Assembly: GCA_944392695.1 (NCBI GenBank)
Contig: CALXXN010000012.1
Location: forward strand, 1-62,201
Reading direction: 5' to 3'
DNA: 62,201 bases
From: an uncultured Spirochaetales bacterium
Lineage (GTDB): Bacteria; Spirochaetota; Spirochaetia; Sphaerochaetales; Sphaerochaetaceae
The notes below the pieces were generated by a model, which had not been told where the DNA came from, made no database searches, and saw nothing but the letters and a program-made list of their open reading frames with translations. A program made the position numbers and the translations under genes. Positions 1-62,201 of this stretch are shown piece by piece; position 1 is the stretch's first letter, and every line of letters begins with the position of its first letter.

Positions 1-625
1 TACGATGTGAAGTGATTATGCCGCCTTCATCCTGCAGGACAAGCCTGGCAGGTTTTCTGGCGGCATACTTTATAAAGTGGGGATATTCCTCCCAATAACC
101 CATGTAAATGCTTAATCCAGGGCTGAAATCCTTCTGGTAAAGCCGGAAAGTCACATCAAAGCCCTTAGGTTGCCAGTGCTCGATGTAGGAATAACGATAT
201 GTGAGTCCCGCCTTCCGCATGACTCCCCCACTGGCAGGGTTGTTGATGTCATGCGCCGCCGTGAGGTAAGGCAGGACGCCATCAAGGGAGGAGGTGACAG
301 CAGCGACGGCCTCCCCCATGAGCCCCTGGCCCCAGGATGGACGATCCAGGACATAACCCAGGTCATAGGGTTCTTCAAGCGCTATCGTGACATGCCCTAG
401 CAACTGATCACCGCCCTTGTACCTCAGCGTCCAGGTGAAGAGGCTGCTGCCATCATGTCACTTGGCAATGAAACGACGTGACTCGTCAATATCGTTGATG
501 GTAAACCAAGGCAGGAAGCGGTTCACCACTTCGTCATGGTGGATGCGCAGGATGCCAGGAGCGTCATCCATGGATAGTGGCCGCAGCTCGAGGCGTGCCG
601 TGTTGATCTGTTCCGTGATGCCCAT
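1..625 (-). pseudogene. GNAT family N-acetyltransferase interrupted by an in-frame TGA; 3' end outside the window
   Basis: Read from ATG 623-625, the N-terminus (NTARLELRPLSMDDA) is the usual opening of a RimJ/RimL-type GNAT, which transfers acetyl from acetyl-CoA to an amine. After about 55 codons the frame meets TGA at 458-460, directly after FIAK. The same frame then continues without another stop to the window edge and still encodes GNAT core (GYVLDRPSWGQGLMGEA, the acetyl-CoA-binding region, then NNPASGGVMRKAGL). So the gene is otherwise intact and the single TGA is the lesion. TGA terminates many neighbouring genes, so it is not read as Trp here. Divergent from murE, 48 bp apart. A sequencing error cannot be excluded; the substrate is unknown. 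Confidence 0.85.
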
Positions 626-657
626 GTTCTTGAAGTGTACCTCAGTGAGGCTTGCTG

Positions 658-666
658 TGCTATCAT
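658..666 (+). promoter_or_regulatory. Extended -10 promoter of murE-ddl (leaderless type)
   Basis: TGC followed by TATCAT (661-666) lies 7 nt before ATG 674, so transcription would start at or next to the start codon. No clear -35 was found. This decides the murE start in favour of 674 over the in-frame ATG at 665, which overlaps the -10. Confidence 0.5.
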
Positions 667-673
667 GAGCGCT

Positions 674-3055
674 ATGACAGTCAAAGAGCTCAGCGCCTCC
701 CTCGAGGGGGACTGGTATATCATCAATGGTGATACTGAAGTCACCAGCATAGAGTACGACTCGCGTTCCTGCAAGGCAGGCTCCGCCTTCTTCTGCTTCC
801 CAGGAATCCACGCTGATGGGGCGTCCTATGCAAGTGATGCCATTGACCGAGGTGCGGTCCTGGTCGTATCAGACAGGGACCTCGGACTGAGTGGGGTGGA
901 CACGCTTGTCGTTGGCGGCAACATCAGGGCCGCCTATGCCAAGGCCTCAGGACTCTTCTGGGGCAGCCCCTGGAACGACATCGCCGTCATCGGAGTGACG
1001 GGGACCGATGGCAAGAGCTCGACAGCCTACCACATCTACCAGCTCTTGAAGGCCGAAGGCTTCAAGGCAGGACTTTCCAGCACTGTCTACATCGATGATG
1101 GCACAGGGCTTGTCGACAGCCCCTACCCCAACACCACACCAGAGTCCTTCGATGTCATGGGCCTGATAAGGAAGGCCGTCCTCAATGGCTGTGCCTTCTT
1201 CATCCTTGAAGCCACAAGCCACGCCCTCAGCGATGAGTATGAACGCCTGCTGGGCATAAGATACAAAGCCGCTGTCTACACGCAGGTCAGCAGTGAGCAC
1301 CTGGAGTTCCATGGCAGCCTTGAGCGCTACATGGAGGCGAAGCTGAAACTTGCAGCACGCACAGATGGTCCTGTGGTCGTGTTCAGGGACAACAACATGA
1401 TTGAAAGGCTTGAAGCCTTTGCTGACAGGTTGGTGAAGCTCGACCACCCCAGGATCATCGAACGACGCGATGATGGACTCGACTTCATCCATGAAGGAGT
1501 GCTCTGGGAACTTCCACTCCCATCAGCCTTCGACCTCGACAATGCCTTCGAAGCCGCATTTTGCACCTCACTGTTGCTTGGAAGGGACATGTCGAAGCTG
1601 CTACCCCATCTGATGAGGCTTTCCAACCCAAAAGGCAGGCAGCAGAGGCTTGAGCTGGCAGGTCGCCATGTCATCATAGACTTCGCCCACACACCAGATG
1701 CGATTGACAAGCTGCTCTCCTCCTACAGGAGGCTGCACCCAGGAGAATTCTTCGTCACAGTATTTGGAGCCTCTGGCATGAGGGACCGCTCGAAGCGGCC
1801 TGGCATGGGACATTCAGCTGCCAAGTGGAGCGATGTCGTCATACTCACAGAGGACGACCCCCGTGAGGAGGAGGTCTTCTCCATCTGCCGGGAGATCGCC
1901 CCAGGACTCGACCAAGGCTCCTGCCGCCTGGCGTTGGAACCCGACAGGGCGGAGGCCTTGGACAGGGCCTTTGCAATCTGTCCAAAGGGAGGTTTCATCT
2001 TCTCCCTTGGACTGGGGCACCAGAAGGGGATCTCTTACGCTTCTGGCAGGAAGGAATGGGATGAGGAGGATGCGCTCAGGAAGGCCGCAGGACGGGCCAT
2101 GGGACGAGAGGAGCGCAGCCTCCATGTCCTCCTGTTGAAGGGAGGACGTTCTCCTGAACATGATGTCAGCCTGCGTTCGGCTGCGACTGTGCGTGAGAGC
2201 CTGATCATGCTTGGGCACAAGGTCGAGGAGGTCCAGATAGGACGCAGTGGCAGGATCCCCCCTGCCCTGTTTGAAAGCCATGCCGACATCGCCTGGATCT
2301 CGATGCACGGCGCCCAGGGAGAGGATGGGACGGTCCAGGCCCTGCTCGAATGCCTGGGCATGCCCTATGTCAGCGAGAATGTGATGACCAGTGCGGTCGG
2401 CATGGACAAGGACATGCAGACCCGGATCTTCAAGGAGGCAGGCCTCAGGACGGTTCCGACACTGAAGCTGGACAGGGTGGAGATACCATCCAACCTGCCT
2501 CAATCAAGACGCTACATCGTCAAGATGAACCATGGGGGCTCCTCTATTGGCATGGAGGCCGTGGAGAGGGAGGGACTTGAGGCCGCTGTTGCCCGGGTGC
2601 TTGAAATGGATGACAGCGTCCTCGTACAGCCACTGCTTGAACCACTGCGTGAGCTTGAGACCCTGGTGATGAAGGACAACAGGACAGGAGAGGTCCATGC
2701 CTACGGCCCCGTGGAGGTCATCGCCACCAAGCCTTATTACGTTTATGAGAACAAATACTCGGCTGCCAGCACCTCCCTCCTGAGGAAGGACGGGATCGAC
2801 ATCGATGAAAGCACGCTTGATGAGATCAGGAAGTCCGCCATCAAGGCCTTCAACACGCTCTCAGGTTCGCTGTACATGCGTGTCGATTTCTTCCTCTACA
2901 ATGGCGTGGTTTATATCAACGAGGTGAACACCATACCAGGTTCCACCCCGACAAGCCACTTCAATGTCCTCAGTGAGGAGATGGGTGGTTTCGACAAGGC
3001 TGTCGCCTTCCTCCTTGACAGCGCCTTGGCACGCGCCAGGGGCAAGAGGTCCTGA
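674..3055 (+). CDS. murE-ddl: MurE-Ddl fusion: UDP-MurNAc-tripeptide synthetase / D-alanine--D-alanine ligase
   Basis: 793 aa, two complete peptidoglycan enzymes in one cytoplasmic protein. Residues about 1-480 are MurE, which adds the third, diamino residue to UDP-MurNAc-L-Ala-D-Glu: P-loop GVTGTDGKSST (about 107-117), EATSHAL, FAHTPDA, GMRDRSKRPG and TEDDPREE (about 392). Residues about 485-793 are Ddl, an ATP-grasp ligase: LKGGRSPEHDVSLRS at its start, KMNHGGSSIG, and INEVNTIPGSTPTSHF near the end. The DDPR motif replaces the DNPR that marks meso-diaminopimelate enzymes, which suggests lysine or ornithine as substrate (inference). Its stop overlaps the dinB start (TGATG), so the two are co-translated. 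The linker is short and both domains look intact. Confidence 0.95.
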   Translation: MTVKELSASLEGDWYIINGDTEVTSIEYDSRSCKAGSAFFCFPGIHADGASYASDAIDRGAVLVVSDRDLGLSGVDTLVVGGNIRAAYAKASGLFWGSPWNDIAVIGVTGTDGKSSTAYHIYQLLKAEGFKAGLSSTVYIDDGTGLVDSPYPNTTPESFDVMGLIRKAVLNGCAFFILEATSHALSDEYERLLGIRYKAAVYTQVSSEHLEFHGSLERYMEAKLKLAARTDGPVVVFRDNNMIERLEAFADRLVKLDHPRIIERRDDGLDFIHEGVLWELPLPSAFDLDNAFEAAFCTSLLLGRDMSKLLPHLMRLSNPKGRQQRLELAGRHVIIDFAHTPDAIDKLLSSYRRLHPGEFFVTVFGASGMRDRSKRPGMGHSAAKWSDVVILTEDDPREEEVFSICREIAPGLDQGSCRLALEPDRAEALDRAFAICPKGGFIFSLGLGHQKGISYASGRKEWDEEDALRKAAGRAMGREERSLHVLLLKGGRSPEHDVSLRSAATVRESLIMLGHKVEEVQIGRSGRIPPALFESHADIAWISMHGAQGEDGTVQALLECLGMPYVSENVMTSAVGMDKDMQTRIFKEAGLRTVPTLKLDRVEIPSNLPQSRRYIVKMNHGGSSIGMEAVEREGLEAAVARVLEMDDSVLVQPLLEPLRELETLVMKDNRTGEVHAYGPVEVIATKPYYVYENKYSAASTSLLRKDGIDIDESTLDEIRKSAIKAFNTLSGSLYMRVDFFLYNGVVYINEVNTIPGSTPTSHFNVLSEEMGGFDKAVAFLLDSALARARGKRS

Positions 3056-4227
3056 TGCCAGGCCCCCTCTTCTACCATGTCGACCTCGATGCCTTCTTCG
3101 CCGCAGTCGAGGTCCTCGACAACCCTTCCCTCAAGGGCCTGCCTCTGATCATAGGGCACCCAGGACCACGCTCTGTCGTCTCGACCTGCTCCTATGAGGC
3201 GCGTCGCTATGGAGTCCACTCAGCCATGCCGATGACGACAGCATTGAAGCTATGTCCACAGGCAGTATGCATACCAGGCCGGATGAGGCGCTACAGTGAG
3301 AAGTCCAAGGAGGTCATGGCGATCATCGCCGACATGGCACCCTCCTTCATCCAGGCCTCGATAGACGAAGCCTACCTCGACATGACAGGGACCGCCCTGC
3401 TCTATGGCAGCCCCAAGGAAGGAGCCCGGCTGCTGAAGGAACGCGTGTCCAGGGAGACAGGCCTGACGATATCAGTCGGTGTCGGTTCCTCTCGCTTCAT
3501 CGCCAAGCTGGCCTCTGACTACAGGAAGCCTGATGGCCTGACTGTCGTACCCGATGGCATGGAGACCGCCTTCGTGGATGCAGTCGGCTTGAGGAAGCTC
3601 TGGGGCATAGGCAAGTCCACACTCGACAAGCTGGAGCGCCATCACATCCATTCGGTCCAGGACCTGAGGGAGTGCTCCCTTGGCCGCCTGGAGGACTGGT
3701 TCGGCCCGTCGATGGCTTCCTACCTCCACCTGGTCGCCAATGGGCAGGATCCCGGCATCTACAGCGGGGAGAACAAGAGCCACTCGATCTCAGCAGAGCG
3801 CACTTTCTGGCCAGATTTGATTGAGAAGGACGCGATCGACCTCTACCTCCTCGAACTCAGCCAGGAGGTCACCTTCCGCTCACTCGATGAGCACTTCGTC
3901 GCGCGCACGATTGGAGTGAAGATCCGCTACGGCGACTTCACGACGACCTCGGTGCAGACCACCCCGCAGGATGGGATCTACAACTCAAGCGATGTCAACG
4001 AATGGGCGAACAAGCTCTTCTGGTCCAAATACCAGGGGGGCGGGGTACGTCTGCTCGGTGTCGGTCTCTACCAGATGTACAAGGGGGATGAGGTCGAACA
4101 GGAAGGCCTCTTCGATGATGGCTCAAAGCGCAAGCGCGAGTTGGAACGTACGATAGTAGGTATGAACAAGAAGGGTGCCGGGCTCAAACGCGCCAGCACC
4201 CTGCTGAATGGAAAGAAAGCCGACTAG
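3055..4227 (+). CDS. dinB: DNA polymerase IV (Y-family translesion polymerase)
   Basis: 390 aa, usual length. It copies past damaged template bases without proofreading. Catalytic carboxylates are visible: D10 and D12 in HVDLDAFFAAVE, and D104/E105 in SIDEAYLD. The steric gate region (FFAAVE) and the helix-hairpin-helix GLRKLWGIGKST follow. The C-terminal beta-clamp-binding motif is QEGLF at about 349-353. The start ATG overlaps the murE-ddl stop by one base. No LexA-type operator was recognised upstream; expression probably follows murE-ddl. The 3' end overlaps the convergent uppP gene by 4 bp. Confidence 0.96.
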   Translation: MPGPLFYHVDLDAFFAAVEVLDNPSLKGLPLIIGHPGPRSVVSTCSYEARRYGVHSAMPMTTALKLCPQAVCIPGRMRRYSEKSKEVMAIIADMAPSFIQASIDEAYLDMTGTALLYGSPKEGARLLKERVSRETGLTISVGVGSSRFIAKLASDYRKPDGLTVVPDGMETAFVDAVGLRKLWGIGKSTLDKLERHHIHSVQDLRECSLGRLEDWFGPSMASYLHLVANGQDPGIYSGENKSHSISAERTFWPDLIEKDAIDLYLLELSQEVTFRSLDEHFVARTIGVKIRYGDFTTTSVQTTPQDGIYNSSDVNEWANKLFWSKYQGGGVRLLGVGLYQMYKGDEVEQEGLFDDGSKRKRELERTIVGMNKKGAGLKRASTLLNGKKAD

Positions 4228-5027
4228 GCCAGGGAGAAGTAGAGCACGACGACCACGGCAAGGATGATGCGGTAGACACCGAAGGCCGAGAAGTCATGCT
4301 TGCGGACATAGCTCATCAGGCTGCGGATCACAAGGAGGGAGACGACGAAGGCGACAAGTGCGCCGACTCCGAGGTAGGTCCACTCCATGGCCGTGAAGCC
4401 GAAGCCTGAATCTATGAGCCTCAAAAGGCTCGCACCAGCCATGACAGGAACCGCCATGTAGAAGCTGAACTCAGCAGCCACAGGGCGGCTGATCCCACCA
4501 AGTATGCCACCAAGGATCGTCGAACCCGAGCGAGAGGTGCCAGGGATCAGGGCAAGCATCTGGAAGAAGCCCATGTAGACAGAGTCCTTGATGCTCATGT
4601 CATCCAGGCTCTCGACACGCACGGGGATCTGGACCTTCTTCTCGAGTACGATGTACAGGACACCGTAGATGAAGAGCGCTGCGGCGATCACAGGCCAGGT
4701 GGAGAGCTTCTCATCTATGATGTCATTGAAGAGTACGCCTACTATCCCAGCTGGAATCGTGGCGATGAGGACCTTCCCCCAGAGCTTCCAGCTCCTACGG
4801 CTCTCGGCCTTGTCACGCTTGAAAGGCCAGAGCTTGGACCAGAACAAGACGACGACTGCGAGGATCGAGCCAAGCTGGACGACGACCATGAAGACAGAGA
4901 CGAAGTCCGGACTCAGCTCAAGTGGCCAGACCTCGTTGAAGAGGAGCATGTGGCCTGTGGACGAGATTGGCAGCCACTCTGTTATACCCTGGATGATTCC
5001 AAGGACGATGACTTTCAGCATTTCCAT
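4224..5027 (-). CDS. uppP: Undecaprenyl-diphosphatase (BacA/UppP type)
   Basis: 267 aa polytopic inner-membrane enzyme that recycles undecaprenyl pyrophosphate to the monophosphate carrier for wall synthesis; its overproduction gives bacitracin resistance in known members. Two signature motifs are present: GIIQGITEWLPISSTGH near the N-terminus and IPGTSRSGSTILGG in the middle, with about eight hydrophobic segments. ATG 5027 (MEMLKVIVLG) matches the family start better than upstream TTG 5045, and a TATCCT -10 lies 6 nt upstream of it. Divergent from trmL and convergent with dinB. Confidence 0.95.
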   Translation of the reverse strand: MEMLKVIVLGIIQGITEWLPISSTGHMLLFNEVWPLELSPDFVSVFMVVVQLGSILAVVVLFWSKLWPFKRDKAESRRSWKLWGKVLIATIPAGIVGVLFNDIIDEKLSTWPVIAAALFIYGVLYIVLEKKVQIPVRVESLDDMSIKDSVYMGFFQMLALIPGTSRSGSTILGGILGGISRPVAAEFSFYMAVPVMAGASLLRLIDSGFGFTAMEWTYLGVGALVAFVVSLLVIRSLMSYVRKHDFSAFGVYRIILAVVVVLYFSLA

Positions 5028-5033
5028 GCCCTG

Positions 5034-5073
5034 AGGATAGACCAAAGACAGGCCTGAGCGGAAGTGCTAGCAT
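5034..5073. promoter_or_regulatory. Back-to-back -10 elements of uppP (-) and trmL (+)
   Basis: Within 52 bp, a reverse-strand TATCCT (5034-5039) lies 6 nt before uppP ATG 5027. A forward TGC-TAGCAT (hexamer 5068-5073) lies 6 nt before trmL ATG 5080. Both geometries predict leaderless mRNAs. The -35 elements are weak (AAGACA at 5045-5050 for trmL). No Shine-Dalgarno is visible for either gene. Confidence 0.5.
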
Positions 5074-5079
5074 GACTAC

Positions 5080-5571
5080 ATGCTCAACATAGCGCTTGTC
5101 AATCCTGAAATCCCACAGAACACAGGGAACATAGCCCGTACGGCAGCGGCTACAAGAAGCCGCCTCCACCTCATCCACCCACTCGGCTTCAGCCTGGATG
5201 AGAAGCACCTGAAGCGTGCTGGACTTGATTACTGGAAGGATGTCGAGGTGGTCGAACACCAGGACCTTGACACCTTCCTTGCACAGCTGCCGGATGACAA
5301 CACCTGGTTCTTCTCCGCCCGGGGAGGGCTCTCGTCCTTCGAAGTCAAGTACACGACAGGTCCTGATGCCGGCTGCTGGCTCATCTTCGGGCGCGAGTCC
5401 TGTGGCCTGCCGGAGGACCTGGTGAGGAGGAACAGGGATCGTTGCCTCCACATCCCGATGGTGGGTGGCACACGGTCCTTGAACCTCTCGAACTCAGTCG
5501 CCATCGCTGTCTACGAATACTACAGGCAACTTGGTTTCCCCCCACCCTTCAACCACGACTCAAGACTTTGA
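5080..5571 (+). CDS. trmL: tRNA (cytidine/uridine-34-2'-O)-methyltransferase, SPOUT family
   Basis: 163 aa, the usual TrmL length. It methylates the ribose of the wobble base of tRNA-Leu isoacceptors using S-adenosylmethionine. Family motifs in order: [14 protein letters not shown] at residues 8-21, the [11 protein letters not shown] segment, and the trefoil-knot C-terminus [19 protein letters not shown]. Starts at ATG 5080 without a ribosome binding site but with a -10 six bases upstream. Its last 12 bases overlap the end of the convergent DUF2130 gene. Confidence 0.95.
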
Positions 5572-7017
5572 ATCCAAGGCCTCGAACATCGCCTTCATCG
5601 TCGGGTTCGACTTCGTCAGCTTCTTGATCGTCAACGACTCCGCCTTGTCATTGGCGAGGCGGAGGTTGCGGCTGGAAGCTGTCAGATGATCCTTTACCTT
5701 GTTCAGGTGGTCGATCGTCTTGTCAATCTCATCGATCGCCTTGTCGAAGCGTTCGCTTGCAAGGCGGTAGTTGTTGCCGAAGCGTTCCTTGAAGTCCTCC
5801 AGGTCGGCTTCGAAGTTCGATATGTCTATGTCCTGCGCCTTGACCTCGGCAAGCTGCCTCTTGTAGTCAGCTGCGGCGCGGGATGCGTTGCGCAGCAGTG
5901 AGATGAGGGGTATGAAGAACTGCGGGCGTACGACATACATCTTCTCATAGCGGTAGGAGACATCCACTATCCCATCGTTGTAGAGTTCGCTGTCAGGCTC
6001 CAGCATCGTCACAAGGACAGCATACTCGCAAGCCTTTTCCCTGCGGTCCTTGTCCAGCTCCTTGAAGAAATCCTCATTCCTGTGCTTCGTAGCAGTCGTA
6101 TCCGCTTCGTTCTTCATCTCGAACATGATCGACACATACTCAACACCATCGATATAGTCGCGGAAGATGAAGTCGCCCTTGCTGCCAGAAGAGGAGACTG
6201 TGTTGTCCTTCTCAAAGTATGCTCCGGGGAAGGCCATGGCGCGGATCGAGTTGAACTCATCCTGGCACCAGCGCTCCAATGACTCGCCTACCATCTTGGT
6301 CGACTGCCGGGCCTTGAAGTCCTTGTAGCGTGCGATCTCCTCATCCTTCTGTTCCAGGAGGAGGCGGTATTTCTCCTGCTCGTTGCGGAGCTTCAACTCC
6401 ACCTCGGCCTCCTTTGACACCACCTGCCCCTTCATGTCAGCGATTTCAAGCTCCTTCTTGGCGAGCATGGCCTCAGCCTTCCTCTGGGCATTCATCACAG
6501 CCAGTGCCTTGTCATCCTCCTTCGCCTTGAGCTCGGCTTCAAGCCTGGCCAGCTCGGCCTTCTGGGCGGAGATCTCGTCTAAGGCGGCCTGGCGCGCAGA
6601 GGCGGCCTTGACCTCCCCCTCGGCCTTCAAGGAGGCCATCTGACCACGCAGCTCACCAAGCTCGGCCTCCTTCTTCGCAAGGGCCGTCTCGACAGCCACC
6701 CTCACAGCCTCATCCTTGGAAGCCTTCTCCGCATCCAGCCCTTCCAAGGCGATGGCGCGGTCCTTGTCAGCAACTGCAAGCGCTTCCTTCAAGCGGGTGA
6801 TCTCCTCATCCTTGACTGAGAGGGCCTTGGAAGAGGCGGCATCACGCTCATTCAAGGCCTTCTGGACACTGAGCTCACGCTCAGCTGCAAAGCGTCTTTC
6901 GAGGTTTACAAGCTCCCGGCGGAATTCATCATCCCTGACCTGGCGGACAATCGCAGAATAGTCAGACTCATCAACTGTGAAGACAGTCCCGCAATTGGGA
7001 CACTTGATCTCATTCAT
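5560..7017 (-). CDS. DUF2130 protein: zinc-ribbon, long coiled coil and nuclease-like C-terminal domain
   Basis: 485 aa. The N-terminus has half a zinc-ribbon (CPNCG, residues 6-10). Residues about 30-230 are Ala/Glu/Lys-rich heptads, a long coiled coil. The C-terminal half carries the DUF2130 block: [37 protein letters not shown] and [18 protein letters not shown]. The D...E-x-K arrangement (GDFIF...FEMKNE) resembles a PD-(D/E)XK nuclease core, but no function is established for this family as far as I know. Start ATG 7017 is chosen because CPNCG follows at once and GAGGTG sits 7 nt upstream. Likely a monocistronic cytoplasmic protein. Confidence 0.85.
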
Positions 7018-7070
7018 CAATAGGCACCTCATCCTCATTGTCCCACAAGACAGGGAGCGGGACAACCATT

Positions 7071-7098
7071 TGGGACAGTCACCACCTTGGCTGTCCCA
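7071..7098. repeat. Inverted repeat TGGGACAG/CTGTCCCA in the DUF2130-esterase intergenic region
   Basis: Perfect 8-bp arms (7071-7078 and 7091-7098) with a 12-nt spacer. The core TGTCCC/GGGACA also occurs at 7039-7044 and 7059-7064, giving four copies in 60 bp between divergent genes. It could be a regulator site for either neighbour; no T-tract follows, so a terminator is unlikely. Confidence 0.45.
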
Positions 7099-7203
7099 GA
7101 CAGGCAAATCCTGACGAAATAATGCTATGAAGCAGTCTGAAGCAGGTGTAGACTAATGTCATCAGTAGTAAAATACTAAAATTTCACTACTTTGGAGGTA
7201 AGA

Positions 7204-8970
7204 ATGAGGAAAGTGACATGCATCCTCCTCGCCCTGCTTTGCGCCCTGGCGCCACTGGCTGCGGATGATATCACCATCACACCTGACGTCCCTGTCACAG
7301 AGAAGGGATTCAGCTTCGACCCCGCAGCCCCATACCTGCCACCAGTGTCAGGCTTCGCCGAGCACATGGAGGCTGGAGGTGCTGTATACAGCGTCTACGT
7401 ACCAGAAGACCACGCTCCTTGGAGCCCTGGAGTCATCATCCTCGTACCAGATGGGACCACCTCGGTGGACTTCGCCCTTGGTGAGACGGGACGCGCCTGG
7501 ATGCAGGCCGCTGATGACTATGGCTTCGCCCTTGGCTTCGTCGAGAGCGCCGAGGGTGGCTGGAACACCACAGGCGACAGCACAGGCCGTGACGATGTCA
7601 AGGCGGTTGAGGATGTCTATACACAGATGCGCAGCAAGAGCATGACGCTCGAGCTCCCCTTCACGATGGACAAGAGCCGTGTCTTCCTCGTGGGTTATGA
7701 GGAAGGTGGTGCGATGGCCCTCGCCGTTGCCGCAGGATCCGCTTCGACCTTCGCAGCTGTAGCGGCGATCGACCAGGAAGGTGTCGATGCCTCATATATC
7801 AGCGCCCTTGGTGAGACCTATTGCTTCCCCTTCCCGGGTGATGGCATGAGGTGCAAGGACGAGGTCGCCCTGGTCAACAACACGCTCGCAATCCCTGTCT
7901 GGTTCATCAACAGCTATGACGAAGGGGCTTACGAATACTACAGGGGCATCAACAGCGCCGACCGCTGGAGCCGCAATGACTGGGCCTCTGTCTGCTCGAA
8001 CACCACAAACAGCGTGGAGACCGTCTGGAGGACAGAAGGCACTGATGTCGGACCTGCCGTGATCTGGACCCAGTTCCTCTCCCTCTTCACCCGCCCAATG
8101 GGCGAAGCTGGTGGCCACCTCGACTACGCCATGGACTTCTCACAGCGTGAGAACGGCCGTGGCTACGTCTTCACAGAGGAAGAGGTTCGTGGACTTATCA
8201 GGCGTTACATCACCTATGTCCCTGAGTCCTACGACCCAGAGACCCCTGCCCCTCTCGTGATGGTCTGTCATGGCTACACGGCCACGATGTACGCCCTTGC
8301 CGAGGAGTCAAGATGGGCCGATGTCGCTGAGGAGAACGGCATCATCGTCGTCTTCCCACAGGGTTATCCAGTACCTGGTTTCTTTGGTGGTGGGAACATC
8401 CCCGCACCATGCTGGGAGTACACATCAGCGATTGGTGAATACGAGATGGCAGACGACGCCTCCTTCCTCGCCCACGTGATCGACCAGACCAAAGCCAATT
8501 ACAACATCGACGATTCAAGGATCTTCGGAACCGGCCACTCGAATGGCTGCATGATGATGCTCAGCCTTGCCAGCGCACGCCCTGAGCTCTTCACGGCGAT
8601 CGCCCCAATCGGCGCCGCCCTCCCAGGTCTTGTGGAAGCCCTGCCAGACGGTGGGAACATGCCTCTGAGCCTCTACTATGGACAGTATGACAGCGCAGTC
8701 GATACCGAAGGCCTCGTCTCCTGCAAGGAGTACTGGACAAGGATCAATGGACTTGAAGGTGTACAGCCAGTCTCGAGGCAGGATGAGGATGGGCTCTTCA
8801 CGACAGAAAGCTACCTCACAGAGGATGGCATCCCACTTGTCGAGTTCACCGAGGTCACTGACTCCGCCCACAGCTACTTCCCTGCTGAGAGCTGGAGGAT
8901 CTGGAACGAGTTCTTCATCCATTGGAGCGAGGTCGACGGCGTCCTCTACTACGATGGCATGCCACTGTGA
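7204..8970 (+). CDS. Secreted tandem alpha/beta-hydrolase of the PHB-depolymerase/LpqC esterase family
   Basis: 588 aa with a clear signal peptide (MRKVTCILLALLCALAPLAA, cleavage near A20) and GGAGG 5 nt before ATG 7204. There are two hydrolase repeats. The first (about 45-260) has PGVIILVPDG and GYEEGG where the nucleophile elbow GxSxG should be, so serine is replaced by glutamate and it is probably inactive. The second (about 325-585) has the full pattern: VCHGYTATM, FPQGYP, nucleophile GHSNG, and a late catalytic His in DSAHSYF. The family cleaves ester bonds in polyhydroxyalkanoates, feruloyl-polysaccharides or acetylated sugars; the substrate here is unknown. It is exported to the periplasm or beyond. 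Confidence 0.85.
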   Translation: MRKVTCILLALLCALAPLAADDITITPDVPVTEKGFSFDPAAPYLPPVSGFAEHMEAGGAVYSVYVPEDHAPWSPGVIILVPDGTTSVDFALGETGRAWMQAADDYGFALGFVESAEGGWNTTGDSTGRDDVKAVEDVYTQMRSKSMTLELPFTMDKSRVFLVGYEEGGAMALAVAAGSASTFAAVAAIDQEGVDASYISALGETYCFPFPGDGMRCKDEVALVNNTLAIPVWFINSYDEGAYEYYRGINSADRWSRNDWASVCSNTTNSVETVWRTEGTDVGPAVIWTQFLSLFTRPMGEAGGHLDYAMDFSQRENGRGYVFTEEEVRGLIRRYITYVPESYDPETPAPLVMVCHGYTATMYALAEESRWADVAEENGIIVVFPQGYPVPGFFGGGNIPAPCWEYTSAIGEYEMADDASFLAHVIDQTKANYNIDDSRIFGTGHSNGCMMMLSLASARPELFTAIAPIGAALPGLVEALPDGGNMPLSLYYGQYDSAVDTEGLVSCKEYWTRINGLEGVQPVSRQDEDGLFTTESYLTEDGIPLVEFTEVTDSAHSYFPAESWRIWNEFFIHWSEVDGVLYYDGMPL

Positions 8971-8992
8971 TCTGACAGGAAGGCAATCACAC

Positions 8993-9020
8993 AGGAGGAG
9001 CTGGGAGGCCAGCTCCTCCT
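8993..9020 (+). terminator. Rho-independent terminator of the esterase gene
   Basis: Perfect 11-bp stem AGGAGGAGCTG/CAGCTCCTCCT with a 6-nt loop, followed by TCTTGTTCTT. It begins 22 nt after the esterase stop. Confidence 0.8.
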
Positions 9021-9090
9021 TCTTGTTCTTCATCAGCAAGAAGCCAGACAAAGAGGCAACAGGAACTGGTCTGCTGGGGAAAGACAAAAT

Positions 9091-9114
9091 GAGGAGCCGG
9101 ACACCCGGTTCCTC
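9091..9114 (-). terminator. Terminator hairpin for the reverse-strand Ig-like remnant
   Basis: A 10-bp stem (9091-9100 with 9105-9114, one G-U pair) and 4-nt loop. On the reverse strand it is followed by ATTTTGTC, 20 nt downstream of the remnant's stop at 9135. A kept terminator supports that the remnant was once a real gene. Confidence 0.6.
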
Positions 9115-9134
9115 AATACAGCTGGAATCATCAA

Positions 9135-9278
9135 TCACTTGACGTCAATCAGGACTGTCATCTCCTCTGTCATGACACCATCATCAACTGTGAAGATGAC
9201 CTCATGCAGGCCTGCCACAGCACCTGTCCAGGTGAATAGATGGTTCACAGGATCGAAGGATGCGCCATCAGGTCGGAA
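9135..9278 (-). pseudogene. 3' remnant of a gene ending in a bacterial Ig-like (He_PIG-type) domain
   Basis: The reverse strand from about 9278 to the TGA at 9135 encodes PDGASFDPVNHLFTWTG followed by HEVIFTVDDGVMTEE and TVLIDVK. The pattern GASFDP..F.WT...G...V.FTV.DG....E.TV.I.V is the signature of putative-Ig (He_PIG) surface-protein domains. About 47 codons remain. Upstream the frame runs into AT-rich, repeat-like sequence with no start codon or homology, so the 5' part has been lost. The terminator at 9091-9114 belongs to it. Confidence 0.7.
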
Positions 9279-9375
9279 AAATGATTTTGTCGATTCTGCC
9301 CAAAACTGTAAAAATAATTTTGATGGTTTTCCTTGAAATCGATTAAATGATTTTGATGATTCAGACCAATTTTAT
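9277..9375. repeat. Degenerate 33-bp tandem repeat, about three AT-rich units
   Basis: Units starting near 9277, 9310 and 9343 share AAAWATRATTTTGWYG followed by an A/T-rich spacer. The period is 33 bp, the match is partial, and the composition differs sharply from the flanks. The repeat borders the truncated Ig-like gene. Low-complexity sequence is an alternative explanation. The remaining sequence to 9490 shows nothing else recognisable. Confidence 0.4.
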
Positions 9376-9494
9376 CAAAACCTAGTTTTTCATAGCTTAT
9401 TCGGAATTATTATTTGTATTTAAAAATCCTGATGGTTCTTACCACCATGTTGCGGGAATCAGCCTTGATTACATATGAATCCCACCACAGCACG

Positions 9495-9533
9495 TGATAC
9501 ACTTTTCACAGGACAGCATGGCAGACCATGCTG
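9495..9533 (+). promoter_or_regulatory. Sugar-kinase promoter with a hairpin filling the 5' leader
   Basis: An extended -10 (TGA then TACACT 9498-9503) predicts transcription from about 9510. Immediately after it is a perfect hairpin CAGCATGG-caga-CCATGCTG (9514-9533), ending one base before the AGAGGAG ribosome binding site (9535-9541). It could act as an operator or as an RNA structure controlling translation or stability. Confidence 0.5.
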
Positions 9534-9544
9534 CAGAGGAGCAT

Positions 9545-10432
9545 ATGGACAACATCTTCCTCGCTTTTGGCGAGATACTTTTCGATATCTTCCCTGATGG
9601 GGAAAGGATTGGAGGGGCGCCGCTCAATGTGGCAACCCATCTGGCAAGGCTTGGCTTCGATGCGGGCATGATTTCTGCAGTTGGAAGGGACAGTCTTGGG
9701 ATGGATGCGATTGATGTCATGGAAGAAGAGGGTGTGATGCTCGACTACATGACAGTACTTGACGGTGAGAAGACAGGACGTGCCGACATAAGGCTTGTCG
9801 ATGGCAATGCGGACTATGTCTTCAATGAACCTGCAGCCTGGGACCAGATTCCATACCATCCCGGCTCTTATCCGAGGAACATAAGCTGCCTCTACTGCGG
9901 AACCCTTGCGCAGCGTAGCAAGGCGAACAGGCGCGTACTCAGGTTCATAATCCATGACACAACACCTGAAATGCTCTTTTTCGATGTGAACCTGAGGAAG
10001 GATTATTATGATGGACAGTCACTAAGGCTGCCTCTTGAGACAGAAGGCTGTATCGTGAAAATGAACGAGGAGGAGGTCGGCATCGTAGCCTCAGCTCTTG
10101 GCATCGAGGCCTCCCCGTCCGCCTTCCTCAACGCCTTCCCTCTCACAGCCGTGCTGGTCACTGAGGGCAAGAGGGGTGCAAGCATCTACCTGCAGGGCGG
10201 CAAGAGCTATCATCAACCGGTCCATCCTTGCAAAGTCGTCGATACCGTAGGAGCGGGAGATGCGTTCTCAGCAGGCTTCATCGCAGGACAGATGAACTAC
10301 TTTGACATGGTGGACAGCATGGAACTCGGTTCACTGCTTGCCAGCTACGCAGTCTCACACCGAGGTGCCACCCCGCATTATGATGAGGACCTGGCGAAAG
10401 CCTTGCATGACTTCGGCTTCCATCAAGAGTGA
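9545..10432 (+). CDS. PfkB-family carbohydrate kinase, fructokinase-like
   Basis: 295 aa ribokinase-fold kinase that phosphorylates a sugar with ATP in the cytoplasm. Motifs: GGAPLNVATHLARLG (residues 24-38, substrate side) and VDTVGAGDAFSAGF near residue 245, which holds the catalytic Asp and anion hole. FFDVNLRKDYYDG matches the fructokinase subgroup. ATG 9545 follows AGAGGAG closely; ATG 9518 is in frame but would put the ribosome binding site inside the gene. Monocistronic with its own regulated-looking leader. Substrate fructose is the best guess, not proven. Confidence 0.85.
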   Translation: MDNIFLAFGEILFDIFPDGERIGGAPLNVATHLARLGFDAGMISAVGRDSLGMDAIDVMEEEGVMLDYMTVLDGEKTGRADIRLVDGNADYVFNEPAAWDQIPYHPGSYPRNISCLYCGTLAQRSKANRRVLRFIIHDTTPEMLFFDVNLRKDYYDGQSLRLPLETEGCIVKMNEEEVGIVASALGIEASPSAFLNAFPLTAVLVTEGKRGASIYLQGGKSYHQPVHPCKVVDTVGAGDAFSAGFIAGQMNYFDMVDSMELGSLLASYAVSHRGATPHYDEDLAKALHDFGFHQE

Positions 10433-10457
10433 TGCCAGGGATTTCCAGTCCCTGGCA
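10433..10457. terminator. Hairpin between convergent kinase and SWIM genes
   Basis: Perfect 9-bp stem TGCCAGGGA/TCCCTGGCA with a 7-nt loop, placed directly at the kinase stop and 7 bp before the end of the SWIM gene. No strong T-tract on either side, so termination efficiency is uncertain. Confidence 0.55.
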
Positions 10458-10463
10458 CCTATG

Positions 10464-11303
10464 TCAGTCATCATTGGAAGAGTCCAGCCCCTCCTCCTGG
10501 GCCAGCACCTGGACCAGGAAGGAGACAAGCTCCTTGTCTTCGTTATCGTCCCTCACAAGCATGAGCAGCTTCTTCAACATGCCCTCACGACCTGCGGCAT
10601 CAGCCTTGTCCCAACAGGCCCATAACAGCGACTCCTGGACCTCCTTCGCCTCTTTGAGATAGGGGGATCTGTGCAATGAAAGCCCCTCGCAGTCACGGAG
10701 GCGCAGGTGCACAAGCATCAAATCAGGGAAGGCCTGTATGACCGCCCCCCTGCGGACCAGGGGTTCGATCTCATCCCTCATCATCCAGGTCAGCCCTGAT
10801 ACGATATCCCCTTCCCTGTCAGCAAGCGCTTCAAGGCATTCACCAAGTGTCAACTCGCCAGGATGCCGGGGCTTGGAGATGAACCGTCCACTGACCCTGT
10901 CCCTCATGGCAGGATTACGCTTGAGGAGCATCATGATGACCTCGGTAAGCTCATCAGGCTTCAGTTGTGCAAGCCTCACCTGGAGATCGGCATCATCGTC
11001 CACGCCATCAAGCGATGAGGCGAAGTCCTGCTTGCTGTGTGATTCAAGCCAGAGGATCAAAGCGACCTCATGATGGCAGAGGCCTCCTTCACGTGCCCGT
11101 CTGCAGTCACAAGCCAGGTCCGAGACCACGCCATCATTGGCAAGCGTCAATGAGGTCTCGTAGTCGAAGCCGGAGGCGATCCGGGCCTTGACATGGCCGC
11201 CGTGGCAGCAGACAAGCCTGACAAGCCCCTCACTGTAGGCCTTCCTGCCCGCAGTGATGAGGTCTTCATCAAACATCTGTATCCATGTACCGTCTATGCG
11301 CAT
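10464..11303 (-). CDS. SWIM zinc-finger domain protein
   Basis: 279 aa. A SWIM motif, CxCx(n)CxH, is seen as CDCRRAREGGLCHHEVAL at about residues 65-82, after an N-terminal segment typical of SWIM proteins. The remainder is helical with no recognised enzyme domain. SWIM domains bind DNA or proteins, and many bacterial ones sit next to SNF2 helicases, but none is here. ATG 11303 is supported by a TATCCT -10 exactly 6 nt upstream and a CTTACA -35. Function unknown. Confidence 0.75.
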   Translation of the reverse strand: MRIDGTWIQMFDEDLITAGRKAYSEGLVRLVCCHGGHVKARIASGFDYETSLTLANDGVVSDLACDCRRAREGGLCHHEVALILWLESHSKQDFASSLDGVDDDADLQVRLAQLKPDELTEVIMMLLKRNPAMRDRVSGRFISKPRHPGELTLGECLEALADREGDIVSGLTWMMRDEIEPLVRRGAVIQAFPDLMLVHLRLRDCEGLSLHRSPYLKEAKEVQESLLWACWDKADAAGREGMLKKLLMLVRDDNEDKELVSFLVQVLAQEEGLDSSNDD

Positions 11304-11309
11304 GGTCAA

Positions 11310-11339
11310 AGGATAACATGCGGATATGTTTTTTGTAAG
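11310..11339 (-). promoter_or_regulatory. Promoter of the SWIM gene, leaderless geometry
   Basis: Reverse strand: CTTACA (11334-11339), 18-nt spacer, TGT-TATCCT (hexamer 11310-11315), then 6 nt to ATG 11303. Confidence 0.5.
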
Positions 11340-11539
11340 CGTGTATTCACGTCAGTTGGAATCATAAGAAAGTCATTTCTTTATAAATCATTGTCACAAA
11401 TAGATTAATTTTGTTCATATTTTCTCAAAAATATTTACAGCCAATATAATGCAGTACAAATGTCCCATATTATCAGCACAATGGAAGTTGTATTGGTTTA
11501 GGTCTGGTTTATCACTAGCAGGGCCGTATGTGCTATCGT
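11340..11539 (+). promoter_or_regulatory. AT-rich intergenic region with the histidine-kinase promoter at its end
   Basis: About 190 bp of unusually AT-rich sequence without a gene. It includes a perfect TATAAT near 11445 with no good -35. At its end TGC-TATCGT (hexamer 11534-11539) lies 7 nt before ATG 11547 of the kinase, which has no Shine-Dalgarno. No operator repeat was recognised. Confidence 0.4.
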
Positions 11540-11546
11540 ATGCCTG

Positions 11547-12989
11547 ATGACAATAAAACGCCGCCTCTTCTGGTCGAACATATTGATGATCGCCGTCCCC
11601 GTGATGACCGCGCTGGTCGTCGCCATCATCGCCATGTTCTTCATCTGGCTGACCTTGGTCAGTGGTGTTGGCATGGGCATAGATGACAGCGAGGACTTCG
11701 AGACCGCCTCACAGGCCTTGGCGGAATACGCAAAGGTGAGCGGCGGGGCCTGGGACAAGGTCGATGCACTGGCCCGTGGCAGCGGGCTGACCCTTGTCAT
11801 CGAGGACGCTGAAGGCAATGTAATACACAGTTATGGCGTGGAGAGCGAGGTCGATGACGACCTCGTCGCTGCTTCGGACATGATGGGTGGCAATGGGACG
11901 ATCCTGAGCTCTGACAGGGCCCTGTTCTCCAGGACAGGGCATACGGACAAGGGGCGCTACACCGTCCTTGTATTCGGCACATTGCGTGGACGTCATGGTT
12001 ATGATGACCTCAAAGCAGCCATAGCCTTCTCCTTCATCCTGATCCTCTTCGCCGTCTTCATCTCCATCCTGCTGACCAACCGTTTCCTGACACGTTTCGT
12101 CCTGCGCCGCATCGAGGACCCGCTCGACATGCTCACGCATGGTGTCCACGAGATCCGTGATGGGAACCTTGATCACAGGATCCGCTACGACAGGGATGAT
12201 GAGTTCGCACCTGTGTGCGAGGACTTCAACGAGATGGCCCGGCGCCTGAAGGACTCCGTGGAGCTGGGCATACGCCAGGAGGAGAGCCGCAAGGAACTGA
12301 TCGCAGGGATCAGCCACGACATACGCTCTCCGCTCACCTCGATCCAGGCCTATGTCGAAGGACTCCTGGATGGTGTCGCCGACACCCCTGAAAAGAGGAG
12401 GCGTTACCTCTCCACGATACTTGTGAAGACCAAGGCCCTCTCGCGGCTGGTCTCCCAGCTGTTCACCTTCTCAAAGCTCGAGCTTGACAGCTGGAAGGAG
12501 GACCTGGGGCCTCTTGACTTGAAAGCCTATCTGGAGGGCTTGCTGTCAAAGTTGTCCGACGACTATGCATCCAAGGGGCTCGACCTGTCCTGGGACCTGG
12601 CCCCGGCAAGGGCCATGGCTTCTTCAGCTGCCTTGGAGCGCATCGTCGTGAACATACTCGACAACAGTTTGAAATACAAGGAAGCAGAGCGTGTGCGTGT
12701 CCACATGGGATGCAAGCCTGTCGATGGAGCTGTCCTGCTGGACCTCAGCGATGATGGCCCTGGTGTCGACAAGGACTCACTTGGGCATCTTTTCGAAATA
12801 TTCTACAGGGCTGACAAGGCACGCAACGACCCTGCCAAGGGAAGCGGCCTTGGTCTCGCCATCGTGGAAGGAGAGGTCCGGCGCATGGGCGGATGTGTGA
12901 GTGCGTGCAATATCGAACCACATGGATTATCAATCATGATCACACTCAAGGAGGTGCCACTTGGACAGGATACTGATCGTAGAGGATGA
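11547..12989 (+). CDS. Two-component sensor histidine kinase
   Basis: 480 aa membrane kinase. One membrane segment at about residues 12-38, an extracytoplasmic sensor region to about 155, a second segment (FSFILILFAVFISILL), then a HAMP linker. The HisKA domain has the phospho-accepting His in AGISHDIRSPLTSIQAY. The ATPase domain shows the N box (ILDNSLKYKE), G1 (DDGPGVD) and G2 (GSGLGLAI). The gene precedes and overlaps its response regulator by 29 bp. The stimulus is unknown. The co-transcribed EamA transporter may be a target or accessory (inference). Confidence 0.92.
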   Translation: MTIKRRLFWSNILMIAVPVMTALVVAIIAMFFIWLTLVSGVGMGIDDSEDFETASQALAEYAKVSGGAWDKVDALARGSGLTLVIEDAEGNVIHSYGVESEVDDDLVAASDMMGGNGTILSSDRALFSRTGHTDKGRYTVLVFGTLRGRHGYDDLKAAIAFSFILILFAVFISILLTNRFLTRFVLRRIEDPLDMLTHGVHEIRDGNLDHRIRYDRDDEFAPVCEDFNEMARRLKDSVELGIRQEESRKELIAGISHDIRSPLTSIQAYVEGLLDGVADTPEKRRRYLSTILVKTKALSRLVSQLFTFSKLELDSWKEDLGPLDLKAYLEGLLSKLSDDYASKGLDLSWDLAPARAMASSAALERIVVNILDNSLKYKEAERVRVHMGCKPVDGAVLLDLSDDGPGVDKDSLGHLFEIFYRADKARNDPAKGSGLGLAIVEGEVRRMGGCVSACNIEPHGLSIMITLKEVPLGQDTDRRG

Positions 12990-13650
12990 TGAGGCGATCA
13001 GGGATGTCGAACGCGACTACCTGGAGATGGAGGGTTTCAGCGTCACCTGCGAGGGTGATGGGGCAAAGGGGCTGGCACAGGCCATGTCAGGCAGCTTCGA
13101 CCTGATGCTGCTGGACCTGATGCTTCCTGGCCTTGATGGATTCTCGATCTGCCGCAAGGTACGCGAGAAGTCAGACATGCCCATACTGATCATAAGCGCG
13201 AGGGGCGAGGATGTTGACAAGATACGAGGCCTCGGACTTGGAGCTGACGACTACATGGAGAAGCCCTTCTCTCCAGCCGTGCTCGTCGCCCGGGTGAAGG
13301 CCGCCCTCTCACGCTACAGGAGGCTCACAGGGGAGCGCAAGACACCAAACGAGATCGAGGTGTCCGGGGTCAGGATCAACACCCTCTCCAGACGGGTCTT
13401 CGTCGATGGGCGCGAGGTAGAGCTGAAGAACAGGGAATATGAACTGCTGCTCTTCCTGATGCTGAATGTCGACACCGTATTTGACAAGGAGACGATTTAT
13501 GAGCGCGTGTGGGGCATGGACAGGGATGGTGACAATGCGACCGTGACCGTGCATATCAACAGGATCCGTGAGAAAATCGAGGATGACCCCTCCAAGCCAC
13601 GGCGCATCGAGACCGTGTGGGGGGCGGGTTACCGCTACAGGGGGCTGTGA
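12961..13650 (+). CDS. OmpR-family response regulator (TTG start)
   Basis: 229 aa. Receiver domain 1-120 with acidic pocket VEDDEA, phospho-acceptor in LMLLDLMLPGLDG, and KPF (lysine switch). The winged-helix domain (about 130-229) has ELKNREYELLLFL, VWG and VTVHINRIREKI. Translation very likely starts at TTG 12961, because AAGGAGGTG lies 6 nt upstream, inside the end of the kinase gene. A start further in would lose the receiver's first strand. It is stopped one base before the EamA gene. Confidence 0.93.
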   Translation: MDRILIVEDDEAIRDVERDYLEMEGFSVTCEGDGAKGLAQAMSGSFDLMLLDLMLPGLDGFSICRKVREKSDMPILIISARGEDVDKIRGLGLGADDYMEKPFSPAVLVARVKAALSRYRRLTGERKTPNEIEVSGVRINTLSRRVFVDGREVELKNREYELLLFLMLNVDTVFDKETIYERVWGMDRDGDNATVTVHINRIREKIEDDPSKPRRIETVWGAGYRYRGL

Positions 13651-13651
13651 C

Positions 13652-14509
13652 ATGTGGCTTGCCGCGGCATTCGCTTCCGCCTTCTTCGCAGGCATCACCG
13701 CCATACTCGCCAAGTGTGGCATAAGGAAGACCGACTCCACCGTGGCGACAGCCCTGAGGACAGTGGTCGTCCTCATCGCCGCCTGGGCCATGGTCTTCAT
13801 CATCGGCGTCCAGGATCAGATTGGCAGCGTATCAGTACGAAGCTGGGTCTTCCTGGTCCTATCAGGCCTCTCGACAGGGGCCAGCTGGCTGTGCTACTTC
13901 AAGGCGCTCTCATGTGGACCTGTCAACAAGGTCGTACCCATAGACAAGTCATCCACAGCGCTCACAGTCATCCTCGCCTTCATCTTCCTCGGGGAGAGGC
14001 TTTCCGCCATAGGCACGCTAGGACTTGTCCTCATGACAGCTGGCACCTTCATGATGATTGAAAAGAAGGACGGAGGAGAAGGCCCCAACCACCCCGCCTG
14101 GCTGTCCTATGCCCTGGGCTCCGCCCTCTTCGCAAGCCTCACGTCGATTCTTGGCAAGGTAGGCATAGAAGGCGTCGACTCCAACCTGGGCACCGCGGTC
14201 AGGACCTTCGTCGTCCTCATCATGGCCTGGCTGATGATCCCTGCCACAGGCAAGGCGGGCCAGCTCAAGCATCTCGACAAGAAGGAGCTTGTGTTCATCG
14301 CCCTCTCCGGCCTTGCGACAGGCGCAAGCTGGCTTTGCTACTACAGGGCATTGCAGGACGGGCCTGCCAGCCTTGTAGCCCCGATAGACAAGCTCAGCAT
14401 ACTTGTCTCGATAGCCTTCGCACGCATCGTCTACAAGGAAAAACTGTCAAAACTGGCGGCGGCAGGGCTCGTCCTGCTGACGGCAGGCACGCTGATGATG
14501 TTGTTGTAA
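13652..14509 (+). CDS. EamA/DMT-superfamily transporter with two near-identical halves
   Basis: 285 aa, about ten membrane segments. The two EamA repeats are strikingly alike: SGLSTGASWLCYFKAL and GPVNKVVPIDK in the first half, and SGLATGASWLCYYRAL and GPASLVAPIDK in the second. DMT transporters export metabolites or amino acids; the substrate cannot be read here. ATG 13652 starts one base after the response-regulator stop, with a GGGGG stretch upstream, so it is part of the kinase-regulator operon. Confidence 0.88.
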   Translation: MWLAAAFASAFFAGITAILAKCGIRKTDSTVATALRTVVVLIAAWAMVFIIGVQDQIGSVSVRSWVFLVLSGLSTGASWLCYFKALSCGPVNKVVPIDKSSTALTVILAFIFLGERLSAIGTLGLVLMTAGTFMMIEKKDGGEGPNHPAWLSYALGSALFASLTSILGKVGIEGVDSNLGTAVRTFVVLIMAWLMIPATGKAGQLKHLDKKELVFIALSGLATGASWLCYYRALQDGPASLVAPIDKLSILVSIAFARIVYKEKLSKLAAAGLVLLTAGTLMMLL

Positions 14510-14574
14510 AGGTTTTTCTGCTGTTGATTGACAGTTAATCCTTCCATGAGAGCATACCAGGGCAGGAGGAGAAG

Positions 14575-15120
14575 ATGTCCGCTGTAGATACGATGATCCT
14601 TGTCTTCATACAGGACAAGCTCCGATCCCCTTTCCTGGATTGGTTGATGTGCGCCGTGAGCGCACTTGGAAGCAATGGACTTGTCTGGATCTGCGCCAGC
14701 ATCATCCTCCTGTTGATTCCACGCACAAGGATGGCTGGAGCCTCATGTGCACTATCCCTGGGCACTGAAGCCATCCTTGTGAATCTCATACTGAAGCCCA
14801 TTGTCGCCCGTCCACGCCCCTTCGCAGTCATGGACATCACGCCACTTGTGGCCACACTGCCCACTGACTGGTCCTTCCCCTCAGGTCACACGGGAGCTGC
14901 CTTCGCTTTCACCGCAGCCCTTTTCGCAAGCCACTCGAAGCTTTGGAAGCCGTCCCTCGTCTTGTCAATTCTTATGGCATGCTCCCGCCTCTACCTCGCC
15001 GTCCATTATCCAAGCGACGTGATCGCAGGAGCCATGGTCGGCATCTTCTGTGGCTGGCTTGGCTGGATCATGGCCAGGGCTGCCGCACCAGTACTCCAGA
15101 GGACAGCGATGAAGCCCTGA
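14575..15120 (+). CDS. PAP2-type membrane phosphatase
   Basis: 181 aa, five or six membrane segments. The three phosphatase motifs are complete: KPIVARPRP, PSGHTG, and SRLYLAVHYPSDVIAG (catalytic His in HYPSD). Members dephosphorylate lipid phosphates, including phosphatidic acid or undecaprenyl pyrophosphate. It could back up uppP, but the substrate cannot be told from sequence. GGAGGAG lies 6 nt before ATG 14575. The 65 bp upstream have no clear terminator. Confidence 0.9.
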   Translation: MSAVDTMILVFIQDKLRSPFLDWLMCAVSALGSNGLVWICASIILLLIPRTRMAGASCALSLGTEAILVNLILKPIVARPRPFAVMDITPLVATLPTDWSFPSGHTGAAFAFTAALFASHSKLWKPSLVLSILMACSRLYLAVHYPSDVIAGAMVGIFCGWLGWIMARAAAPVLQRTAMKP

Positions 15121-15125
15121 AGGCG

Positions 15126-15154
15126 TTGTCCATAAGCTGGAGAGGACTTATCAT
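15126..15154 (+). promoter_or_regulatory. Promoter of the small ORF-fic locus
   Basis: TTGTCC (15126-15131), 17-nt spacer, TATCAT (15149-15154), then 6 nt to ATG 15161. One of the clearest leaderless promoters in the window, and evidence that the small ORF is translated. Confidence 0.6.
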
Positions 15155-15160
15155 TCATCC

Positions 15161-15316
15161 ATGGACCAGATTGAATACACCATCCGTGAAATAGAGCGCA
15201 CCGAGCAGTTCGCAAAAGACCGGGAATACATACTGGAGTACTGTAGACGGATAGCAGGAGAAAAGGCACGAAAGGAAGGGAAGGATGACAGACAAATACA
15301 GCATGTCGGTAAATGA
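15161..15316 (+). CDS. 51-aa charged helical protein upstream of fic, possible antitoxin
   Basis: ATG 15161 to TGA 15316. The product (MDQIEYTIREIERTEQF...) is highly charged and predicted helical. It overlaps the start of the Fic gene by 32 bp in another frame, so the two are coupled. In class I Fic systems a small helical antitoxin gene precedes fic, but the inhibitory motif (S/T)xxxE(G/N) is not visible here, so the antitoxin role is inference from position. A promoter with leaderless spacing supports the start. Confidence 0.5.
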   Translation: MDQIEYTIREIERTEQFAKDREYILEYCRRIAGEKARKEGKDDRQIQHVGK

Positions 15317-16022
15317 CAATGTCGAATATGCAAAGCGGATGATTGTCGATTCAATCTACAGGGAAGCCCGTGTGGAAGGCATCAATGTCACATTCCCTGA
15401 AACCCAGCAAGTTGTTGATGGGAGCATGGTGTCAGGACTCTCGTACGAAGACACCACGAAAATCATCAATCTGAAGCACTCATGGTATTTCATCCTTGAC
15501 AGTCTTGAGTATCCATTCGACCTCAGGTACATACGCCATATCAACGCATGTGTCGAAAGCAACCTGATCCAGAACGCAGGGGTTGTCAGGCGTATCATGG
15601 TGCGTATTTCAGGTGCAGACTGGCAGCCACCCATTCCAACAATCCCTGGAATCGAAGCCGAAATGGAACGTATCCGCTCATTTGAATGTCACACAGAGCG
15701 TGCCCTGGAGCTCATGCTTTCAATCATGCGTGGCCAGCACTTTGAGGATGGCAACAAAAGAACTGCACAGCTCCTGGCGAATCATGAACTTATCCAGAAT
15801 GGCTGTGGAGTGCTCTCTATTCCTGAGAAGGTGCTGGCTGAATTTTCACGCCTGCTCGCAGGCTTCTATGAGACAGGGGAGAGGGATGAGATCAAGGACT
15901 TCCTCCATGCTGAATGCATTTCAGGATACACACGGATAGGAGCCATTGCACCGGAAGAAGCCCAAAGACAAAGGGAGGAAGACAGGAAGGCGGTTGAGGA
16001 CTTCCTCAGGAAGAAGCGATAG
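15285..16022 (+). CDS. Fic-domain protein with the catalytic His replaced by Gln
   Basis: 245 aa. Fic enzymes transfer AMP or related groups to target hydroxyls. The Fic loop HPFxDGN(G/K)R is seen here as QHFEDGNKRT (residues 151-160), so the general-base His position holds Gln, with His at the next position where Pro is usual. The N-terminal YREARVEGINVTFPET resembles the inhibitory-helix region of class II Fic proteins, with Glu instead of Ser/Thr four residues before EG. AAGGAAGGG precedes ATG 15285. It may be inactive for AMP transfer or use another chemistry. Confidence 0.85.
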   Translation: MTDKYSMSVNDNVEYAKRMIVDSIYREARVEGINVTFPETQQVVDGSMVSGLSYEDTTKIINLKHSWYFILDSLEYPFDLRYIRHINACVESNLIQNAGVVRRIMVRISGADWQPPIPTIPGIEAEMERIRSFECHTERALELMLSIMRGQHFEDGNKRTAQLLANHELIQNGCGVLSIPEKVLAEFSRLLAGFYETGERDEIKDFLHAECISGYTRIGAIAPEEAQRQREEDRKAVEDFLRKKR

Positions 16023-16069
16023 CGCTGCCTCCACAGTCAAGCAAGCCCCTGCCAACACCATGCTGGGAA

Positions 16070-16099
16070 TTGGCCAAGCACGGCCTTTGATGCTATAGT
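16070..16099 (+). promoter_or_regulatory. Promoter of proC-serS-pncB
   Basis: TTGGCC (16070-16075), 18-nt spacer, TGC-TATAGT (hexamer 16094-16099). A short leader with AGGAGGT follows before ATG 16125. Confidence 0.55.
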
Positions 16100-16124
16100 T
16101 CCAACACTATCCAGGAGGTCATGC

Positions 16125-16925
16125 ATGACCAAGGTATCCATAATAGGATGTGGCAACATGGGAGGCGCGATCGCAAGCGCCTTGAAGGAAGCTGGAGGCT
16201 GGGACATAACAGCCTACGACACGGACAAGCGCAAGTGTGAAGCGCTCAGCCTGAAGTGCGCATCCTCGCTTGATGAGGCGCTTTCAGCCTCTGACCTCAT
16301 CATCCTCGCCATCAAGCCACAGGTGGCCCCCTCCCTTTACGACATAATCGGTGAATACAAGGGCAAGGACTACATCTCAATACTTGCCGGCGTACCACTC
16401 GAGGTCCTTGAATACAGGCTGCCTTCCGACAACATCGCACGCTTCATGCCGAACATCGCAGCAAGGGAGCGCAAGTCCGTCACAGCGATCGCCTTCAGCG
16501 CGGATGCTGAGGAGGATTTCCAGCAGACGGCCTTCCGCGTCGCCACCGCGATCGGCCAGGCCTTCATCCTGCCAGAGCATCTCTTCCCCGCCTTCATCGG
16601 GCTGTCAGGGTCTGGAATCGCCTACATCTTCCAGTTGGTCCATGCCATGGCCATGGGAGGCGTCGAGGCCGGACTGCCTTACAAGGAAGCCAAGGAAATC
16701 GTCACCAACACGCTTGAGAGCGCTGCCGCGATCCTGGCAAGCGACGGAGAGAATCCCGTCGAGCTCGCCACACGTGTCTGCTCGGCTGGTGGTACGACAG
16801 TGCGTGGCATGAACACGCTTTCAGAATGTGGATTCGACGCCGCCCTGGTGGCCGCCGTCAACGCTGCGGCACAGCGCAGCATCGAACTCGAGAAGACAGC
16901 ATTGGAGAGAAAGGACAATGATTGA
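16125..16925 (+). CDS. proC: Pyrroline-5-carboxylate reductase
   Basis: 266 aa, last enzyme of proline synthesis: reduces pyrroline-5-carboxylate with NAD(P)H. N-terminal Rossmann motif IIGCGNMGGAIA (6-17). The C-terminal P5CR block includes GLSGSGIAYIF and CSAGGTTVRGMNTL. AGGAGGT lies 7 nt before ATG 16125. Its end overlaps serS by 8 bp. proA and proB, which make its substrate, are 22 kb away on the other strand. Confidence 0.96.
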   Translation: MTKVSIIGCGNMGGAIASALKEAGGWDITAYDTDKRKCEALSLKCASSLDEALSASDLIILAIKPQVAPSLYDIIGEYKGKDYISILAGVPLEVLEYRLPSDNIARFMPNIAARERKSVTAIAFSADAEEDFQQTAFRVATAIGQAFILPEHLFPAFIGLSGSGIAYIFQLVHAMAMGGVEAGLPYKEAKEIVTNTLESAAAILASDGENPVELATRVCSAGGTTVRGMNTLSECGFDAALVAAVNAAAQRSIELEKTALERKDND

Positions 16926-18198
16926 CATAAAAGAACTGAAGAGCCGCTATGAGGAGATCCGCAAGAACATCGCGGACCGTTACATGAACGTCGACCTTGA
17001 CAAGATCATCGCCGACCAGGACCGCCGTGCGGCCCTCTTGCAGGAGGTTGAGGACCTCAGGGCGAAGCGCAATGAGAATGCTGCCAAGATGAAGGGCAAG
17101 CTCGACCCAGAGGTCAGGCAGGCCCTGATCGTGGAAGGCAAGGCGATCAAGGAGAAGACCGCTGCCAAGGAAGCCGAGTTCAACGAGATCGACGCCATCT
17201 TCTCGGCTGAGGTGCGCCAGATTCCCAACTACGCCCATCCAGATGCGCCAATCGGCAAGGAGGACAAGGACAGCCTGGCGATCCGCTTCCATGGCGAGCC
17301 CACACGCTTCCCCTTCAAGGCCAAGGACCATGTCCAGCTGGGTGAGGAGCTCGACATCCTCGACTTCGACAGTGGCGCCAAGGTCGCAGGCCAGAAGTTC
17401 TATTATATCAAGAACCAGGCAGTCATCCTGCAGATGGCACTTGAGCGCTATGCCATGGACATCGTCCTCAAGCATGGCTTCACCCCCTTCATCACACCGG
17501 ACATCGCCAAGGAGGAGATCCTCGCAGGCATCGGCTTCAACCCACGTGGTGAGGAGAGCAACATCTACACGATCGAAGGTACTGGAACCTGCCTTGTCGG
17601 AACAGCTGAGATCACACTTGGAGGCTACTACCAGAACATGATCCTGGAGAAGAAGGACCTGCCCATCCGCATGACGGGACTTTCCCACTGCTTCCGCCGT
17701 GAGGCCGGTGGTGCTGGACAGTATTCCAAGGGACTCTACCGTGTCCACCAGTTCAGCAAGCTCGAGATGTTCATCTACTGCCTCCCGGAGGAAAGCGAAA
17801 AGGCCCATCAGGAGATCCTCGCGATCGAGGAGGAGATCTTCAGCGGACTTGGACTCCCCTACCGCGTCGTCGACACGGCCACAGGAGACCTGGGCGCCCC
17901 TGCCTACCGCAAATTCGATATCGAGGCATGGATGCCAGGACGTGGAGATGATGGGGAGTACGGCGAGGTCACATCGACCAGCAACTGCACGGACTACCAA
18001 GCCCGCAACCTCAACATCCGCTACCGAGATGATGACGGCAAACTCAAGTTCGTCCACATGCTCAATGGCACAGCCATGGCCCTTTCCCGCGCCATGGTCG
18101 CCATCATCGAGAACTACCAGAGGGAGGATGGAAGCATCAGCATCCCACCCGTCCTCGTTCCCTACACAGGTTTCGACACCATCACTAAGAAGGTTTGA
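16918..18198 (+). CDS. serS: Seryl-tRNA synthetase
   Basis: 426 aa class II synthetase charging tRNA-Ser. The N-terminal antiparallel coiled coil (about 1-110) contacts the long variable arm of the tRNA. Motif 2 (LSHCFRREAGGAGQYSKGLYRVHQF) and motif 3 (LNGTAMALSRAMVAIIENYQ) are complete. ATG 16918 overlaps the proC stop. Alternative upstream starts fall inside proC and lack homology. Middle gene of a proC-serS-pncB operon. Confidence 0.97.
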   Translation: MIDIKELKSRYEEIRKNIADRYMNVDLDKIIADQDRRAALLQEVEDLRAKRNENAAKMKGKLDPEVRQALIVEGKAIKEKTAAKEAEFNEIDAIFSAEVRQIPNYAHPDAPIGKEDKDSLAIRFHGEPTRFPFKAKDHVQLGEELDILDFDSGAKVAGQKFYYIKNQAVILQMALERYAMDIVLKHGFTPFITPDIAKEEILAGIGFNPRGEESNIYTIEGTGTCLVGTAEITLGGYYQNMILEKKDLPIRMTGLSHCFRREAGGAGQYSKGLYRVHQFSKLEMFIYCLPEESEKAHQEILAIEEEIFSGLGLPYRVVDTATGDLGAPAYRKFDIEAWMPGRGDDGEYGEVTSTSNCTDYQARNLNIRYRDDDGKLKFVHMLNGTAMALSRAMVAIIENYQREDGSISIPPVLVPYTGFDTITKKV

Positions 18199-18205
18199 CT
18201 GAAGA

Positions 18206-19642
18206 ATGACATCAGCGCTGATCACTGACTTCTATGAACTGACGATGATGCAGGGCTACTTCCTCAAGAAGCACAACCCCCGTGTCGTCTTCGACGTCTT
18301 CTACCGCAACAACCCCTTCAGTGGAGGTTACACGGTCTTCACGGGCCTGGAAGAGGTCATCGACCGCCTTGAGGACTTCCGCTTCTCAAGCGGAGACATC
18401 GACTACCTGGCCAGCCTGGGCACCTTCGACAAGGACTTCCTGGACTACCTCGCCTCTTACCGGTTCACGGGAGACCTCTGGGCCTTTGACGAGGGCGTCA
18501 CCGCCTTCCCCGGGGAGCCGCTGGTCCGCGTCGAATCATCACTCATGGATGCCCAGCTGATCGAGACCTTCCTACTCAACACGCTGAACTTCCAGACACT
18601 GATCGCCACGAAGGCGAGCCGCATGACCTATGCCACCAGGGGCAAGGGTGCGATCATGGAGTTCGGCCTGCGCCGCGCCCAGGGTGAGAACGGCGCCCAC
18701 GCCGCCTCACGTGCCTCCTTCATCGGAGGTACCAAGGTCACGAGCAACACCTATGCCGGACGCAAGTACGGCATACCAGTCGCTGGCACGATGGCCCATT
18801 CCTGGATCATGAGCTTCGAGAGCGAGGAGGAGGCCTTCCGCGAGTTCGCCTCGATCTACCCGGACAACGCAGTCCTGCTGATAGACACCTACGACACACT
18901 TGGCAGCGGCATCGATGCGGCGATCAAGATTGGTCTTGAGCAGAAAGCCAAGGGCAAGAAAATTGGTGTCAGGATCGACTCTGGAGACCTCAGCTACCTG
19001 CCCCGTGTGATCCGTGACCGCCTGGACAAGGCCGGGCTTGAAGATGCGACGATCTGCGTCTCCAACGACCTTACGGAGGAGATCATCCAGACCCTGGTCT
19101 CCGATGGTGTGCCCATCGACAGCTGGGGGATCGGCACCCACCTGGTCACAGGTGGCAGCCAGTCCTCGCTGAACGGCGTCTACAAGCTCGCAGCCAAGGA
19201 AGAGGATGGAGTCTTCCAGCCGACGCTGAAGGTATCCAACAGCTTCGAGAAGACGACCAACCCGGGAATCAAACAGGTCTACAGGTTCTTTGATGAGACA
19301 GGAGGAGCGCTTGCCGACCTGATCACCCTCTCTGACGAAGTCATGGATGAGACTGTGAACCACACATTCTTCCATCCATTCTCGATGGGTGACTTCTTCG
19401 TCATGAAGAAGGGTGCTTACAAGAGCGTCCAGCCACTGCTCTCGCAGAAGATGAAGGCTGGATGCAGGATCAGCCCAGTGAGGACGCTTCAGGAAATCCA
19501 GGACGGGGCGGCGGAGAGCCTCTCCCACTTCCACAAGAGCTACAAGAGGCAGATCAACCCACACATCTACAAGGTGTCGCTGTCAAAGAAGCTCAGGGAT
19601 TTGAAGATGGACCTGATCCTCAAGGTCCGTGGAGCGGTCTGA
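18206..19642 (+). CDS. pncB: Nicotinate phosphoribosyltransferase
   Basis: 478 aa. Converts nicotinate, phosphoribosyl pyrophosphate and ATP into nicotinate mononucleotide for NAD salvage. Motifs: TDFYELTMMQGYF (8-20), EFGLRRAQG, FIGGTKVTSN, GTMAHSWIM with the conserved His, and RIDSGDL. The length and C-terminal extension match the longer pncB2-like branch. It follows serS after 7 bp. A strong hairpin ends the operon. Confidence 0.95.
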   Translation: MTSALITDFYELTMMQGYFLKKHNPRVVFDVFYRNNPFSGGYTVFTGLEEVIDRLEDFRFSSGDIDYLASLGTFDKDFLDYLASYRFTGDLWAFDEGVTAFPGEPLVRVESSLMDAQLIETFLLNTLNFQTLIATKASRMTYATRGKGAIMEFGLRRAQGENGAHAASRASFIGGTKVTSNTYAGRKYGIPVAGTMAHSWIMSFESEEEAFREFASIYPDNAVLLIDTYDTLGSGIDAAIKIGLEQKAKGKKIGVRIDSGDLSYLPRVIRDRLDKAGLEDATICVSNDLTEEIIQTLVSDGVPIDSWGIGTHLVTGGSQSSLNGVYKLAAKEEDGVFQPTLKVSNSFEKTTNPGIKQVYRFFDETGGALADLITLSDEVMDETVNHTFFHPFSMGDFFVMKKGAYKSVQPLLSQKMKAGCRISPVRTLQEIQDGAAESLSHFHKSYKRQINPHIYKVSLSKKLRDLKMDLILKVRGAV

Positions 19643-19666
19643 GGATACAAAAAACAATGCAAGCAG

Positions 19667-19689
19667 GGGGAGGCCATCAAGGCCTCCCC
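19667..19689. terminator. Bidirectional terminator between pncB and the AraC gene
   Basis: Stem GGGGAGGCC/GGCCTCCCC with a 5-nt loop. On the reverse strand a TTGTTTTTTG tract follows about 15 nt beyond, which suits the convergent AraC gene; on the forward strand only CTTGT follows. Confidence 0.65.
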
Positions 19690-19692
19690 TTG

Positions 19693-20457
19693 TCATATCC
19701 CCTGTGCTTTCTTCCAGGCAGATGGGCTGATATCCAAGGTGTGTCGGAAGACATCCTTGAAGTAGGCGCTGTCGCTGAAACCTGCTGCAGAGGCCGCCTC
19801 GCTGACCGATCCTCCACGCTTCAACACCTCGCATGAGCGTGTGATCCTGACAGAGCGTATGTAGTCGGAAAGCCTCATGCCAGAAGCCTTGTGGAAGAGC
19901 GAACTGAGGTGATTTGGCGAAAGACCGACAAGGGATGCCAGGGCGCCAAGTGACAGGTCGCCATCGAGGTGCGCGGCGATGTAGCCTGTCAACCAGCCGA
20001 TACGTCCGTCCGTCATGAGTTCATCCCGGTCTCCAGCACTGGCAGACCGCCAGGTATCGATCAGGATCTCAGTAGCCAGGGCCCTTGCAAGCTCTCCTGA
20101 CAGGGGAAGTACATCCTCCGCCTCCTTCTGGAGCCTGGCGAAGAGGACCTCGACCCCGGGACAGTCCTTGCAGTGGAAGAAGGGCGGCATCGAAGATGAG
20201 ACCTCGTCCAACCAGGAGGAGGGGAAATGGGCGACGTAGCGTGTATGGGCCTTGGCAGAAGAGTAAGAGGTACGGTGCAGGACACCGGGTTTGATGTAGA
20301 TGAAGTCCTTCGCACGGACAGTCACGACCTCTCCTGCGATGAAGTAGCGCCTCTCCCCCGATGATAGGAAGTAAAGCTCATGCTCCTCATGGCTGTGGAG
20401 CTCCCTCATCGAGTAATGCTGGTCACGCATGCGGAAGGAACAGGTGAAAGAATCCAT
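19693..20457 (-). CDS. AraC-family transcriptional regulator
   Basis: 254 aa. An N-terminal cupin-like sensing domain (HSHEEHELYFLSSGE) and a C-terminal pair of helix-turn-helix motifs. The last 100 residues contain LSLGALASLVGLSPNHLSSLFHKASG and AASAAGFSDSAYFKDVFR, the family signature. ATG 20457 is preferred over upstream starts because a TGA-TACAAT -10 lies 7 nt before it. Divergent from the MATE gene, which is therefore a possible target. The effector is unknown. Confidence 0.9.
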   Translation of the reverse strand: MDSFTCSFRMRDQHYSMRELHSHEEHELYFLSSGERRYFIAGEVVTVRAKDFIYIKPGVLHRTSYSSAKAHTRYVAHFPSSWLDEVSSSMPPFFHCKDCPGVEVLFARLQKEAEDVLPLSGELARALATEILIDTWRSASAGDRDELMTDGRIGWLTGYIAAHLDGDLSLGALASLVGLSPNHLSSLFHKASGMRLSDYIRSVRITRSCEVLKRGGSVSEAASAAGFSDSAYFKDVFRHTLDISPSAWKKAQGI

Positions 20458-20464
20458 AAGCAGG

Positions 20465-20544
20465 ATTGTATCATAAGATAACAGCACTTTAAGCCATTTT
20501 CTTAAGAACATCCCCTGTGAATGAGTCAATCTTCATGCTAATGT
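20465..20544. promoter_or_regulatory. Divergent promoters of the AraC regulator and the MATE pump
   Basis: Reverse TGA-TACAAT (hexamer 20465-20470), 7 nt before ATG 20457. Forward TGC-TAATGT (hexamer 20539-20544), 7 nt before ATG 20552. Both lack Shine-Dalgarno sequences. The shared 94-bp region would hold any AraC site; no clear repeat was seen. Confidence 0.45.
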
Positions 20545-20551
20545 GACGCTC

Positions 20552-21925
20552 ATGAATGCGAAAGACGAAGCCTTCAGGGCCCAGGTGCTTGGTGGTTCGC
20601 TATGGAAGGTGCTCATAAAGGTCTGCCTGCCGCTGGCACTCTATTCCTGGATCAGCCAGCTGTTCAGCGTGCTCGACACCCTCATGGCCTCAGGAATCTC
20701 ATCAGAGGCCGTCTCGACTGTTGTCTACATGGTGCAGTTGCAGCACATCGTGCTTGCTGTCGGTGGAGGCCTGTCGGTTGGTGGCGGTATCATGATCGCT
20801 CACGCCTATGGACGGGGTGATGGGAATAGGATCAAGAGCATCAACTCCACCGTCATCCTGCTTTGTGCCGTACTGAGCCTGCTGATCATACTCGTCCTAC
20901 CATTCACACCCACCCTGCTCAGGCTGATGGGCACACCGGAAGTCTTTGTCAACACAGGATCCGGTTACTTCGCAATCACGCTGATAGGAATCTGCGTGCA
21001 GTTCTTCAACACCGTCTACATAGCCAACGAACGCTGCCGGGGACGCAGCCGCAAGATCCTGGTGCTCAACCTGGTGACAGTCGCGGTCAAACTTGGAATC
21101 ACAGCCATCGCGGTCTACATCATCCAAGGCGACATACTATCAATCGCATTCGCAAGCCTGGTCAGCTACCTGGTCATCTTCTCATTCGCCCTCGCCTCCT
21201 TCATCAAGAAGGATGATGAGTTCGCCTTCTCCATCCACTGCGTACGCCTCCGTGGTCTTGTAGGAGAACTCCTGAAGCTCTCCCTGCCTTCCATGGTGGA
21301 GAAGATCGCCTTCGCAGGGGGCAAGGCCATGGTCAACAACATGGCTGCGGGTTACGGGACGGAGGCGGTTGGAGCCGCGGGTGTCTCAAACAACATGTCA
21401 GGACTCCTGACAGGAATCCAGTCTGGCATGGAGGATGGTGGGGCCACCCTCACAGGCCAGTTGCATGGATCAGGTGATACGAAGCGCACAGTAGCCTTCT
21501 ACAGGAGGCTGCAGCTTTCCATGATTGTAGTGGGAGTCGTCGGTGCCGTGCTGATGAGGATCCTGACAGATCCGATCGCCAGGCTCTTCTCGCTCTCGCG
21601 TGGTGGCTACGACGCAGCCTTCCACCAGATGATCTGCGACATCTTCCACTATGAGCTGATGGGTTGCATCATGCTCTCCTTCGCCTACTCTGGAATCGCC
21701 TTCCTGCTGGGACTAGGCAAGACGAAGCTGACGCTTGTCATCAACGTCGCACGCATCTTCATCTTCCGGTTGCCGGTGATCTGGTACTTGAGCAACTACA
21801 CCTCGCTTGGTTATGAGGCGGTTGGTTGGACGATGGCGATATCAAACACATCGGTCGGCATGATGGCCATCATCGTCTGCGAGGTCGTGATCTGGAAGCT
21901 GAGGAAGAAGCCACTCACTGCCTGA
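20552..21925 (+). CDS. MATE-family efflux transporter
   Basis: 457 aa, twelve membrane segments in two MatE repeats. These are cation-coupled antiporters exporting drugs or metabolites. The N-terminal LPLALYSWISQLFSVLDTLMAS and the second-half start LPSMVEKIAFAGGKAMVNNMA are typical of the family. ATG 20552 is chosen over GTG 20543 because the -10 ends 7 nt before it. Its last 11 bp overlap the convergent hydrolase. Control by the adjacent AraC protein is likely by position only. Confidence 0.9.
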   Translation: MNAKDEAFRAQVLGGSLWKVLIKVCLPLALYSWISQLFSVLDTLMASGISSEAVSTVVYMVQLQHIVLAVGGGLSVGGGIMIAHAYGRGDGNRIKSINSTVILLCAVLSLLIILVLPFTPTLLRLMGTPEVFVNTGSGYFAITLIGICVQFFNTVYIANERCRGRSRKILVLNLVTVAVKLGITAIAVYIIQGDILSIAFASLVSYLVIFSFALASFIKKDDEFAFSIHCVRLRGLVGELLKLSLPSMVEKIAFAGGKAMVNNMAAGYGTEAVGAAGVSNNMSGLLTGIQSGMEDGGATLTGQLHGSGDTKRTVAFYRRLQLSMIVVGVVGAVLMRILTDPIARLFSLSRGGYDAAFHQMICDIFHYELMGCIMLSFAYSGIAFLLGLGKTKLTLVINVARIFIFRLPVIWYLSNYTSLGYEAVGWTMAISNTSVGMMAIIVCEVVIWKLRKKPLTA

Positions 21926-22691
21926 GGAAGGCCACGGTGGCATCCAGGGCCTCGCGCTCACACTCCGGGTCGATGTCGTAGTAGACATAGTGTGTCGCCC
22001 CTTTGATGAAGCGCACACTGGCCACATCGGCGTAGTCCTGGCAGACAGTGCCATCAGTGATGCTGTCACTCTCCGATGCGAGGATCAATGTCGGTGTGGA
22101 CAGCCTCTCCATGACAGCCAGCGCCCTGACACGCAGGGCCTCCATCTCCAGGAGCTGACGTGGCCTGATATGGCTGTAGTATTCACGGCCAAGCTCCTCG
22201 TCATCACAGGGCGCTCCCTCGTAGTGGAGATGGTAGTGGCTGTCGCCATGCCATTCGGTGGGGATGTCGTCAATACCCTGGTCGAGGAGGCCACGCAGGG
22301 CAGCAGGATCCAGCGAGGGGATCTTGAAAGCTGGCATGGCCAGGACCTGGCGCTTGACCTCATGTGATTCACAGAGGCAGAGTGCAATCAGGCAGCCCAT
22401 CGAGTGGCCAAGCAACATGACCTGCCCATAGCGCTCCTCTAGCAGGCCAAGCTGCTCTTCAGCATGGCCAAGCCATTGGGAAGCACAGCTGCGCTTGAAG
22501 TCCTCACCATCCGTCCCCATGCCGGGAAGGCGTGGCACATAGACATCGAGACCCGCTTCATAAAGCGCCTTGGCAGGGCTCACCAGCTCCCCTGGATAAC
22601 CGCCATAGCCATGGATGCAGAGCACGGCCGCCTTGGCTGCCGGCTCATGTACGAGATTGAAAGGTCGTGCTGCTGGTATGATCCTCACCAC
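21915..22691 (-). CDS. Alpha/beta hydrolase, carboxylesterase-like
   Basis: 258 aa single-domain serine hydrolase. Oxyanion region LCIHGYGGYPGE, nucleophile elbow GHSMG (about residue 95), acid in SESDSITD and His in KGATHYVYYD form the triad. It resembles EstA/monoglyceride-lipase-like carboxylesterases. GTG 22691 (or GTG 22688) starts inside the end of the LuxR gene, so it is translated last in the AAA-RloB-LuxR-hydrolase run. The link to those genes is only operonic. Confidence 0.85.
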   Translation of the reverse strand: MVRIIPAARPFNLVHEPAAKAAVLCIHGYGGYPGELVSPAKALYEAGLDVYVPRLPGMGTDGEDFKRSCASQWLGHAEEQLGLLEERYGQVMLLGHSMGCLIALCLCESHEVKRQVLAMPAFKIPSLDPAALRGLLDQGIDDIPTEWHGDSHYHLHYEGAPCDDEELGREYYSHIRPRQLLEMEALRVRALAVMERLSTPTLILASESDSITDGTVCQDYADVASVRFIKGATHYVYYDIDPECEREALDATVAFLRQ

Positions 22692-23593
22692 TGTCCTCTC
22701 CTGATCAGGTTCAGGAGGTCTATGCGGCTCCTGACCCCGGTCTTGGTGAATATGTTCGCCATGTGATTGTTCACAGTGTTGACACTGAGCGATAGCTTGG
22801 CGGCGATTTCCTTGTTCGTCATGCCTTCTGCGACAAGGCCTATGACCTCAACCTCACGTTCAGTGATATGGTATACGGACAAGTCCACCTTCTCAGGCTC
22901 CCTGCCCGCCTTCGCAATCTCTTCCCTGAGCTCTTTCAGCGCCCTTCTTACAGCAAGGTTCTCAAAGACAAGCATGACTATCGCACAGGCCAGGAAGAAG
23001 ACCTGGAGCGAGACGGCGCGGATGAAGTCGACAAAAAGCCCTGCGATGATGAAAGGCAGCAGCGAGAGGCTGACAATCGTCATGGTGAGGATCATCACCC
23101 TCACCCCGCTGTCCTGCACTGTCTTGCGGTTGCGGAGCATCACGACCAGGCAGAAGACCACATCGAAAAGACAGACCAGGTAGCCGACATCAGCCAGCAA
23201 GCCATGCCTCAGGACCAGGTTCAGTATGCTGATCACGGCAAAGACCGCTGAAAGCGCGAAGAAGAAGCCCTTGTAAGGATTGCGCCAGGGATGGGCTATG
23301 ATCCAGGTCGTGAAGTACGGGACGAAGGACAATAGGAAGGCACCATCGGCAATGACGAAGCCCATCCAGATGTAGCGGAGCACATTGTAGGCCCCCTCGG
23401 TGAACGAGAGCGCCGACCATGAGTCCAAGAGCTGGAAGAAGACAAGTCCCAGGCTCGTCGCCGTGAAGACAATAAGCCAAGCTGCATTCTTCCGTCCTGA
23501 TACAGCCTTGTAGACAATGCTGAGGCCCAGGTCCATGCTAAGCATGCACAGAGCCAAGGCCCCAGTGAGCAGTGTGACCGATTCCTTGATCAC
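22685..23593 (-). CDS. Membrane-anchored LuxR-family regulator
   Basis: 302 aa. About seven hydrophobic segments cover residues 1-215, then a short linker and a C-terminal LuxR helix-turn-helix: ITEREVEVIGLVAEGMTNKEIAAKLSLSV then NTVNNHMANIFTKTGV. There is no receiver or autoinducer domain, so it probably senses a membrane or small-molecule signal directly. GTG 23593 overlaps the RloB stop (GTGA), which couples it to the AAA/RloB genes. Its regulated promoter is unknown and could be the operon's own. Confidence 0.88.
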   Translation of the reverse strand: MIKESVTLLTGALALCMLSMDLGLSIVYKAVSGRKNAAWLIVFTATSLGLVFFQLLDSWSALSFTEGAYNVLRYIWMGFVIADGAFLLSFVPYFTTWIIAHPWRNPYKGFFFALSAVFAVISILNLVLRHGLLADVGYLVCLFDVVFCLVVMLRNRKTVQDSGVRVMILTMTIVSLSLLPFIIAGLFVDFIRAVSLQVFFLACAIVMLVFENLAVRRALKELREEIAKAGREPEKVDLSVYHITEREVEVIGLVAEGMTNKEIAAKLSLSVNTVNNHMANIFTKTGVRSRIDLLNLIRRGQW

Positions 23594-24219
23594 TTGAAGA
23601 CTTTCGTATTGTGCGACATGTCCGCCTGACCGCAGATCTCGGTAATCGCCTTGTCAAGCTCAGGCATGGTCGTAGCCCCCTCACCTGTCGCCTGGATGCA
23701 GAGCTTGTTATAGTCCCTGGCATTCTGGTCGGCGACAGAATGGCGCGGGAAGAGCTTCATATGGAGGTTGAGTCCATCCGTGAGGAGGTACTCAGGTGTC
23801 CACTGGAAGCCTTCGATCGACTTCTTCAAGGCGTCCTGGAAGACAGCGGGATCGCCAATGTAGCCATTGGGCTTACCCAGGTGCAGGTAGAGCCAGAGCT
23901 GGAAGGATGGGTTGAACCAGCACAGGTGGATCCTCTTTCCAGTGCAAAGCTCCTCAGCCTCGTGGACCTCTGCCATGGAGAGGCCCAGGTCATCCAGGCC
24001 GAAAAGGGCATAGGCGACATCGTAACGGTTGCGGTTCTTCATGCGCGCCGTGAAGTTGATGAGCTCCTTCAGGCTGCGTGCATTCGAATTGACGACGGTC
24101 AGGTTGCCGAAGCGGCAGTCCTTCCTCATCTGCGAGAAGAAGAGGGCCTCGGCCTCAGTCGCCGTGACCAGGAGCAGGGTCATCCTGGACTGTGTGCTGT
24201 TTCTCTTGCGTGTGGCCAT
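23590..24219 (-). CDS. RloB-like (AbiL-type) protein with altered TOPRIM residues
   Basis: 209 aa, matching RloB/AbiLii in length and layout. RloB proteins have a TOPRIM-like fold with EGxxTE, DxD and NPxFELW motifs. Here the aligned positions read TATEAE (19-24), FGLDD (73-77) and NPSFQLW (103-109). The first Glu is Thr, the first Asp of DxD is Gly, and the Glu of FELW is Gln. The fold is recognisable but the metal site looks incomplete. ATG 24219 overlaps the stop of the AAA ATPase gene, the usual RloA-RloB arrangement of AbiL-like defence pairs. Confidence 0.75.
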   Translation of the reverse strand: MATRKRNSTQSRMTLLLVTATEAEALFFSQMRKDCRFGNLTVVNSNARSLKELINFTARMKNRNRYDVAYALFGLDDLGLSMAEVHEAEELCTGKRIHLCWFNPSFQLWLYLHLGKPNGYIGDPAVFQDALKKSIEGFQWTPEYLLTDGLNLHMKLFPRHSVADQNARDYNKLCIQATGEGATTMPELDKAITEICGQADMSHNTKVFK

Positions 24220-25460
24220 CAGTCTGCCTCCTTTTCATCGTTGACGAAGTAGAATTCACTGGTTATCGGGAGGGCCCCATAGGCGCCCTGCAGATACTTC
24301 TCACGTGCGCTGGCCTTGCCACGTGAAGCCTTGAAGTCAGCAAGTGAGAAGTAGACCGTGCTCGACTCGTGGTCCTTCTGGGCGAACCAGACACCATCGC
24401 GGCGCAGGAGCCCATCCTTCAAGAGCGAAGGATTGCAGTCGACGACAAGCATCTGGCTTTCCTTGTTGCAGCTCTCGAAGATCTCCACCAGGTGGCACAG
24501 GACATCAGGATGCAAGAGCATGCCAAAGTCATCGACGACCAATGTCTTGTGACTTGTGAAGCACTCGAAGAAGGCGACCGCGAGGCTTGTGAGGCGGCGC
24601 AGCGAGAGGCTCTCGAGGGTGAAGAGGTTGGAGTAGCCGTCCGCCTTCTTGTCGTTGATGTAGACGTGGGTGAAGACGACCTTGCCATCATCCCTGACTC
24701 CGACACGGCGGATGTCCGTGATATCAACAGCCCAGAAGAAGTTCGAAAGCTGCTCCCTCCAGGACGGATGCTCACTGAGCATCTTGGCGACATAGCTCTC
24801 AGTGGCGGCCGAGACACCCATCGGGAGGATCATCAGGCTGTCTGTGAACCAGGAGTAGAGCTTGCCTGTAGTCTCACTGCCCTTGCGTGCCGATGCACCA
24901 AGGAAGCTGACCGTATCAGCGATCTTGCCAGCCAGGCGCTTCTTCTCACCACGGTAGAGCTTGCCATAGCGGTAGGCGTAGGCGTTCTCCTCAGGAACGT
25001 ACTTGCGCTCGAAGATCAGCTTCTTCGAGCCGTTGACGACATGGGAGAGCGACTCCTCCCAGATGCGGTCCTTGTTGGCGACGAAGCGGTAGCGGGCGAT
25101 GACCGTCGGCTCCTCCTCCGTCCAGGCACCCTTCTCGATAAGGACCTCGATCTCGATCTCCGCAGGAGTCGTCTTGTCGACGCCATAGGCGAAGACAGTG
25201 CCGGCCAGGGCACCAGAGAGCGGGTTCTCGTTCTCATCAGGGCTGGTGACGACGCGGTTGAGCACCTCCAGGGCGCGCACGAACGAACTCTTGCCTGCCC
25301 CATTGGGTCCGATGATCGCGCTGGTCTTGATCGCCTTCAGCCTGTCGTTGATCTGTATGGTCTTGCTTTCCGGCAGGCGGTTGTCCCTCAGTGCCTCGAA
25401 ACTGATCTTCTGAGGCGACTTCACGGACTTGAAGTTCGCGATGGTCATGTTCAGCAGCAT
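24219..25460 (-). CDS. AAA ATPase of the RloA/AbiLi family, partner of RloB
   Basis: 413 aa ABC-type ATPase. Walker A GPNGAGKSS (51-59). LESLSLRRLTSLA stands at the signature position. Walker B reads VVDDFGMLLHP (about 307-317) where the family has DE. The usual TTHN switch reads VDCN (about 340-343), replacing His by Cys. The C-terminus (KYLQGAYGALP) is diagnostic of this ATPase branch. GGAGGAAG precedes ATG 25460. Known relatives guard phage-defence nucleases; here the substituted Walker-B Glu and switch His suggest slow or altered ATP turnover (inference). Confidence 0.8.
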   Translation of the reverse strand: MLLNMTIANFKSVKSPQKISFEALRDNRLPESKTIQINDRLKAIKTSAIIGPNGAGKSSFVRALEVLNRVVTSPDENENPLSGALAGTVFAYGVDKTTPAEIEIEVLIEKGAWTEEEPTVIARYRFVANKDRIWEESLSHVVNGSKKLIFERKYVPEENAYAYRYGKLYRGEKKRLAGKIADTVSFLGASARKGSETTGKLYSWFTDSLMILPMGVSAATESYVAKMLSEHPSWREQLSNFFWAVDITDIRRVGVRDDGKVVFTHVYINDKKADGYSNLFTLESLSLRRLTSLAVAFFECFTSHKTLVVDDFGMLLHPDVLCHLVEIFESCNKESQMLVVDCNPSLLKDGLLRRDGVWFAQKDHESSTVYFSLADFKASRGKASAREKYLQGAYGALPITSEFYFVNDEKEAD

Positions 25461-25509
25461 AGCTTCCTCCTAATTCCTTCCACGGGACAGGCCCGCGTGG
25501 TCTTCTCCA

Positions 25510-26160
25510 TCATCCCAGGTGTTCCTGGACGAAGGCGTCCATCTTCCTTGCGACATCCGGGTACTGTCCAAGGACCTCGTAAAGGGCCAGTGGCAGCTCG
25601 TCATCGCCATGGTTGTCGGTGGCGATGAAGTCCACCACCCCGCTCTTCAGCCAGGCCCGTCCCGCATCAGTCCTGGCCCCACGTGCGTTGACCTGGACCA
25701 GGCAGCCAAGTTCCTCATGCAACTCCTCGAAGAGGGCACAATCCGGCGAGAGGAACTTGTATCGCTCGACATGGGCCAGGATCACCTTGTAGCCGGCATC
25801 CCTTATGGCCCTGATCGAATCGACATAGCCCGCAGGTGCGAAGGTCGTATCCGTCTCGCACAGGACATGGGTCCCGAACATCGGGATATATGACGCACCA
25901 CCCTGGTCACGCAGGAAGTACTCCGAGCCGAGGAAACAGCGTATGCCAAACCTGGCCGCCTTCTCCCTCGCCCACTCGAATGTCTCCTGGATCCTGTCCT
26001 TCCTCGTGTCGACATAGGGGTCGTCAATATGTGGCGTGAAGACCAGGTTGCTGATTCCTGCGTCCCGATACCGGGCCATCATCGATGGAAAGGACCAGCG
26101 GCTGAGCTTCCCGTCATCGACCTTCGGAAGGAGGTGCGAGTGGATGTCGATTATTGTCAT
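25510..26160 (-). CDS. CpsB/YwqE-type protein-tyrosine phosphatase (PHP fold)
   Basis: 216 aa metal-dependent phosphatase. DIHSHLLPKVDDG at residues 5-17, TPHIDDPY, GSEYFL and LAHVERY are the metal-binding motifs of CpsB/YwqE enzymes, which dephosphorylate bacterial tyrosine kinases controlling polysaccharide synthesis. No kinase or capsule genes are nearby. It ends 50 bp before the AAA gene on the same strand and may head that operon. A good promoter lies directly before ATG 26160. Confidence 0.88.
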   Translation of the reverse strand: MTIIDIHSHLLPKVDDGKLSRWSFPSMMARYRDAGISNLVFTPHIDDPYVDTRKDRIQETFEWAREKAARFGIRCFLGSEYFLRDQGGASYIPMFGTHVLCETDTTFAPAGYVDSIRAIRDAGYKVILAHVERYKFLSPDCALFEELHEELGCLVQVNARGARTDAGRAWLKSGVVDFIATDNHGDDELPLALYEVLGQYPDVARKMDAFVQEHLG

Positions 26161-26166
26161 AAGACC

Positions 26167-26196
26167 AGTCTAAGTCGGCGCAAGGGCAAAGTGCAA
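26167..26196 (-). promoter_or_regulatory. Promoter of the CpsB-type gene, leaderless geometry
   Basis: Reverse strand TTGCAC (26191-26196), 18-nt spacer, TAGACT (26167-26172), 6 nt to ATG 26160. Confidence 0.55.
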
Positions 26197-26261
26197 GAAA
26201 AAAGCGGAAAGCCACTCTGGAAGTGGAAAAAGTGCTCAGGAAGCGAGGCTTGATGCATGAA

Positions 26262-26342
26262 AACGATGGCAGATTGAGCCAACTTGCCACCGTTTTCTGT
26301 TTTTGATGGCTATTTCAGGCCATCGTTGTGTATTTTTTTCCA
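26262..26342 (+). ncRNA. Two consecutive forward-strand terminator hairpins; candidate small RNA end
   Basis: First stem AACGATGGCA/TGCCACCGTT (26262-26294, one mismatch) followed by TTTTCTGTTTTT. Second stem GATGGC/GCCATC (26305-26324) followed by a run of seven T. Both have T-tracts on the forward strand, yet the flanking genes are all on the reverse strand. A forward transcript starting near 26170-26230 would end here. GATGGC recurs in both hairpins. No promoter was identified. Confidence 0.35.
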
Positions 26343-26350
26343 ATTTTTAC

Positions 26351-26677
26351 TTAATGGATATCAAGTAAACCTGCCTTGTCAGCCTCCACAGGGCAGAGCA
26401 CGAGCAAGAGCCCATCCCCTGCACAGTGGTCGGCAAGCCACTGGCAGACCTCGTCCTTGATCGCCGATGAGAGGACCTTGTCGAAGCCATGGACCACGAT
26501 GGCCTCGAAAGAGCCGGAGGAGATGAAGCGCTTGAGTGTCTCATAGAGCTTGCGCTCCTCACCTTCCTTGAAGCGCTTCATGGCAGGGTCGATGAAGGGA
26601 GGGGTGCCGAGGCAGAGATAGGCCGCCTTCCTCCCTTCCACAAGAGCGCGTCCGTCGTCACTTGTCAGTCTTATCAT
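26351..26677 (-). CDS. Hypothetical protein, 108 aa
   Basis: No family recognised. A globular alpha/beta composition (KAAYLCLGTPPFID, FEAIVVHGFDKVL, GDGLLLVLCPV) without signal peptide or membrane segment, so cytoplasmic. ATG 26677 lies one base beyond the stop of the lipoprotein gene, hence co-translated with it. Codon use matches the neighbours, which supports a real gene. Confidence 0.7.
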   Translation of the reverse strand: MIRLTSDDGRALVEGRKAAYLCLGTPPFIDPAMKRFKEGEERKLYETLKRFISSGSFEAIVVHGFDKVLSSAIKDEVCQWLADHCAGDGLLLVLCPVEADKAGLLDIH

Positions 26678-26678
26678 G

Positions 26679-27794
26679 TCAAGCCCCCATCACAAGTGTG
26701 AATACATCACCAGCCGAAGAAGGAGCCGCCCCTGGGGATGAAGTACCGTCCATCTGGGAGAGGGCTTCTTCTGAGAGGCTGCGTATCCTGGTGAGCGATG
26801 ACAGCAGCCTGTCGACATCAGTGGAACCAGACATCCTGTCGGCTTCATCAAGGAGGCTGATGGCCCCATCGATGTCGCCTGTGACCGCCATGAGGATGGC
26901 GGCATTGCAGGCCGAGGGCACATGGCCCTGCTCCTGCCAGGCGGATAGGAAGAGGTCACGGGCCTGGACCAGGTAGCCATCATCGACAAGCTTGTAGGCA
27001 TCCTCGACAGATTTAAGCTTTGGGTCGTTCCCGACAAGCTCGATCGTCGTGCGGACCCTGCTGGGTGCGAGCTGCAGTGCCGCGATGCGGGTGAAGCTGT
27101 CCAGCATGGCCGAGACCATCTCCATAGGGTCAGGCGCGAAGAAACCGAAGCGGTCGATATCGAAGGTCTCCTCGATCTTGTCAGAGAAGTTCTTGGTCAC
27201 GTAGACTGTCATCGTATCGGCATCGATGACAGTATATGACCAGACGAGGGAGACCGACTGGGTCAGGTAGTAATGCCAATCACGGATCCTCAAGGGGCGC
27301 CCTTCATCGTCTGTCTTCGAATAGTCGGTGATGTAGTAGACCTCGCTTGAGATGTACTCATCGATGTCCATTGAAACGATACGTGGTATTACGAAGGCGT
27401 CTATGCCAAGACGCTCAACCTCATCCTCGATCGAGTAGCCCATGCGGCTGAGGGAGATCAGCCTGTCAGTGACAGAAGGGCCTGTGATCTGGAAGAATCC
27501 CGTGTCCTCCAGGTCTGACAGGAAGAGGCGGGTCGAGAGGTCCGCGGCCTCCTTTGTAATCGAAGTATCGTAAGACGAGACGACCAGGCTGTGCCTCGCA
27601 GCCTGTCCATCAGCAGCCCTGACATAGCGCGAAGGACGCTTGAGACCCTTGAATGGGACTGTGGAAGCCAGGGCTATGTTCCGATAGGCCCCCATGTCGA
27701 CATCGCCGGGCCTCATGTAGGAGATCTCGACAGAGGTCGCACAGGACGAGAGCAGCACGATGACGGCTGCCAGGAGCAAGAGTAGTCTGCGCAT
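26679..27794 (-). CDS. Lipoprotein with C-terminal repeat-like helices, function unknown
   Basis: 371 aa. Type II signal peptide MRRLLLLLAAVIVLLSSCA with the lipobox Cys at residue 18. The central part is alpha/beta. The C-terminal 100 residues (YKLVDDGYLVQARDLF, ACNAAILMAVTGDIDGAISLL) look like two TPR-type helical hairpins. Not recognised further. Its start overlaps the pdxA-like stop (TGATG) and its stop is next to the 108-aa gene, giving a pdxA-lipoprotein-hypothetical operon. Confidence 0.75.
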   Translation of the reverse strand: MRRLLLLLAAVIVLLSSCATSVEISYMRPGDVDMGAYRNIALASTVPFKGLKRPSRYVRAADGQAARHSLVVSSYDTSITKEAADLSTRLFLSDLEDTGFFQITGPSVTDRLISLSRMGYSIEDEVERLGIDAFVIPRIVSMDIDEYISSEVYYITDYSKTDDEGRPLRIRDWHYYLTQSVSLVWSYTVIDADTMTVYVTKNFSDKIEETFDIDRFGFFAPDPMEMVSAMLDSFTRIAALQLAPSRVRTTIELVGNDPKLKSVEDAYKLVDDGYLVQARDLFLSAWQEQGHVPSACNAAILMAVTGDIDGAISLLDEADRMSGSTDVDRLLSSLTRIRSLSEEALSQMDGTSSPGAAPSSAGDVFTLVMGA

Positions 27795-28810
27795 CAGCTT
27801 ATCACTCCATGTACGATGTGGTCGCGGGCGACCTTCAATGCCTGGATCAATGGGGTCGGATCGGCAAGGCCCCTGCCCGCCTTCTCCAGCTGGCTGCCCC
27901 GGTCGACGCGGACGGCGAGGAAGGGCCAGCCCCAGTTGACAGTGACGGTGTGCTCAAAGTCCAGTGACATCGCTGCGATATGCGCCTGATCATGGAAGAG
28001 CGCAATCACCGCCCGATAAAGCCCCTTGGAAGCGCGGTGCATCAGGTGGTCGGCGGACACAGGTCCGAGGATATCTATCCCGATTTCCCTGGCCTTCTCC
28101 ACTGCGGGTATGATGGCATCGACCTCCTCCTGCCCCCAGCTGAGGGAGTCAGCATGGTGCGGGTTGACAGAGGCGATCGCCAGCGGACGGTCCTGGTCGA
28201 AGATCTTGTTGTCCTGTGTCAGCGAATCGACCTTGATGATCGTGTCCAGTATGCGTTCGAAGCTGATGGCCTCCAAGGCCTCCCTGAGTGGCATGTGGTG
28301 GGTATGGCTGAAGATCTTCACCCCACCGGCATCGAGCATCGTAAGACCACGCTGGCAGGTCGTCAGCTCGCTGATCATCGTCTCATAACGCGTCGTGCTG
28401 ATTCCCGCCATGGCAAGGGACCTGGCATCGAGGGGTGGTGTCACCAGCAAGGAGGCGTAAGAGTTCTGGATCAAGGAGACGGCCTTGGCTGTGACAGCGA
28501 AACAGGCCATGCCTGTGTCAGCACTGAGTTGGCCATACTCATAGGAGTCCATGTCAAGGCAGGGCATGTCATAGAAGATAGTGGCCTCTCCTTTCAGCAT
28601 GGCCGCTTCCAGTTCACTGTCGCTGCTTACATAAGCGGTGAAAGGCAATGGCAGGCGCAGGTCCTTGGACAGCTTGCGGAAAAGCCGCCTGTCGCCAATC
28701 GTGATGACGGAGCCGAAAGAAGGGCGCTCCTCACTGTTGAGGCTTTTCACCACAAGCTCGGCGGAGATGCCTGCCGCCTCGCCCATGGGGAGTGCGAGAT
28801 AGCGTTTCAT
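27794..28810 (-). CDS. PdxA-like 4-hydroxythreonine-4-phosphate dehydrogenase family protein
   Basis: 338 aa. PdxA-family enzymes oxidise and decarboxylate 4-phospho-hydroxythreonine or four-carbon sugar acid phosphates. Conserved pieces are altered but alignable: MGEAAGISAELV for GDPAGIGPE, VTPPLDA for TAPINK, VNPHHAD for NPHAGE, and ALFHDQAHIAA for MYHDQGLAP. A vitamin B6 role is therefore uncertain; a PdxA2-like sugar-acid function is possible. ATG 28810 is preferred to ATG 28828 because TATCAT lies 6 nt before it. Part of its 5' end is duplicated 579 bp upstream. Confidence 0.8.
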   Translation of the reverse strand: MKRYLALPMGEAAGISAELVVKSLNSEERPSFGSVITIGDRRLFRKLSKDLRLPLPFTAYVSSDSELEAAMLKGEATIFYDMPCLDMDSYEYGQLSADTGMACFAVTAKAVSLIQNSYASLLVTPPLDARSLAMAGISTTRYETMISELTTCQRGLTMLDAGGVKIFSHTHHMPLREALEAISFERILDTIIKVDSLTQDNKIFDQDRPLAIASVNPHHADSLSWGQEEVDAIIPAVEKAREIGIDILGPVSADHLMHRASKGLYRAVIALFHDQAHIAAMSLDFEHTVTVNWGWPFLAVRVDRGSQLEKAGRGLADPTPLIQALKVARDHIVHGVIS

Positions 28811-28816
28811 GTCCCC

Positions 28817-28845
28817 ATGATAAGCCATATGGCAATCATTTGGAA
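28817..28845 (-). promoter_or_regulatory. Promoter of the pdxA-like gene
   Basis: Reverse strand TTCCAA (28840-28845), 17-nt spacer, TATCAT (28817-28822), 6 nt to ATG 28810. The same sequence is kept in the duplicated copy at about 29396-29424. Confidence 0.45.
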
Positions 28846-28847
28846 TC

Positions 28848-29257
28848 CAGAGGAATTCTCCCCCAATTTGTTTTCAACTTACCCAACACCATCCTAACAG
28901 CCAATTACGTTCCCTAAATGAGGAGTCTGACCTCAAAGCCTTAGCCTTTCAATCTTGTCTTTCCTCTCCTTGGTATACAGCGTTAGTCAATAAGCATCTG
29001 GTGCAATGCTTATCTTCAGAGTTTGTACGGGCATATGTGCTACAGCGCAGCGTCTGATGTAGAATAAGCGATCATCAAGATTCTTCACCTTCTCCAATAT
29101 CAGGCAGTGAGTTGTAAAGCTGCCCGACAAGAAAACTGTGGCATCCTCTTTGTTACAATTTGGCAGTTGCAACTGCCAAATCAATTCAATCTGGCATATT
29201 CCCCCTTTTCCGCTTATCGCATGAAACCCAGAACGCTGTACACAGATAGGATTGACA
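28848..29257. other. Spacer between the two pdxA 5' copies, with a 24-bp perfect palindrome
   Basis: About 410 bp with AT-richer composition and no recognisable gene. One reverse ORF of 108 codons spans 28987-29313, but it matches nothing I know and runs into the duplicated sequence. The palindrome ATTTGGCAGTTG/CAACTGCCAAAT occupies 29158-29181 with no spacer. A second hairpin, ATAAGCAT/ATGCTTAT, lies at 28990-29013. Confidence 0.55.
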
Positions 29258-29389
29258 GAAAAGCCGCCTGTCGCCAATCGTGATGACGGAGCCGAAAGAA
29301 GGGCGCTCCTCACTGTTGAGGCTTTTCACCACAAGCTCGGCTGATATACCAGCTGCCTCTCCCATTGGGAGTGCGAGATAACGTTTCAT
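29186..29389 (-). pseudogene. Duplicated 5' fragment of the pdxA-like gene
   Basis: From ATG 29389 the first 44 codons repeat the pdxA-like N-terminus exactly at protein level (MKRYLALPMGEAAGIS...), then the frame leaves homology at 29258 and stops at 29186. DNA similarity covers 29258-29426 against 28679-28847. About 90 bp are identical, and the differences near the start codon are almost all synonymous. The duplicated promoter would still transcribe a short useless peptide. Confidence 0.85.
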
Positions 29390-29425
29390 GTCCCCATGAT
29401 AAGCCATATGGCGATCATTTGGAAT

Positions 29426-30295
29426 CTAGGGGGAGGCGACCTGTGAAAGTGCCTGCACCAGGGCCATGACACGTTCATCCGCCTTCTGGCTGTAGACAAG
29501 GCCGTAGGTGGCGCTGTAGCCCCAGTCGACCTTGGCGGTCCTGAGGCCGTAGGACGAGAGGTCCTGCGATGGATGGACGAGGATGAAGCCCCCCTCCTCC
29601 TGCACAGCCTTGAAGAGCGATGTCGAATAAGATGTGCGCAAGAGGCTTATCTTTGAATGGAAGTCCTCGAGGTCGCTAGCAAGGAGGTCGATCCTCCGGG
29701 AGAAACCCTCAGGAGGCAGGTACAGGACCTGGCCATACAGGTCCTCGATATCAAAACGTCTTCCCTTGACCTCGCTGTGCGCTGGATCATAGGCAAGGGC
29801 CAGGAAGGCATTTAAGAGCGGTACGGCTTCGAGCCGTGTACGCTTCAGGAAGCTTTCATCGTAAATCGAGAGCGCCGCATCAAGCTTCCCACCAGGATGC
29901 CTGACCTGGTCAAGGGCTTCCTTGTCAGACAGGTCGGTGAAACGGGGCTTCAGCTTATATGGCACAAGGCTCCTGAGGGCCTTGTCGACAGTCTTGGTCA
30001 TACAACCTATGAAGAGGGATTCACGACGTTCCCTGGCCATGGACTCACTCTTCAACATGGCCTGGGTATGGAGCTTCATGGCCTGGCGGGCAGCCTCGGC
30101 CCAGATGACGCCACACTCTGACAAGACAACCTCATGGGCACCCAGCTCATCGAAGAGCGGCATGGGGATGTCCCGGCCCAGGGCCTGGAGGCTGCGCCTC
30201 ACCGCCTCTGGGGAGGACGCGGCCTGTGCGGCAAGCTCATCAATCGTGGCTCCATCGCGTATGCGCACCAGGAGGCTGAAGCCATCAGGCCACAT
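29426..30295 (-). CDS. LysR-family transcriptional regulator
   Basis: 289 aa. An N-terminal winged helix-turn-helix (IDELAAQAASSPEAVRRSLQALG...PLFDE, residues about 18-50) and a periplasmic-binding-like effector domain (about 85-289, starting RESLFIGCMTK). ATG 30295 overlaps the lepA stop by one base, so it is the last gene of ftsH-lepA-lysR. No divergent target gene is present; its regulon is unknown. The helix-turn-helix diverges from typical LysR sequences. Confidence 0.8.
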   Translation of the reverse strand: MWPDGFSLLVRIRDGATIDELAAQAASSPEAVRRSLQALGRDIPMPLFDELGAHEVVLSECGVIWAEAARQAMKLHTQAMLKSESMARERRESLFIGCMTKTVDKALRSLVPYKLKPRFTDLSDKEALDQVRHPGGKLDAALSIYDESFLKRTRLEAVPLLNAFLALAYDPAHSEVKGRRFDIEDLYGQVLYLPPEGFSRRIDLLASDLEDFHSKISLLRTSYSTSLFKAVQEEGGFILVHPSQDLSSYGLRTAKVDWGYSATYGLVYSQKADERVMALVQALSQVASP

Positions 30296-32115
30296 CAGTT
30301 CTTCCCATCCTCCGTCTTCAAGACGGCAAGGAAGGCTGATTGCGGGATTTCGACATTGCCGACCATCTTCATGCGCTTCTTACCTTCCTTCTGCTTCTCA
30401 AGGAGCTTGCGCTTACGTGAGATGTCACCACCATAACACTTGGCAGTGACGTCCTTGCGGTAGGCGGAGATCGTCTCACGCGAGATGATCGTCCCACCGA
30501 TGGCACCCTGGATCGCGATCTTGAACTGTTGGCGGGGAATCTCGTCCTTCAGCCTCTCACAGACCTGGCGGGCCCGTTGGACGGCGTTGTCCTTGAAGAC
30601 CAGCTGGCTCAGGGCGTCGACAGGGTCACCGTTGACAAGGATGTCCAGCCTGACCAGGTCCGTCCTCTTGTAGTCAGTGACCTCGTAATCGAAAGACGCG
30701 TAGCCACGTGAGATGCTCTTGAGGCGGTCGTAGAAGTCGAAGAGGACCTCTGCCAGTGGCATCTCGTAGATCAGCTCGACACGCTTCTCATCGAGGTAGT
30801 TCATCGCAGTCTGGACACCACGCTTCTCAAGGCAGAGCGAGATGACGGGACCGACATAGGTCACGGGGGTGATGATATCCGCCCTGATGTAGGGCTCCTC
30901 CGCATAATCGATCCTCATGACCTCAGGGTACTCAAGCGGGTTGTCGATCTGCAGGACCTCCCCGTTCTTCATATGCACGCGGTAGCGTACAGAGGGGGAT
31001 GTGAAGACGATTGAGAGGTCGAACTCACGCTCTATCCTCTCCTGTACGACCTCGAGGTGCAAGAGGCCCAGGAAGCCACAGCGGAAACCGAAACCAAGGG
31101 CGGCTGAGCTGTCCTTCTCATAGACCAGGCTCGCATCATTGAGCTTCAAGCGCTCGATCGCGTCCTGGAGTTCCTCATAGTCGTTGCTGTCTACAGGATA
31201 GATTGAGGAGAAGACGACAGGCTTGACCTCCTTGAAGCCGGCCAGGGCCTCAGCGGCAGGGTTCCTGATACCAGTGACGGTATCACCGACACGGATGTCG
31301 CTGATCGTCTTGATACCAGCGATGAAGTAACCGACATCACCCGCCTTCAGTTCGCCTGTGGAGACGAGCTGGAGCTGGAAGATGCCACAGTCCTCGACCT
31401 TGTAGATGGCATCTGAGTGCATGAAGCGGATCTCATCACCGGTGCGTAGCGTGCCATCGAAGAGGCGGCAGTGCACGACGACACCACGGTAGGAGTCGTA
31501 GTGGCTGTCGAAAATCAAGGCCTTGAGTGGCTCATCATCCGACCCAGAGGGGGCTGGGATTTGTTTGACAATGGCCTCATAAAGGCCATCAACGCCCTCA
31601 CCTGTCTTGGCAGAGACCATGACAGCGGCCTCGCTGTCCAGGCCGAGGTCATGTTCGATCTGGTGGAGGCAGGAGGGGATGTCGGCCGAGGGGAGGTCGA
31701 TCTTGTTGATCACAGGGATGATCTCCAGGCCATGCTCCATCGCGAGGTAGAGGTTGGCCAACGTCTGGGCCTCGACACCCTGTGAGGCGTCGATCAACAG
31801 GAGGGCACCCTCGCAGGAGGAGATCGCACGGCTGACCTCATAGGTGAAGTCCACATGGCCCGGGGTGTCTACAAGGTTCAGCTCGTAATCATGACCATCC
31901 TCAGCCCTGTAAGGAATGGTGACCGCCTGGCTCTTGATCGTGATGCCACGCTCCCTCTCGATATCCATGTTGTCGAGGAGCTGCGTCCCCATAGGGCCAC
32001 GGCTTGTGACAAGGCGGGCCCGCTCGATGAAGCGGTCCGCCAGTGTCGACTTGCCATGGTCGATGTGTGCGATGATGCAGAAATTACGCTTGTACCTGGT
32101 GTCCTTTACAGCCAT
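30295..32115 (-). CDS. lepA: Elongation factor 4 (back-translocase GTPase)
   Basis: 606 aa, full length. GTPase motifs: IAHIDHGKSTL (P-loop), RGITIK (switch I), VDTPGHVDF, and NKIDLPSA. The LepA-specific C-terminal domain is present (QRARQVCERLKDEIPRQQF ... AKCYGGDISRKRKLLEKQKEGKKRMK). It moves stalled ribosomes and aids assembly under stress. Start overlaps the ftsH stop (TGATG), so the two are coupled. Confidence 0.97.
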   Translation of the reverse strand: MAVKDTRYKRNFCIIAHIDHGKSTLADRFIERARLVTSRGPMGTQLLDNMDIERERGITIKSQAVTIPYRAEDGHDYELNLVDTPGHVDFTYEVSRAISSCEGALLLIDASQGVEAQTLANLYLAMEHGLEIIPVINKIDLPSADIPSCLHQIEHDLGLDSEAAVMVSAKTGEGVDGLYEAIVKQIPAPSGSDDEPLKALIFDSHYDSYRGVVVHCRLFDGTLRTGDEIRFMHSDAIYKVEDCGIFQLQLVSTGELKAGDVGYFIAGIKTISDIRVGDTVTGIRNPAAEALAGFKEVKPVVFSSIYPVDSNDYEELQDAIERLKLNDASLVYEKDSSAALGFGFRCGFLGLLHLEVVQERIEREFDLSIVFTSPSVRYRVHMKNGEVLQIDNPLEYPEVMRIDYAEEPYIRADIITPVTYVGPVISLCLEKRGVQTAMNYLDEKRVELIYEMPLAEVLFDFYDRLKSISRGYASFDYEVTDYKRTDLVRLDILVNGDPVDALSQLVFKDNAVQRARQVCERLKDEIPRQQFKIAIQGAIGGTIISRETISAYRKDVTAKCYGGDISRKRKLLEKQKEGKKRMKMVGNVEIPQSAFLAVLKTEDGKN

Positions 32116-34115
32116 CAGTGAAGCTCCGTTGTATGTACAGCAGGCTCGAAGCCAAGCAGTGTGCGGATCTCGGCGTCGTCAAGCGTCTCCTTGACGCAGA
32201 GCTCATCGGTCAGCTTGTCCAGCTGGTCGCGGTGGCTGCTGAGGATCTCACGTGTCCTGGCCAGGCATTCATCGAGGATCTTGTCGACTTCCTCGTCAAT
32301 CCTCTTCGCAGTAGCCTCGGAATAGTCCTTGTGCTGGGTGATCTCACGTCCGAGGAAGAGCGGCTCCCCCTCGCTAGAGAGGTTGATGAAGCCAAGGGCG
32401 CTCATGCCCCACTCCGTGACCATGCGGCGGGCCAGGGTCGTGGCCTGCTTGATGTCGTTGGAAGTGCCTGTGGTCGTCTCACCGTAGACCAGCTCCTCTG
32501 CGACGTAACCGCCCATGCAGATGATGATGCGGTCCTTGAGGTAGCCTTCACGCAGCGTGTACTGGTCCTTCTCTGGCAGTGAGATCGTCAGGCCCAGGGC
32601 CTGGCCATGGGGTATGATCGTGACCTTGTGCAAGGGGTCGACATGTTTTAGGTAGTAGTGGAGGAGCGTATGACCTGCCTCATGGTAGGCGGTCGCCCTC
32701 TTCTCATCGTCTGTCATGAAGCGGCTGGAACGGGCCACGCCGAGGATGATCTTGTCACGGGCCTGCTCGAAGTCATCCATCGTGACGACCTGGCGTCCTG
32801 CACGGGCGGCGAAGAGGGCCGCCTCATTGACGAGGTTGGCAAGGTCGGCACCGGAGGAACCAGGGGTGGCCCTTGCGATCCTCTCGAGGTCGATCGAGTC
32901 AGCACACTTCACCTTGCCTGCGTGTATGCGCAGGATGTCGAGGCGTTCTTGCACATCTGGCAGGTCGACAACGACCTGGCGGTCGAAACGGCCTGGCCTC
33001 AGCAGGGCCGGGTCGAGGACGTCCGGGCGGTTCGTTGCAGCGATGACGATGACACCAGGATCGGTCGAGAAGCCATCCATCTCGACGAGGATCTGGTTCA
33101 GCGTCTGCTCTCGTTCATCATGTCCACCACCAAGGCCACTGCCACGGCTGCGTCCGACAGCATCGAGCTCATCGATGAAGAGTATGCAGGGGGCGTTCTT
33201 ACGTCCCGTCTCGAAGAGGTCACGTACCCTGGCCGCACCCATGCCTACGAACATCTCGACGAAGTCGGAGCCAGAGGTGTGGAAGAAATTGACACCAGCC
33301 TCACCCGCGACAGCACGTGCGAGCAGGGTCTTTCCCGTCCCCGGAGGACCGACAAGGAGTACGCCCTTGGGTATGCGGGCTCCAATCTTGACGAAACGTT
33401 CAGGATTCTTGAGGAAGTCGACGACCTCCTGGAGTTCGTATTTGCTCTCCTTCTGACCAGCGACATCCTTGAAGTAGACCTTCTTGTCCTTGTCTGAGTA
33501 CTGGATTGCATGGCTCTTGCCGAACTGCCCCATCATACGGCTGCCACCGGCCGCACCGACCTGGCGGTACATCGAGAAGATGACGACCAGGAAGATGATC
33601 CAGGGTAGGAGGTTGAGGAGCACGACCCAGAACGAGACACCGGCGACAGAACCTGTGGTCGTGACCGCATGCTCCTCGAGGCGTGACATCAGGCTGGAAT
33701 CGTAGTAGGGGATCCTCGTCTGGCCATAGAAGCCCTCGGAGGTGAGGAAGGTGACAGTCGTCTCGTCCTGTATGTCGACCTGGGTGACCGAGCCTGAATC
33801 AAGGGCATCGCTGAAACTTGACCAGGCGACCTCCGCCGGCCTGTTGCCACCACCCTGGTTGAGGAAGAGGAAGGCGAAGGAGATGATCAAGGCCAGGAAG
33901 ATGAAGAGGGTGAAACGGTTGCGCCCGTTCATCTTCAACTTGCCACCATCATCCTTGCCGCCAGAACCCCAGTAGCGGTATTGGTCGTAGACATTGTCCT
34001 TCTTCTCCTTGCGCTGGCCGTCCTTGCGGCCATCGTCCTGGGGTGAAGGCTTGGAGCCTGGTTCCTTCTCCGGCTCCTGACCTGTCTTGATATCTTCGTC
34101 TTTCTTATCTTCCAT
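32115..34115 (-). CDS. ftsH: ATP-dependent zinc metalloprotease FtsH
   Basis: 666 aa membrane AAA protease that degrades unfolded and regulatory membrane proteins. It begins with a charged cytoplasmic tail of about 65 residues, longer than usual. Membrane segments lie at 68-87 and 160-184, flanking a periplasmic domain. Walker A GPPGTGKT (256-263), Walker [10 protein letters not shown], arginine-finger region [20 protein letters not shown], and protease motif HEAGH (478-482) with the third zinc ligand later. First gene of ftsH-lepA-lysR. Confidence 0.97.
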
Positions 34116-34168
34116 AACTCATCCAATGACATGACAAGGCGGCATGCGCCATGGCATGTTGAGGGAAA

Positions 34169-34197
34169 ATATAATATCTGATGGGCAGCATCATCAA
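34169..34197 (-). promoter_or_regulatory. Promoter of ftsH-lepA-lysR
   Basis: Reverse strand TTGATG (34192-34197), 17-nt spacer, TTATAT (34169-34174), leaving a leader of about 45 nt before ATG 34115. Confidence 0.5.
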
Positions 34198-34221
34198 GAC
34201 AACCTGACTTGACAAGGCGCC

Positions 34222-35493
34222 TCAGGACCACCATTTGGACATGCGTGCCCTCAAGGAGGCACGGTAGGCATCCCAGTCCGTGATGGGCTTGGCTGCGACG
34301 CCCTCCTCCACTGCGGCCTTGGCCACTGCCACGGCCTCCTCCTCGATCACACGTGGATCGAAGGGCTTGGGCACGATGTAGCCTCGTCCAAAGGAGAAGT
34401 CCTGGCCTCCATAGGCCTTCCTGACCTCCTCAGGCACAGGGCGGCGTGCAAGGTCCGCCAGGGCCTTGGCCGCAGCCATCTTCATACCTTCTGTGATCCG
34501 TGAGGCCCTTACATCAAGCGCACCACGGAAGATGAAGGGGAAGCCCAGCACGTTGTTGATCTGGTTCGGATAGTCGCTGCGTCCTGTAGCCATGACGACA
34601 TCAGACCTGGTGGCCATCGCAAGCGGGTAGCTGATCTCAGGGTCGGGGTTCGCCATGGCGAAGACGACAGGGTCCGCGGCCATTGAAAGGAGCATGTCAG
34701 GAGTGAGGCAGCCTGCGACAGACAGGCCCATGAAGACGTCAGCCCCCTTCACCGCCTCCTCGAGCGTCCTGAGCGTGGTGTCCTGGGCGAAGGAGGCCTT
34801 CTCCTCACTCAGGCCCGCACGCCCTGTATGGATCACACCCTTGCTGTCGAGCATGATGAGGTTCTCCTTCCTGACACCAGCGGCGGTGAACATCCTGGCG
34901 CAGCTGATCCCCGCAGCCCCTGCCCCATTGACGACGACACGCACAGAGGAAATGTCCTTGCCTACAATCGACAGGGCGTTCATAAGCCCCGCCGTGGCAA
35001 TGATCGCCGTGCCATGCTGGTCATCGTGGAAGACCGGGATGTCACACTTCTCAATCAACTCACGCTCAATCCTGAAACACTCAGGCCCCTTGATGTCCTC
35101 AAGGTTGATCCCTCCAAAAGAGGGCGAGATCGCACGCACGATCGCGATGAAACGATCCGGGTCCTTCTCATCAATCTCAATGTCGTAGACATCGATGTCG
35201 GCGAAGCGCTTGAAGAGGACGCCCTTGCCCTCCATGACAGGCTTCGATGCCAGGGCGCCCCTGTCACCAAGACCGAGTATGGCAGTGCCATTGGAGATCA
35301 CGGCGACCAGGTTGCCCTTGTCCGTGTAGCGGTAGGCCGCCTCCCTGTCCTTCTCTATCTCGAGGACGGGCTTCGCAACACCAGGGGTGTAGGCGTAAGA
35401 GAGGTCCTCTGCGCTGGCGCAGGGTTTGGTCGGTACGACGGAGAGCTTGCCCGGCACTCCATCCATGCAATGATATTCCAAGGCCTTGTCCAT
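34222..35493 (-). CDS. maeB: Malic enzyme, short form (malate to pyruvate and CO2)
   Basis: 423 aa, the single-domain bacterial form without a phosphotransacetylase tail. Motifs: [31 protein letters not shown] (Lys and Asp of the active site follow in KPVMEGK), [11 protein letters not shown] (metal site), and [11 protein letters not shown] (NAD(P) fold). ATG 35493 follows an AGGAAGTC site inside GGAGGA; ATG 35505 with TAAGGT upstream is an alternative leaderless start adding four residues. Divergent from the cation exporter. Provides pyruvate and NAD(P)H. Confidence 0.94.
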
Positions 35494-35545
35494 GACTTCC
35501 TCCATAGGCCCCTACCTTAACCCATCAGGGCCCATCCTGTCCAAC

Positions 35546-35574
35546 TTGACGCGTGGATGGGTGCGGATTAACAT
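35546..35574 (+). promoter_or_regulatory. Promoter of the cation exporter gene
   Basis: TTGACG (35546-35551), 17-nt spacer, TAACAT (35569-35574), then 8 nt to ATG 35583: near-consensus -35 with leaderless geometry. Confidence 0.6.
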
Positions 35575-35582
35575 CCCATGCC

Positions 35583-36698
35583 ATGGCCAAGGCAGAAGAG
35601 AGACAGGCAAAGATCACCAGGGTGAGCATCACGTCAATCGTGATGAACATCGCACTCTCCCTCGTGAAGGCCGCGGTAGGTGCGGCCTCGGGATCGGTTG
35701 CGATAATCAATGACGCGGTCAACAATGCGACGGACAGCATATCCTCACTTGTCACCATGGTCTTCTACTCGGTGGGACGCCGCCGTCCCACGCGCAAACA
35801 CCCCCTGGGCTATGGACGTATGGAATACCTCTCAGCCCTGGTCGTGTCCATGCTTGTGATCATGACAGGCTTTGGCTGCCTCTCCTCATCCATCGATGCG
35901 ATCAGGAAGCCACAGGATGTGCGCTTGGACATCTTCGGCTACACGGTGGTCGTGCTGTCGATCATCGCCAAGCTCTTCCTCTCACGCCTCAACAAGAAGG
36001 CGGGGGAGGAGACAGACTCCGACGCCCTGGTCGCAACAGGCAAGGACGCGCTTTCAGATGCCCTTGTCACAGGGCTCACCCTGGTCTCCGCCCTGCTTGT
36101 CCCATTGACAGGCCTCCAACTTGATGGCGTGGTGGGAATCGTCGTCGCCCTCTTCATACTCTGGGCCGGGATCTCGTCGATCCTTGAGACGACCTCATCG
36201 ATCATGGGCGAACGCCCTGATGCTGATACAGTCGCCCTGATCCGCAGCCTCGTCGGCAAGCACCCTCCCCTCAAGGGCGGGTACGACATGATGCTCCACA
36301 ACTACGGACCTGAACGTGTGCTCGGCACTTGCAATGTCGAAGTGCCGATCGATGCCCATGCGGAGGATGTCTTCGATGCGATGACGGATGCCGAGAAGGA
36401 GATCCGGGAGAAGACGGGCATACACATGACCTTCGGACTCTACGCGGTCAACGACTACAGGAGCGATGTCAGGCAGATGAAGGAGGAGGTCCTTGCAGCC
36501 ATGAAGGCGGCCAGCCCCCATGTGCTCTCACTCCATGCCTTCCATGTCCACTTCGACACGAAGACCATCCATTTCGATGTCGTGATCGACTTCCGCGCCC
36601 GCAACCTCAGCCAGCTGTCCGGAATCCTTGAGAAGGCGGTCAACGAACGCTACCCGGACTACAAGGTCGAGTTCACAATGGATCCGGAATATGACTAA
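35583..36698 (+). CDS. Cation diffusion facilitator transporter
   Basis: 371 aa. Six membrane segments to about residue 200, then a cytoplasmic domain longer than usual with a second ferredoxin-like repeat. Metal-site segments read INDAVNNATDS and GKDALSDALVTG, so both sites use Asp/Asn rather than the His of zinc exporters. This points to manganese or iron export (inference). ATG 35583 is chosen because the promoter ends 8 nt upstream and no ribosome binding site is seen. The 3' end overlaps the amidase gene by 4 bp. Confidence 0.9.
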   Translation: MAKAEERQAKITRVSITSIVMNIALSLVKAAVGAASGSVAIINDAVNNATDSISSLVTMVFYSVGRRRPTRKHPLGYGRMEYLSALVVSMLVIMTGFGCLSSSIDAIRKPQDVRLDIFGYTVVVLSIIAKLFLSRLNKKAGEETDSDALVATGKDALSDALVTGLTLVSALLVPLTGLQLDGVVGIVVALFILWAGISSILETTSSIMGERPDADTVALIRSLVGKHPPLKGGYDMMLHNYGPERVLGTCNVEVPIDAHAEDVFDAMTDAEKEIREKTGIHMTFGLYAVNDYRSDVRQMKEEVLAAMKAASPHVLSLHAFHVHFDTKTIHFDVVIDFRARNLSQLSGILEKAVNERYPDYKVEFTMDPEYD

Positions 36699-37411
36699 TA
36701 CAACGAGATGACCACGTCAGCGACCAGGTCTGCGAAATCCTCCTGGAAGGCAGGGTCGCACAGGCGCTCCAGCTCATCGGGATTGGACATGAAGCCCACT
36801 TCTATCAAGACGGCAGGCATCCAGCTCGCATTCAGCACCCAGAGGTCGGAGCTTTTGACACCCCGCATCCGGATGGAGGGGAAGCGCCTGGCAAAGGCCT
36901 GGCAGAGGCGTCCTGCGAGGTCCTCGGAGCAAGAGAAGCAGGCTTCGTTCAATTCCTCATTGTCATAAGAAGCATAAGTCAAGGCGAGGGAATCAGAAGC
37001 ATGCTCATCCAGCATCTGCTGGTCATGTCCAGGCAGCCTGGTGTAGACCTCGAAACCAGAAGCCGTGCTGTTGCCTGCAGAGTTCATATGTATTGATAAA
37101 AGTATTGGATAGCCCCCGGCAGGAAGCTCACTGCTGTTCGCATTGTCACAGCGCTCCTGCAGTGTCAGCGTGCTGTCATCACTACGCGTCAGGCGGACAG
37201 GGACGCCCCTCTCCTCAAGCGCTTCAGCGATCTTCAAGGAGAAGGCAAGTGCAAGGTCCTTCTCAAGCACATCACCTGTCACAGCCCCTGGATCCTCACC
37301 GCCATGCCCAGGGTCGAGCACGACAAGCGAGGGGCCGCCATCGTAGGGCCCGGCCATGAGAGGGGCCAGGCAGGTGGCGGCAAGGAGGAAGGCAAGGAGG
37401 AGCTTCCTCAC
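36695..37411 (-). CDS. N-acetylmuramoyl-L-alanine amidase (Amidase_3)
   Basis: 238 aa exported zinc amidase that cuts the peptide stem from peptidoglycan. A signal peptide (RKLLLAFLLAATCLAPLMA) is followed at once by the catalytic domain: VLDPGHGGEDPGA (first His), LEKDLALAF (Glu), SIHMNSA (second His) and a late IEVGFMSNPDE (catalytic Glu). It starts at GTG 37411, which overlaps the upstream stop as GTGA; the longer reading frame has no homology. Last gene of the proA operon. Confidence 0.93.
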   Translation of the reverse strand: MRKLLLAFLLAATCLAPLMAGPYDGGPSLVVLDPGHGGEDPGAVTGDVLEKDLALAFSLKIAEALEERGVPVRLTRSDDSTLTLQERCDNANSSELPAGGYPILLSIHMNSAGNSTASGFEVYTRLPGHDQQMLDEHASDSLALTYASYDNEELNEACFSCSEDLAGRLCQAFARRFPSIRMRGVKSSDLWVLNASWMPAVLIEVGFMSNPDELERLCDPAFQEDFADLVADVVISLY

Positions 37412-38334
37412 TGCCCGCCCTCTGGAAGCTTCCAGTCCTTGATCAAGGTGAAGAAGTCTGTCTTCTGGAGGATCGTCTGCTTGGTCTTGACCTCCTCTTT
37501 CAACAGCTGCTTGTCGACATAGGGCTTCCACTTCTCTACGACGTTCTTGCCGGCGATCCTGTGGACCGAGAGCGCCCTGGTGTAAGCCCTCTCCATGCCC
37601 TCGCAGTCCGAGAGGTCCTCTATGACAGAATGCTTGTCCGTGAAGCGCACCGCAAAATCACTCATCGTGAATATGGGGAAGCCATAGAGGTGGCAACGCG
37701 TACCATAATCGAAGAGCTGGTAGAACTCCCCGCTAATCTCCTCATCATAGCCACGCAGGCGCTGGAAGAGCGCCCTGTCGTACAGTCCTATGCCCATCAC
37801 TGGATAGAGGTTCATCGACAACGAGCCAGGCTCAAGGGCAGGCATGGCAGAGATGGGCTCTATCCTCCTGCCCTTCAGATAGGGGGCGCGCAAGGTAGGC
37901 ATGAGCTCCATGTCCTGGTTCAGCATGACCGGTGCCAGCATCGCAGGGTGGCTCTTGTCAGCCATGAGCTTCATCAGCTCCGCCCCATCGAAGCCAAGGA
38001 CCTGCATGTCGCTCCTGACGACGAGGAAGTAGGAGGCATAGCATTCATCCGCGAAGGCGTTGATCATCTCCCCTACTGAGACAGCTGACTTGAAGCAGAT
38101 GAAGGTCACATCAGGATAGGCAGTCCCCAGGCCGCCCTCCTCGAAGCTGTCCTCAAGTGTGATCACATGGAGCGTGCAGTTCATGTTCTCCATGTACCAC
38201 TCGAGGCTTGAGCGCAGGACCTCCGGGGTGGAGAGGTCGAGTATGCCAATCGAGAGCTGCTGCTGGCGGTAGAGGGCCGAGATCCTCATCCCGACATCCT
38301 GCCTCCGCTGTATCGTCTTATAATGTTGTCTCAT
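37408..38334 (-). CDS. Glycosyltransferase-like (GT-A fold) protein, function unknown
   Basis: 308 aa, cytoplasmic. The layout resembles family 2 glycosyltransferases: a first strand SIGILDLSTPEVLRSSLEWYM, a mid-protein Asp-containing segment YFLVVRSDMQVLGFDG, and later MGIGLYDRALFQRLRGYDEEISGEF, comparable to the acceptor-side loop. No DxD is evident. The pattern suggests a sugar-nucleotide enzyme, but this is weak. ATG 38334 overlaps proB by 17 bp, between proB and the amidase, so a role in envelope glycans is possible. Confidence 0.55.
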   Translation of the reverse strand: MRQHYKTIQRRQDVGMRISALYRQQQLSIGILDLSTPEVLRSSLEWYMENMNCTLHVITLEDSFEEGGLGTAYPDVTFICFKSAVSVGEMINAFADECYASYFLVVRSDMQVLGFDGAELMKLMADKSHPAMLAPVMLNQDMELMPTLRAPYLKGRRIEPISAMPALEPGSLSMNLYPVMGIGLYDRALFQRLRGYDEEISGEFYQLFDYGTRCHLYGFPIFTMSDFAVRFTDKHSVIEDLSDCEGMERAYTRALSVHRIAGKNVVEKWKPYVDKQLLKEEVKTKQTILQKTDFFTLIKDWKLPEGGQ

Positions 38335-39445
38335 CGCCAACCACCAGGTCCTCGGGACGGAAGATGCACCAGTCCCCATGATCGACACCGAAGAGGGTGT
38401 CGACCTCATCACTATGACGGCCCATCATCCGGCTGATCGCCGTGCTGTCGAAGCCTGTCACCGCCTTTCCAAAGGTGGTCCCATCAGGTCCAAGGACCTT
38501 GATCACATCACCTTCATCGAAGACACCCTGGACCCCGATGACACCAGAAGGAAGCAGGCTGCGCTTCTTCTTCAAGGCCTCGAGCGCCCCCTCATCAACA
38601 ACCACGGCACCTTGATGGCTGTTGTTGATGATCCAGCGCTGGCGCTGTGTCAGGGCCGCATGTGGGTGGAACCAGGTGCCTACCTCCTCACCCCTCGCAA
38701 TCGCGGCAAGTACGCCCTCCTTGTATCCAGAGGCGATCACTGTCGCACAGGAGGCCATGGAGGCGATCCTGGCTGCCAGCACCTTGGTCTTCATACCTCC
38801 TGTCGAGAAGGTCGAGCCCGCACCCTTGGCCCAGGAGAGCACCTCATCGTCGATCTCATCGACTTCCGTCACCAGATGGGCATCAGGATCCTTCTTCGGG
38901 TTCCCGGTATAAAGTCCGTCGATATCAGTCAGGAGGACCAGGAGTCCTGCGTCCATCTTGCTTGCGACCATGGCGCTCATCCTGTCGTTGTCACCGAAGG
39001 CGCTGCCGATCTCAGCCGTCGATACGACGTCGTTCTCATTGAAGATCGGGACGACACCCATCGACAGCAGGGTCGCGACAGAGGCGCGCAGGTTGTTGTA
39101 GGTCTTCCTGTTGTTCATGTCATTACGTGTCAGGAGGACCTGGGCGGTCAGTATGCCTTCCTTCCTGAAGGCATCCCTGTAATGGCTCATCAATATGGGC
39201 TGGCCGATGGCGGCACAGGCCTGGCGCATGGGGATGTGGACGACCTTGTTGCGATGGCCTAGTTCCTTGGCGCCAAGGCCGATGGCCCCACTGGTGACCA
39301 GGATGACCTGGAAGCCCATGCCCTTGAGCTCTGCGATCTGATGGCAGATGTCCTCCACCCTCTTCCTGTCGATGCCCTCCTCGCTGGAGAGGAGGTTCGT
39401 GCCCACCTTGACCACGATGCGCTTCACGCGTGAGAAGTCCCTCAT
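38318..39445 (-). CDS. proB: Glutamate 5-kinase
   Basis: 375 aa. Phosphorylates glutamate, the first step to proline. Amino-acid kinase domain 1-260 (VVKVGTNLLSS, VTSGAIGLG, NENDVVSTAE, FGDNDRMSAMVA, LLTDIDGLYTGNP, GTGGMKTK-like STGGMKTK) and a C-terminal PUA domain (about 280-375). ATG 39445 overlaps the proA stop (ATGA), so the two enzymes of this labile intermediate are made together. Feedback by proline is known for the family. Confidence 0.96.
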   Translation of the reverse strand: MRDFSRVKRIVVKVGTNLLSSEEGIDRKRVEDICHQIAELKGMGFQVILVTSGAIGLGAKELGHRNKVVHIPMRQACAAIGQPILMSHYRDAFRKEGILTAQVLLTRNDMNNRKTYNNLRASVATLLSMGVVPIFNENDVVSTAEIGSAFGDNDRMSAMVASKMDAGLLVLLTDIDGLYTGNPKKDPDAHLVTEVDEIDDEVLSWAKGAGSTFSTGGMKTKVLAARIASMASCATVIASGYKEGVLAAIARGEEVGTWFHPHAALTQRQRWIINNSHQGAVVVDEGALEALKKKRSLLPSGVIGVQGVFDEGDVIKVLGPDGTTFGKAVTGFDSTAISRMMGRHSDEVDTLFGVDHGDWCIFRPEDLVVGDETTL

Positions 39446-40725
39446 AGCGGCAGCTCCTTGTGGAGGAAGCGGCTCCTGCCCTCGGCGTAGTCCTTGACGA
39501 CCTGGCCACTGCCAGAGAGCTGCCACTTGGTCGTCGTCAGGCCCTCGAGGCCCACAGGCCCGCGGGCATGGATCTTGCTCGTGGAGATGCCGACCTCAGC
39601 CCCAAGACCGAAGCGGAACCCGTCTGCGAAGCGCGTCGAGCAGTTGCAGAAGACATCAGCCGAGTCGACCTCGTGGAAGAAACGCTGCTTGAGCGCCTCA
39701 TCCTGGCAGACGATGGCATCGGTATGATGGGATGAATGTCTTGCGATATGACCGATGGCCTCATCCGCCGATGCGACCACCTTGATGGCACATTCAAGGG
39801 CCAGGTACTCCCTGTCCCAGTCCTCATCAGTGGCATGGCAGGCATGGCCACAGCCTCCAATGATGGAATATGAGGCCTCGTCACAGTGCATCTCCACAGG
39901 GAAGGATGCGAAGGCCTCGGCAAGGCGTGGAAGGAATGAAGCAGCAATGTCCTGATGAACAAGGACCGTCTCAACCGCATTGCAGGCGGCAGGGTACTGG
40001 GTCTTGCTGTCGACGACGATCTTGACAGCTTCATCAGGGTCTGCGCTCTTGTCGACATAGACTGAGCAGATGCCATCAGCATGCCCCATCACTGGAATGT
40101 GCGTATGGTCCATGACATAGCGGACAAAGGCGTTGGAGCCACGTGGTATGACAAGGTCGACCAGGCCCTCCATGGAGAGCATCTCATCGACATCGCCATG
40201 GCTTGAGAGCAACATGAGCCAGGGAGCTCCATCAAGACAGTCCCTGATGATGTCGACGATGGCCCTGTTCGTCCTGTCAGCCTCACGGCCACCCTTCAAC
40301 ACCAGTCCGTTGGCGGACTTGAGAGCAAGGGAGACGATTTGGACCAGGGCATCAGGGCGGGCTTCGAAGACCATGCCTATGACACCAAGAGGATAGGTCA
40401 CCTTCTCAAGCACCAGGCCCTCATCCAGGAGCCTACGCTCCTTGACCCGTCCGACAGGGCATGGCAGGGCGGCGACCGCCCTCAAGCCCTCGATCGCACC
40501 ATCAAGCTTGCCCTCAGAGAGCGTCAACCTGTGCAGCAGGGCATCAGGGATCTTCCCACGGGAGGCTTCGATGTCGGCCTCATTGGCCGCGCGGATAGCA
40601 CCCCGCCTCTTGTCGAGCGCATCAGCGAGGCGGCAGAGCATGCCGCTACGCTCCTCATCCGTCAACAGTGAAAGTGACAAGGCCGCTTCCCTCAGGAGGC
40701 CATACTTCCTTTCGTCGTCATGCAT
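39442..40725 (-). CDS. proA: Gamma-glutamyl phosphate reductase
   Basis: 427 aa aldehyde-dehydrogenase-fold enzyme converting glutamyl-5-phosphate to the semialdehyde with NADPH. Motifs: YPLGVIGMVFEARPDALVQI, KGGREADRTN, and catalytic Cys in YPAACNAVETVLVH. First gene of proA-proB-glycosyltransferase-like-amidase, all joined by overlaps. The promoter at 40732-40760 predicts a leaderless start at ATG 40725. Proline could matter for osmotic balance, but no osmotic control element is visible. Confidence 0.96.
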   Translation of the reverse strand: MHDDERKYGLLREAALSLSLLTDEERSGMLCRLADALDKRRGAIRAANEADIEASRGKIPDALLHRLTLSEGKLDGAIEGLRAVAALPCPVGRVKERRLLDEGLVLEKVTYPLGVIGMVFEARPDALVQIVSLALKSANGLVLKGGREADRTNRAIVDIIRDCLDGAPWLMLLSSHGDVDEMLSMEGLVDLVIPRGSNAFVRYVMDHTHIPVMGHADGICSVYVDKSADPDEAVKIVVDSKTQYPAACNAVETVLVHQDIAASFLPRLAEAFASFPVEMHCDEASYSIIGGCGHACHATDEDWDREYLALECAIKVVASADEAIGHIARHSSHHTDAIVCQDEALKQRFFHEVDSADVFCNCSTRFADGFRFGLGAEVGISTSKIHARGPVGLEGLTTTKWQLSGSGQVVKDYAEGRSRFLHKELPL

Positions 40726-40731
40726 GGCCTA

Positions 40732-40760
40732 AGAATAGCGGATCCGGGGAGACTTCTCAA
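40732..40760 (-). promoter_or_regulatory. Promoter of the proA operon
   Basis: Reverse strand TTGAGA (40755-40760), 17-nt spacer, TATTCT (40732-40737), 6 nt to ATG 40725. The -35 overlaps the last codons of the 68-aa gene upstream. Confidence 0.6.
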
Positions 40761-40963
40761 TAATCGTCACTTGCCAGGGCAAGGCCCAGCACAAGGGGGA
40801 AGCTGATTGCGACCAGGGCACCATCCCCCAGTCGGTTCAAAAGCCACACCAGTACGGTCAAAACAGCGATAAGGGCTAAGGCGAAAGCCGTGCCACCCCG
40901 GGCATAGGCAACGGGGTGGCTACCGAAGAAGCCGTATTCGAAGACTTGTTTCTTCTTATCCAT
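40757..40963 (-). CDS. Small membrane protein, 68 aa
   Basis: A short charged N-terminus (MDKKKQVFEYGFFGSH) followed by two hydrophobic stretches (about 24-43 and 48-63). No family recognised. GGGAG lies about 8 nt before ATG 40963. Same strand as proA and 31 bp before it, but proA seems to have its own promoter. Confidence 0.65.
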   Translation of the reverse strand: MDKKKQVFEYGFFGSHPVAYARGGTAFALALIAVLTVLVWLLNRLGDGALVAISFPLVLGLALASDDY

Positions 40964-41021
40964 ATCCACACTCCCATCAAGCACAGCTTAGCACGGGTTT
41001 GTGGAGAGACCTGCAAAATCT

Positions 41022-42536
41022 TCACACAAGTCCTTCTGAGGCGAAGAAGCTGTCCACAGCCTCAAGGACGCCACCTGCGATGGCACGTGCCTTGTCAGAG
41101 GGGCTCTGGTAGTCGACCGAAGCCCCCCTGGGGTCGACATCGGCGATCTTGAAGCCCTCTGTGACGGCAAGACCATCGTGGAGCATCCCACGCACCATGC
41201 CGTCTATCAGGCTGCGCTGTGGTCGCCCATCGACATAGGCGATCACCTCACCTGCCTTGACGAGGTCACCAAAGGTCTTCACACCCTTGAAGAGGCCAGG
41301 ACCATCACTCCGGACCACCCGGTCAACAGAGTGACCTGCGACCTCGCCTGGGATTCCTGTGTTTGGAGCGGCGGATCCAGACCTGATCACACGCCCAAGG
41401 TCATGACCACGCTTAGTCTCTATGACGAGGTCGACATCCCTACCCGCCTCGAAGCCAGGTCCAAGGGCGATCACAAGCGGAGCCATGCCGATCCTTGTGC
41501 CAAGATTCTTCTTCGCTATGATGGCGTCGATGACGACAGTGGGATGCAGGATATCAATAGCCTTGGCATCGGGGTCGGCAAGCACAGGCACAAGCCCTTC
41601 ATCGAGTACGGTGAAGCAGTCCTTCACATCATCAACCCTGCGTGCACGGACGCCATCAACCTCCCACTCACCCTCGTACATCGCCTCTGCGAAGCTTACA
41701 TTGCGCCTGACCTGGGTCGGCTGTGGGACTTCCAATGCAACGACCTGGTAGCCTGCGCGGTGGAGCTTGATGATCGTGGCTGTCGCAAGATCCCCCGCCC
41801 CTCTCACGACGATGAGGCGGCGCAGCCTGTCAGCAAGAGATGAGCCGCTTGATGATGAGCGCACACGCATCACCTCGGCCGTGATGGCGACAGCGAGCTC
41901 CTCTGGGGTCTCCGCTTTTATATCAAGCCCTATTGGCATGTTCACCCCAGCTTTCACACCACCCTTTTTCAAGAGACGGCGGCGGGATGAGACGGAGCCC
42001 ACATAGAAACACCCGGACAAATCAACGACAGATGAAATCACATCATAGTCATGGGCGGTGAGTATGAAGGCGGTGTCGCTGTCAGCCTTGAAGTCCTTGA
42101 AGACCTCCTGCCAGCTGCCACCCACATGGACTTCTGCGGCAAAGGGGACATCGCCCACTGGATGTATGTCGTAGATGTAAACCGCATAACCCACGCTGAA
42201 GAGCAGCGGGGCCAGGGCCTGGCCCACATGACCATAGCCTACGATGCAAGCCTTCTTTATTGGATTGACGACGTCTATCATGAGTTCCACCTCCCCGCTT
42301 GGCATCTGGACGCTGAGCCTGCGTCCACGACCTTCCCTGATCGCAGCCACTGCGGCCTCCACAGCCTTCGACTCGATCAAGTGGCCACCGACTGTAGAGA
42401 CGATGCCGCCCTCCTCATCGACCAGCATGCGCCCACTCCTGCGTGGGACGACCGCGTTGGCCCCTATGATCGTCACAATGGCGAAGGGAAGGTTCAACGC
42501 CTCCCTCCTCGCCGCCTCAGCGAAGATGGCATCCAT
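41022..42536 (-). CDS. XdhC-YqeB fusion: maturation factor for (selenium-dependent) molybdenum hydroxylases
   Basis: 504 aa. Residues 1-225 are XdhC-like: an N-terminal XdhC/CoxI segment (STVGGHLIESKAVEAA) and a Rossmann domain (ACIVGYGHVGQALAPLL, YVGSVSSRR). Residues about 235-504 match YqeB, the EF2563-type protein of selenium-dependent hydroxylase loci (VVRGAGDLATATIIKLHRAG, APLVIALGPGFEAG, DLVIETKRGHDLG). XdhC proteins load sulfurated molybdenum cofactor; YqeB is linked to the labile-selenium form. It overlaps yqeC by 20 bp. No hydroxylase structural gene is in the window. Confidence 0.85.
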   Translation of the reverse strand: MDAIFAEAARREALNLPFAIVTIIGANAVVPRRSGRMLVDEEGGIVSTVGGHLIESKAVEAAVAAIREGRGRRLSVQMPSGEVELMIDVVNPIKKACIVGYGHVGQALAPLLFSVGYAVYIYDIHPVGDVPFAAEVHVGGSWQEVFKDFKADSDTAFILTAHDYDVISSVVDLSGCFYVGSVSSRRRLLKKGGVKAGVNMPIGLDIKAETPEELAVAITAEVMRVRSSSSGSSLADRLRRLIVVRGAGDLATATIIKLHRAGYQVVALEVPQPTQVRRNVSFAEAMYEGEWEVDGVRARRVDDVKDCFTVLDEGLVPVLADPDAKAIDILHPTVVIDAIIAKKNLGTRIGMAPLVIALGPGFEAGRDVDLVIETKRGHDLGRVIRSGSAAPNTGIPGEVAGHSVDRVVRSDGPGLFKGVKTFGDLVKAGEVIAYVDGRPQRSLIDGMVRGMLHDGLAVTEGFKIADVDPRGASVDYQSPSDKARAIAGGVLEAVDSFFASEGLV

Positions 42537-43218
42537 AAACCCTGTCCTCCCTCAAGGAGCCCAGCACCAATGGCACAGGGCACTCGATACGGCTGATGTC
42601 AGGCTGTACTTCATCAGCTTGGTTGATCAAAAGCACAGTACGTCCAACACGACCCTTCAATGCACCCTCGGGTGAGGCGGTCAAGGCTGACACGAAAGCC
42701 TCATCAACCATTTCACGTCCTTCGTAACCAAAGCAGACATTGTCAGCCATGTCGCCAAAGGCCGTGGCTCCGATGATGGCAAGCACCGCATCCGTCCCTT
42801 CCAGGATCACGGGATCGCGGGAAGTGTGCATCTTCAACGGCAAGCCCTTCGAACCATCCGCTTCGATGATGACAACATCGAAGCGTGGCAAGAGCAATGA
42901 CAAGACCTCAAGGCGTGGACTCACCATCTTCTTCGGATCCATCAAGGCTTGTTCAGCATAAAGGGCGCTACGTCCCGGGACAGGCTCATACAACAAGGCA
43001 TCAGGTTCTGATGAGATGACATCATCCACACCATAATCAAGGAGCCTTGCGCTCCGGATCTTCGTCGTCGTGGTCAGGAGGACGCTCTTCCCGCAGTCCC
43101 TGAAGTGGCGTCCAAGGGCCATCATGGCGCTCGTCTTGCCACCCGCCCCGGTGATCGACAGCACTCCCCTGCCCTCTGGCAGCAGCATGCCTGCAAGCAG
43201 GCTTGTCAGTTTTTCCAT
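42517..43218 (-). CDS. yqeC: YqeC: putative selenium-dependent hydroxylase accessory protein
   Basis: 233 aa P-loop protein. VLSITGAGGKTSAMMALG (about 19-36) is the nucleotide-binding loop, TTTTKI follows, and EADGSKGLPLKMH is the family signature. YqeC travels with YqeB in organisms with selenium-dependent molybdenum hydroxylases; its reaction is not established. A TGT-TAGAAT -10 lies 7 nt before ATG 43218, so it heads a two-gene yqeC/xdhC-yqeB operon. Confidence 0.88.
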   Translation of the reverse strand: MEKLTSLLAGMLLPEGRGVLSITGAGGKTSAMMALGRHFRDCGKSVLLTTTTKIRSARLLDYGVDDVISSEPDALLYEPVPGRSALYAEQALMDPKKMVSPRLEVLSLLLPRFDVVIIEADGSKGLPLKMHTSRDPVILEGTDAVLAIIGATAFGDMADNVCFGYEGREMVDEAFVSALTASPEGALKGRVGRTVLLINQADEVQPDISRIECPVPLVLGSLREDRVYGCHLR

Positions 43219-43225
43219 GATGCTG

Positions 43226-43234
43226 ATTCTAACA
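43226..43234 (-). promoter_or_regulatory. Extended -10 of yqeC
   Basis: Reverse strand TGT-TAGAAT (hexamer 43226-43231), 7 nt before ATG 43218; no good -35. The 14-bp sequence around it recurs at 44745-44758 upstream of trkH. Confidence 0.45.
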
Positions 43235-43245
43235 CCAAACGGGGC

Positions 43246-44703
43246 TCAACGCATCCAGAAGTCCCTAGCGAAGAGCGTGTAGACCGTGTAGAACTCAAGA
43301 CGGCCAACCAGCATCAGGAAGGAGAAGACCCATAGCGACCAGTCAGGGAATATGTCAAAGGCGAAATAGACTCCAAGTCCGCCCATGCCCGTCCCCAGGT
43401 TTCCAAGACAGAGGAAGACCGACATCAGGCAGGTCAGGAAGTCCTGTCCTGTGAGTGCTATGACGATAGCGCCGAGGAAGAGCGTGGCGAAGTAACAACC
43501 GACATAGCCCGCGATTGACAAGGCGGCCTTGTCATCCAGATGCTCACCTCCCATCTGCAGGGAGCCGACCATGTTCGGATGGACACGCTTCAACATGGAG
43601 TTCCTGGCAAGGCGCAACATGACACCAATCCTGACGACCTTCATGCCACCACCAGCCGAACCTGAGCAGGCTCCGACGAAGCAGACAGCCAGGAGGAGCA
43701 TCTGGCTGAACATCGGCCAGGCATTGAAATCAGCGGAGACGAAGCCTGTCGTGGTCATCATAGATACGACATGGAAGACCGACTCTCGGAGGGAATCTGG
43801 AAAGGCGGTATACACACCACTGACCATGAGCTGCACAGCGACAAGCAGGCTTGCGACCATCATGATCAGGCAGTAGAGCCTCAGCTCACCATTCGCCTTG
43901 ATTTTCGAGAAACGCCCACGCAGCGCGTGGAAATAAAGTGAGAAGTTGATTCCCGAGAGGAACATGAAGATGGCGCAGATCCAATCGACATAGGGGCTGT
44001 TGTAATAAACAAGGGAGTTGTTGTGAGCAGTGAAGCCTGCAGCCCCTATCGTGCCGAACATCAGTGTCATGGCATCGAAGAGCGGGAGTCCGCCAAGCAT
44101 CAGCAGGATGACCTGCAAGGCGGACAGGCCTATGTAGATCATCCACAGCGCAAGCGCCGTCCCCCGGATCGTCGGTGTCAGTTTCGACTTCGAGGGTCCC
44201 ACCGCCTCCGCACCAACCAACGCGTTCCCCCTCACTCCGAAGAAGGGAAGCACGGCGACGAAGAGGACGACGACACCCATGCCACCCAACCAGTTCGTCA
44301 GGCTGCGCCAGAAGGCGACCGACAGGTCCAGCGCATCAACATCGGTAAGGACAGAAGCCCCTGCCGTGGTGAAGCCTGACATGATCTCGAAGAAACACAT
44401 CGAATAAGACGGAAGTGATGAGGTCAGGTAAAGAGGCAGTGCACCAAAGGACGCCATGACCACCCAGGTCAATGAGACGATCAGCATCGACTCCTTCGTG
44501 CCAATCTGCATCTCATCCTCGCTGTGCGTGACCGAGAGACAGGCGATGGAGGTGACGAGCATGGCGCCTATCGTCATGACGAAGGCCTGCAGTGCCTCAC
44601 CTTCCCCACAGCGCCAGGCAATCGCCAATGGCACCATCATGACAAGGGCGATGAAGAACATGATGTAGGAAAGGAAGCGTATGATCGAACGCCAGCTGAT
44701 CAT
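43246..44703 (-). CDS. trkH: Trk/Ktr-type potassium transporter membrane subunit
   Basis: 485 aa. Four pore repeats are visible through their selectivity-filter turns: SGFTTAGASVL, FGTIGAAGFTAHN, MTTTGFVSADF and LGNLGTGMGGLG. At least ten hydrophobic segments. It takes up K+ and normally needs a cytoplasmic TrkA/KtrA regulatory subunit, which is not in this window. An extended -10 (TGT-TAGAAT, 44749-44754) lies about 45 nt before ATG 44703. Divergent from the Fe-S aldo/keto reductase. Confidence 0.93.
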   Translation of the reverse strand: MISWRSIIRFLSYIMFFIALVMMVPLAIAWRCGEGEALQAFVMTIGAMLVTSIACLSVTHSEDEMQIGTKESMLIVSLTWVVMASFGALPLYLTSSLPSYSMCFFEIMSGFTTAGASVLTDVDALDLSVAFWRSLTNWLGGMGVVVLFVAVLPFFGVRGNALVGAEAVGPSKSKLTPTIRGTALALWMIYIGLSALQVILLMLGGLPLFDAMTLMFGTIGAAGFTAHNNSLVYYNSPYVDWICAIFMFLSGINFSLYFHALRGRFSKIKANGELRLYCLIMMVASLLVAVQLMVSGVYTAFPDSLRESVFHVVSMMTTTGFVSADFNAWPMFSQMLLLAVCFVGACSGSAGGGMKVVRIGVMLRLARNSMLKRVHPNMVGSLQMGGEHLDDKAALSIAGYVGCYFATLFLGAIVIALTGQDFLTCLMSVFLCLGNLGTGMGGLGVYFAFDIFPDWSLWVFSFLMLVGRLEFYTVYTLFARDFWMR

Positions 44704-44769
44704 ATCATCATACCCACTATAGTCATGAAAGAAACTCTCCCGCAGCTGATTCTAACACGTTAAGGCAAT

Positions 44770-44800
44770 CTGACACAAAGCCCCCTCCCTTTGGTATAAT
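44770..44800 (+). promoter_or_regulatory. Promoter of the Fe-S aldo/keto reductase
   Basis: CTGACA (44770-44775), 19-nt spacer, and consensus TGG-TATAAT (hexamer 44795-44800): the best -10 in the window. A leader with GGAGGAG precedes ATG 44831. Confidence 0.7.
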
Positions 44801-44830
44801 CAAGGACAACACACGATGGAGGAGAACCAA

Positions 44831-45937
44831 ATGAGTACAGACATCTTCAGCGGCGTCAAAGGCCGCCTCGGCCTGGGATGCATGCGCTTCCCCTTGAACA
44901 CCGACAAGTCAATCGACAAGGACACGGTCATGAAGATGGTCGACCGCTTCCTTGAAGCCGGCTTCAACTACTTCGACACCGCCCATGGTTATCTTGATGG
45001 CAGGAGCGAAGGCATGGTACGCGAGGCCCTGACAAGCCGCCATCAGAGATCGGAGTACTATCTTGCCGACAAGCTCTCAAGCGCCTTCTTCAACAAGGCT
45101 GAGGATATCAGGCCACTCTTCAAGAGCCAGCTCGAGGCCTGTGGTGTCGAATACTTCGACTACTACCTGATGCATGCGATCAACAAGGACCTTTATCAGA
45201 AGTATGTCAAATGCGATGCCTTCAAGATTTCAAGGCAGCTCAAGGAGGAAGGTCTTGTCCGCCATGTCGGCATGAGCTTCCATGATTCTGCCGAGGTCCT
45301 ACGCCAGATCCTCAGCGAACAGGGGGACACGATCGAGTTCGTCCAGCTCCAGCTCAACTACGTCGACTGGGATAGCGACAACATCCAGTCAAGGCTCTGT
45401 TACGAGACCTGTGTCGAGTTCAACAAGCCAGTGATCGTCATGGAGCCCGTCAAGGGAGGCACCCTCGCCCAGCTCCTCCCCGAAGCTGACAGGGTCTTCG
45501 ACCAGCTCTCACCCAGGGGCAGCAACGCATTCTATGCGATGCGCTTCGTCGCAGGACTTGAGAATGTGAAGATGATCCTCTCAGGCATGAGCAGCACCGA
45601 GCAGGTCGAAGACAACATCAAGACCATCAAGGAAGCCAAGCCACTCACCCCTGAGGAAACAGAAGCTATCAACAAGGTGACAGAGCTCATCAGGAAGGAA
45701 GGTGCCATCGCCTGCACCAAGTGCTCCTATTGCACCGAGGTCTGTCCCAAGGGCATCGATGTCCCTTCCATCATCGCCATCCTCAATGGCAAGCGCCCCA
45801 AGGAAGACTACGCAAAAGTAACCACCAAAGCCAAAGCCTCAGACTGCCTCCACTGTGGCCGCTGTGAGAAGGCCTGCCCCCAGCACCTCCCTATCCGCCG
45901 CCATCTCCAGAGTGCTGTCTGGAACCTTGAGAGCTGA
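44831..45937 (+). CDS. Aldo/keto reductase with C-terminal 2x[4Fe-4S] ferredoxin domain
   Basis: 368 aa. Residues 1-270 are an aldo/keto reductase barrel with active-site residues in FDTAHGYLDG (Asp, Tyr), LADKL (Lys) and YYLMHA (His). Residues about 295-345 carry two cluster motifs, CTKCSYCTEVCPKG and CLHCGRCEKACPQHLP. The subfamily is widespread in anaerobes and its substrate is unknown. ATG 44831 is chosen because GGAGGAG lies 7 nt upstream; ATG 44816 would include that site. A fragment of a second copy lies at 47859. Confidence 0.92.
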   Translation: MSTDIFSGVKGRLGLGCMRFPLNTDKSIDKDTVMKMVDRFLEAGFNYFDTAHGYLDGRSEGMVREALTSRHQRSEYYLADKLSSAFFNKAEDIRPLFKSQLEACGVEYFDYYLMHAINKDLYQKYVKCDAFKISRQLKEEGLVRHVGMSFHDSAEVLRQILSEQGDTIEFVQLQLNYVDWDSDNIQSRLCYETCVEFNKPVIVMEPVKGGTLAQLLPEADRVFDQLSPRGSNAFYAMRFVAGLENVKMILSGMSSTEQVEDNIKTIKEAKPLTPEETEAINKVTELIRKEGAIACTKCSYCTEVCPKGIDVPSIIAILNGKRPKEDYAKVTTKAKASDCLHCGRCEKACPQHLPIRRHLQSAVWNLES

Positions 45938-45956
45938 GCAATACCAACAAAAACCC

Positions 45957-45991
45957 AATCAGGCTATCTTATCCAACAAGGTAGCCTGATT
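45957..45991. terminator. Long hairpin after the aldo/keto reductase
   Basis: A 14-bp stem (45957-45970 with 45978-45991, one G-U) with a 7-nt loop, 20 nt after the stop at 45937. No T-tract follows; it also covers the 3' end of the small reverse ORF 45959-46099. Confidence 0.55.
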
Positions 45992-46099
45992 CCATCTCCA
46001 GCCATCAATCACAACCTCAGCAGAGTTACTCTTCTCGTTGAAGTAGCGGTTGCTATCATCCGCGATTGCCAGAAGTTCGCAGTAATGCGACCTGATCAA
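45959..46099 (-). pseudogene. Short reverse-strand coding remnant, unrecognised
   Basis: 46 codons from TTG 46099 to TGA 45959, product including HYCELLAIADDSNRYFNEK and ending TLLDKIA. Its amino-acid composition looks protein-like, but there is no start context, and a TAA precedes it directly. It reads like the C-terminus of a lost gene of an older insertion. The family was not recognised. The 90 bp from 46100 to 46192 hold only AGACA-gacag-TGTCT followed by GGCTTTTTC, a weak forward terminator. Confidence 0.3.
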
Positions 46100-46192
46100 T
46101 TAGACAGACAGTGTCTGGCTTTTTCTATGGACCTAGGCATTTGATTTTCACATGCATTGTACAGACGCACTGAACAGCACGCAGCTGAAGCC

Positions 46193-47707
46193 TCACTTTC
46201 CATCAAAGGAGAATCTATACTTTCCTTTACCTCCAGCTGACACAATCAAGTTCAGTCTCTTCATCTTTTCTATCAGGTTTCCCGCAGAGGAGTCTGAGAG
46301 CCCACACAAAGCCCTGATATCTCTCCTGGAGAACACATCATCAGCTCTGAAATGATCATACAGTATCCGTATGTTCCTTTTTGGCTGAATGTTCAGCGGT
46401 AGCGTGTCAATGAAATCAAGAGGAACATCAAACACCTGATTTCCTGCGTAAACACCTGATTTTCCACTGTCAAACACCAAGTTTTCTGTGGAAACACCAA
46501 GTTTTTCACTATCAAACACCAGGTTTTTCCATGGGATGCCAGATTCCGCACCATAATTCAGGTTAGGCAATGTGACTATGAACTGGGAAGGTGTAGATGA
46601 GAATGTCGGAATCTTATCTTCACTGTAGTTCGAACACAGTTGATACCATTCAATGATCTTCCCAAGACCACTTCCCTGCCTCTCCATATAGCCTAAGCGC
46701 GCGAAAACATCTGCAAGAACAGGATTGCGTCTCTTTGAGGAAACCTCACTCAGCTTCTGGTTCTGTATGAGGCTGCCATCTGCCATACCACCAGGGGAAT
46801 AGATGGTCATCCTGTCATCAAAGATATCAATATGCACCTTGCTTCCAAGCTCAAGGTACGATCTATGGACAATGGCATTCACAAGAGCTTCCAGGCAGCT
46901 CCTGTCTGCATACTCAGGCATCTCAATCCTGGATGTAGGGGATTTCATCCACATCATCTTTGTATTGCGTTTGATGAAGGAAATACCATCTTCAAGCAAC
47001 TTGATGATACTTCCTGTGAACTCTGCACTATCGAAAGCATCAAGCAGTCCTCCAGCTTTCGTCAGTCCATTCCATCTAACACAGAACAGCCTTGACTGCC
47101 CCAATGGGCAGTCATCAGCAATGAGGACTCCTGCGTTTGTGAGCTTTCCACTCTCTTCATCAACAAGCCCAAAGGATGCGAGGAACTTGTTATCAAAGCT
47201 TTTACCTGTCCACGACTTATAACGTTCCATCAGCTTTGATAATGAATAGTCTTGAGCATCATACTTTGAGACTATGGCATCAAATGACGCATTCAATCCA
47301 TCAAGGATGAGTTCATTGAGGATATGGTCTGAAGCGACAATACTTTCATCACCAAGCCTGATATATGCTTCCCGTATTCCATCAGCTTTATAGTAGTAAG
47401 GAGTATGCGTACCTTTAGGAACTGATAGGACAAGATACGCCTTTCCATATTCCTCTTCCGCTGTGATGATGAATCGAGGAACTGGGGATATCCTATCCCG
47501 TATCAGTTGTGTCATTATCTCCACGTCTTTCTGGGGATCTTCAAGTCCGATGATGTTATGATCATCATCAATCACGAAGAAGAGAGTACCTCCCACTGTA
47601 TTTGCAAAAGCACTGACACTCTTAAGCCAGCTCTTGGGCTTCTTTGTTTCAAGTGCCTCTTTGAAATCACATATGCTTGCTTCTGCAATAAGGGTGCATA
47701 ACATCAT
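46193..47707 (-). CDS. AlbA_2-domain ATP-binding protein (putative transcriptional regulator)
   Basis: 504 aa. The N-terminal AlbA_2/Schlafen-like domain (FKEALETKKPKSWLKSVSAFANT, GGTLFFVIDD) is followed by an ATPase-like C-terminal region with EALVNAIVHRSY and YMERQGSGLGKIIEWY, as in HATPase_c_4 regulators. Residues about 405-440 carry a short tandem repeat, NLVFDSxKxGV, nearly three times. The end (FSRRDIRALCGLSDSSAGNLI) is a winged helix. GAGGAG precedes ATG 47707. Such proteins are common accessory genes; the regulated target is unknown. Confidence 0.85.
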   Translation of the reverse strand: MMLCTLIAEASICDFKEALETKKPKSWLKSVSAFANTVGGTLFFVIDDDHNIIGLEDPQKDVEIMTQLIRDRISPVPRFIITAEEEYGKAYLVLSVPKGTHTPYYYKADGIREAYIRLGDESIVASDHILNELILDGLNASFDAIVSKYDAQDYSLSKLMERYKSWTGKSFDNKFLASFGLVDEESGKLTNAGVLIADDCPLGQSRLFCVRWNGLTKAGGLLDAFDSAEFTGSIIKLLEDGISFIKRNTKMMWMKSPTSRIEMPEYADRSCLEALVNAIVHRSYLELGSKVHIDIFDDRMTIYSPGGMADGSLIQNQKLSEVSSKRRNPVLADVFARLGYMERQGSGLGKIIEWYQLCSNYSEDKIPTFSSTPSQFIVTLPNLNYGAESGIPWKNLVFDSEKLGVSTENLVFDSGKSGVYAGNQVFDVPLDFIDTLPLNIQPKRNIRILYDHFRADDVFSRRDIRALCGLSDSSAGNLIEKMKRLNLIVSAGGKGKYRFSFDGK

Positions 47708-47858
47708 CTCTCCTCTTGACTTGATTATCATACACGATTAGCAGACTTAGCAACACAACTGATGATAATAAGAACCTCAATATCAATGTTAATTATTCAT
47801 ACTAACATGAGATGTATATGTCGATAGAAAGATAAACCATCAAAGAAGAAGCAGAACA

Positions 47859-47917
47859 TGCACCAAGTGCTCCTATTGCACCGAGAACTGTCACAAGAGC
47901 ATCAATACCCATCAACT
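47859..47917 (+). pseudogene. Fragment of an Fe-S aldo/keto reductase cluster-binding segment
   Basis: The first 27 bases are identical to 45713-45739 of the aldo/keto reductase, and about two thirds of the next 30 match. The reading frame gives CTKCSYCTENCHKSIN. Only one cluster motif remains, with Pro to His and Gly to Ser changes and no flanking gene, so it is debris of a second copy. The region 47708-47858 shows nothing else. Confidence 0.75.
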
Positions 47918-47959
47918 ACAAGTAGCCGCCATATTTACTGTCATCTTCCATCTTCGGAT

Positions 47960-48150
47960 TTCATCTTATTGTGCAGTCTCATCCATGCAGATAGCCTAAA
48001 TGCGATTCATGTCCATGCACTCACTGTTTTGCATCCAGCTTCCAAGACACTGCCTCATGGCAACACTATTGCCCTAAGCTAACGATTCACACTCCATGGC
48101 CCGAGCTTTACTCGTAGTGGACTTTCTCCATCAAATTGATGCCCGTGCAG
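47960..48150 (-). ncRNA. Candidate omega-RNA/HEARO-like RNA of an IscB-type transposon remnant
   Basis: No ORF, but highly structured on the reverse strand. The 5' segment CTGCACGGGCATCAA then TTTGATGGAGAAAGTCC (48150-48119), followed by ACGAGTAAAGCTCGGG, resembles the conserved core I remember of IscB omega-RNA (CTGCA..GG.TGC then GTTGATGGAG..., then ATAAGCC.GGGG). Hairpins include CGAG-taaag-CTCG, GGCAA-tagtg-TTGCC and TGCA..TGCA. IscB genes normally follow directly; here only about 100 bp of debris and another gene lie downstream. The guide-bearing 5' end would run into the terminator at 48165. Based on memory of one RNA, so tentative. Confidence 0.35.
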
Positions 48151-48164
48151 GACAAATGCAACAA

Positions 48165-48189
48165 AGGGGGAGTCTCCAGGACTCCCCCT
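48165..48189 (-). terminator. Terminator of the secreted-protein operon
   Basis: Perfect 10-bp stem AGGGGGAGTC/GACTCCCCCT with a 5-nt loop, followed on the reverse strand by TTTGTTG, 19 nt after the stop at 48208. Confidence 0.8.
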
Positions 48190-48207
48190 CATATCCACAG
48201 TCAAACC

Positions 48208-49488
48208 TTAGTAGTTACTGACCAAGTGAAAGTAAATATCAGCGCTGTAATAGCCACCGACCAAATTGCTCTTGTATTCCTCAGTCACCTTTTCGGTAAG
48301 CCTAAATAAGATTGAACCTTCATCATCAAATGTCAACGAGGCCATGTCACCAGGGCGAGAAGTCTCAAACACGGCACGGCCTGTAGTCGAGGCATCTCCA
48401 CTGCCTTCCACATATGAATAAGGATAATCATGCCCCGACGAACTGCCTGTATATGGTCCCATGTATCCAGTACCATCATACCAGTTGGTGACATCTTGTG
48501 CCGAATAATCACTATCCAGCCCAATTTCAAACGGTATTGTCATTGTCGGATCATTGATATGAGTCAGACAAAACTCTTCACCTGGATTTGTTGGGTCACT
48601 GGAGGACGACACAAAAAGCTCAAATGGTGATGAATATGTCCACCCTTCACCGTCTCCGGTTCCATCTGTATAAGCAGCACTTCTTAATGCACTGGTTGTG
48701 TAAAAATAGCTACCTATCTCGACAGCCTGGCTTGAACCATCCATGTCTGTCAAATTCAAAGTCCTAGATGAAGGCAATGGATTCACAGAGAAAACAAGCG
48801 ACATCGTTGAGGAATCATAGAGATCCCCATAATAACCAGTGATGTAGACATGGAAAACGGATCCTATATCAATCGCAACGTCATTAACGATTTTCTTGAA
48901 GGAAACTTGGAAGGCAGCCCTGTAATCATCTGCAGCGGCATAACGGATCATACCTTTCTTAGCCATGTTCTCCTTCAGACCATCTGGCAAGACAAGGACT
49001 ATATCCATCCAAATCGCGCTCCAATCTTCAGTTTCACTCGTAGTGATGGAAATAGGATCCTCTAAAGCATCTGGCTCTGTATCTTCTGCATTCCGATACC
49101 CTACAGGATAAACATGTTGTTTGGTATCAACATGTTTGACAACAAAATCCAAGCCAAATGGAATCTGAAGCGACGGATCACTAGCAGATGAGAACATCCA
49201 AGGTTCTGTATTTGCTGTTCCTGATAAATCTATAAACTGGAATTCAATCAGATATGTTGTGTTTTTGGGGAGGATGGCGTCTGACCCTTCTGCCCAAGTC
49301 ATCCCCATCAGCCCAACCATATCGTTTTGATTATAATCACCTTCATTCCACGATCCTTCGCCAGCTCCGTCATAAGTACCATCGAGGTCAACAGAGAAAC
49401 AATTGGGGAAAGGCTGATAGTAAGTATATTCTGCAAAAAGAGGTATAACTAACAGTATGAGAATAAACGAAAATAAAACCCTTTTCAT
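48208..49488 (-). CDS. Secreted protein of unknown function (operon gene 4), internally duplicated
   Basis: 426 aa with a signal peptide (MKRVLFSFILILLVIPLFA). Rich in Ser, Thr, Tyr and Asp with predicted beta structure and almost no Cys. Two halves share a pattern: SSASDPSLQIPFGLDF in the first and HINDPTMTIPFEIGLDS in the second, so it probably has two copies of one domain. The C-terminus GGYYSADIYFHLVSNY parallels those of the three upstream proteins. It starts three bases after the previous stop. AT-richer than core genes. No known family. Confidence 0.7.
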   Translation of the reverse strand: MKRVLFSFILILLVIPLFAEYTYYQPFPNCFSVDLDGTYDGAGEGSWNEGDYNQNDMVGLMGMTWAEGSDAILPKNTTYLIEFQFIDLSGTANTEPWMFSSASDPSLQIPFGLDFVVKHVDTKQHVYPVGYRNAEDTEPDALEDPISITTSETEDWSAIWMDIVLVLPDGLKENMAKKGMIRYAAADDYRAAFQVSFKKIVNDVAIDIGSVFHVYITGYYGDLYDSSTMSLVFSVNPLPSSRTLNLTDMDGSSQAVEIGSYFYTTSALRSAAYTDGTGDGEGWTYSSPFELFVSSSSDPTNPGEEFCLTHINDPTMTIPFEIGLDSDYSAQDVTNWYDGTGYMGPYTGSSSGHDYPYSYVEGSGDASTTGRAVFETSRPGDMASLTFDDEGSILFRLTEKVTEEYKSNLVGGYYSADIYFHLVSNY

Positions 49489-49491
49489 TAA

Positions 49492-50166
49492 TCAGCTCCC
49501 TTGCAGTGTTATGGTGACAGTAGCATTATATGCTCCCGCCGGAGCTCCTGATGCTTCAACATAATCGCTGTTCACATAATCAGCTTGATCTTTTGGAATG
49601 AATACCCGGATTTCGCTGTTTGTAATCTGCAACCTACCACTATCAGGTCCAATAATTACAACACCATCAGCATCAATAAGCCCTCTATAAAATTGATCTG
49701 CTCCTTCTATATTATATCCAGTAGAAGCAATGAAGAATTCTCCCCCCTCATATGTGTCTGTGTTTCCAACTTGATATCGGTAGCTGAAGCGGAGGATATA
49801 GTGGACTGTTGCACCTGTTGAATGTTTCAATGGAGTCGCTGTGATTGTAAGTTGTCGAGGAGAAGTGTTTGAAGTCAATGTCCAATAAGCGATTCTCCTC
49901 CCCATTGAATAGTTATCAATGGCACCTTCGCTATCTACACTCATCAACACATCAGTCCCCTGGATATTGAAAGGCGTTCCTTCTGCACTCGTTATACTTC
50001 CTTGGATGACATCAACACCCAGAGAAGAATCTTCTGCCAGACTTCCTCCAATGGTCATCATCTGTGTCTGAGGGCTCGGAGATTTATAATCTAGCATCGC
50101 ATTTGTTGCAAATGATTGTACTAATGTGAAAAAAGATATGACAAAAATGCAGACAAGACATCTCAT
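49492..50166 (-). CDS. Secreted protein of unknown function (operon gene 3)
   Basis: 224 aa, signal peptide MRCLVCIFVISFFTLVQSFA. ATG 50166 overlaps the previous stop (ATGA), so GTG 50175 is rejected. Beta-rich, with LTSNTSPRQLTITATPLKHSTG and a final strand GAYNATVTITLQGS, which recalls the last strand of pilin-like subunits (spore coat U, type 1 pilins). No chaperone or usher gene is present. Function unknown. Confidence 0.7.
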   Translation of the reverse strand: MRCLVCIFVISFFTLVQSFATNAMLDYKSPSPQTQMMTIGGSLAEDSSLGVDVIQGSITSAEGTPFNIQGTDVLMSVDSEGAIDNYSMGRRIAYWTLTSNTSPRQLTITATPLKHSTGATVHYILRFSYRYQVGNTDTYEGGEFFIASTGYNIEGADQFYRGLIDADGVVIIGPDSGRLQITNSEIRVFIPKDQADYVNSDYVEASGAPAGAYNATVTITLQGS

Positions 50167-50972
50167 GCGCCACACTCCACTATGACAGAGATTGTCATGA
50201 CATAGGATCCGGGTATGAATTTATACTCTTTTCCCTCATCCTTATATCCATTGACGTTGAAGTATTCACCATCGCTTTCTTTTATGGTTTTTCCAAATCG
50301 AAATGTACATGGCATCTTGAAAACAGCATAAGCTCCGTAATTATTGCCATCAGAGCTAAAACGTATTGTTGGGAATTCATCAGATGAGAATCCATGGTTT
50401 GCGCCGTCATCCCCATTGTAATACAGCTCAAGCACCATTGTATTTACACCTGTAGTAGAGTCTTGAACTTCATGCCCCTTTTGAACGCCTTCTTCCGGAT
50501 ACGTCACAGCTGAATATGAATTACTGAAATCGGAACTGTCTATACCAGAAGGCCACGATCCACCATGAGGGATATATGTTAATGTTGGTACAACCTTTCC
50601 ATCAATTGGAACCTCGTTGGTCCAGTTAATGTCTCCATCAGTTGAGGGATTCCCTGCGGAATTCTCAAAATCAGTAAATTTAATCGAGAAACGTACCGGA
50701 TAGTGAAAACTATTCGTAGTATATGTAACCCGAAAGAACTCCTCATATTGACTGACATCCAGATCTGCAAGGTTGTACATGATACGCTCTCCACCATTCA
50801 CTGGAGAAGCAGTACCGTAGAAGTTTTCAATCGAAAGCGAATAATCCCAGCTATCAAGATCTACGTCCTGATTACCTACCTTAACCGCCTGGAACTCAAA
50901 GCTCTCAGTTAACGATTCTTCTGCAAACAAATGCATGCAACATAGAATCATCAGGATAAGTATTCTTCTCAT
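50163..50972 (-). CDS. Secreted protein of unknown function (operon gene 2)
   Basis: 269 aa, signal peptide MRRILILMILCCMHLFAEE. The body is beta-rich with aromatic and Gly/Asp-rich loops (IPHGGSWPSGIDSS, YYNGDDGANHGFSSDE). It ends PGSYVMTISVIVECGA, the same terminal pattern as its neighbours. ATG 50972 overlaps the stop of gene 1 (ATGA). No family recognised; presumably exported with its partners. Confidence 0.7.
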   Translation of the reverse strand: MRRILILMILCCMHLFAEESLTESFEFQAVKVGNQDVDLDSWDYSLSIENFYGTASPVNGGERIMYNLADLDVSQYEEFFRVTYTTNSFHYPVRFSIKFTDFENSAGNPSTDGDINWTNEVPIDGKVVPTLTYIPHGGSWPSGIDSSDFSNSYSAVTYPEEGVQKGHEVQDSTTGVNTMVLELYYNGDDGANHGFSSDEFPTIRFSSDGNNYGAYAVFKMPCTFRFGKTIKESDGEYFNVNGYKDEGKEYKFIPGSYVMTISVIVECGA

Positions 50973-51544
50973 ACAGCCTCCATAGTAACAGTAACAGAGG
51001 AGTAAAACTCTTTGTCCGCAGGAAGCAGATCTATGTCATCGCTTTTAAACCTATAATACATTGCAAAAAAAGTTTGAGAAGAAAGAGCTTCGCTTGTCAC
51101 TGAAGCACTACCATCATCCTCACCTGGAACGGAACATGATTTTGAATTTGAAGGAGATGAGATTGAATACATCAAAACCTCATATCCAATGGGATCATAG
51201 CCTTCTCTTTTAAATGGAGAGAACTCTAAAGTCACCTTATACGAATCCCTGGATCCGTTATGATTATATCTCACTCTATACTGAATGGACCCCCACGATG
51301 TATCTGTATTAACAGATTCCAACGGTATCTCTTCTTTAGGGTCAGAATAACTCATATCAGAGGCTAGATAAAAATGCACAGTTGGAGACGTAGATGCCTC
51401 TACTGATGTCACATATGAGAAAGTCAAATCCCTAATAGTCCCGATAGGATCAGTCGGTGGTGTTGTTTCTTCACCACCACCGCTAAATGCAAAGATTGAA
51501 AAAGCAATTAACATCATAGTAAGGAAGACCAAGAGCCGTTTCAT
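50969..51544 (-). CDS. Secreted protein of unknown function (operon gene 1)
   Basis: 191 aa, signal peptide MKRLLVFLTMMLIAFSIFA followed by a Gly/Glu/Pro-rich linker (GGGEETTPPTDP). Beta-rich, ends EFYSSVTVTMEAV like the other three. A strong GGGAGG lies 5 nt before ATG 51544, and a TTGACA/TATACT promoter lies about 160 bp upstream. First gene of the four-gene operon. No homologue recognised. Confidence 0.7.
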   Translation of the reverse strand: MKRLLVFLTMMLIAFSIFAFSGGGEETTPPTDPIGTIRDLTFSYVTSVEASTSPTVHFYLASDMSYSDPKEEIPLESVNTDTSWGSIQYRVRYNHNGSRDSYKVTLEFSPFKREGYDPIGYEVLMYSISSPSNSKSCSVPGEDDGSASVTSEALSSQTFFAMYYRFKSDDIDLLPADKEFYSSVTVTMEAV

Positions 51545-51703
51545 CCAATCCTCCCATCATTGCATGACAAAACACATGCACCTTTTGAGCATGCATGTAA
51601 CGCGGTCCTAAGCATGGAAGATATCTTCAGCATCGCCTTGTTTTCCCCTGCCTGGAGGGACAGCTCTCCAGTTACACGATTTGTTTTCCCTTTTGCATTC
51701 TCA

Positions 51704-51731
51704 AGTATAGCTTCTGCCAAACTTCTGTCAA
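51704..51731 (-). promoter_or_regulatory. Promoter of the secreted-protein operon with a long leader
   Basis: Reverse strand consensus TTGACA (51726-51731), 16-nt spacer, TATACT (51704-51709). The predicted start near 51697 leaves about 150 nt of untranslated leader before ATG 51544. The leader contains CTGGA...TCCAG and CATGCATG self-complementary segments. I could not match it to a known riboswitch. The rest of 51732-51864 shows nothing. Confidence 0.65.
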
Positions 51732-51864
51732 TATCGAAGTGGTTTGGGGAGTGCTTTTGAGGTGTTTATTTGTGTAATTTCTTGTATGGGAATGATGAAG
51801 TAGTTGAGCAACTTATGACATAAGTCGCTTCCTGCGATGAAATGTCGTCCATTTACGATGAAAA

Positions 51865-51884
51865 GGCCCCTCGTGTGAGGGGCC
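51865..51884 (-). terminator. Terminator of the ileS-trpS operon
   Basis: Stem GGCCCCTC/GAGGGGCC with a 4-nt loop, followed on the reverse strand by TTTTC, 12 nt after the trpS stop. Confidence 0.85.
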
Positions 51885-51895
51885 CTGTGGTCTTG

Positions 51896-52909
51896 TCAGA
51901 TCTTGACGTGCATCGCGTCCTTGATCTTCGCGATATGCTCATTGCCGATTTCATTGGCCTTGGCGGTACCGCTTTCAATGATTTCCTTGACGAGGGGCTT
52001 GTTTGATTCGTATGTCGCACGGCGCTCACGGATCGGCTCCAGGAACTTGTTCAGACACTCGTTCATCAGCTTCTTGCAAGCCACACAGCCGATTGAGGCG
52101 TTACGGCACATCGAAGCGATGTTGTCAGCCTCCCCTGCGTTGAAGGTCTGGTGGTACTTGTACAGCGGGCAGACATCAGGGTTGCCTGGTGTCTTCACGC
52201 TGATCCTGTTGGTGTCGGTGACAGCGTTGCGGACCTTGTTCCAGACCTCGTCCGGACCATCGGAGAGGTAGATCGCGTTGCCAAGGCTCTTGCCCATCTT
52301 GCTGTTGCCATCAAGGCCACAGAGGCGTGGTGTGGACGATAGCTTGTAGTCTGGCACTGTGATGTTGGTGCCATAAAGCTCGTTGAACTTCCTCACAAGG
52401 CGGCGTGTGAACTCGATATGAGGAACCTGGTCCTCACCTACCGGTACGAGGTCCGCATTACAGAAGGTGATGTCAGCACTCTGCGAGACGGGGTAGCCCA
52501 GGAAGCCATAGGTCAGGCGGCTGAAGTCATAGCTGAACTCGCCCTGCCCTTCGCCGAAGCCATAGTTCCTGGCCTCGCTCTTGATAGTCGGGTTGATCAG
52601 GAGGTGGTTCACTGTCGTCAGCATGCTGTAGAACATGGTGAGCTCGGCGATCGATGGGACCATGGACTGCTGGATGAAGGTGACCTTCTCCGGGTCGAGT
52701 CCGACAGCGATGTTGTCCATGCACACGTTGTAGATCGACTCGTTGATCAGCTCCGGGTTCTCGAAGTGGGTCGTCAATGCCTGGACATCAGCGATCAGGA
52801 TGAACTCCTCATACTGCCCCTGGAGCTCGACACGCTGCTGGAGCGAGCCGACATAGTGCCCGATATGAAGCCTGCCTGTAGGCCTGTCACCTGTCAGGAT
52901 CCTCTTCAT
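51896..52909 (-). CDS. trpS: Tryptophanyl-tRNA synthetase
   Basis: 337 aa class I synthetase. HIGH motif in RPTGRLHIGHYVGSL (9-23), KMSKS-equivalent KMGKS, and GEDQVPHIEFTR in the tryptophan site. Its ATG overlaps the stop of the zinc-ribbon gene by one base. Last gene of ileS-lipoprotein-fmdB-trpS, so two synthetases are co-expressed. Confidence 0.96.
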   Translation of the reverse strand: MKRILTGDRPTGRLHIGHYVGSLQQRVELQGQYEEFILIADVQALTTHFENPELINESIYNVCMDNIAVGLDPEKVTFIQQSMVPSIAELTMFYSMLTTVNHLLINPTIKSEARNYGFGEGQGEFSYDFSRLTYGFLGYPVSQSADITFCNADLVPVGEDQVPHIEFTRRLVRKFNELYGTNITVPDYKLSSTPRLCGLDGNSKMGKSLGNAIYLSDGPDEVWNKVRNAVTDTNRISVKTPGNPDVCPLYKYHQTFNAGEADNIASMCRNASIGCVACKKLMNECLNKFLEPIRERRATYESNKPLVKEIIESGTAKANEIGNEHIAKIKDAMHVKI

Positions 52910-53133
52910 CAGTTACCTCCCTCGTGGTGTGGGCAGCTGTCGCAGCTGCTGTGTGGATGATCTGTACAGTAGTAGCCACTGCCGTGGAAGATCACAGGCA
53001 CGTCGCCATAGACCTTGTGGACACTGCCCTTGCCGGAGCAGTAGGGACAGTCCTTGATGCTGTCCTCGCTTAATGACTGCATGCGCTCGAAGCTCTTGCC
53101 GCAGTTCGAGCACTTGTATTGGTAAATAGGCAT
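52909..53133 (-). CDS. FmdB-type zinc-ribbon protein
   Basis: 74 aa. MPIYQYKCSNCGKSFERMQS and CPYC form the family's zinc ribbon. A Cys/His-rich tail (CTDHPHSSCDSCPHH) adds possible extra metal ligands. Family members are of unsettled function, sometimes regulatory. Both ends overlap neighbours (TGATG on each side), so it is firmly inside the ileS operon. Confidence 0.88.
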   Translation of the reverse strand: MPIYQYKCSNCGKSFERMQSLSEDSIKDCPYCSGKGSVHKVYGDVPVIFHGSGYYCTDHPHSSCDSCPHHEGGN

Positions 53134-54029
53134 CAGCCCAATCCTCCCATGACTTCATCTATGGCCGAGGAGAAGGACATGAGCTGATCGCGGCTCATCT
53201 CCATGCCACGGACGATCACCGTCCGCCCTTCGGCCTTGTACTGCTCAGAAAGGGCGGCGAAGTCCGGCCTCACCCCTTCAAGACGCAGCTGCTGCAGGAC
53301 CTGCTGGCGCAAGAGCTGGCAGAGTGTCGATGCAAGTGACTCATCATCCATCAGGATCTGCGCGTTGAGCTCGTAGCCCCCTTCCCCATCCTCGTTCACG
53401 AAGATCAGGGCATCCGACATCTTCATGATCACGGAAAGAGGAAGCTCGAAGCCGAGGTCGATCATCGTCTCAGGCTCCTTGACGTAGATGCCAAGGACGC
53501 TTGATGACATCAACCTGGCTGTCTCATCGTCAATCAGTAGCACACGCTCCTCGACCGTCCTCCTGTAAGCATCGACATAGTCCTTCGACGCGAAGAGGAT
53601 GATCCCCGATTCTGGGACGGCGAGCTCTATGGAGCCTGCCTCGTTGGTGTAGTACTTGACCCCGTCGACCTTCTCCTTGTGGAACTCCTTCGACCAGGAG
53701 AGTGCCGTGTTGATCGTGAAGGAGCCGTAGTCACCTTCGATCCCACCGTAGAAGTCGAAGTCCGACAGCGATGCAGGATACCGGTCCGCTTCGCTGTAGG
53801 AATCCTTGTAGAAAGCGACAGAGAGGCGTGATGAGCGCTCGATGATGTCGCCCATCATGCCAGTCGTGGCGCTATCCGACAGCGGCAGGCGCTGGGTGTC
53901 GGCGGTGAGCACGATCTCCGCATCCCGGCCCATGGCCTGGAAGTAGGCCTCCCCCTCGTTGAAGGGGGACTCGTGGACACAACCTGTCAGTACCAGCGCC
54001 AGGATGCAAAGTGGTATGAGCTTCCTCAT
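53133..54029 (-). CDS. Lipoprotein of unknown function
   Basis: 298 aa. Signal peptide MRKLIPLCILALVLTGC with lipobox Cys at residue 17. The mature part is alpha/beta without a recognised domain (FTINTALSWSKEFHKEK, IILFASKDYVDAYRR, LPLSVIMKMSDALIFV). It overlaps ileS by 4 bp (ATGA) and the zinc-ribbon gene by one base. Resembles proteins that compare two states of a soluble domain, but no function can be assigned. Confidence 0.72.
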   Translation of the reverse strand: MRKLIPLCILALVLTGCVHESPFNEGEAYFQAMGRDAEIVLTADTQRLPLSDSATTGMMGDIIERSSRLSVAFYKDSYSEADRYPASLSDFDFYGGIEGDYGSFTINTALSWSKEFHKEKVDGVKYYTNEAGSIELAVPESGIILFASKDYVDAYRRTVEERVLLIDDETARLMSSSVLGIYVKEPETMIDLGFELPLSVIMKMSDALIFVNEDGEGGYELNAQILMDDESLASTLCQLLRQQVLQQLRLEGVRPDFAALSEQYKAEGRTVIVRGMEMSRDQLMSFSSAIDEVMGGLG

Positions 54030-57000
54030 GCCTTCTCCACCAGGAGGGCCACCTGCTGGTCAGCGACCTCGACAGCCTCTCCGCTGTTCTCTTCGACAGC
54101 GTAGTCATCAGCCAGCGTCTCGGATGAGATATAGGAGGCGAAGGACTTGGCCGCCCTGTTGATGACCTCGTCACCCCAGATCCTCAGGCGGATGCGGTCG
54201 CTGACGGACAGGCCACTGTCCTTGCGCCTGGTCTGGACAGAGCGGACGATGTCACGTGCGATGCCCTCATCCAGGAGCTCCTGGGTGACCTCGGTATCGA
54301 AGCCGACTGTGATCGAACCCTCGTTGAGGACCTTGACGTTCGCCATCTCGCTGCGCTGGACGACGATGTCGCCTTCTGCGATGTCGATCGAACCTGCGCT
54401 GTAATTGATCGTCACAGTGCCACCATCGAGGATGGAGGCGATCTGGGCGGAACCGAGGGCCTGGATCTGGGAAGCGACTTCCTTCATCGACTTTCCGAGC
54501 TTGGAGCCCAGGACCTTGAAGTTGGCCTTGGCACTGTAGCTGACCAGCTTGGACTCATCGGCCTCGACGGAGACAGCCTTGACATTGAGCTCCTCGGCGA
54601 TGATGTCGCTGTTGCGTTCGATGACGGCACGCTCCTCGGCACTGCGGTCGACGACGAAGAAGCGGGCAAGTGGCTGGCGGACCTTCAGGAGGCTCGAGGC
54701 ACGGAGGCTGCGTCCCATCGTGACACACTTCATCGTGAGCGCCATCTCATCCTCGAGTGCCCTGTCGCGGGCACCTTCCTCTGCGACCGGCCAGTCGTTC
54801 AGGTGGACAGACTCAGGCATGCCCTCCGTGCGGAGGTTGAGGTACATCTCCTCAGTGATGAAGGGCACGAGCGGACAGGCAAGCTTCACATAGGTCATCA
54901 GGACCTTGTAGAGCGTGTCGTAGGCCATCTTCTTGTCCTCATCGCTGCCACTCTTCCAGAAGCGGCGGCGGCTGCGGCGGATGTACCAGTTGTTGAGCTT
55001 GTCGATGAAGCCCAGGAGGTCCTGGCAGACACCCTGGATGTCGAGGGCCTCGAAGGAGGCGGTCACGTCATCGACCAGGCGGTTGAGCTCACTGACGACC
55101 CAGCGGTCAAGCGGGTTGGTCAGCTTGTCGTAAGCCGTCTCAGATGGCTCGTAGCCATCGATGTTCGCATAGGTCACGAAGAAGCTGTAGGCGTTCCAAA
55201 GTGGCAGGATCAGGAACTTGATCGCATCCTTGACGTTGTCATCACTGAAGCGCAGGTCCTCAGCCTTGACGACCTGGCTGTTCATCAGGGCGAAGCGCAG
55301 TGCGTCAGCACCATACTTCGCGACGACTTCCATCGGGTCTGTGTAGTTGTTCAGGCTCTTCGACATCTTCTTGCCATCCTCTGCGAGGACGATGCCGGAG
55401 ACGACACAGTTGAGGAAGGCGGGCTTCTCGAAGAGTCCAGCCGCGATCACAGCGAGGGAGTAGAACCAGCCACGTGTCTGGTCCAGGCCCTCGTTGATGA
55501 AGTCAGCCGGGAAGTGAGCTTCGAAGCGCTCCTTGTTCTCGAAGGGGTAATGCATCTGGGCATAGGGCATCGAGCCTGACTCGAACCAGCAGTCCAGGAC
55601 ATCAGGGATCCTCCTCATCGTGCCCTTGCCATCGGGGCTGGGCCAGGTGATCTCATCGACGAAGTGCTTGTGCAGGTCATCGACCTTGTGACCGCACTTG
55701 GCCTCGAGCTCTGCGACAGAGCCGATGACCTCGATGTAGTCTGAGCCATCGCACTTCCAGACAGGAATCGGGTTGCCCCAGAAGCGGTTGCGGCTGATCG
55801 CCCACTCGCGCGCACCCTCGAGCCACTTGCCGAAGCGTCCATGCTTGATGTGGCTGGGCACCCAGGTGACTTCTTCGTTGCAGGAAAGGAGGAGGTCACG
55901 GATCTTCGGGACATCGACGAACCAGCAGCTCATCGCGCGGTAGATCAGTGGGCTCCCAGTCCTCCAGCAGAAGGGATAGCTGTGGAGGTAGTCCTCCTTC
56001 TTGACGAGCTTGCCGTTTGCCTTGAGCCACTCGATGATGGGCTTGTCGGCATCCTTGACGAACATGCCCTTCCAATCAGGGACCTCGTCAGTGAAGCGGC
56101 ATTCCTCGTCGATCGGGCAGACGGTCGGGATGCCTGTGCCACGGAGGACACGGTAGTCATCCTCACCGAAGCCAGGAGCCGTATGGACGATGCCACAGCC
56201 ATCTTCTGTCGTGACATAATCGCCACAGACGACGACGAAGGCGCCCTGCTTCTTGAGCTCTGCGAAGTAAGGGAAGAGTGGCTCGTAGGTCTTGCCCTTG
56301 AGCTCGCTGCCCTTCATCCTTGCGACGACCTGGCAGCCTTTGCCATCCTTGTAGTACTTGTTCAGCAGCTTCTCAGCCAGGTAGTAGTACTCACCACCCT
56401 CCTCGTCACGGACCTTGACGTAGTCGATGTCCGAACCGACAGCCAGGGCGAGGTTGCTGGGCAGTGTCCAAGGAGTCGTCGTCCAGGCAAGGAAGTAACT
56501 GTCATCCTCACCATCGACCTTGAAACGCACGGTGACAGCTGGGTCGTGGACGTCGCGGTAACCACCGAGGTTGACCTCCATGTTTGAAAGAGGACAGGCA
56601 AGGAGCGGTGAATAAGGGAGGATGTTGAAGCCCTCGTAGATCAGCCCCTTGTCGTAGAGGGTCTTGAAGACCCACCAGATGGACTCCATGTAGTCCTTGT
56701 CCATCGTCCTATAGCCCTTGTCGAAGTCGACCCAGCGTCCCATGCGTGTGACGCTCTCCTTCCACTCCGAGGTATAGCGCAGGACGACAGAGCGGCAACG
56801 CTCATTGAACTTGTCGACACCATAGTCGACGATGGCCTTGTGTCCTGAGATGCCAAGGTCCTTCTGGACGATGCTCTCGACAGGAAGGCCGTGGCAGTCC
56901 CAGCCGAAACCACGCTCGACACGGCGGCCACGCATGGTCTGGTAACGGGGGACCGCATCCTTGATCGTACCAGGGACGAAGTGGCCGAAATGGGGAAGGC

Positions 57001-57154
57001 CGGTCGCGAAGGGAGGGCCGTCGTAGAAGACGTACTCCTGGTCCTTGCTGCGTCCTTCAACGGACTTGTGGAAGATGTCGTTATCCTTCCAATACTGGAG
57101 GATGCGCTCCTCCATCGCGGGGAAATCCGCCTTATTGCCTACAGGGTCGAACAT
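54026..57154 (-). CDS. ileS: Isoleucyl-tRNA synthetase, long (eukaryote-like) type
   Basis: 1042 aa class I synthetase. HIGH-like PPFATGLPHFGHFVPG (about 46-61), the editing domain (WTTTPWTLPSNLALAVG), and KMSKSLNNY near residue 595. The length and the GLPHFGHFVPGTIKD form fit the type 2 IleRS, often mupirocin-insensitive in known members. ATG 57154 follows a GGAGAGATG site. First gene of a four-gene operon. No T-box leader was found. Confidence 0.97.
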   Translation of the reverse strand: MFDPVGNKADFPAMEERILQYWKDNDIFHKSVEGRSKDQEYVFYDGPPFATGLPHFGHFVPGTIKDAVPRYQTMRGRRVERGFGWDCHGLPVESIVQKDLGISGHKAIVDYGVDKFNERCRSVVLRYTSEWKESVTRMGRWVDFDKGYRTMDKDYMESIWWVFKTLYDKGLIYEGFNILPYSPLLACPLSNMEVNLGGYRDVHDPAVTVRFKVDGEDDSYFLAWTTTPWTLPSNLALAVGSDIDYVKVRDEEGGEYYYLAEKLLNKYYKDGKGCQVVARMKGSELKGKTYEPLFPYFAELKKQGAFVVVCGDYVTTEDGCGIVHTAPGFGEDDYRVLRGTGIPTVCPIDEECRFTDEVPDWKGMFVKDADKPIIEWLKANGKLVKKEDYLHSYPFCWRTGSPLIYRAMSCWFVDVPKIRDLLLSCNEEVTWVPSHIKHGRFGKWLEGAREWAISRNRFWGNPIPVWKCDGSDYIEVIGSVAELEAKCGHKVDDLHKHFVDEITWPSPDGKGTMRRIPDVLDCWFESGSMPYAQMHYPFENKERFEAHFPADFINEGLDQTRGWFYSLAVIAAGLFEKPAFLNCVVSGIVLAEDGKKMSKSLNNYTDPMEVVAKYGADALRFALMNSQVVKAEDLRFSDDNVKDAIKFLILPLWNAYSFFVTYANIDGYEPSETAYDKLTNPLDRWVVSELNRLVDDVTASFEALDIQGVCQDLLGFIDKLNNWYIRRSRRRFWKSGSDEDKKMAYDTLYKVLMTYVKLACPLVPFITEEMYLNLRTEGMPESVHLNDWPVAEEGARDRALEDEMALTMKCVTMGRSLRASSLLKVRQPLARFFVVDRSAEERAVIERNSDIIAEELNVKAVSVEADESKLVSYSAKANFKVLGSKLGKSMKEVASQIQALGSAQIASILDGGTVTINYSAGSIDIAEGDIVVQRSEMANVKVLNEGSITVGFDTEVTQELLDEGIARDIVRSVQTRRKDSGLSVSDRIRLRIWGDEVINRAAKSFASYISSETLADDYAVEENSGEAVEVADQQVALLVEKA

Positions 57155-57184
57155 TCTATCATCTCTCCATGTATCTGGGATCGT

Positions 57185-57221
57185 AGGTCATGATGATATC
57201 CACATGACCTCTTTTTTACAA
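57185..57221 (-). promoter_or_regulatory. ileS promoter with an overlapping inverted repeat
   Basis: Reverse strand TTGTAA (57216-57221), 17-nt spacer, TATCAT (57193-57198). A perfect 8-bp inverted repeat AGGTCATG/CATGACCT (57185-57192 and 57203-57210) straddles the -10, as an operator would. On the forward strand the same repeat is followed by CTTTTTT and could be a terminator for antisense RNA. The sequence 57222-57487 shows no gene or T-box. Confidence 0.5.
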
Positions 57222-57487
57222 TAGAAGGCCTCTGGAAGCCCTCACCTCCCCTTGGCTCTTGAGGGGCTTGGCGACATCACCCCGCCCGTCTTATCGCAAC
57301 ACAAGGCAACATATTGAATCCTAATGAATTACGCATGACAAAACCAAGCAAGCAGATTCCAAACATAATCAGCTTTCAAAACAAGCGGGAGCGTGAGGCA
57401 GGAAGTCAGCAACACAGCCCACCTCCACAAACATGATCAGGATCCTGCAAGAGCAGATGATGACCAGGCTGTCACCTGGCCACCATC

Positions 57488-58318
57488 TCATTCAGCAGAC
57501 TTGAAGATGACGCTCTTGCCAAAGAAAGCCGCTCCATACTTGAGTACAGTCGTGTAATCCGTAAAGTCCTGTCCATACTGCCTCTCTTTAATCTGGGCGA
57601 TGGCTTTCTGGACATCCTTCTCCATACCTTCATAGGAAGATGAACGCTTGACTTCGATTACCGCTGCACGTCTTTTGGAATCATCAAAGATTACGATATC
57701 AGCACGCCCTGTACCTGTCGCCATATTTGACTTCACATCATATCCATCGGCTGTCAACAGTCCGGCAAGGAAGGCATGGTAGTAGTCTTCCTTGTAGTCG
57801 TAGTAGCTGATTGTCCTAAAGAGGAACTGGGAGACGACATCAGTAAGCTTGTCATCATCCCCAGACCACAAGGCATCAAACACCTTGGCTGGAGGTGCCT
57901 CGAAATGAATAACCTCCATACCCATGTGTCCAGAGACGACATAGACAGGTCCCTGCCTCCACGCCCCTGTCCGGATCCTGCGTCCCTCACTGATGCCATC
58001 TGGGAAGAGCTGGTGATGCCAGCCAAGCAGCCTGGTCTTTGTCAGAGGGCTGTCATGGTTGTCTTGTGCATCCTGTACGATGGATGCGGGTCCTGCGTGT
58101 GCATCATTGTGGTCAAGGCGCACACCCTCGATCAAGCTGGAGGCAATGACCTCATCTTCGAGCATCGAGAGGCGGAAGGCATCACGCCCTGCCTCATCCA
58201 ACGCCCCAAGCCTTTCTTCCAGTCTTGCGGCAGCTTCCACAACCTGGGTCTTGGATGGATTGATGAAATCATCATCCCAGGTGAAACATGGCCAGTCCCC
58301 TTCTTGCCAGATATACAT
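57488..58318 (-). CDS. Chimeric protein: Fic N-terminal region (DUF4172) fused to a DUF1703 PD-(D/E)XK nuclease-like domain
   Basis: 276 aa. Residues 1-144 follow the N-terminal half of DUF4172-Fic proteins: MYIWQEGDWPCFTWDD, inhibitory motif SSLIEG (60-65), GWHHQLFPDG, GAWRQGPVYVVSG, and HFEAPPA. The sequence then switches, before any Fic catalytic loop, to DUF1703: SYYDYKEDYYHAFLAGLL, SNMATGTGRADIVI (Asp 207) and IEVK (Glu 222, Lys 224). DUF1703 usually ends an AAA ATPase. So both parents lost their ATP or AMP domains. AGGAGAAGG precedes ATG 58318. It is open over its whole length; whether it is functional is unknown. Confidence 0.8.
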   Translation of the reverse strand: MYIWQEGDWPCFTWDDDFINPSKTQVVEAAARLEERLGALDEAGRDAFRLSMLEDEVIASSLIEGVRLDHNDAHAGPASIVQDAQDNHDSPLTKTRLLGWHHQLFPDGISEGRRIRTGAWRQGPVYVVSGHMGMEVIHFEAPPAKVFDALWSGDDDKLTDVVSQFLFRTISYYDYKEDYYHAFLAGLLTADGYDVKSNMATGTGRADIVIFDDSKRRAAVIEVKRSSSYEGMEKDVQKAIAQIKERQYGQDFTDYTTVLKYGAAFFGKSVIFKSAE

Positions 58319-58383
58319 GAAACCTTCTCCTCTCCAGCCTCCTGCGTGAGCAAGAGGCCTCTTCCCATCATCCCTTATCCAAC

Positions 58384-60015
58384 CTAACCCAGCACCCTTA
58401 TGATTTCAGGCAGGAGCTGCTTCTTCCTTGAGAGCACACCAGGAAGGTGGTAGAGCCCTGCCTCCTTCTCCTCATAGAGGAGCTTGTAGCTCTTCTTGTA
58501 TGGTGTGCAGATCAGGAGGGAGTCCTCACTCATCACGTTCGTCACGAGCAGCATGGCCCACTCGAGCCCATCGCGCTTCGAGACCGCCTCCAATGCCCTG
58601 ATATAATCCTCCTTGACGGAGGGCACATCAGAGAAGGTTGTCACCTCGACCTGCCCTATTCCAAAGCGCACGGAGCATTCGGTGTAGGTCTTGAAGTCTC
58701 CGGATACGACACTGGAAGGATCCTGGCGTGAGAGCGAGGAGCCATGCGAGAAGAGGTCCTTGCAGAAGTCGTCGTAATCGAGTGAGAGCTGGCGGACCAG
58801 TTCATCAACCGCCCGTCTGTCGACCACTGTCGTCGTGGGGCTGCGCAGCATCAGGGTGTCTGATGAGATTCCTGCCAGCATCAGCTTGGCGATGGCCTCG
58901 TCTGGCTTGATCCCATGGCGCTGCCACTCCTGGTAGATCATCGTGCAGGTCGAACCCACAGGGGCTGCGGTGATCCTGATCGGTTGGTGGGTCTTTGGTG
59001 CATCCAGCCTGTGGTGGTCTATGATCTCGACGATCTCAGCATCCTCCAGTCCAGGCACTGACTGGGCCGCCTCGTTATGGTCGACGAGTATGACACGCTG
59101 GCGTGGCATGTTCAAAAAGCAGCGCCTTGTGACAAAGCCTAGGAAGGAGCCATCCTCATGGCAGAAGACGGGCAGGCCACGGAGGGCGGAGTCGGCGAGC
59201 ATGCCCTTGGCTGTCTCGAAGAGCATGTCGTCCATCACCTTCAGCGAAGCCTCCTCACCTGTCAGCAGGGTCTTCACGCTGACTGCGAGGCGGAAGAGCC
59301 TGATCGTCTCAGCAGTATCCTCATAGGAGACGTAGATGAAACCCTTGTAACCCGTGAGGTCGATCGCTTCAAGGCTGTCCTCATCCATGCCGGTGAGAAT
59401 GAGTCCAGGGAGGTCCTCCTCCATCGCCGCCTTGATATGGTCAGTACGGTTGCCGACAACCAGGACTGGCTTCTCCTGGCAGGCCTTGAGGCGCTTGAGG
59501 AAGACCTTGTAATCCATCGCGCCCACCATGACTGGTGCGTGGACGCTGGTGGCACAGCCACGGCGCAGGAAGAAGCCCTTGATCGTACGGAGTATGTTCG
59601 AAAGCAGTATGTCATAGACAGGGCGCCCTTCCCTGTTCTCCCTGAGGAAGTAGCTGTTGATCCCATCGATCGACAGGAGTCCCATGAAGACATCCCCATC
59701 CATGATGGGTACGACAGAGGGGTTGTTCTGGGCATACATGTTGACCAGTTCGTAGACAGGGTCGTCCGGGGCGAGGACCAGGGTCGGCCTCCGGTAGACG
59801 GAGGAGACCCGGCAGAAGACATCCTTCAGGAAGACGGGGTCTTCCAAGCCCAGTGACTTGAGGACCGCCTTCGATTGGGCATTGAGCGGACCAAGCGCCG
59901 CTGCGACATGGCGGATCCCAGGTTCCACCTGGTCCTTCAAGGCTGCGTATGATAATGCGGCCGCGACCGAATCCAGGTCGGGATTGCGGTGGCCTGTGAT
60001 GAATATCGTCTCCAT
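58384..60015 (-). CDS. ppaC: Manganese-dependent inorganic pyrophosphatase with regulatory CBS and DRTGG domains
   Basis: 543 aa. Family II pyrophosphatase of the DHH superfamily. Metal motifs GHRNPDLDSVAAA (8-20), LVDHNE, and IDHHRLD. The insert between the first catalytic segment and the rest (about 65-300) contains a pair of CBS motifs and a DRTGG domain, which in known members bind adenine nucleotides and control activity. The DHHA2 domain is at the C-terminus. The promoter at 60022-60050 predicts a leaderless mRNA from ATG 60015. Confidence 0.95.
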   Translation of the reverse strand: METIFITGHRNPDLDSVAAALSYAALKDQVEPGIRHVAAALGPLNAQSKAVLKSLGLEDPVFLKDVFCRVSSVYRRPTLVLAPDDPVYELVNMYAQNNPSVVPIMDGDVFMGLLSIDGINSYFLRENREGRPVYDILLSNILRTIKGFFLRRGCATSVHAPVMVGAMDYKVFLKRLKACQEKPVLVVGNRTDHIKAAMEEDLPGLILTGMDEDSLEAIDLTGYKGFIYVSYEDTAETIRLFRLAVSVKTLLTGEEASLKVMDDMLFETAKGMLADSALRGLPVFCHEDGSFLGFVTRRCFLNMPRQRVILVDHNEAAQSVPGLEDAEIVEIIDHHRLDAPKTHQPIRITAAPVGSTCTMIYQEWQRHGIKPDEAIAKLMLAGISSDTLMLRSPTTTVVDRRAVDELVRQLSLDYDDFCKDLFSHGSSLSRQDPSSVVSGDFKTYTECSVRFGIGQVEVTTFSDVPSVKEDYIRALEAVSKRDGLEWAMLLVTNVMSEDSLLICTPYKKSYKLLYEEKEAGLYHLPGVLSRKKQLLPEIIRVLG

Positions 60016-60021
60016 GTGGTG

Positions 60022-60050
60022 ATTCTATGCCAGATGGCATCAGTCCACAA
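60022..60050 (-). promoter_or_regulatory. Promoter of ppaC
   Basis: Reverse strand TTGTGG (60045-60050), 17-nt spacer, TAGAAT (60022-60027), 6 nt to ATG 60015. The divergent rpiB has TGT-TAGACT about 18 nt before its GGGAGGA-led start. Confidence 0.6.
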
Positions 60051-60082
60051 GCTTGTGTTAGACTCCTCCTGGGAGGAAGACG

Positions 60083-60523
60083 ATGAGCAAAGTAGTGCTT
60101 GCCAACGACCATGGCGCGGTCGCCCTGGCCGCAAGGATAAAAGCCCACCTCGAAGAGCGTGGTTATGAAGTCGTGTACCTGGGGACTGACAAGGAAGAGT
60201 CAGTCGACTACCCAGACAAGGCCAAGGAGGCCTGTGAGGAGTACCTCAAGGGTGGTTATGAGTTCGGGGTGCTCTGCTGTGGCACGGGCATAGGGATCTC
60301 GATCGCCGCGAACAAGATCCATGGCATACGCTGCGCCCTGGTGGGGGACAAGTTCTCAGCTGAGATGACCAAACGCCACAACAACCCCTCCTTCATCGCC
60401 TTCGGTGGCCGCGTGGCCTACCATGACAGCGTGGAGGACATGCTCGATGCCTTCATCGACGCCTCCTTCGAAGGTGGACGCCATCAGAAGAGGATAGACA
60501 AGATCACAGCCCTTGAGGGCTGA
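60083..60523 (+). CDS. rpiB: Ribose-5-phosphate isomerase B
   Basis: 146 aa RpiB/LacAB family isomerase for ribose-5-phosphate and ribulose-5-phosphate in the pentose phosphate pathway. ANDHGAVALA (7-16), CCGTGIGISIAANK with the catalytic Cys, and RHNNPSFIAFGGR are diagnostic. GGGAGGA lies 7 nt before ATG 60083. Monocistronic, ended by a hairpin. Confidence 0.96.
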   Translation: MSKVVLANDHGAVALAARIKAHLEERGYEVVYLGTDKEESVDYPDKAKEACEEYLKGGYEFGVLCCGTGIGISIAANKIHGIRCALVGDKFSAEMTKRHNNPSFIAFGGRVAYHDSVEDMLDAFIDASFEGGRHQKRIDKITALEG

Positions 60524-60547
60524 AATCCTCATAAGCAACTATGAAGC

Positions 60548-60585
60548 AAGACCCCACGGAGCAGGACAATGCCACGTGGGGTCTT
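60548..60585 (+). terminator. Terminator after rpiB
   Basis: AAGACCCCAC (60548-60557) pairs with GTGGGGTCTT (60576-60585), 18-nt loop. No long T-tract follows. Confidence 0.6.
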
Positions 60586-60639
60586 ATGATTCACTTTGGA
60601 TTCATACCTGCGAGATGAGTCGGAAAGCCTCATTTCCTC

Positions 60640-61538
60640 CTACTCCCATGCAAGAGAGACATGATTCCAAGTAGCTTCGTATTCATCGCTATCGCTGACT
60701 ATGCTATCGATAATAGGGAGAAGCAACGATTTAAGTAGTCTTATCACATCTTCAAGTCCTACCTCCACCATCGCCCTCTTCTTTTTCACAAAGGCATTCC
60801 ATCTATGTTGGTGGATTTCACTACTGACGAAATCATCTTCGAAAGCAAAGACTTTATGGAATCCTGTCCCCCGATGATTGAAAGTACACTGTATGGCTTC
60901 TTTCAAATCCTCCCCATCCATCTCGTACTTACAGGCAAGCATGTAGATGTCATAGAAATCCTTGTATCTACTGTTGACGTCTCCCAGGGATACGATGGCT
61001 TCAAATTTCTCTGCTATCACAGAATAGATGGAGTATGCATATATAGTAGGAGCCGCCATGTCGAGGATTGTCGGAAATTCCATTTCAAGGCGTCCTGATA
61101 AATAACATCATCAAATCCGATGTCTATTGATACAGGCACTCTTGTCCTGTCCAGATATGCGGTGATGGATACATTCACACCATGGTATTCTTTAACTTCT
61201 ACAATCTCTTTGACATGAAGCGTTGATAGGTCATACCGCAATGCGTCATCGCATTCTATGGAGAACACACCTTCAAATATTTTCTTAATGTTTTCCACGT
61301 TGTTGGGAACATTTCTTGCCAGCAAGTCTATGTCGCTGGTCGCCCGCACGAAATCCCCTTTGAAAAGGGCATATAGGAATATACCACCCTTGAGGGAGAA
61401 ACGCTCATTGTAATCAGATTTAGACAACCTATATACAGTCCGCTCGAGTCCATACAAAGTCAACAATTACTGTAGCGATTTACCTTCAGCGACCGCCAAG
61501 TTCCTCAATCTCGCTTTCACAGAAGCAGCACTCGTCAT
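60640..61538 (-). pseudogene. abiEii: AbiEii nucleotidyltransferase toxin, broken by a nonsense codon and a frameshift
   Basis: The toxin reads from ATG 61538 (MTSAASVKARLRNLAVAEGK), overlapping the antitoxin stop as ATGA. An in-frame TAA stops it after about 23 codons (61467-61469). The same frame resumes with LLTLYGLERTVYRLSKSDY, FSLKGGIFLYALF and SDIDLLAR, the nucleotidyltransferase core. Near 61083 the frame shifts: DALK continues as MEFPTILDMAAPTIYAYSIYSVIAEK only one frame over, consistent with loss of one A in an AAAATG run. AbiEii toxins nucleotidylate tRNA. Two independent lesions make it a pseudogene unless the assembly is wrong. Confidence 0.9.
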
Positions 61539-62122
61539 ACAAGTACCTCCAGATAAGTCCGTATGGCCTTCTCGCATTTCATCAGCTTTGCGTATCTCAT
61601 CAGCCGATCCAGGTCCCTGTCTTCACGTTGCAGATAGTTCCTGAGGATTTCCTTAGTCTCCTCAATCCCAACCATCTCCTTGTAAAAGACTATATCGACA
61701 ATGGTTTTCTCCATGTCGTAGATTTTGAAGTCATTCCTGCCTTCTTCAACCAGTCTTATCCCAAGCAGATACCTGTCGTCTGTGTAATAGTGTATTTCCA
61801 GTTGTGGCCAATCTGGCATCGTTGACACCTTTGACTTACGCGGTATGGCGACATCGATTGCGTCTGGAATGAAAGTTGACAGACCATAATAGACTGCTGC
61901 GCTCATCAGGCAGATCACACCATTTGGAGCAAAAGCCTCTACGTAATAGAAATCAGATTCCTCTCCATTGTAATCTTCGTTCTGGTAATAGCTTTTACTC
62001 AGTTTGGATAGCCCACCCCCAGCGAGGAGCCTGCCAATCCTGTATTGGGAAAGGCCACATTCCCTCAGTTCCTCTGCAGAGAAAATCTTCTTGTCTTCAG
62101 GAAGTGTGAGCACGTTTTTCAT
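61535..62122 (-). CDS. abiEi: AbiEi-family antitoxin / transcriptional repressor
   Basis: 195 aa. An N-terminal winged helix-turn-helix (IFSAEELRECGLSQYRIGRLLAGGGLSKL, about 13-41) and a C-terminal AbiEi antitoxin domain (ICLMSAAVYYGLSTF, AIPRKSKVS, IYDMEKTIVDIVFYK). In this family the N-domain represses the operon and the C-domain neutralises AbiEii. It is intact although its toxin is broken. ATG 62122 lacks a clear ribosome binding site. The last 79 bp of the window contain no gene start that I can support. Confidence 0.88.
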   Translation of the reverse strand: MKNVLTLPEDKKIFSAEELRECGLSQYRIGRLLAGGGLSKLSKSYYQNEDYNGEESDFYYVEAFAPNGVICLMSAAVYYGLSTFIPDAIDVAIPRKSKVSTMPDWPQLEIHYYTDDRYLLGIRLVEEGRNDFKIYDMEKTIVDIVFYKEMVGIEETKEILRNYLQREDRDLDRLMRYAKLMKCEKAIRTYLEVLV

Positions 62123-62201
62123 CTAGAGAGCTTTTTTCAAAACTCAGGTCTACAATGAAAAGCTGCATGAATATGCAGAATGCGGGTCTTTGAGGCCTCG
62201 G

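Follow-up and report, generated by a model that had tools for sequence, protein, structure and literature searches.

The 276-residue minus-strand reading frame at 57488..58318 (start codon ATG at 58318, stop codon at 57488) of the window, by which we mean the whole 62,201-nt stretch analysed here, joins the front of a Fic protein to the tail of a DUF1703 nuclease, and it is probably a chimeric gene remnant left behind after an illegitimate in-frame deletion or rearrangement. Of the readings offered in a preliminary description of this DNA, a neat deletion between two genes gives the best fit, although both full-length genes were not found side by side in congeners. The undeleted arrangement occurs at this site in no relative, and the deletion intermediate is therefore unproven.

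Pfam assigned residues 2-72 to DUF4172 (E 4e-15) and residues 176-272 to PDDEXK_9 (formerly DUF1703; PF08011; E 6e-15), with each match passing its curated threshold, and returned no match to the Fic domain model PF02661 or to the AAA-ATPase_like model PF09820, the latter of which is matched by the intact nuclease relative L003. The intact Fic relative L042 consists of DUF4172 and Fic, and L003 of AAA-ATPase_like and PDDEXK_9; the halves of the fusion are therefore opposite ends of two normal proteins. The Fic-derived part (residues 1-145; 57884..58318, minus strand) covers roughly the N-terminal 45% of a Fic protein; it contains DUF4172, the SSLIEG motif at residues 60-65 and the start of the Fic core up to ...HFEAPPAK, without the Fic loop. 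The nuclease part (residues 146-276; 57491..57883, minus strand) amounts to roughly the C-terminal quarter of an AAA-DUF1703 protein, in which the active-site residues D207 and E222-x-K224 (here E222-V-K224) are kept and the AAA-ATPase_like part is missing. An intact frame, a Fic half retaining the SSLIEG helix and the pre-catalytic region without the Fic loop, and a nuclease half with D...ExK but no AAA domain had all been described beforehand, and each of these claims was borne out.

The junction had been placed at about residue 145, and it indeed falls at 145/146, where the one-sided matches of relatives break from either side. Among the tblastn matches listed for 139 family genomes, most of the Fic type have their end at query residues 144-149, and most of the nuclease type have their beginning at residues 144-146. 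In the junction zone (residues 144-148, GCC AAG GTG TTT GAT; 57875..57889, minus strand), where Fic sequence meets DUF1703 sequence, the DNA reads ...GAGGCACCTCCAGCC on the Fic side and ...TTTGATGCCTTGTGG on the side of the nuclease, whose 15 bases shown are all identical to L003. At this point the DNA of the Fic and DUF1703 relatives has a few bases in common at most, and only short, chance-like repeats were found when looking for ones able to mediate a deletion. The junction cuts inside the Fic fold rather than at a domain edge, because the Fic motif of CbFic2 (residues 205-216; 8CIL; PMC10628234), whose structure is the only PDB match of the fusion, falls beyond the cut.

The same architecture was sought across genomes, plasmids and viruses, and the fusion is a singleton throughout. 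Among the matches listed, no other copy in the genus spans both sides, a single both-sided match (the window's own) was found by tblastn in the 139 family genomes, 138 of them other than this one, and no second fusion appeared in a phylum sample of 393 genomes or in 299 genomes of a DUF1703-rich family reached through L019; nearly all relatives listed match one side only, with the break near residue 145. Phages yielded nuclease-side matches and no fusion, and IMG/VR no match to the fusion. Among the plasmid matches listed, four places cover at least 80% of the query, and these we read as probable Fic genes whose alignment runs on into a weak tail, because identity is low (24-31%) and they lie in annotated Fic/DUF4172 genes. 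All of these searches relied on similarity to the fusion protein, which a strongly diverged fusion could escape. Within its own genome, neither an orphan Fic C-terminal half nor an orphan AAA N-terminal half was found.

Short nuclease-only frames are frequent among DUF1703 relatives, both in the family and in the set of 299 genomes. The genomes carrying L019 and L021 (G496 and G497) hold 27 and 17 nuclease-part matches, respectively, and in G496:C97 four such matches stand in a row within ~6.4 kb, a strong DUF1703 expansion with many short nuclease-only frames. At L035:1450-3366, a nuclease-only DUF1703 remnant of 150 aa adjoins a frame that resembles, by eye, an IS200/IS605 OrfB-like transposase, and this neighbour suggests transposon-linked breakage of DUF1703 genes. 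Partial DUF1703 copies, possibly artefacts of scaffold ends, have also been described in Cardinium (PMC6387759).

The Fic part has suffered losses beyond its truncation. Around residues 74-76 (58091..58099, minus strand), the fusion lacks or has replaced ~22 residues (RxSVRSSxxxxLG...D), several of them invariant, which directly follow the inhibitory helix in six of six intact Fic relatives. Ahead of the Fic core, the inhibitory motif [S/T]xxxE[G/N] is present as SSLIEG, and the catalytic loop HPFx[D/E]GN[G/K]R is absent, as the Fic sequence ends before it. The PADLOC SoFic model does not match the fusion and matches an intact relative with E 4e-49. Eleven of 39 conserved positions are changed in the Fic part, compared with 0-7 in close intact relatives and 22 of 61 in the most distant intact relative.

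Structure prediction gave a similarly divided picture. In the AlphaFold2 model of the fusion (11 sequences), the nuclease core reaches a pLDDT of 84-96, while residues 50-143 are mostly below 50, and helix 1 of DUF4172 is the best-predicted stretch of the Fic part at ~54-65. For the intact Fic relative (AlphaFold, six sequences), helix 1 and the inhibitory helix score ~76-94 and the two helices that come next ~78-89; in the flap region (135-169), pLDDT is low for fusion and intact relative alike. Thus, no fold is predicted for the Fic part of the fusion, although the intact relative folds there with an alignment just as thin. Foldseek against the PDB returned weak nuclease-fold matches only (Hjc resolvase type, best E 2.8e-3), with no Fic match among the matches listed.

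These observations bear on the proposal of a new regulatory architecture in which the inhibitory or sensor half of a Fic protein gates a nuclease, an idea that draws on an intact nuclease domain being in frame with SSLIEG and the pre-catalytic region. Class II Fic proteins stay inactive because a helix at their N terminus blocks the ATP pocket (PMC12249575). In the fusion this pocket is gone, and the SSLIEG helix therefore has nothing to obstruct or regulate; moreover, the conserved segment that follows the helix is deleted, a second example was not found in the collections searched, and no Fic fold is predicted. The proposal is unsupported by these results, and we regard it as barely credible.

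The 65 nt between the chimeric frame and the upstream gene of the DHH family (58319..58383, minus strand, the same strand as the DHH gene) contain a Shine-Dalgarno-like AGGAG 8 nt before the ATG, so that the ribosome binding site noted earlier is plausible. In this intergenic stretch, which follows the DHH stop codon, neither a terminator nor a promoter-like site was found. The four closest intact DUF4172-Fic genes (L042, L045, L043 and L046) carry an exact TGACTTGAAT 33-42 nt before their ATG, an element absent from the 5′ flank of the fusion, where the best approach has three mismatches. Given that autoregulation has been reported for CccR, TGACTTGAAT is possibly a promoter or operator for the C-terminal HTH of the DUF4172-Fic proteins of this family.

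A point against a remnant is that 276 codons have stayed open despite two in-frame losses, behind a plausible ribosome binding site. When substitution-only drift was simulated, 43% of the trials still had an open frame at 3% divergence, as did 5% at 10% divergence; the openness of the frame therefore shows youth or selection, not function. That the gene is a functional truncated nuclease under selection, with the Fic part serving merely as a leader or contributing helix 1 as a dimerization element, seems improbable to us. Such retention would account for the catalytic residues and for the 28 of 29 family-conserved positions kept in the nuclease part, and helix 1 of DUF4172, which forms the dimer interface of CbFic2 (PMC10628234), is also the piece of the Fic part predicted best; however, the gene is a singleton without its native promoter, the rest of its Fic part is not predicted to fold, and DUF1703 nucleases are normally accompanied by an AAA module. 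A more specific variant, a recently born chimera whose DUF4172 part dimerizes or restrains a stand-alone PD-(D/E)XK nuclease and which selection has kept in this lineage, appears very improbable.

The genomic setting points to a rearrangement particular to this genome. The chimeric gene is flanked by the DHH-family gene, encoding a probable manganese-dependent pyrophosphatase (58384..60015, minus strand), and by the gene for isoleucyl-tRNA synthetase (IleRS; 54026..57154, minus strand). In all 11 resolvable congeners, the 3′ neighbour of the DHH gene is a convergent RelA/SpoT gene, and the gene before IleRS is CCA-transferase-like in seven congeners and one of various others elsewhere. RpiB-DHH and IleRS-lipoprotein-TrpS are conserved blocks that are nowhere adjacent in congeners, nor was a Fic or DUF1703 gene found beside DHH or IleRS within their 1.5 kb flanks. 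Because the two blocks are joined here only, the chimeric gene marks a genome-specific rearrangement. In L071 and L072, a gene that looks AAA/DUF4143-like by eye lies just before IleRS (in one frame in L072 and apparently split into several in L071), and the site therefore seems to attract accessory genes.

Both halves of the fusion are compositionally foreign: their GC3 of 0.59 and 0.54 is similar to that of the AbiE genes at the end of the window (0.46-0.53), compared with 0.76-0.81 in the neighbouring core genes. The AbiEii toxin gene of this type IV toxin-antitoxin pair (60640-61466, minus strand) is split over two frames, the first half of the profile matching 61017-61466 and the second 60640-61083, and is therefore frame-broken; AbiEi (61535-62122) looks complete. 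We count both the foreign composition of the fusion and the broken AbiEii gene nearby among the signs of decay.

Since the assembly is a draft of 39 contigs, a misjoin inside the gene, linking DHH-Fic wrongly to DUF1703-IleRS, is possible, and we consider it unlikely. The flanking blocks are neighbours in no congener, and the RelA gene that DHH has lost as a neighbour lies on contig C31, 257 bp from the contig end, as a misjoin might leave it. Nevertheless, the few bases common at the junction are too little for the usual k-mer misjoin, the join keeps the frame exactly, no orphan halves lie at contig ends, and the tail of C31 has no match in the window; the separate loss of 22 residues would also be left unexplained.

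The deletion remnant that we favour would go back to a DUF4172-Fic (SoFic-type) gene, gained by horizontal transfer, and an AAA-DUF1703 gene oriented in the same direction. Through an illegitimate in-frame deletion or rearrangement, the catalytic core and C-terminal part of the Fic protein would have been lost along with the entire AAA module, the joining taking place at a breakpoint of the genome that lies between DHH and IleRS; the Fic part would also have lost the 22-residue piece, in frame, as well as its own promoter. The frame may still be open because little time has passed since the event, or because the nuclease part continues to be tolerated or used. Any protein would probably be made via read-through from the DHH gene; the remnant presumably lacks a function, though its nuclease domain is perhaps live, and at most the protein could plausibly offer an unregulated PD-(D/E)XK nuclease domain preceded by an N-terminal leader that folds poorly.

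Domain annotation alone would call a Fic-nuclease fusion at 57488-58318, and the case illustrates how open chimeric frames resembling new effector architectures are left behind as defence-type accessory genes turn over. The chimeric frame would gain biological weight only if conspecific strains keep it.

Among known systems, the closest counterparts of the first half are the DUF4172-Fic-HTH proteins of class II Fic (SoFic, CbFic2 8CIL, CccR): residues 1-145 align to the first ~170 residues of intact relatives and have the SSxIEG inhibitory motif in common with them. In contrast to these proteins, the fusion is devoid of the Fic loop, the C-terminal HTH and 22 further conserved residues, and, to judge from its sequence, it cannot AMPylate. 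In DUF1703 proteins, the nuclease is accompanied by an AAA module and a helical middle region (PMC1913061). Compared with these AAA-DUF1703 proteins (PF09820 and PF08011/PDDEXK_9), residues 146-276 of the fusion correspond to the nuclease tail at up to 62% identity, with D...ExK kept, and the whole AAA module and the middle helical region are missing. The absence of AAA is shared with truncated nuclease-only DUF1703 genes (L035 and several short frames), from which the fusion differs in that its nuclease sits in frame behind the 5′ part of a foreign gene.
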